Assembly (NCBI GenBank): GCA_003554505.1
Contig: PWGS01000077.1
Coordinates: 1 to 18,879 of the forward strand
Origin: Desulfonatronospira sp.
Lineage (GTDB): Bacteria > Desulfobacterota > Desulfovibrionia > Desulfovibrionales > Desulfonatronovibrionaceae
DNA: 18,879 nt
Reading direction: 5' to 3'
This document shows positions 1 to 18,879 of the stretch, in pieces. Under the pieces are notes generated by a model that worked only from the letters and a program-made list of their open reading frames with translations, was not told the origin of the DNA and did no database searches. The number at the start of each line of letters is the position of its first letter. Position 1 is the stretch's first letter. Made by a program: the position numbers and the translations under genes.

Positions 1-52
1 CTTTCGGTTTTCTATCGACCCTCTCTGAGCTGTAGGCTCTCCGAGCCGGAAG

Positions 53-82
53 CCGATACCGATACCGACCCCGACACCGATG
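53..82. repeat. degenerate CCGAYA hexamer tandem repeat
   Basis: Five consecutive six-base units (CCGATA, CCGATA, CCGACC, CCGACA, CCGATG) lie in a non-coding stretch. On the minus strand they would read as alternating Gly and Ile/Val, but no start codon or ribosome binding site supports a gene. I see no gene in 1-342; besides this repeat the stretch holds only the terminator at 264-297 and a short recurring motif at 108-122. Confidence 0.5.
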
Positions 83-263
83 GCCAGAACAAGAGTACAC
101 ACAAAATGTGCTGAACAGTTACGAATAATCTTTTTTTCTTAAGTTTAAATATCTTCTGGAACAACCTTGCTAATGCAATCACAATCATTATTTTCAGGGT
201 GTTGTCAAGCTTCACCAGCAGGGTGCGGACGTGCAGTGAGCCCGTGTTTGCATGATTTGCAGC

Positions 264-297
264 AAAAAAAAGGCCCTCCAGCTGGCTGGAGGGCCTT
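264..297 (-). terminator. intrinsic terminator of the DUF4168 operon
   Basis: A perfect 12-bp stem (270-281 with 286-297) and a 4-nt loop are followed, on the minus strand, by a run of eight T residues (plus-strand A tract 264-271). It lies about 45 bases past the stop of the small repeat-protein gene. It marks the 3' end of the two-gene minus-strand operon starting near 1029. Confidence 0.92.
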
Positions 298-342
298 GAT
301 GTCGCTTTTGAAAAAAGTCAGTGGTATTTGTTCGTTTCTGTT

Positions 343-579
343 TTAGAATCCGGGTTCTTCTCCCGGGTCACCGTAAGGATCTTCTCCTTCAGGCTGCTGG
401 TAGCCTTCGGGTGCGGGTTGTTCGTAGCCCTCGGGAGCAGGCTGTTCGTAGCCTTCAGGCGGTGCCTGTTCTTCAAAACCTTCGGGTGCGTCCATCTGTT
501 CTTGCTCGGGCTCGCCCCCCATGGAAAAACCCAGTACCAGCACTGCAGCCAGTGTCAATAGAATACCTTTAAGCCACAT
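343..579 (-). CDS. small exported or membrane-anchored PEGYEQPA-repeat protein
   Basis: This 78-residue protein matches no family I recognise. Residues 1-20 are a hydrophobic segment after Met-Trp-Leu-Lys, consistent with a signal peptide or N-terminal anchor; there is no lipobox Cys and no clear Ala-X-Ala cleavage site. The rest is acidic and low in complexity, rich in Pro, Glu, Gly, Tyr and Gln. It contains three near-identical PEGYEQPA octapeptides, encoded by 24-base tandem units at 401-472. A GGAGG ribosome binding site (plus-strand CCTCC, about 590-594) precedes the ATG. The gene lies 24 bases after the DUF4168 gene, and the strong terminator follows, so the two should be co-transcribed from the sigma-54 promoter. 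The composition suggests a disordered cell-envelope protein (inference). The repeat and signal make a real gene likely; the function is unknown. Confidence 0.8.
   Translation of the reverse strand: MWLKGILLTLAAVLVLGFSMGGEPEQEQMDAPEGFEEQAPPEGYEQPAPEGYEQPAPEGYQQPEGEDPYGDPGEEPGF
401..472 (-). repeat. three 24-bp in-frame tandem repeats
   Basis: Units at 401-424, 425-448 and 449-472 each encode the octapeptide PEGYEQPA or a close variant within the small exported protein. The third unit is the most divergent. Because the period is a multiple of three, gain or loss of a unit would keep the frame. Confidence 0.85.
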
Positions 580-603
580 TTGCCGTTACCTCCAGGAAAT
601 TGA

Positions 604-1029
604 TTACTGCATTCCTTCAAGGCGTTCCAGGAGCTGGTTCCTGAGCTCTTCATCCACCTGGGCTGCTTCCATGACCTGGTTGTAGGTCTGTGCGTCCAGT
701 CCCTGGGCTTCAACTGCTTCTACCATTTCTTCTCCAGCCTGCTGCTGCAGCTCCTGTGCTCTTTCAGGATCTGAAACTTCACCCAGTTCCTGCTGAAATC
801 TTTCACGTACTTCTGTTACTGCCTGGTAGGCATCAGCAACCTGATCCAGCTCGGCATCGCTGACATCTACGTCAGGCGCCTGCTGCTGCTGCATCATTTC
901 CTGCTGATACTGCTGCTGTTGACCTTCCTGCTGGTATTCCTGCTGGGCCTGTACTTTCAGGCCGAAGCCGAGAATCAGCATTACTGTTGCTGCCAGACTG
1001 AGAACAATGGAACTTTTCGTGCTAAACAT
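604..1029 (-). CDS. secreted DUF4168 domain protein
   Basis: This 141-residue exported protein has an N-terminal signal peptide (about residues 1-28, ending in a Val-Gln-Ala cleavage motif). A Gln/Tyr-rich linker (about 29-50) follows, then an alpha-helical DUF4168 domain (about 52-139) with the family's pattern of SDAELDQVADAY, an ERAQELQQQA helix, and a GLDAQTYNQVMEAAQ-DEELR end. DUF4168 has no established biochemical role; members are small periplasmic or extracellular helical proteins. The ATG at 1029 follows GGAGGG at 7-nt spacing. A consensus sigma-54 promoter lies about 75-90 bases upstream, and the response regulator able to activate such promoters is the next gene upstream on the same strand. 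This suggests an envelope-stress effector comparable in position to ZraP beside ZraSR (inference). Confidence 0.88.
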   Translation of the reverse strand: MFSTKSSIVLSLAATVMLILGFGLKVQAQQEYQQEGQQQQYQQEMMQQQQAPDVDVSDAELDQVADAYQAVTEVRERFQQELGEVSDPERAQELQQQAGEEMVEAVEAQGLDAQTYNQVMEAAQVDEELRNQLLERLEGMQ

Positions 1030-1105
1030 TTAACCCTCCAAATAATAAATAAATTAGTTGTTGTGCCGCATTTCCTGTGCAGCAAAAAACACATAAGAAA
1101 TTACC

Positions 1106-1121
1106 AGCAATTGTTGTGCCA
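1106..1121 (-). promoter_or_regulatory. sigma-54 (RpoN) promoter of the DUF4168 operon
   Basis: Read on the minus strand the site is TGGCAC, five bases (AACAA), then TTGCT. This matches the sigma-54 consensus TGGCAC-N5-TTGCW, including the invariant GG (-24) and GC (-12) at correct spacing. Transcription would start near 1095, leaving a leader of about 65 bases before the ATG at 1029. Sigma-54 promoters need an enhancer-binding ATPase, and one is encoded immediately upstream. Confidence 0.85.
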
Positions 1122-1220
1122 GCTTTGCATTGAGCTTTTTGATCGGCTGCTGGCAATGCCGGAAAAGGCTTCTAAGAAAATTATAACCGGGTTTAGTGTG
1201 TCAGGCATGCAAGGAACTTG

Positions 1221-1237
1221 TGTGTCTTTATGGCACA
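1221..1237. promoter_or_regulatory. candidate enhancer-binding (UAS) site
   Basis: The imperfect 17-bp inverted repeat TGTGTC-N5-GGCACA lies about 130 bases upstream of the predicted sigma-54 start. That distance and the two-half-site, N5-spaced form are typical of NtrC-family upstream activating sequences. Only one convincing copy is visible, so assignment to the adjacent response regulator is inference. Confidence 0.4.
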
Positions 1238-1265
1238 TGGGACGGTTTTGGGGTGATATAAGGTG

Positions 1266-2669
1266 TTATCCATTCACCTCTTCTCCCAGCCTGCGGTAGA
1301 GGGTACGCCTGCCTATGCCCAGAATGGATGCCGCCCTGCGCTTGTTGCCCCCCACCTTGTCCAGCACGTGCTGAATATAACGATGTTCCACTTCGGAAAG
1401 GGAAGGCAGGCTCTGGTTCTGGAACAGGTGCTGAGAGACATGTGCGGCCTGGTCTTCCAGGGAAGAGGCCTGGTTTTCCCGGATGCGGGCCGGCAGGTGC
1501 CTGGGCAGTATTTCGCTGCCGTCGCAGAACGTCACTGCTCTTTCCACGGCATTCTGCAGTTCGCGCACATTGCCCGGGAAGTGATACTTTTCCAGGATGT
1601 TCAGGGCCTGTTGTGAAAAGCCCTGTATTTTTTTGCCCGTCTGGACGCAGAAGCGGCGCAGGAGTCTTTCCGCCAGGAGTTCCAGGTCGGCTTCCCGTTC
1701 TCTTAGAGGGGGGATTCTAAGGGTAAATGTCTCCAGACGGTAGAAAAGGTCTTCCCGGAAGTGGCCCTGGCGGACCTCCTCTTCAAGATCCCTGTGTGTG
1801 GCTGCCAGGATACGTACGTCCACCTGTTCCTCCTGGTTGCCCCCCACGGGGCGTACCTTGCCGTCCTGCAGCAGGCGCAGGAGTTTGGCCTGCATGAAAA
1901 GGGGCATTTCCGAAATCTCGTCCAGAAGCAGAGTGCCCCCGTGAGCCTCGGCAAAGAGTCCCTGCCTGGTTTTACTGGCCCCGGTGAATGCACCGGCCTT
2001 GTGCCCGAAGAACTCGCTTTCCAGGAGATGCTCGGGTATTCCGGCGCAGTTGACCGCCAGAAAGGGATTTTTTCCCCTTTTGCTTTCGCTGTGGATGGCC
2101 CTGGCCACAAGTTCCTTGCCTGTGCCCGACTCTCCCAGGATGAGCACCGGACCGTCGGCCTGGGCTACCCTGGTTATCTGGTCGAAAAGAAAGCGCATGC
2201 TCCGGCTCTGTCCGTACATATCATGAAAGCTGTCCGAGTTCAGCAGGCTTTTGATCTGCTTGACTTCCAGGCGCAGGGCACGGTTGCGAAGCACTCTCTC
2301 CACGGTGATCATGAAGTGGTCCAGATCCAGGGGTTTGGTCAGAAAGTCTTCGGCTCCGGCCTTGAGGGTCTCCACCGCCTTGGAAATGGTCCCGAAAGCG
2401 GTAATGATGAGAAAATCGGGCTGGTTTTCCGGAAACTCATTCCGGACCTTTTGCAGAAACTCAAGGCCGTCCATTCCGGGGAGTCTCAGGTCGCTTACCA
2501 CCAGATCCGGGTTCCAGGCGTTCATCATGGAAAGGGCTTCTTCCGCGCTGGAACACCAGTAGGCTTGAAGGCCGTTGTCCTGTACCTCTTCGGTTAGAAG
2601 CTGCCCCAGACCTTTGTCATCTTCAACCACTAGTACTTTGCTGTCCTTTATCTGAACCTGGTTCATCAT
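1266..2669 (-). CDS. sigma-54-dependent response regulator (NtrC/ZraR family)
   Basis: This 467-residue transcriptional activator has the full three-domain layout. The receiver domain (about 10-125) has acidic residues Asp17/Asp18, phospho-acceptor Asp60, Thr90 and Lys112. The AAA+ ATPase domain (about 150-380) has Walker A GESGTGKE at 179-186, the sigma-54-contacting GAFTGA loop at 226-231, and a Walker B ending in Asp250-Glu251. The C-terminal Fis-type helix-turn-helix is at about 434-463. Phosphorylation by the partner kinase should drive ATPase-dependent opening of sigma-54 promoters. The ATG shares one base with the kinase stop (TAATG), showing translational coupling. A consensus sigma-54 promoter lies 145 bases downstream, in front of the DUF4168 gene, the most obvious target (inference). 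The Zra/Atf/Hyd-like subfamily cannot be fixed from sequence alone. Confidence 0.95.
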   Translation of the reverse strand: MMNQVQIKDSKVLVVEDDKGLGQLLTEEVQDNGLQAYWCSSAEEALSMMNAWNPDLVVSDLRLPGMDGLEFLQKVRNEFPENQPDFLIITAFGTISKAVETLKAGAEDFLTKPLDLDHFMITVERVLRNRALRLEVKQIKSLLNSDSFHDMYGQSRSMRFLFDQITRVAQADGPVLILGESGTGKELVARAIHSESKRGKNPFLAVNCAGIPEHLLESEFFGHKAGAFTGASKTRQGLFAEAHGGTLLLDEISEMPLFMQAKLLRLLQDGKVRPVGGNQEEQVDVRILAATHRDLEEEVRQGHFREDLFYRLETFTLRIPPLREREADLELLAERLLRRFCVQTGKKIQGFSQQALNILEKYHFPGNVRELQNAVERAVTFCDGSEILPRHLPARIRENQASSLEDQAAHVSQHLFQNQSLPSLSEVEHRYIQHVLDKVGGNKRRAASILGIGRRTLYRRLGEEVNG

Positions 2670-4168
2670 TATTCCCTGGGTCCGCTGTCCCGGTTTTGTC
2701 CTTGCTGGGAAAGGGGCAGAACTATCCGGAATCTGGCTCCGCCCATGTCGCTTTTGTCCACTTCAACGTTTCCGCTGTGTTCTTCAGCAATGCCATGCAC
2801 CACTGCCAGCCCGAGGCCTGTGCCGATTCCTACGCTTTTTGTGGTGAAAAAAGGCTCAAACAGTTTGGATTCTATGTCCTGTGATATTCCAGGGCCGTTA
2901 TCATCCACCTGAAACCAGGCCCAGCCACCGGATTCTCCCCAGGTGAGCCGGACGCTGACCTTCGGACAGCACTGCAGGGCATTTTTCAGGAGGTTGACCA
3001 GGGCCTGTTCTATGCGGGTAGGCTCGACATTGATGCTTATCTCTTTGTCCGGCTCCTGCATGAGTAATTCACCACCTGTATTTCTGGCCTCTTCCACGGC
3101 CGAGGCATAAGCGGAGTGGGCCAGCTGCTTCATGGATACGTTTCTCTTCTGTTGTTCATTTCTACGGCTGAAGTCCAGCAGCTGCCTGATGATATTTTCC
3201 ATCCGGGCCACTTCATGGCGGATTTCCTGCATGGTGGAATCCAGCTCCGATGGGAGCTGCCTGTTTCTTTGAGCCCTCTGGGCCTTTCCGCTGACTACAC
3301 TCAGGGGAGTTCCCAGTTCATGAGCCACTCCGGCAGCCAGCTGCCCAAGGGCGGCCATCTTTTCCGCCTGCCTGAGCCTGGACTGCAGCTCTTCCTGGAC
3401 CTGCCTGCGCTCCCTGATTTCGCTTTCAGCTTTTTCTATGCTGTCCAGCATAAAATTAAAACGTTCTCCAATGGTGACTATCTCCCTGGGGCCCTGGGGC
3501 TTGAACCGGTGCCTCCTTTCTCCCCCGGCAACCCGGGACATGCTTTGGCTCAAGCGGGTGAAATATTTACCCAGGGCTTTGTGGTGGCCGTATAAAACCA
3601 GTGCGCTCATGAAAAAAACGGCCACTCCCAGGCCCATGACTCCCTTGGTCCTGATGGCGCTTATGTCCTCTTTGAAGTCGCTTTCACGCCGGGTGAGCTG
3701 CAGCAGTCCGCTTATACGCCCGCCGGAGTCTGTCAGGGGAACGAAATAGGAATACACCTCACGCCCTGCTACGTGACCGTATTCACCACGCCTTTCTCCT
3801 TCTGCGGCAAGTTCCGTGAGCTTGTCCTTCTGGGGGTCCGGGTCTGTTCTGCCGGCGGAAGCTATCTCCTGGCCGTCCTTGTCATAGACGTTTGCGCTGT
3901 AAACCCTGCCGATGGCAAAGGCCGACTCCAGGGCCTGGAGCATGCTGCCTTCCCGGTCGCGTTCCAACGCATGGCTAAGAGGCAACTGGATGGAGCGGGC
4001 CACCAGTTCCAGGTCGTTTTGCATTTGCTGTTCCACCTGTCTTTCCAGGGCGTTTAAGATCAGGTAGCCGGTAACGGCCAGAATGCATGCCAGGGGCAGA
4101 ACGACATAGACCACCAGGGCCAGGCGCAGGCTGAACAGCCTGGAAATGGGAGCTATTTTTTTAAGCAT
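2669..4168 (-). CDS. membrane sensor histidine kinase, partner of the sigma-54 regulator
   Basis: This 499-residue kinase has transmembrane helix 1 (about 15-40), an extracytoplasmic sensor region of roughly 130 residues, transmembrane helix 2 (about 176-194), a HAMP linker (about 196-248), and a coiled coil leading into the dimerisation domain. The phospho-acceptor is His283 in AGVAHELGTPLS, an NtrB/ZraS-like H box. The ATPase part shows the N box (LVNLLKNAL, Asn396), G1 (DDNGPGI near 423), F box (FEPFFTTK near 437) and G2 (GTGLGL near 450). The periplasmic domain has a short 'Val-Tyr-Asp-Lys-Asp-Gly' stretch reminiscent of single-Cache/PAS-like sensors; the ligand is unknown. Its stop overlaps the regulator start. 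A sigma-70-like promoter lies upstream (4210-4238), so the pair does not appear to depend on sigma-54 for its own expression. Confidence 0.95.
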   Translation of the reverse strand: MLKKIAPISRLFSLRLALVVYVVLPLACILAVTGYLILNALERQVEQQMQNDLELVARSIQLPLSHALERDREGSMLQALESAFAIGRVYSANVYDKDGQEIASAGRTDPDPQKDKLTELAAEGERRGEYGHVAGREVYSYFVPLTDSGGRISGLLQLTRRESDFKEDISAIRTKGVMGLGVAVFFMSALVLYGHHKALGKYFTRLSQSMSRVAGGERRHRFKPQGPREIVTIGERFNFMLDSIEKAESEIRERRQVQEELQSRLRQAEKMAALGQLAAGVAHELGTPLSVVSGKAQRAQRNRQLPSELDSTMQEIRHEVARMENIIRQLLDFSRRNEQQKRNVSMKQLAHSAYASAVEEARNTGGELLMQEPDKEISINVEPTRIEQALVNLLKNALQCCPKVSVRLTWGESGGWAWFQVDDNGPGISQDIESKLFEPFFTTKSVGIGTGLGLAVVHGIAEEHSGNVEVDKSDMGGARFRIVLPLSQQGQNRDSGPRE

Positions 4169-4209
4169 AATTTTTTAACCTTGCGCGACAATAATTGCAC
4201 ATGTGTCAT

Positions 4210-4238
4210 AATATACCATCTTTCATTAAATCAGGCAA
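4210..4238 (-). promoter_or_regulatory. sigma-70-type promoter of the kinase-regulator operon
   Basis: On the minus strand: TTGCCT (-35, plus 4233-4238), a 17-base spacer, then TATATT (-10, plus 4210-4215). The start would be near 4203, giving a leader of about 35 bases. Matches are 4/6 and 5/6 with ideal spacing. The rest of the 4169-4495 divergent spacer holds no gene. It does contain two opposed motif copies (4399-4415 and 4451-4463) resembling the large inverted repeat at 16934-17222. Confidence 0.55.
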
Positions 4239-4495
4239 CCAGAGCTAAGAACATAACACCCATTCATTATTTTTCAAGAAGTTCAAGCGTCAGGCATGGG
4301 CAGATAAGAGGCCTGAACCGGGGTCCGGGAAATGGATCAAGATGGTATTGACAACTGGGGACTTTGGTGGAAACTGTTCTATCAACGGCCTAAAAGCTGT
4401 GCAACTATTCAGCACGCCTTGAGTTCTTGTTCTGACAAAACCATTATCAAAGTGAACGGTTACAAAGCTGTAATAGCACAAGTGAGTACATATCG

Positions 4496-4882
4496 TTGGC
4501 ACCTCTAATCAGATACGCGGCCCTCCAGGTGCCCGGATTTCTCATCGCCCTTATTCTTCTCATGCATGCAAGGGACCAGGACTGGATCAGTGGAAGTACC
4601 GTGGTGCTGGTTCTGTCAATCCTGGTGCTCAAAGACGTGATACTCTACCCTTTTTTCAGAAGAGCCATGCAGCCCGGGCACACGGACATGGTGGCCAGAC
4701 TGCACGGGGAGCGGGCCAGGGTTGTCAATACCCTGGATCCCGAGGGTCAGGTCAAACTGAAAGGAGAGATCTGGAACGCAAAAAGCATCCACGGCGAGCC
4801 TGTAGAGGCAGGGTCCTGGGTCAGGGTGTCAGGCCACAGGGGGCTTAAGCTTCATGTTGAACGGTGTGATGAACATGATTAA
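4496..4882 (+). CDS. NfeD-like membrane protein
   Basis: This 128-residue protein has one or two N-terminal hydrophobic helices (about 10-23 and 32-52) and a small C-terminal beta domain (about 62-125) of the NfeD OB-fold type, with GERARVVNTLDPEGQVKLKG and the ending GSWVRVSGHRGLKLHVE. Family members sit in the membrane beside stomatin/prohibitin proteins or rhomboid-type proteases, with the OB fold facing the cytoplasm; the precise role is unsettled. No stomatin gene is adjacent here. The start is TTG, chosen because the RYAALQVPGF stretch before the first GTG looks like the family N terminus and no in-frame ATG or GTG lies upstream. The ribosome binding site is weak. The next gene begins 26 bases downstream, suggesting one transcript. 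Confidence 0.75.
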   Translation: MAPLIRYAALQVPGFLIALILLMHARDQDWISGSTVVLVLSILVLKDVILYPFFRRAMQPGHTDMVARLHGERARVVNTLDPEGQVKLKGEIWNAKSIHGEPVEAGSWVRVSGHRGLKLHVERCDEHD

Positions 4883-4908
4883 AAAAATAAGCCGGCAGGG
4901 GTAAGAAT

Positions 4909-5880
4909 GTGGCGGACTGGCTGAAAAAAAACTGGTTTATAGCCGGCCTTGTAGCGACAGTGCTTCTGGCCTGGCTGTTTCCTGAACCCGGAGCCAGGGG
5001 AGGGGTGCTTCAAAGCGAAGACACCACCAGGCTGGGAGTGATTCTGATTTTTCTGTTCCAGGGACTGACTCTGTCACCTGAGGCCGTCAAGACCGGACTG
5101 ATGCAGTGGAGGCTGCATATTTTTGTTCAGGTGTTCATCTTCCTGGTAATTCCCCTGGCAGCGCTTGTCTTGATATTTACCGCTTCCCCGGTTTTGTCCC
5201 GGGAACTGAGTACGGGCTTTTTTTTCCTTGCAGTCCTGCCCACCACCATAGCTACCTCGGTGGCTTATACTGCCATGACCAAAGGCAATGTGGCCGGAGC
5301 TGTTTTCAACTCCAGCCTGGCCAATGTGGCCGGGATATTTATTACTCCGCTATGGGTAAGTCTCTGGATGCAGGCAGGGGGAGTGAGTATGCCCCTGGGT
5401 GAATTGTTTCTGAATATTTCCAAGCTGTTGCTGGCTCCGTTTGTTGTAGGACAGATTTTAAGACCCGTGGTTTATAAGCAGGCTGATGCCCTTAAAAAAT
5501 ATTTTTCCATGACCAGCAGTCTCATCATTATTTTTATAGTTTATGCCGCCTTTTGCAATTCATGGGAAGACGGGATATGGGAGCAGCAGGGTCTTATGGC
5601 GGTACTCTCCGCCGGGGGAGGCTCGGCTTTTTTTCTGGCCCTGGTCCTGGGACTGGTTGCCATAGGGGTCAAGCTTTTTCGCTTTGAGCGTCAGAATGCC
5701 ATGGCCGCCCTTTTCTGCGCCCCTCAGAAAACCATGGCTGCTGGAGTGCCCATGGCCAATCTTATGTTTGAACACCATGCCGGCCTGGGGATGATTCTTC
5801 TGCCCCTTATGTTTTATCATCTCCTGCAGCTGCTGGTGGGCGGAGCCATGGTCAACAGGATAAACGCCGCTGGAAAGTAA
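4909..5880 (+). CDS. SBF-like (bile acid:sodium symporter family) transporter
   Basis: This 323-residue, very hydrophobic protein has about nine to ten membrane helices. It belongs to the SBF-like branch (YfeH / SLC10A7 type) of the bile acid/anion:sodium symporter superfamily. Visible family features are FLFQGLTLSPE in the second helix region, the LPTTIATSVAYTAMTKGN crossover motif with NSSLANVAGIFITPLW, and late APQKTMAAGVPMA. Family length is usually 310-340, so it is complete. The GTG start is preceded by a purine-rich AGGGGTAAG. The substrate is unknown; an organic or inorganic anion is only family-level inference. It is probably co-transcribed with the NfeD-like gene 26 bases upstream. 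The GC-rich palindrome at 5914-5972 follows the stop and may end or stabilise the transcript. Confidence 0.85.
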   Translation: MADWLKKNWFIAGLVATVLLAWLFPEPGARGGVLQSEDTTRLGVILIFLFQGLTLSPEAVKTGLMQWRLHIFVQVFIFLVIPLAALVLIFTASPVLSRELSTGFFFLAVLPTTIATSVAYTAMTKGNVAGAVFNSSLANVAGIFITPLWVSLWMQAGGVSMPLGELFLNISKLLLAPFVVGQILRPVVYKQADALKKYFSMTSSLIIIFIVYAAFCNSWEDGIWEQQGLMAVLSAGGGSAFFLALVLGLVAIGVKLFRFERQNAMAALFCAPQKTMAAGVPMANLMFEHHAGLGMILLPLMFYHLLQLLVGGAMVNRINAAGK

Positions 5881-5913
5881 GACGTCAGAGATCAGTAAAA
5901 ACAAAGAGTTAGG

Positions 5914-5972
5914 TCACGCGAACCACGCTAACCACGCGAGACGCGTGGCGAAGCGCGTGGCAGGACGCGTGA
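5914..5972. repeat. GC-rich imperfect palindrome of CACGCG/CGCGTG units
   Basis: Three CACGC(G/T) units on the left (5915, 5924, 5933) face three CGCGTG units on the right (5942, 5954, 5966). The two innermost units form CCACGCG-AGA-CGCGTGG, and the outer ends pair as TCACGCG with CGCGTGA. The left period is 9 and the right period 12, so the folded form has internal loops. It is non-coding. It may be a REP-like element, a transcript-stabilising hairpin, or a protein-binding array; no T tract follows, so it is not a standard terminator. Confidence 0.8.
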
Positions 5973-6040
5973 TTGATTCCTGAGTTATTCATTCCCCTAC
6001 TTTTTGCATGCGCATCAAGTAAAAAATTGAGGTGATGAAA

Positions 6041-6640
6041 ATGAGATATGCACGCAGTTCCTGCATGTATTCAGCTGTCTTTTTTTTCTTGCTGCTGGTC
6101 TGGGTCCAGTATGCCTGGTGCTCAGACCTGGAAGAGGCCCATGAAGCCTACAGAAGCGGAAACTGGGATAAGGCTGCAGAGCTTTACAGGCCCCTGGCTG
6201 AACAGGGTTGTGACCAGGCTCAGAATAACCTGGGAGAGCTTTACTCCAGGGGATCAGGTGTAAAAAAAGATTATGACCGGGCCATGGAGCTTTTCCACCT
6301 GGCTGCAGAGCAGGGAAATGCTTATGCCCAGACCAACCTGGGCCTGCATTACTCCCAGGGCCTGGGTGTCAGGCAGAATTTTCCCCGGGCTCACAAGTGG
6401 TTTGAAAAGGCAGCCAGGCAGGACAACTTTATGGCCCAGAACGCCCTGGGGCTTTTTTACCTGCACGGCAGAAACATGGAAAAGGATTACGTTTTGGCCT
6501 ACAAGTGGTTTTATCTTTCAGCACAAAAAGGTTTTGACCAGGCCCAGGAAAACAAGCGCTGGACTGCTTCCAGGCTTTCACAGGAAGACCTGGACAGGGC
6601 CCGGAAGCTGGCCCGGGAGTTTGAACCCGGGGATAATTGA
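6041..6640 (+). CDS. secreted Sel1-repeat (TPR-like) protein
   Basis: This 199-residue protein has a signal peptide (about 1-30; Arg/Met-rich start, hydrophobic core, cut near Ala-Trp-Cys-Ser). About four Sel1-like repeats of roughly 36 residues follow, each with the Ala-X-X-X-Gly and Gly-hydrophobic-Tyr pattern (QAQNNLGELYSRGSGV, YAQTNLGLHYSQGLGV, MAQNALGLFYLHGRNM). Sel1 repeats form a helical solenoid used for protein-protein contacts; the partner is unknown. A Cys at the end of the hydrophobic core lacks a clear lipobox. GAGGTGA at 6029-6035 is best spaced (8 nt from the GAGG core) for the ATG at 6041. Upstream GTG (6032) and ATG (6035) overlap the ribosome binding site and are less likely. 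It appears to be a single-gene unit. Confidence 0.88.
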   Translation: MRYARSSCMYSAVFFFLLLVWVQYAWCSDLEEAHEAYRSGNWDKAAELYRPLAEQGCDQAQNNLGELYSRGSGVKKDYDRAMELFHLAAEQGNAYAQTNLGLHYSQGLGVRQNFPRAHKWFEKAARQDNFMAQNALGLFYLHGRNMEKDYVLAYKWFYLSAQKGFDQAQENKRWTASRLSQEDLDRARKLAREFEPGDN

Positions 6641-6735
6641 TTTGCACAAGTCTGCTGCAGCAGGTTGGTTGGTATATGCGGGGCAGGTCTGCCGGCAGGG
6701 AAGACATTACCATCAAGATTTTTTTTTCAGCTTGA

Positions 6736-6757
6736 CAAGTAAGAGAGTTTTTACTTG
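6736..6757. repeat. short inverted repeat CAAGTAA/TTACTTG
   Basis: CAAGTAA (6736-6742) and TTACTTG (6751-6757) are separated by eight bases; the flanking CTTGAC is also present as a direct repeat (6731-6736 and 6754-6759). The site lies at the left edge of the decayed-gene stretch, just after a T-rich run. It could be an operator or a scar. Confidence 0.45.
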
Positions 6758-6767
6758 ACTGGCCTAC

Positions 6768-6899
6768 ATGCAGAAACTTCTCTACGAGACCGGCTTTGGG
6801 TCAGTGACCACCTACGGGGATTTTCAGGAGACCTTCAGAAGTGAAGAACCTGATTTTTATATCCATGTAGCGGATAAAGGCATACCTGACCAGAGTTGA
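6768..6899 (+). pseudogene. C-terminal remnant, probable SAM-dependent methyltransferase
   Basis: An open frame of 43 codons starts with MQKLLYETGFGSVTTYGDF and ends FYIHVADKGIPDQS. This matches the usual last ~40 residues of class I methyltransferases: a helix ending in Gly-Phe, then 'hydrophobic-Tyr-Gly-Asp-Phe', then a final beta strand ending near Lys. An in-frame stop (TGA, 6756-6758) lies just upstream, and there is no SAM-binding Gly-rich motif or ribosome binding site. I read it as the tail of a deleted gene. The assignment rests on a short pattern and could be wrong. Confidence 0.5.
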
Positions 6900-6929
6900 C
6901 AGCCTTGAGCTGGCGTTAGTCTGCTTAAA

Positions 6930-6962
6930 AAAGTGCCTGCAAAAGTTTTTTGCAGGCACTTT
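6930..6962. repeat. 15-bp perfect stem hairpin between two gene remnants
   Basis: Arms 6930-6944 and 6948-6962 pair perfectly with a three-base loop. The T run sits inside the stem rather than after it, so terminator activity is uncertain. The hairpin stands exactly at the broken 5' edge of the PIN-domain remnant, as expected of a recombination or excision point, or of a terminator placed after the methyltransferase remnant. Confidence 0.6.
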
Positions 6963-7133
6963 AAAAGAATCGCGGGCAAAGCTGCTGCTCTGCGGAGGGA
7001 ATATGGCTGGAAATTGCCGGATGCGTTCCAGGCCGCCCTGTCCATAAAGAATAATCTCAACTTGATTACCCGCAACAATAAAGATTGTGACCCTGGCCGT
7101 CATCCCTTTGTAGAAATTCCCTGCCGGATATGA
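6963..7133 (+). pseudogene. C-terminal remnant of a PIN-domain (VapC-like) protein
   Basis: The frame encodes AGKAAALRREYGWKLPDAF followed by an Ala-rich helix, LNLITRNNKDCD, and a VEIPCRI end. This is the typical second half of a PIN-domain toxin RNase: Ala-Ala-X-Leu-Arg, Leu-Pro-Asp-Ala (acidic metal-binding Asp), then 'Thr-Arg-Asn-X-Lys-Asp' (acidic cluster). The first half, with the N-terminal catalytic Asp, is missing. The frame can be extended to a GTG at 6933, but those codons lie in the hairpin stem and are not PIN-like. No antitoxin gene is adjacent. The gene is therefore probably dead. Confidence 0.6.
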
Positions 7134-7206
7134 ACTTCTGCACTCTTTCTCTGGATAAGCGCCATGTTTGATTGGTCCAGGGATTGTTTGTGCAGAGACA
7201 AAAAGG

Positions 7207-8184
7207 TCATGTCATTTTTTTTCGTGACTTGAAGAGCATACCTGGAACAAGCCATACATAAAGGGCCATTCCGAACAGTTCAATCAGGGACTGCAAGACA
7301 ACCGCAAGAACTGTGATTTCAAAAGATTCAGGCAGGGCAAGAGCCAGAGGCAGAACAACAAACGAATTTCTGCTGCCGAAGCTGAAAGCCAGAGTTCTTC
7401 CCTGGCGGACCGGCAGGGATATGATTTCTGCAAGAACCCTGGCCAGCAGCGCAGCGCTCAGCAGGAATATCACGTAACAGATAGCCGGATACGCCAGCAG
7501 AAAGCTTGCATCCCGGAGTGCATGCGCCTGCGAAGCGGCTATCATAAAGATTACTGCAGCCAGCAGGGGAACAGGCATCCATCCCAGCCTGGAAATGGTT
7601 TTTCTCCGTGAATCCGGTGCTTTTTCCACCCATCTTTCTGTAAGCCAGGCGATTATAAGGGGCAAAATTATAATTCCGGTGAAGGCCAGAATCATTTTGT
7701 TTGTGGCCAGGAAAAGCGTTAGTTCCTGGCCGAAAAAGAGAAACAGGTATGCAGGCAGAAGCAGGATCTGGAAAAGCAGGCTCAGGGGGGAAAAGGCGAT
7801 GGCTCTTTCAGTGTCGCCTCTGCCCAGCTGAGGGAAAGTGATGAACCAGTCAGTACACGGGACCAGCAGGACAAGTGCAACTCCGAGTTGAATGGGGGGA
7901 TGATCCGGCAGAAAAGTGATGAAGATCAGTATGATAAGGGGAATCAGAACAAAATTGCCTGCCAGGGCTGTATATATGAAGCGGCGGTCCTGAACAAAAG
8001 CGTGCCTGATTTTTGAAAGACGTATCTGGGTGAAAGTAGTGTAGAGCAGAAGACCAAGAACAGGCCAGAGAAGAGATTCAAAGATTAAACTGAGCTCCGG
8101 AAAATGCGTACCCCAGAAAAAACCGGAAATAATGGCTGCAACATAAATCACAACCTGGTATTTTTCGATTGCTTCCCTGGTCAT
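7207..8184 (-). CDS. ACR3/SBF-family membrane transporter (arsenite-efflux-like)
   Basis: This 325-residue polytopic protein has about ten predicted helices, in the bile acid:sodium symporter / ACR3 arsenite superfamily. Recognisable parts are a first-helix GFFWGTHFPE region, LLLYTTFTQI, the unwound-helix motif LLVPCTDWFITFPQLGRGD (compare ACR3 'PCTxMVxxWxxLxxGD'), and late SFGSRNSFVVLPLALALPE. The ACR3 Cys-Thr pair is present, so efflux of arsenite or another small oxyanion is plausible. However, members annotated only as 'arsenic resistance protein' or 'bile acid:sodium symporter' look similar, and no arsR or arsC gene is nearby. ATG at 8184; ribosome binding site weak. It is the second transporter of this superfamily in the window and is divergent in sequence from the one at 4909-5880. 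Confidence 0.8.
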   Translation of the reverse strand: MTREAIEKYQVVIYVAAIISGFFWGTHFPELSLIFESLLWPVLGLLLYTTFTQIRLSKIRHAFVQDRRFIYTALAGNFVLIPLIILIFITFLPDHPPIQLGVALVLLVPCTDWFITFPQLGRGDTERAIAFSPLSLLFQILLLPAYLFLFFGQELTLFLATNKMILAFTGIIILPLIIAWLTERWVEKAPDSRRKTISRLGWMPVPLLAAVIFMIAASQAHALRDASFLLAYPAICYVIFLLSAALLARVLAEIISLPVRQGRTLAFSFGSRNSFVVLPLALALPESFEITVLAVVLQSLIELFGMALYVWLVPGMLFKSRKKMT

Positions 8185-8355
8185 GGTAATTCTTTTGACC
8201 GGCTGGTTGATATCAAAACAAGCAGCAGTTTAAAATTTGCCCGCTCATTGCAGCTACGCTGGTTTTGCAGGCATGGTGCCTTGCTCAGAGAGGTTTCATT
8301 GCGGTAGATCAGCCCTTACTGCCGAAAAGCTTTTCCACCAAAGCAACCGGAGACC

Positions 8356-8478
8356 TTAAAGGTCAAGAGCCTCCTGCGAGCCTATGAGATTCCCTGAACT
8401 GTGTCTACAATCAGAATTCAGGCAGTCCCGCAGCCGCTGCAAGCTCACGTTGCTTTGGGCAGTTGAAAGTAAGGTCAT
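8356..8478 (-). pseudogene. possible decayed tail of a DUF2325-like gene
   Basis: The 8185-8490 stretch has no convincing intact gene. On the minus strand a 40-codon frame begins MTLLSTAQSNVSLQRLRDCL. Its VSLQRLRDCLNS resembles GVSTLRDCLKNP in the intact DUF2325 gene just upstream, and the two share a 16-base identical stretch (8417-8432 and 8522-8537). This fits a partial duplication that has since drifted. The evidence is one short match, so it is tentative. A 13-nt palindrome (8352-8364) lies at its stop. Confidence 0.35.
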
Positions 8479-8490
8479 GTAAAAATACCA

Positions 8491-8787
8491 TCATCTCATG
8501 GGACAGTCCGGCTTTGGATTTTTCAGGCAGTCCCGCAAAGTGGACACCCCGCAGGAGTGGCACAATATCACCGGAATATTTTCGGACCTGGCAGCTTCAA
8601 AAGCGTTTTTGCGGGCGCTGTGGGAGACCTTGTTGGTGAATATTATCATCAGGTCGATGCTGCCCAGCCGCTCAGTGATGGTGTTTTCCGCACCGGTGAA
8701 CATCTTGATTCTATATCCGGCCTTTCTGGCTGTCTTCTGGTAATGGGGCTGCAGCCTGTCCATGCCTCCGATAACTGCTGCGGTCAT
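8491..8787 (-). CDS. DUF2325 domain protein
   Basis: This 98-residue protein spans essentially one DUF2325 domain: an N-terminal AAVIGGMDRLQPHY strand-helix start, a central 'Asp-Leu-Met-Ile-Ile-Phe-Thr-Asn-Lys-Val-Ser-His' segment, and an IPVILCHSCGVSTLRDCL end (compare the family's 'HSNGVSSLRRAL'). Its fold resembles a small Rossmann-like alpha/beta unit; the family function is not established, although members often sit near metal or redox genes. Two Cys residues in the CHSC motif and Cys87 could bind metal (inference). The ATG at 8787 has an AAAGGGGG ribosome binding site. It lies 12 bases after the 58-aa gene and is surely co-transcribed with it. Confidence 0.85.
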   Translation of the reverse strand: MTAAVIGGMDRLQPHYQKTARKAGYRIKMFTGAENTITERLGSIDLMIIFTNKVSHSARKNAFEAARSENIPVILCHSCGVSTLRDCLKNPKPDCPMR

Positions 8788-8799
8788 AATATCCCCCTT

Positions 8800-8976
8800 T
8801 CAGGATTTGTCAGGTTTAGCGCAGTTCTTTTTCAGGAAACTTTCCCTGATGATACTGACGCATCTCAAGCATTCATTAAAGCTAACCGGGTTTTTGCCGT
8901 TCAGTTGATCAATCTTTTGTTGCAGCCTTCTCTGGGTTTCTTTATCCGGGCTGCCTATGCTTGATTTCAGGGTCAT
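8800..8976 (-). CDS. 58-aa conserved-looking hypothetical protein
   Basis: I do not recognise this family. The ATG at 8976 is preceded by AAAGGAG at good spacing, so I prefer it to an upstream start at 9051 that would add 25 Lys-rich residues with no ribosome binding site. The protein is short, basic and mostly helical: an ETQRRLQQKIDQLNGK helix, then NPVSFNECLRCVSIIRESFLKK containing a Cys-X-X-Cys pair, and a final Cys. The CxxC could be a metal or redox site. It is the first gene of a two-gene unit with the DUF2325 protein. Confidence 0.7.
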   Translation of the reverse strand: MTLKSSIGSPDKETQRRLQQKIDQLNGKNPVSFNECLRCVSIIRESFLKKNCAKPDKS

Positions 8977-9008
8977 GACCTGCTCCTTTTTGTAATTGAT
9001 TTTTAATT

Positions 9009-9038
9009 TCAATATCGTTTTATTGAGGGAATTGTCAA
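9009..9038 (-). promoter_or_regulatory. possible sigma-70 promoter of the DUF2325 operon
   Basis: On the minus strand a perfect TTGACA (plus 9033-9038) is followed after 18 bases by TATTGA (plus 9009-9014), a weak -10. It lies just upstream of the 58-aa gene in an AT-rich leader. The -35 is convincing; the -10 is not. Confidence 0.4.
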
Positions 9039-9140
9039 CAAAAAAAATCACAGCGGATAAAAAAATGCCGGTCAGTAGACGTATGTAAAGTCTTCTCAGC
9101 TGGTAATGTATTATTTTACTTGCCCTGTCTGCAATTATAT

Positions 9141-9160
9141 GTTTGTATTTTGATACAAAC
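9141..9160. promoter_or_regulatory. perfect 8-bp inverted repeat upstream of the thiC riboswitch
   Basis: GTTTGTAT (9141-9148) and ATACAAAC (9153-9160) are perfect inverted copies around TTTG. The right arm ends exactly where the riboswitch P1 stem begins. It may be an operator for a repressor acting on thiC, or a hairpin competing with P1. Confidence 0.45.
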
Positions 9161-9240
9161 GCCAGGGGGCGCCCTTTAATGTAAGGGCTGAGAAGAACCC
9201 CGAGAACCTGATCCGGATAATACCGGCGGAGGGATTGGCG
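9160..9240 (+). ncRNA. TPP riboswitch (THI element) upstream of thiC
   Basis: The aptamer carries the conserved blocks of the thiamine-pyrophosphate riboswitch: GGGGGCGCC, GGGCTGAGA, CCGAGAACCTGATCCGGATA, and ATACCGGCGGAGGGATT. P1 forms from CGCCA (9160-9164) and TGGCG (9236-9240). Sensing TPP should shut off thiC. The likely output is translational: see the Shine-Dalgarno hairpin at 9308-9331. Confidence 0.95.
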
Positions 9241-9307
9241 AGCTCACCACCGAGAATTCTTTTTTTGTCCCTATCAGGGCCGTTCCCCAAGGTCAGCTTA
9301 CCTCTCC

Positions 9308-9331
9308 CCTCCTGAAATCCATCACAGGAGG
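9308..9331 (+). promoter_or_regulatory. Shine-Dalgarno-sequestering hairpin of the thiC leader
   Basis: CCTCCTG (9308-9314) pairs perfectly with CAGGAGG (9325-9331), which is the thiC ribosome binding site 7 bases from the ATG. The competing partner is visible too: GGAGGG in the aptamer (9228-9233) can pair with CCCTCC (9307-9312). Without TPP the aptamer strand would hold the anti-SD and expose the ribosome site; with TPP the hairpin would close it. Pairing was deduced by eye, not folded by program. Confidence 0.7.
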
Positions 9332-9337
9332 ACTCTC

Positions 9338-10636
9338 ATGAAAACACAGCTTCAAAAGGCCAGAGCCGGGGTTGTCACTCCGGAGATGCATATTGCGGCA
9401 GAGGGCGAGCCCATAAGCGCCGAATATCTTTGCAGCCTCATCACCCGGGGCAGGGCGGTGCTGCCCAAAAATGTGGTGCACGACTTCGCCTCCATAAAAG
9501 CCATTGGTGAAGGGCTCAAGACCAAGGTCAACGCCAATCTGGGCACCAGCGGAGAATGTGCCGACATGGCTGCCGAGGAGAAGAAGCTCGCGGCTGCTTT
9601 AAGGGCCGGGGCGGATTCCATAATGGATCTATCCACCGGCGGAGACCTGGACCAGCTTCGCTGGATGTTTCTGAACAACAGCCCGTTAATGCTGGGTACC
9701 GTGCCCATTTACGGACTGGCCGCCAAAATGCTCAGGCAGGACCGGCCCATGCACGGCATAACACCCGAGGAGCTTTTTCGGGAAATAGAACTGCAGTGCA
9801 GCCAGGGAGTGGATTATATAACCGTGCACTGCGGGATAACCAGGCAATCGGTCCAGAGACTGGAGCATTTCAGGCGCATTATGCCCTGTGTCAGCCGCGG
9901 CGGGTCCATGCACATGCAGTGGATAAGGGCCAACGGGCAGGAAAATCCTTTGTACCAGGACTTTGATGCCCTTTTGGATATTGCTGAAAAGTATGACGTG
10001 ACCTTGAGCCTGGGGGACGGTTTTCGTCCAGGATGCATCGAAGATTCACTGGACGGGGCCCAGGTGGAAGAGCTCATGATCCTGGCCGAGCTGGCCGGCA
10101 GGGCCTTTGAACGCGGGGTGCAGGTCATGATCGAGGGTCCGGGCCATGTGCCTCTGAATGAAATAAAGACCCAGATCCAGCTGCAGAAAAAGCTCTGCCG
10201 CAATGCCCCCTTTTATATTCTGGGTCCCCTGCCCACGGACATTGCTGCAGGCTACGACCATATAACTTCGGCAATCGGCGGAGCCGTTGCCGGAGCAGCC
10301 GGGGCCGACTTTCTGTGCTACGTCACCCCGGCCGAGCACCTGGCTCTGCCGGGAGAGGATGATGTCTATCAGGGAGTGATGGCCGCCAGAATTGCGGGGC
10401 ATATAGCAGATTTGAGCAAGGGGCTGCCGGGTGCTGCTGATAAGGACCGGCAGATGGCTCATTTCCGCCAGACCCTGGACTGGGAGGGCATGATAAAAAG
10501 CGCCCTGGATCCTGACCTGGTTCGCAGCAGGATGCAGATCACCCAGGACGGGCGGACCTGTTCCATGTGCGGCAAACTTTGTGCGGTAAAAACTTCAGAG
10601 GAGACGGAAGCACTGCAGGGTGAGGCTGGTTCTTAA
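9338..10636 (+). CDS. thiC: phosphomethylpyrimidine synthase ThiC
   Basis: This 432-residue radical-SAM enzyme converts aminoimidazole ribotide to hydroxymethylpyrimidine phosphate, the pyrimidine half of thiamine, in the cytoplasm. Diagnostic stretches are VNANLGTSGECAD, DSIMDLSTGGDLD, VDYITVHCGIT, SRGGSMHMQWI, LSLGDGFRPGCIEDS, VMIEGPGHVPLNEI, LGPLPTDIAAGYDHITSAIG and FLCYVTPAEHLALP. The C-terminal cluster-binding motif is CSMCGKLC (Cys408, Cys411, Cys415), a CX2CX3C spacing one residue shorter than the CX2CX4C of the long ThiC form. The length fits the short prokaryotic form lacking the N-terminal extension. ATG with a strong AGGAGG site. It is controlled by the TPP riboswitch just upstream. 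The Fe-S cluster is oxygen-labile, consistent with an anaerobe. Confidence 0.97.
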   Translation: MKTQLQKARAGVVTPEMHIAAEGEPISAEYLCSLITRGRAVLPKNVVHDFASIKAIGEGLKTKVNANLGTSGECADMAAEEKKLAAALRAGADSIMDLSTGGDLDQLRWMFLNNSPLMLGTVPIYGLAAKMLRQDRPMHGITPEELFREIELQCSQGVDYITVHCGITRQSVQRLEHFRRIMPCVSRGGSMHMQWIRANGQENPLYQDFDALLDIAEKYDVTLSLGDGFRPGCIEDSLDGAQVEELMILAELAGRAFERGVQVMIEGPGHVPLNEIKTQIQLQKKLCRNAPFYILGPLPTDIAAGYDHITSAIGGAVAGAAGADFLCYVTPAEHLALPGEDDVYQGVMAARIAGHIADLSKGLPGAADKDRQMAHFRQTLDWEGMIKSALDPDLVRSRMQITQDGRTCSMCGKLCAVKTSEETEALQGEAGS

Positions 10637-10784
10637 CACTGTATTTTTATTGCGTCCTCAGGCCAGGTCCCGGAGCATGTTCATCTGTCCGGTCAGCATT
10701 AATATGGCACGGTTTTAAAGTTATACGGCCACGGCCTTATGCTGGGAAAGTCAAGGACTGATATTTGTCAGGATCTGTTCCTGC

Positions 10785-10815
10785 TTGACAGGGAAGACTG
10801 GAGATATAAATATCT
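10785..10815 (+). promoter_or_regulatory. possible sod promoter
   Basis: TTGACA at 10785-10790 is followed by TATAAA at 10805-10810, only 14 bases later, which is short; other -10 registers are weaker. The -10 lies inside an inverted repeat (AGATAT-AA-ATATCT, 10802-10815) that could bind a repressor. The 10637-10889 spacer otherwise shows no gene or clear terminator. Confidence 0.35.
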
Positions 10816-10889
10816 ACATGTCAATAATATGGAAGGGTCGTGCATGATGCAGGATTTTTACAGCAAAGCTAGCAAGGAGGTGTATGATT

Positions 10890-11507
10890 ATGAGTCAAGA
10901 TAATACGAACAAGGCAGAGCATGTACTGCCGCAACTGCCTTTTGCCCGGGATGCCCTGGAACCGGTAATCTCAGCCAGGACATTGGAATTTCATTACGGA
11001 AAGCATCATCAGACCTATGTAACCAACCTGAACAAGTTTATCTCCGGGACAGACCTGGAAGGAAAATCCCTGGAGGAGATAATTCAGTCTACGTCCAACG
11101 CACCGGACAAAGCAGGCATTTTCAATAATGCGGCCCAGGTGTGGAACCACCCTTTTTACTGGAACAGCCTGAGCCCGCAGGGTGGAAAAGCGCCCCCGGC
11201 AGTTCTCAAGCAGAAGATGGAGGAGGCTTTCGGCTCTGTTGATGACTGCAAGAAGGAGCTGCACACCGCCGCTGTGACCCAGTTCGGCAGCGGATGGGCC
11301 TGGCTGGTGCTGGAAGGCGGCAGGCTCAAGGTGACCAAGACCCTGAACGCGGATCTGCCTCTCGTGCACAATATGAAGCCCCTGCTGACCATCGATGTCT
11401 GGGAGAACGCCTATTACCTGGATTATCAGAACCGCCGTCCGGATTATGTACAGGCGGTCCTGGACAAGCTGGCCAACTGGGGTTTTGCTGCATCCAACCT
11501 GGAGTAG
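10890..11507 (+). CDS. sodB: Fe/Mn-family superoxide dismutase with altered metal ligand
   Basis: This 205-residue cytoplasmic enzyme belongs to the iron/manganese SOD family, which converts superoxide to oxygen and peroxide. The N-terminal helical hairpin has [14 protein letters not shown] (first metal His35); the second metal ligand is His87 in [11 protein letters not shown], and Asp169 lies in [15 protein letters not shown]. Family signature DxWEH(A)YY normally supplies the fourth ligand His four residues after that Asp; here the codon is AAC (11406-11408), giving Asn173. Other active-site features (Gln-containing FGSGWAWL loop, Tyr43) are present and resemble Fe-SOD. The start at 10890 is preferred over 10884 because AAGGAGG at 10874-10880 is 9 bases from it. 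If the Asn is real, activity or metal choice may be changed. It stands between two TPP-regulated thiamine genes. Confidence 0.93.
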
Positions 11508-11510
11508 ATA

Positions 11511-11533
11511 AAAGTCGCGACTTTGGGTTTTTT
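11511..11533 (+). terminator. possible weak terminator after the SOD gene
   Basis: A perfect 14-base palindrome AAAGTCGCGACTTT (11511-11524) is followed by GGG and six T residues (11528-11533). With a four-base loop only five stem pairs form, so termination would be weak. Confidence 0.4.
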
Positions 11534-11641
11534 ATCAAGGCATTTGCTGGATGGTCAAAGTTTTTGTTTGAGTTTTTCAACCCTTTAAGATAAGAGGGTA
11601 AACGTTCTTTAATTGCATGCTCCGCAACCAGGGAGCTGTGT

Positions 11642-11731
11642 GTCGCTGGGGGAGGCCTGTGCCTGAGATTTCGGAATTTCCCGAAAGACCCCTCGCACCT
11701 GATCCGGATAATACCGGCGTAGGGAAGCGGC
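11642..11731 (+). ncRNA. TPP riboswitch upstream of thi4
   Basis: Conserved blocks are present: GGGGGAGGCC, GCCTGAGA, then CGCACCTGATCCGGATA and ATACCGGCGTAGGGAA. P1 forms from GTCGCT (11642-11647) and AGCGGC (11726-11731). An optional P3 arm (TTTCGG/CCGAAA) makes this aptamer longer than the thiC one. The output is transcription termination through the hairpin at 11779-11811. Confidence 0.95.
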
Positions 11732-11778
11732 TTTGGCATAACTTGAATTGCACGTAAGGGCAAAGTACAAGTTGATCA

Positions 11779-11811
11779 GGGCTGTTTCTTCTGGAAACAG
11801 CCCTTTTTTTT
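11779..11811 (+). terminator. riboswitch-controlled terminator before thi4
   Basis: A perfect 10-bp stem (GGGCTGTTTC 11779-11788 with GAAACAGCCC 11794-11803) precedes a run of eight T residues. The stem's left arm (11780-11788) can instead pair with GAAGCGGCT (11724-11732), which overlaps the 3' strand of riboswitch P1. TPP binding would lock P1 and let the terminator form; without TPP the antiterminator would form and thi4 would be read. Confidence 0.88.
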
Positions 11812-11923
11812 GGTCAACCAGAACGTATCTGTTCAGTCCCGGCGGAGTGCATTACCGCACTGCCGGAAGGGCTGGGCTTATAAGCCCTGGACAGATGCAG
11901 CACAACCTACAGGAGGCTTAAAA

Positions 11924-12697
11924 ATGGCACTGGATGAGATTATTATTTCGCGGGCGATTATCGAAACCTATACAAGAAAGCTGATGGATTCCCTGGAACT
12001 GGACGTGGCCATCTGCGGGGCAGGTCCTTCCGGGATGGTGGCCGCCTACTACCTGGCCAGCGCCGGGAAAAAGACGGCTGTGTTCGAGCGCAATCTGGCC
12101 CCCGGCGGAGGCATGTGGGGCGGAGGCATGATGTTTAACGAGGTTGTGGTCCAGGAGGATGCAAGGGAGATCCTGGATGAGCTGGGTATCAAGTCAGTGG
12201 AGTACACCCCGGGTTATTATACTGCTGACTCGGTGGAAGCAGTTTGTACCCTGGGTTCAAAGGCTGCCAAGGCAGGTGCCAGGTTTTTCAACCTGGTATG
12301 CATCGAGGATGTCATGATCCGTGAAAACCGCATCACCGGGCTGGTCATCAACTGGTCCGCAGTGGAGAGTGCAGGGCTGCATGTTGACCCGCTTACTGTT
12401 CGTGCCGACTATGTGGTGGAGGCTACAGGGCATCCGGTGGAGATAATGCAGGTTATTGAGCGTAAGATGGACACCAGGCTCAATACGCCTTCAGGAAGGC
12501 TGGAAGGTGAAAAGTCCATGTGGGCGGAAAAGGCCGAGGAACATACAATAGAGAACACCACAGAGGCCTTTCCCGGGGTCTATGTCTGCGGCATGTCCGC
12601 CAATGCCACTTTCGGCTCCTTTCGGATGGGCCCGGTATTCGGGGGCATGCTCAGGTCCGGCAAGAAAGTGGCCAAAGATATTATTGAGAGATCATAG
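11924..12697 (+). CDS. thi4: Thi4-type thiazole synthase, sulfide-using form
   Basis: This 257-residue enzyme makes the thiazole half of thiamine from NAD and glycine. An N-terminal FAD/NAD-type Rossmann motif reads [19 protein letters not shown], followed by [18 protein letters not shown] and the C-terminal [13 protein letters not shown] and [13 protein letters not shown]. In yeast THI4 the residue before the conserved Met/Val-Asp-Pro is a Cys that is sacrificed as sulfur donor; here it is His153 in GLHVDP. That is the archaeal/anaerobe catalytic type that uses free sulfide with Fe(II) and is not suicidal (family knowledge). An AGGAGG site at 11911-11916 fixes the ATG at 11924; an in-frame upstream start would run into the riboswitch terminator. 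Together with ThiC it covers both halves of thiamine. The gene is probably monocistronic, ending at the terminator at 12728-12760. Confidence 0.95.
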
Positions 12698-12727
12698 GAC
12701 CAAAGCAGGCTTTTAAACAAGCCCAAA

Positions 12728-12760
12728 GCCGGATTCATTTTCTTGAGTCCGGCATTTTTT
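12728..12760 (+). terminator. intrinsic terminator of thi4
   Basis: A 10-bp stem GCCGGATTCA (12728-12737) with TGAGTCCGGC (12744-12753), containing one G-T pair, is followed by an A and six T residues. It lies 30 bases after the thi4 stop and separates thiamine genes from the chaperone operon. Confidence 0.88.
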
Positions 12761-12879
12761 ATCAATAGTAGGGCACAAATATTCAAAAACTTGACTAAAA
12801 TATTTGCCGACTTAAATAAATTTGTCAGGAACTTACAGAGGTGCGGTTCAAATTCTGGTTTGGAAGGGAGAAAGCGATC

Positions 12880-13869
12880 ATGGAATACAAAGACTATTAC
12901 AAGATCCTGGGAGTGGATAAAAATGCTTCCCAGGAAGAGATCACCAAGGCCTATAAGAAACTGGCCAGAAAATATCATCCCGATTTGAACCCGGATGATT
13001 CTTCGGCTGAAGACAAGTTTAAAGACGTAAACGAAGCTTACGAAGTGCTCAAGGATCCTGAAAAGAGAAAGCATTACGATGCCCTGGGTGCCGACTGGCA
13101 GCACGGGCAGAATTTTCAGCCGCCGCCGGGTTATGAAAACGTACACTTTGAATTCCGCGGTGATCCCGGTGCAGGTCAGGGATTCGACATGGGCGGATTC
13201 AGTGATTTCTTTGAGTCTATTTTCAGGGGCTTCGGCGGTGCGGGCCAGGATTTCCGGGGCAGCGGCACCAGGGGGTTCAGGGGCGATCCTTTTTCCGGAG
13301 GGGGCTTTTCCTCCAAGGGACAGGACGCAGAGGCCACCCTGGAGCTGACCCTGGAAGAGGCCTACAAAGGCGGCAAAAAGAGCATTACTCTGCAGGAGCA
13401 GGTAATGGGCGCCGACGGCATGCCCCATGTGCAGAACAAGACCCTCAGCGTCAATGTGCCCAAGGGAATCAAGGACGGCAGCAAGATCCGTCTTTCAGGG
13501 CAGGGTTCGCCCGGACGCGGCCAGGGTGCTGCCGGGGATCTTTATCTCAAAGTGAGGATAGCCCCGCATCCCTATTTCAAGGTGGACGGCAACAATATTT
13601 TCTACGATCTGCCCCTTGCACCCTGGGAAGCTGCTCTGGGAGCCAAGATCCGTGTTCCCACCCTGGATGGAGATGTGGAAATTAATATTCCGGCCGGCAT
13701 CAGCAGCGGCCAGAAGATGCGCCTCAAGGGCCGCGGCCTTGGCCGGGGGGCTGCCAAGGGCGACCAGATGGTCAGAATAATGATAAAAGTCCCCAAACAA
13801 CTCACTGAAGAAGAAAAAGGCCTGTGGCAACAACTCTCGGAAAAATCAGGGTTTAACCCCAGGAATTAG
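12880..13869 (+). CDS. cbpA: CbpA-type DnaJ family co-chaperone
   Basis: This 329-residue co-chaperone stimulates DnaK ATPase and delivers substrates. An N-terminal J domain (about 4-70) with the invariant His-Pro-Asp at 33-35 (KYHPDLNP) precedes a Gly/Phe-rich region (about 85-150) and two C-terminal beta-domains (about 150-320). The CxxCxGxG zinc-finger repeats of DnaJ are absent, which makes it a class B / CbpA-like protein. The ATG at 12880 follows GAAGGGAG at good spacing; the GTG at 12841 would add 13 basic residues outside the J domain. It is followed 25 bases later by cbpM and then clpB, the arrangement known from Desulfovibrio genomes. No CIRCE operator is visible upstream. A TTGACT at 12791-12796 might belong to a promoter, but no good -10 partner is evident. 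Confidence 0.92.
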
Positions 13870-13894
13870 AACAGGTTTTTTCATGGAGGAAAGC

Positions 13895-14212
13895 ATGTCC
13901 AGCTATATACAAACCCGAAGACAGGGAACTTTGATAAGGGCAAACCTGATACACTGGTCCCAGTTTGTGCAGCGTACCGGGGTCTGCCCCAGTATGCTGG
14001 GTGAACTCGTTGAGATGGGCTGGGTGGAGTCCATCTGCACTTCGCCTGATAGCTATCATTTCCCGGAAAAAGAAGTTTTCCGGGTACAGAAACTGGTCCG
14101 CCTGTGCCGGGACTTTGAGCTGCCGACCATCGGCGGGGTGCTCATCATTGACCTGCTGGACAGAATTGAGCAGCAGGATAAGGAGATCAGGCAACTCAGA
14201 AGATTAATATAG
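13895..14212 (+). CDS. cbpM: CbpM-like chaperone modulator (MerR-like)
   Basis: This 105-residue protein has a MerR-like winged-helix start (FVQRTGVCPSMLGELVEMGWVESI) and a C-terminal helical part (VQKLVRLCRDFELPTIGGVLIIDLLDRIEQQDKEIRQLRRLI) characteristic of CbpM. In E. coli CbpM binds the J domain of CbpA and limits its activity; Desulfovibrio-type relatives are usually annotated as MerR-family regulators, so a DNA-binding role remains possible. GGAGGA at 13885-13890 fixes the ATG at 13895. The ATG at 13883 overlaps that site. It lies between cbpA and clpB on the same strand. Confidence 0.85.
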   Translation: MSSYIQTRRQGTLIRANLIHWSQFVQRTGVCPSMLGELVEMGWVESICTSPDSYHFPEKEVFRVQKLVRLCRDFELPTIGGVLIIDLLDRIEQQDKEIRQLRRLI

Positions 14213-14257
14213 TTTTCATCCGGAAACGGTTCTTTTCCTCGTTTCCGGAAAGAAAAC
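14212..14257. repeat. extended hairpin between cbpM and clpB
   Basis: TCCGGAAACG (14219-14228) and CGTTTCCGGA (14240-14249) pair perfectly, and flanking GTTTTC/GAAAAC extend the stem with a small bulge. No T tract follows. The first 14 bases (AGTTTTCATCCGGA, from 14211) are identical to the left end of the 289-bp inverted-repeat element after clpB (16934-16947). Confidence 0.75.
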
Positions 14258-14270
14258 CATCAGTTTCAGC

Positions 14271-14295
14271 ATCCGGCAATAAGGAATTGCCGGAT
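14271..14295. repeat. second hairpin before clpB
   Basis: ATCCGGCAAT (14271-14280) and ATTGCCGGAT (14286-14295) form a perfect 10-bp stem with a 5-base loop, 16 bases before the clpB ribosome binding site. With the preceding hairpin it could attenuate, protect or process the message and so set clpB output relative to cbpA-cbpM. Confidence 0.75.
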
Positions 14296-14324
14296 GGTAA
14301 CTATAATAGTTTGGAGGAACAATC

Positions 14325-16931
14325 ATGGATATAAATAAATTTACCCAGAAATCCCAGGAAGCCATATCAGCTGCCCAGGAAGTAGCCATGCGCCTGGGAC
14401 ATCAGCAGGTTGAGGTGGAGCACCTGTTCAAGTCTCTGCTGGAGCAGGAGCAGGGGCTTGTCCCCAGGATCCTGCAGCAGGCGGGATACAACCCCGGCTC
14501 CATCAGCGCCTTACTGGACAAGCAGCTGGAAAAGCTGCCTCGGGTGAGCGGTCCTGGGAGCCAGCCTGGACAGATATACGTGACCCAGAGGCTGAATTCG
14601 CTTCTGCTCAAGGCCAAGGATATGGCCAAAAGCATGCAGGACGAATATGTAAGCGTGGAGCATATACTTTTGTCCATCCTGGATGAGTCCCCTTCAACCG
14701 GGTCGGGCAAGGTTGTTGCCGAGTACAAGATAGACAAGAACAAGGTGCTGTCGGCTCTCACCAGCGTCAGGGGCAGCCAGAGGGTGACTTCGGCTTCCCC
14801 GGAGGAAACATATGATGCCCTGAAAAAATACGGCCGGGACCTGGTGGAAGAGGCCCAGGAAGGCAAGCTGGATCCGGTTATAGGTCGAGACAGCGAGATA
14901 CGCCGGTGCATAAGGATACTGTCCAGGCGGACCAAGAACAACCCGGTGCTCATCGGTGAAGCCGGGGTGGGCAAGACGGCCATTGCCGAGGGCCTGGCTC
15001 AGAGGATCCTTAACCGGGACGTGCCCGAGGGGCTCAAAGATAAGACCATCTTCGCCCTGGACATGGGGGCCCTTATAGCCGGGGCCAAGTACAGGGGGGA
15101 GTTTGAAGAGCGCCTCAAGGCCGTTCTCAAGGAGGTACAGCAGTCCGAAGGCCGGATTCTGCTTTTTATCGATGAGATCCACACCATTGTGGGCGCCGGC
15201 AAAACCGAAGGTTCCATGGATGCCGGAAACCTCTTAAAGCCCATGCTGGCTCGAGGGGAACTGCACTGCATAGGTGCCACCACCATTGATGAATACCGCA
15301 AGAATATCGAAAAAGACCCGGCCCTGGAACGGCGCTTTCAGCCGGTCATGGTGGACGAGCCCAGCGTGGAGGATACAGTATCCATTCTGCGTGGTCTCAG
15401 GGAACGTTTTGAAGTACACCACGGTGTACGCATCAGCGACGGCTCCCTGGTTTCAGCAGCCACTCTCTCGCATCGGTATATATCGGATCGTTTCCTCCCG
15501 GACAAGGCAATTGACCTGATAGACGAGTCCGCGGCCAAGATCCGCAGCGAAATCGATTCCCTGCCCACGGAGCTGGACGAGATAAACCGCAAGATCATGC
15601 AGCTGGAAATCGAGCAGGAGGCACTGAAAAGGGAGAAGGATGAGGCCTCCAGGGAAAGACTGGACAAGCTGGGAAAAGAGCTTGCGGATTTAAAGGAAGA
15701 GCAGTCCAGGCTGAGGAGCAGATGGGAGCACGAAAAAGAATCCATCAACTCCCTGCGTTCTCTGAAGGAAGATATAGAACGCACCAAGCTGGAGATTGAA
15801 AACGCTGAAAGAGCTTATGACCTGAACAAGGCGGCGGAACTGCGCTACGGCAAGCTGCATCAGCTTGAAAAGGAACTTGCAGAGAAGGAATCCGCCATAA
15901 GCGGCGACAGTGACGAGGAGATGCTTTTAAAGGAAGAGGTGGGTCCTGACGATGTGGCTGAGATCATATCCAAGTGGACCGGCATTCCCGTGACCAGGCT
16001 GCTGGAAGGAGAACGTGAAAAGCTTCTCAAGCTTGCCGATATCCTGCATGAAAGGGTCATCGGCCAGGACGAGGCGGTGGACGCAGTGGCCGATGCAGTG
16101 CTGCGGGCAAGGTCGGGGCTGAAGGATCCAAACCGGCCCATCGGCTCGTTCCTGTTCCTGGGACCCACCGGCGTAGGCAAGACCGAGCTGACCAAGACCC
16201 TGGCCCTGAATCTGTTTGATACCGTGGAAAACATGATCCGCCTGGACATGTCGGAATATATGGAAAAGCACACTGTGGCCCGCATGATCGGTGCTCCTCC
16301 GGGATACGTGGGGTATGACGAGGGCGGTCAGCTTACCGAGGCTGTGCGGCGCAAGCCCTACAGCGTAATCCTTTTTGACGAGGTGGAAAAGGCACATGCA
16401 GACGTGTTCAACGTACTGCTGCAGATTATGGATGACGGCCGGCTCACTGACAGTCACGGTCGCACCGTGGACTTTAAAAACACAGTGGTCATTATGACCT
16501 CCAACCTGGGCTCGCAGTATCTTCTGGAGGGTATTACCCCGGACGGGCAGCTGCGAGAAGATGTCCGGGACCAGGTCATGAATACGGTAAAGTCACATTT
16601 CAGGCCGGAGTTTCTAAACCGTCTGGATGAGATCGTCATGTTCAAGCCTCTGCTTCTGGAAGAGATTGAGCAGATTATTGAACTTCTCCTGCAGCAGGTC
16701 CGGGATCGCCTCCAGGACCGCAAGATAGGCGTGCAGTTAAACGAGGCTGCCAGGCATTTCATTGCCAGAGAGGCTTATGACCCTGTCTACGGGGCCAGGC
16801 CCCTGCGCAGATATCTGCAGCAGCATGTGGAAACGCCCCTGGCCAAGGAGATCATTGCCGGCAGGCTTATGGACGGCCAGCAAGTCACCATAGACCTGGA
16901 GAACGACCAGTTAAGCATCAAGGCACAATAA
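14325..16931 (+). CDS. clpB: ATP-dependent disaggregase ClpB
   Basis: This 868-residue Hsp100 unfoldase extracts proteins from aggregates together with DnaK. The N domain (about 1-145) is followed by AAA+ module 1 with Walker A GEAGVGKT at 211-218 and Walker [11 protein letters not shown] long coiled-coil middle domain (about 405-530, with the [21 protein letters not shown] stretch typical of ClpB) distinguishes it from ClpA/ClpC. AAA+ module 2 has GPTGVGKT at 613-620, [18 protein letters not shown] and the [13 protein letters not shown] pore loop. There is no IGF/IGL ClpP-binding loop visible. Length compares with 857 for E. coli. ATG with GGAGG at about 14312-14316. It is the third gene of the cbpA-cbpM-clpB cluster, separated from cbpM by two hairpins. 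Confidence 0.98.
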
Positions 16932-16933
16932 AG

Positions 16934-17222
16934 AGTTTTCATCCGGAGTAACTATTCACCAGGGTCCGGGGACTTCGCAAACAGGACGTAAAAACTCACT
17001 CCCAGGAAGCGTAAATCAAAACCTATACACGAGTTTTTAAGCCAGAATAACTTATATAACCTGCTCTAAATCAAGTTCAGTGTTTTACGGTTTTGATTAA
17101 CGCTTCCTACGTCGTTCAGACAGTTTACGCCCGGTTTGCGAAGCCCCCGGACCCTGGATATCAGCGGTGCGCATAGATTGACCAATTTTACCAGATGGTG
17201 AATAGTTACCCGGATGGAAACT
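16934..17222. repeat. 289-bp imperfect inverted-repeat element
   Basis: Three matched blocks face each other: 16934-16961 with 17196-17222 (26 of 28, one indel), 16962-16992 with 17124-17154 (28 of 31), and 17004-17023 with 17089-17108 (19 of 20). Right-arm bases 17155-17195 have no partner on the left. The 65-base core (17024-17088) is AT-rich and neither arm encodes a plausible protein. It reads as two inverted copies of a ~100-nt unit: a MITE-like or BIME-like repeat, or the ends of a deleted mobile element. This fills the gene-free spacer after clpB. Confidence 0.85.
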
Positions 17223-17238
17223 AAATACTGGACAAACC

Positions 17239-17280
17239 GGGCACAAAAAAGGCAGGTAAAGACCTGCCTTTTTTGTGCCC
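17239..17280. terminator. strong bidirectional intrinsic terminator hairpin
   Basis: A perfect 19-bp stem (17239-17257 with 17262-17280) closes on an AAAG loop. The inner GC-rich part GGCAGGT/ACCTGCC is followed by six T residues on the plus strand (17269-17274), and the mirror A run serves the minus strand. It should end clpB transcripts before the DUF1786 gene. Confidence 0.88.
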
Positions 17281-17339
17281 TTCATGTTTTCAGGGGGCCA
17301 GGTCTCGCACAGCAACATTTTCCACAGGGGTTTTGTGTT

Positions 17340-18386
17340 ATGGATCAGCCTGTACTCTGCCTGGATATTGGCAGCGGCACCCAGGACGTGCTTTACTATA
17401 TCCCGGGGCGCGAACTGGAGAACTGCCCCAAGTTCATCCTGCCTTCACCAGCAGTGATGGCGGGGCAGAGAATAGAAAAGCTGGGAAACGCCAACAAAAA
17501 TATTTACCTTTATGGACACAACATGGGCGGGGGGTTCGCCCGGGTTCTAAGGAAGCACCTGCAGGCAGGTCTACAGGCTGCTGTACACCCTGATGCCGCC
17601 TATGCCATGTCTGATTCCCCGGACAATGTCCGGGCCATGGGCATTGAGATAACTAAGAACTGCCCCCCGGGTTTTGCGCCGGTTTATCTATCGGATTATG
17701 ATCCAGGGTTCTGGCAGTCATACCTGGCTCAGGCCGGGCTGGAGTACCCGGAGATGATCCTGGCCGGGGCCCAGGATCACGGATTTCATCCCGGCGGCAG
17801 CAATCGCCTGGGGCGGTTCGAGATCTGGAGGAAGTTCCTGAGCCGGGAGCAGGGGGACCTTCAGAAACTTTTTTTTGACGTACCTCCGGAAGAAATGACC
17901 AGGCTTATAAGCCTGAAACAGTGCATGGGCGGGGGGCTGGTCTGCGATACAGGCGCGGCGGCCCTTCTGGGGGCCCTGTTTGTGCCTGAGGTGGAGGATC
18001 TGTCACAGCAGCAGGGGATCTGCGTGGTCAACGCCGGCAACAGCCATACCATAGCCTTCCTGGTATACAGAGGCCGGGTCATGGGGATATACGAACACCA
18101 TACCGGCATGCTGGATGGAGAAAAGCTGTGGGCCCAGCTTGAGAGGTTCCGGGCCGGAAGGCTGAGCAATGAAGAGGTTTTTGAGGACCGGGGGCATGGC
18201 TGCCGGGTGCTGGAGGAGGCCAAGGGCATGGATTTTGGTCCTGTTTTTCTGCTGGGGCCAAGGCGCAGGATACTGGAGGGATTTGAGGCACATTTTCTGT
18301 GCCCCGGGGGAGACATGATGCTGGCCGGATGTTTCGGCATGCTTAAGGGAGCAGCCTTGTTAAAAGGCCGGAAATTTAACGCTTGA
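17340..18386 (+). CDS. DUF1786 family protein (actin/Hsp70-fold, ASKHA-like)
   Basis: This 348-residue protein is of the DUF1786 family. It starts with LCLDIGSGTQDVLYY, a phosphate-1-like loop as in actin/sugar-kinase folds, then NCPKFILPSPA. It continues with GHNMGGGFARVLRKHL, MILAGAQDHGFHPGGSNR, CDTGAAALLGAL and ICVVNAGNSHTIAFLV (phosphate-2-like), and ends with a Gly-rich FLCPGGDMMLAGCFGMLKGA. It is probably a nucleotide-binding enzyme or activator; some relatives are annotated as pyruvate-formate-lyase-activating-like, without proof. The ATG at 17340 follows CAGGGG 9 bases upstream; a longer frame from 17214 would run through the terminator hairpin. The thioesterase gene starts 10 bases after its stop and hemC follows, so the three are probably one operon. 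Confidence 0.85.
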   Translation: MDQPVLCLDIGSGTQDVLYYIPGRELENCPKFILPSPAVMAGQRIEKLGNANKNIYLYGHNMGGGFARVLRKHLQAGLQAAVHPDAAYAMSDSPDNVRAMGIEITKNCPPGFAPVYLSDYDPGFWQSYLAQAGLEYPEMILAGAQDHGFHPGGSNRLGRFEIWRKFLSREQGDLQKLFFDVPPEEMTRLISLKQCMGGGLVCDTGAAALLGALFVPEVEDLSQQQGICVVNAGNSHTIAFLVYRGRVMGIYEHHTGMLDGEKLWAQLERFRAGRLSNEEVFEDRGHGCRVLEEAKGMDFGPVFLLGPRRRILEGFEAHFLCPGGDMMLAGCFGMLKGAALLKGRKFNA

Positions 18387-18396
18387 GGACAGTAGA

Positions 18397-18783
18397 ATGA
18401 ACAATTATACCCTTGTCAGGCCGGAACACCTGAATCACCATGGTTTTTTATTCGGGGGAGTGATGCTCAAGTGGGTGGACGAGTTTGCCTGGCTGGCCGC
18501 CAGCAAGGAATACCGCGGGTGCAAGCTGGTGACTATTGCCATGAATGAGATACGTTTTGCTGAGCAGGTGCCCAACGGATCCATCCTGCGTTTTAATATC
18601 GAATTCAGCAGCCAGGGCAACTCATCGGTGACCTATGATGTCAATGTCTATTCCGACAGGCCGGGAGGTGAGCGGGAAGTAAAGGTGTTTGCCAACAAAA
18701 TCACCTTTGTGCGGGTGGATTCCCTGGGGCACAAGATCCCGCTTCCTCCCAGAAACGATATTCAGGCCTGGACGGATGCATAA
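18397..18783 (+). CDS. acyl-CoA thioesterase, hotdog fold (YciA/BACH-like)
   Basis: This 128-residue protein is a single hotdog domain. HLNHHGFLFGGVMLKWVDEFA matches the family core (Asn, Gly-X-Leu-Phe-Gly-Gly, catalytic-type Asp28 on the central helix), followed by strands with ITFVRVDSLGHKIPLPP at the end. Relatives hydrolyse fatty acyl-CoA to free acid and CoA in the cytoplasm and usually act as hexamers; the chain-length preference cannot be read. GAGGA precedes the ATG. It is tightly spaced after the DUF1786 gene and 33 bases before hemC. Confidence 0.88.
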   Translation: MNNYTLVRPEHLNHHGFLFGGVMLKWVDEFAWLAASKEYRGCKLVTIAMNEIRFAEQVPNGSILRFNIEFSSQGNSSVTYDVNVYSDRPGGEREVKVFANKITFVRVDSLGHKIPLPPRNDIQAWTDA

Positions 18784-18816
18784 CCATCAACTCTATAACT
18801 AACGGGCTAAAGAGAC

Positions 18817-18879
18817 ATGAATAAGATTACCATAGCCACCCGAGGCAGCAAACTGGCTATGTGGCAGGCTGAACACATA
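18817..18879 (+). CDS. hemC: hydroxymethylbilane synthase (porphobilinogen deaminase), 5' part
   Basis: The last 21 codons read MNKITIATRGSKLAMWQAEH, the highly conserved N terminus of HemC ('I-A-T-R-x-S-x-L-A-x-W-Q-A'). The enzyme joins four porphobilinogens into hydroxymethylbilane for tetrapyrrole (haem, sirohaem) synthesis. The gene runs off the window edge. AAAGAG precedes the ATG. Confidence 0.92.
   Translation, partial: MNKITIATRGSKLAMWQAEHI

Follow-up and report, generated by a model that had tools for sequence, protein, structure and literature searches.

Regulators of the GAFTGA type activate sigma-54 promoters, and the closest described example is ZraPSR of E. coli and Salmonella, in which ZraSR controls the neighbouring periplasmic zraP. 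The Cpx/CpxP and Spy systems also place a small periplasmic helical protein under the control of a kinase, there by way of an OmpR-type regulator and sigma-70 promoters. For D. vulgaris, PMC4641369 files two systems under envelope stress, DVU3382-DVU3381 with its target DVU3384 and DVU1419 with its target DVU0036; DVU3381 and DVU1419 figure there as response regulators of Desulfovibrionales that depend on sigma-54 and have hypothetical targets, and it is by this description that they are likened to the locus below.

That locus lies in an 18,879-nt stretch of a Desulfonatronospira contig (hereafter the window, meaning the whole stretch that was analysed), and we put at roughly 85% the probability that it represents a ZraPSR-like two-component sigma-54 envelope regulon with a new set of effectors. 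Comparison between genomes shows a kinase and an enhancer-binding regulator linked to a gene of the DUF4168 family, with a predicted palindrome and sigma-54 site in front of it and, usually, a small proline-rich lipoprotein-like gene next after it. The arrangement appears to occur in soda-lake sulfate reducers and some of their relatives; the label "envelope response" is one that we infer. In the open-access literature searched the name DUF4168, or PF13767, was absent.

Organisation of the locus

Read along the minus strand the locus consists of the kinase, the GAFTGA regulator, the palindrome, the sigma-54 promoter, the DUF4168 gene, a proline-rich peptide and a terminator. The sensor histidine kinase (2669-4168) has matches to HAMP, HisKA (AHELGTPL) and HATPase_c domains, and by eye its N-terminus has a sensor part flanked by two hydrophobic segments. 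The NtrC-family response regulator (1266-2669) has a receiver, a Sigma54_activat (AAA+) domain and an HTH_8 (Fis-type HTH), the architecture of an NtrC-type bEBP, and the GAFTGA motif is present in its translation. RpoN is encoded by the host genome (PF04552, 205 bits), which is a 1.6-Mb draft.

Two elements anticipated by the earlier note lie between the regulator and the DUF4168 gene, and both were recovered. The first is a predicted enhancer, the 17-bp inverted repeat TGTGCCATAAAGACACA (minus strand, 1221-1237), whose midpoint lies 108 nt upstream of the first base of the promoter motif and which scores 24.6 bits, against 7.0 for the next-best place in the window, with a matrix trained on seven sites of the genus, the window site among them. 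The second is the putative sigma-54 promoter TGGCACAACAATTGCT (TGGCAC-N5-TTGCT, minus strand 1121-1106), which has the GG-N10-GC core (TGGCAC-N5-TTGCW), scores 18.0 of a maximum of 18.6 bits with a sigma-54 matrix whose weights were set by hand, and is the sole zero-mismatch match within the window. Counting 12 nt past the C of the -12 GC places the predicted transcription start at 1095 on the minus strand, the same base as had been implied before. The remaining eight pattern matches in the window each have two mismatches and 13.2 would be expected by chance at two mismatches or fewer, so the bare pattern means little at that level and conservation was used as evidence. A sigma-54-like site at 4035-4020 on the minus strand (11.1 bits, also found in sister genomes) was dismissed as coding sequence within the kinase gene.

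The DUF4168 gene (604-1029, minus strand) encodes a protein of 141 aa that matches the Pfam family with 54.5 bits, the cut-off being 25.8, and that has a signal-like N-terminus (by eye), a Q-rich linker and a four-helix domain with helices predicted at 58-83, 88-108, 113-125 and 127-140. The small Pro/Glu-rich peptide with PEGYEQP repeats is encoded at 343-579, also on the minus strand, and the operon is closed, as had been proposed, by an intrinsic terminator (270-297) made of a 12-pair stem running from 297 to 270 and then T6. The earlier note had named this PEGYEQPA-repeat peptide as an envelope effector beside DUF4168. By our own reading a lipoprotein-like gene follows DUF4168 in 19 of 28 linked loci, with the Cys-less window copy counted; the peptide itself is better described as a member of a lipoprotein-like family. 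The window copy does not pass as a lipobox protein, reading FSMGGEP with Gly for Cys, and by eye it is alone in this among the 19 linked copies, the Cys being present in 18. This count leaves out the downstream ORFs of L053, L149 and L151, which an automatic criterion picked up but which do not resemble peptides with a signal sequence, and an additional overlapping ORF in L060.

Conservation of the enhancer and promoter

The earlier note had staked its proposal on conservation of the TGGCAC/TTGC site in front of orthologous DUF4168 genes, and the enhancer and sigma-54 site are found together in 28/28 loci where DUF4168 is linked to the kinase or the regulator (24 with strict thresholds), seven of which trained the enhancer matrix. 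Because the matrix was built from those seven genus sites, the remaining 21 linked loci, from outside the genus, are an independent test of it, and all 21 have both elements. Two loci were counted as linked through the regulator: L108, where the regulator adjoins DUF4168 and the 8-kb stretch holds no kinase, and L037, where the contig starts inside the regulator gene. Unlinked DUF4168 loci carry the pair in 10 cases out of 17 (9 strict). Among mechanically chosen control ORFs, from which any lying up to 1.5 kb from a DUF4168 gene had been removed, it was found in 7/659 (5 strict), and all seven adjoin enhancers of the same regulon, five flanking that of a cytochrome gene and two being kinase genes that carry an enhancer copy themselves along with a weak sigma-54 site. 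With narrower bounds, a preceding control gave 11/687, of which six were DUF4168 genes of the genus that had still to be removed and five were cases of the cytochrome enhancer. At the level of sequence the observation exceeds chance, and it is conservation that decides.

The enhancer consensus is approximately TGTGYCAWAWATRCACA, and at DUF4168 loci comparison places it 97-240 nt upstream of the sigma-54 site. A search of the order with the combined enhancer-promoter pattern matched 23 of 199 genomes, the reversed control giving one match. Seven of the matches are at DUF4168 loci, one is before the kinase of G043, where the enhancer/sigma-54 pair does precede that gene, one lies in G027 outside the DUF4168 locus of that genome, and family f5 accounts for 14 genomes and 15 loci. 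Several of the f5 matches carry other palindromes (TGTGCA-N5-TGCACA, TGTGTAAATTTTATACA) that resemble those of other regulons.

Putative regulon members beyond the locus

The module had been thought self-contained, a description that no longer fits, since similar sites stand elsewhere in front of DUF4168 paralogs and also of a class III cytochrome c gene, which is conserved in three genomes of the genus with the same enhancer and a sigma-54 site of 18.0 bits. These sites suggest control in trans, whereby one regulator may govern several envelope operons. The strict sigma-54 pattern has eight matches in the host genome, five of them regulon members, and its reversed control has two.

The cytochrome lends itself to another reading, in which the sigma-54 regulon is real and serves periplasmic electron transfer or a surface structure, under redox or respiration control and not envelope stress, the DUF4168 proteins and lipoproteins being structural or cytochrome-associated. 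It would also suit the many sulfate reducers among the named kinase matches. However, in no genome besides these three was the cytochrome seen as part of the regulon, whereas DUF4168 is its invariable partner, and the layout agrees with ZraPSR; we regard a redox role as rather unlikely. More tentatively, the envelope regulon could be a mobile one associated with haloalkaliphiles, its ZraR-like activator controlling in trans a set of DUF4168 proteins, PGYEQP lipoproteins, the class III cytochrome and possibly non-coding RNAs, and the regulon taking up much of the recognisable sigma-54 sigmulon of the genome; this is possible, and we would not expect it to hold in full. If true, DUF4168 would represent a periplasmic stress protein of a new class, serving life in soda brines.

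Comparison with ZraPSR

The earlier note had drawn an analogy with ZraSR and zraP, and this stands for the layout and the shape of the enhancer. In both systems a kinase and a GAFTGA regulator are joined through a sigma-54 promoter to a small exported protein, the divergent layout of ZraPSR is found in the linked loci outside the window's genus, and both have a 17-bp palindrome with an A/T core, the E. coli version being TGAGTAAAAATGACTCG. Scored identically, the E. coli zraP-zraS region yields a similar palindrome along with a divergent pair of sigma-54 sites. The analogy does not extend to the effector and the sensor, where no relation to ZraP or ZraS could be detected: sensor identity to that of ZraS is 21.9% against 22.5% for shuffled sequence, hhalign aligns DUF4168 with ZraP at a probability of 2% and over the signal sequence only, and in a Pfam search of the DUF4168 protein at E 0.001 DUF4168 was the sole match. 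A partial LTXXQ match was seen once, at the edge of contig C291.

It could be argued that the locus is a ZraPSR with an ordinary ortholog of ZraR as its regulator and a ZraP that has been replaced or goes unrecognised, given that the regulator is 43% identical to E. coli ZraR, that the kinase core is 33% identical to ZraS, also its best PDB match (9jfj), and that the palindrome and, outside the genus, the divergent layout are alike. Yet both proteins miss their NCBIfam cut-offs (ZraR 388 against 760 bits, ZraS 149 against 479 bits), the sensor is no closer to ZraS than shuffled sequence, and the effector here is DUF4168 with a lipoprotein-like peptide instead of ZraP. Further differences from ZraPSR are the several target operons and, in the genus, kinase-regulator genes that lie upstream and co-oriented. 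Nor does a good sigma-54 site precede the kinase: the region before it in the window has no pattern match, and among five sister genomes the best score is 11.6 bits in one and at most 6.5 in the others. Simple orthology is in our view quite improbable. What does lie at the kinase start is a copy of the palindrome, degenerate in the window (TGGTATATTATGACACA, minus strand, 4202-4218, 3.6 bits), scoring 13.5-23.0 bits in four of the five sisters and reduced to a half-site in the fifth; as this copy keeps a near-fixed place and no good sigma-54 site goes with it, the system may regulate itself, possibly by autorepression.

Proposed mode of action

For the ZraPSR-like envelope regulon that we favour, the kinase would sense a periplasmic condition, and the phosphorylated regulator would bind the palindrome and activate RpoN-RNA polymerase. 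Once exported, the helical DUF4168 protein, together with the anchored lipoprotein, may then protect or remodel the envelope, and perhaps also damp the kinase, like CpxP and ZraP. The likeness to Cpx/CpxP and Spy is that of a small periplasmic helical protein under a kinase; the OmpR-type regulator and sigma-70 promoters of those systems set them apart, and the match to CpxA covers the kinase core only. For DUF4168, a family so far without an assigned function, a testable role would thus come into view, by way of a specific regulator and promoter, a DNA motif and a partner in the operon. It is suggested that the ZraPSR plan of kinase, sigma-54 activator and periplasmic effector recurs with different parts for effector and sensor, and the locus hints at an envelope response perhaps suited to life in soda lakes.

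Distribution of the kinase and DUF4168

The earlier note had proposed a scan for co-occurrence of the kinase-regulator pair with DUF4168 genes behind RpoN sites. Kinase and DUF4168 do co-occur among 61 genomes, host included, 20 of which have a kinase ortholog: 19 have both, two DUF4168 only, one the kinase only and 39 neither (Fisher p 1.4e-12). The two DUF4168-only genomes are 66% and 77% complete. Across 395 sampled genomes of the phylum, kinase and DUF4168 are both found in the same nine, and leaving aside the window's own they are adjacent and divergent in 8/8; four DUF4168 matches below the cut-off (G364, G509, G523 and G564) were excluded from this count. The number of candidates scored was three per genome in the phylum kinase search and at most 25 in the search of relatives. 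Kinase matches also occur in Desulfurispira and Chitinispirillum, and DUF4168 matches in Idiomarina and Arsukibacterium. That some different sigma-54 activator controls DUF4168, the adjacent pair being a coincidental neighbour, is very improbable even though contig C283 encodes a similar regulator (L085, which over 49% of the window regulator has 45% identity to it) and the kinase lies away from DUF4168 in G007, G010 and G013, as the adjacency recurs in 28 loci spread over many families and the same palindrome stands at the kinase's own start. Control of DUF4168 and the peptide by the kinase and regulator, as first proposed, is supported by these sequence comparisons. None of the 11 f5 genomes among the 61 gave a kinase ortholog in the strict search, and G225, of the same family, does carry the whole locus.

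The locus and its promoter

The draft genome to which the window (contig C96) belongs spans 1.64 Mb in 306 contigs and is 82.6% complete; its nearest named relatives are Desulfonatronospira MAGs, with isolate names that we take to refer to samples of soda-lake sediment. On the minus strand a sensor histidine kinase gene (4168-2669) is followed by an NtrC-family response regulator gene (2669-1266), a 17-bp palindrome (1237-1221), a sigma-54 promoter (1121-1106), a DUF4168 gene (1029-604), a gene for a small Pro/Glu-rich peptide (579-343) and a closing terminator (297-270). The sigma-54 promoter that an earlier note had claimed here is borne out; it is the sole zero-mismatch match to the promoter pattern in the window, with a predicted transcription start at 1095, and a gene for RpoN lies elsewhere in the same genome.

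Conservation of the enhancer and promoter

DUF4168 is present in 21 of 61 genomes, the window's own included, with 33 matches, and a matrix scan places sigma-54 sites upstream of most of these genes. Reading of the upstream regions revealed the inverted repeat, previously noted in the window, as a second element common to them. A site pair was defined as an enhancer of at least 7 bits with a sigma-54 site of at least 10 bits 60-260 nt downstream (strict thresholds 8 and 13 respectively), the enhancer matrix being trained on 7 sites that all come from the window's genus. It was tabulated over 45 DUF4168 loci, made up of the 33, a further two from the order (L155 and L156), two Syntrophobacteraceae loci and eight loci from other parts of the phylum. 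The pair is found in all 28 loci where DUF4168 lies beside a kinase or regulator gene (24 strict), 21 of them outside the training genus, and in 10 of the 17 unlinked loci (9 strict), being absent from L036, L039, L040, L046, L050, L055 and L155. Among control ORFs of the same stretches, which are mechanical frames of at least 120 codons and not verified genes, it occurs in 7 of 659 (5 strict); these are no noise: five lie around a single enhancer next to a class III cytochrome c gene that three genomes of the genus share, and the other two, both kinase genes, each carry an enhancer copy of their own and a weak site within the gene. Conservation of the sigma-54 site before DUF4168 genes, which the earlier note had set as a test, extends with the enhancer to every linked locus, and the proposal that the kinase and regulator would control DUF4168 is strongly supported by sequence comparison.

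Co-occurrence and distribution

Kinase orthologs (E <1e-120) were found in 20 of the 61 genomes; kinase and DUF4168 occur together in 19, DUF4168 alone in two that are 66% and 77% complete, the kinase alone in one (G043) and neither in 39. Among 395 genomes sampled across the phylum, the kinase and above-cut-off DUF4168 matches fall in an identical nine, and in all eight of these other than the window's own the two genes are adjacent and divergent. The co-occurrence that had been proposed for a scan of related genomes is seen at both scales (Fisher p = 1.4e-12 for 61 genomes and 7e-17 for 395, shared descent being ignored). In 3 of the 19 (G007, G010 and G013) kinase and DUF4168 lie apart, and the site pair is still present at their DUF4168 genes (L047-L049).

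A class-wide search found DUF4168 in 20 of 297 genomes and adds two: G225 has the locus in full, whereas the G208 gene has no kinase within 10 kb and no site pair. The locus also occurs in two Syntrophobacteraceae MAGs, in one with the regulator but no kinase beside DUF4168 (L108) and in the other complete (L107); in a quick tree the L107 kinase groups beside a Desulfonatronum sequence (SH-aLRT 89), which suggests but does not prove horizontal transfer. Named carriers of the kinase or DUF4168 include Desulfonatronospira, Desulfonatronovibrio, Desulfonatronum, Desulfovermiculus, Desulfosalsimonas and Oceanidesulfovibrio, with Desulfurispira natronophila and Chitinispirillum alkaliphilum among the 120 of 462 kinase matches listed and Idiomarina and Arsukibacterium among the 120 of 130 listed for DUF4168; judged from their names, many are presumably halophiles or haloalkaliphiles.

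The kinase start

In 18 of 26 kinase genes a palindrome of at least 7 bits lies upstream of a conserved SLR codon close to the gene start, its centre 61-82 bp from that codon, in divergent and co-oriented layouts alike. The L041 copy is a half-site at 78, that of the window is degenerate (3.6 bits) and the best match of L156 lies at 124; for L148, L150, L152, L154 and L045 the distance was anchored on another motif (58-280), so that it cannot be compared with the rest. Ahead of the kinase the window contains no match to the sigma-54 pattern, and of five sisters one reaches 11.6 bits there and the remaining four 6.5 or less. We infer that the kinase would be autoregulated through this palindrome, possibly by repression. 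The G043 kinase (L089, contig C16), in a genome where DUF4168 was not found despite the kinase ortholog, differs from the window and its sisters in having an enhancer-promoter pair (spacing 97) ~200 nt upstream.

The second gene

Downstream of DUF4168, 19 of the 28 linked loci have a gene for a short secreted Pro/Glu-rich protein, usually with G-Y-E-Q-P-like motifs, and in 18 of the 19 a Cys follows directly after the signal sequence in lipoprotein fashion by eye, a scripted lipobox expression picking out only part of those 18. The window's peptide has Gly at this position, which could be real or an error of the draft assembly. By eye, L152 has a lipoprotein-like frame between promoter and DUF4168 instead, and the matching stretch of L148 contains an early stop.

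Further targets in the same genome

Contrary to the earlier note, the module is not self-contained, with similar sites at a DUF4168 paralog and a cytochrome gene on contig C44. The paralog has a sigma-54 site of 18.0 bits and a weaker enhancer of 9.4 bits, the class III cytochrome c gene a good enhancer and a sigma-54 site, and a collagen-like GYEPP-repeat protein gene a sigma-54 site together with an enhancer that matches poorly (7.4 bits, first matrix); contig C176 stops right after another enhancer-promoter pair. Genome-wide the strict sigma-54 pattern has 8 matches against 2 for a reversed control, and five of the eight belong to this regulon. Two others (L161 and L164) lie beside frames that look, by eye, like sensors or regulators from different sigma-54 systems; the remaining one (L163) is inside coding sequence.

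One C44 enhancer (5214-5230) is flanked by a sigma-54 site on either side (L031:5115-5369, similarly L042:3134-3388); one points to the cytochrome gene and the other, with a start expected near 5395, to a stretch without a convincing ORF, and is a candidate promoter for a non-coding RNA. A second candidate sigma-54 non-coding RNA is at L090:2850-3300 (G002, contig C71), where a strong enhancer and a sigma-54 site (16.4 bits, spacing 102) are followed after roughly 250 nt by a terminator-like hairpin, seen by eye, with no convincing ORF. In several genomes of family f5 (L119-L133) other palindromes, TGTGCA-N5-TGCACA or TGTGTAAATTTTATACA, lie at similar spacing before sigma-54 sites and apparently belong to separate regulons.

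Comparison with ZraPSR and likely role

The analogy drawn earlier with ZraSR and zraP holds for part of the system. The zraP gene of E. coli K-12 is transcribed divergently from zraSR, and ZraR is described as controlling a sigma-54 promoter for each, ZraP being a periplasmic chaperone (PMC4987338); zraP, zraSR and mgtA are given as direct targets of ZraR (PMC7657598). Our sigma-54 matrix finds one site in each direction between zraP and zraSR (15.5 and 15.7), and the intergenic palindrome TGAGTAAAAATGACTCG scores 6.7 bits on the enhancer matrix and is by eye a cousin of TGTGTCATAWATRCACA. Identity is 43% between the regulator and ZraR and 33% between the kinase core and ZraS, the kinase domain of which is also the best PDB match. 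In contrast, the sensor part is no closer to ZraS than a shuffled sequence (21.9% identity against 22.5%), DUF4168 has no sequence resemblance to ZraP, and regulator and kinase fall far under the NCBIfam ZraR and ZraS cut-offs. From its layout and regulator the system would work like ZraPSR, whereas sensor, effector and cut-offs place it outside that family by the features tested. A partial match to the LTXXQ family (ZraP/Spy/CpxP kin), just over the cut-off, lies at a contig edge of the window's genome (L081, G000:C291:18-158).

By this analogy and the make-up of the targets, the regulon would most likely serve in an envelope response. The D. vulgaris sigma-54 response regulators DVU3381 and DVU1419 have been placed under envelope stress (PMC4641369), and their targets are described as hypothetical with functions unknown (PMC3333781). 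A full-text literature search gave no paper with DUF4168 or PF13767 by name, and a wider search by title or abstract start no description of a kinase/regulator-DUF4168 system, subscription journals being mostly outside the coverage of both.

Elsewhere in the window there are two TPP riboswitches, at 9155-9252 before thiC (9338) and at 11638-11742 before a thiazole synthase gene (11810), and the plus strand carries genes for a DnaJ-like protein and ClpB (12841-16931).
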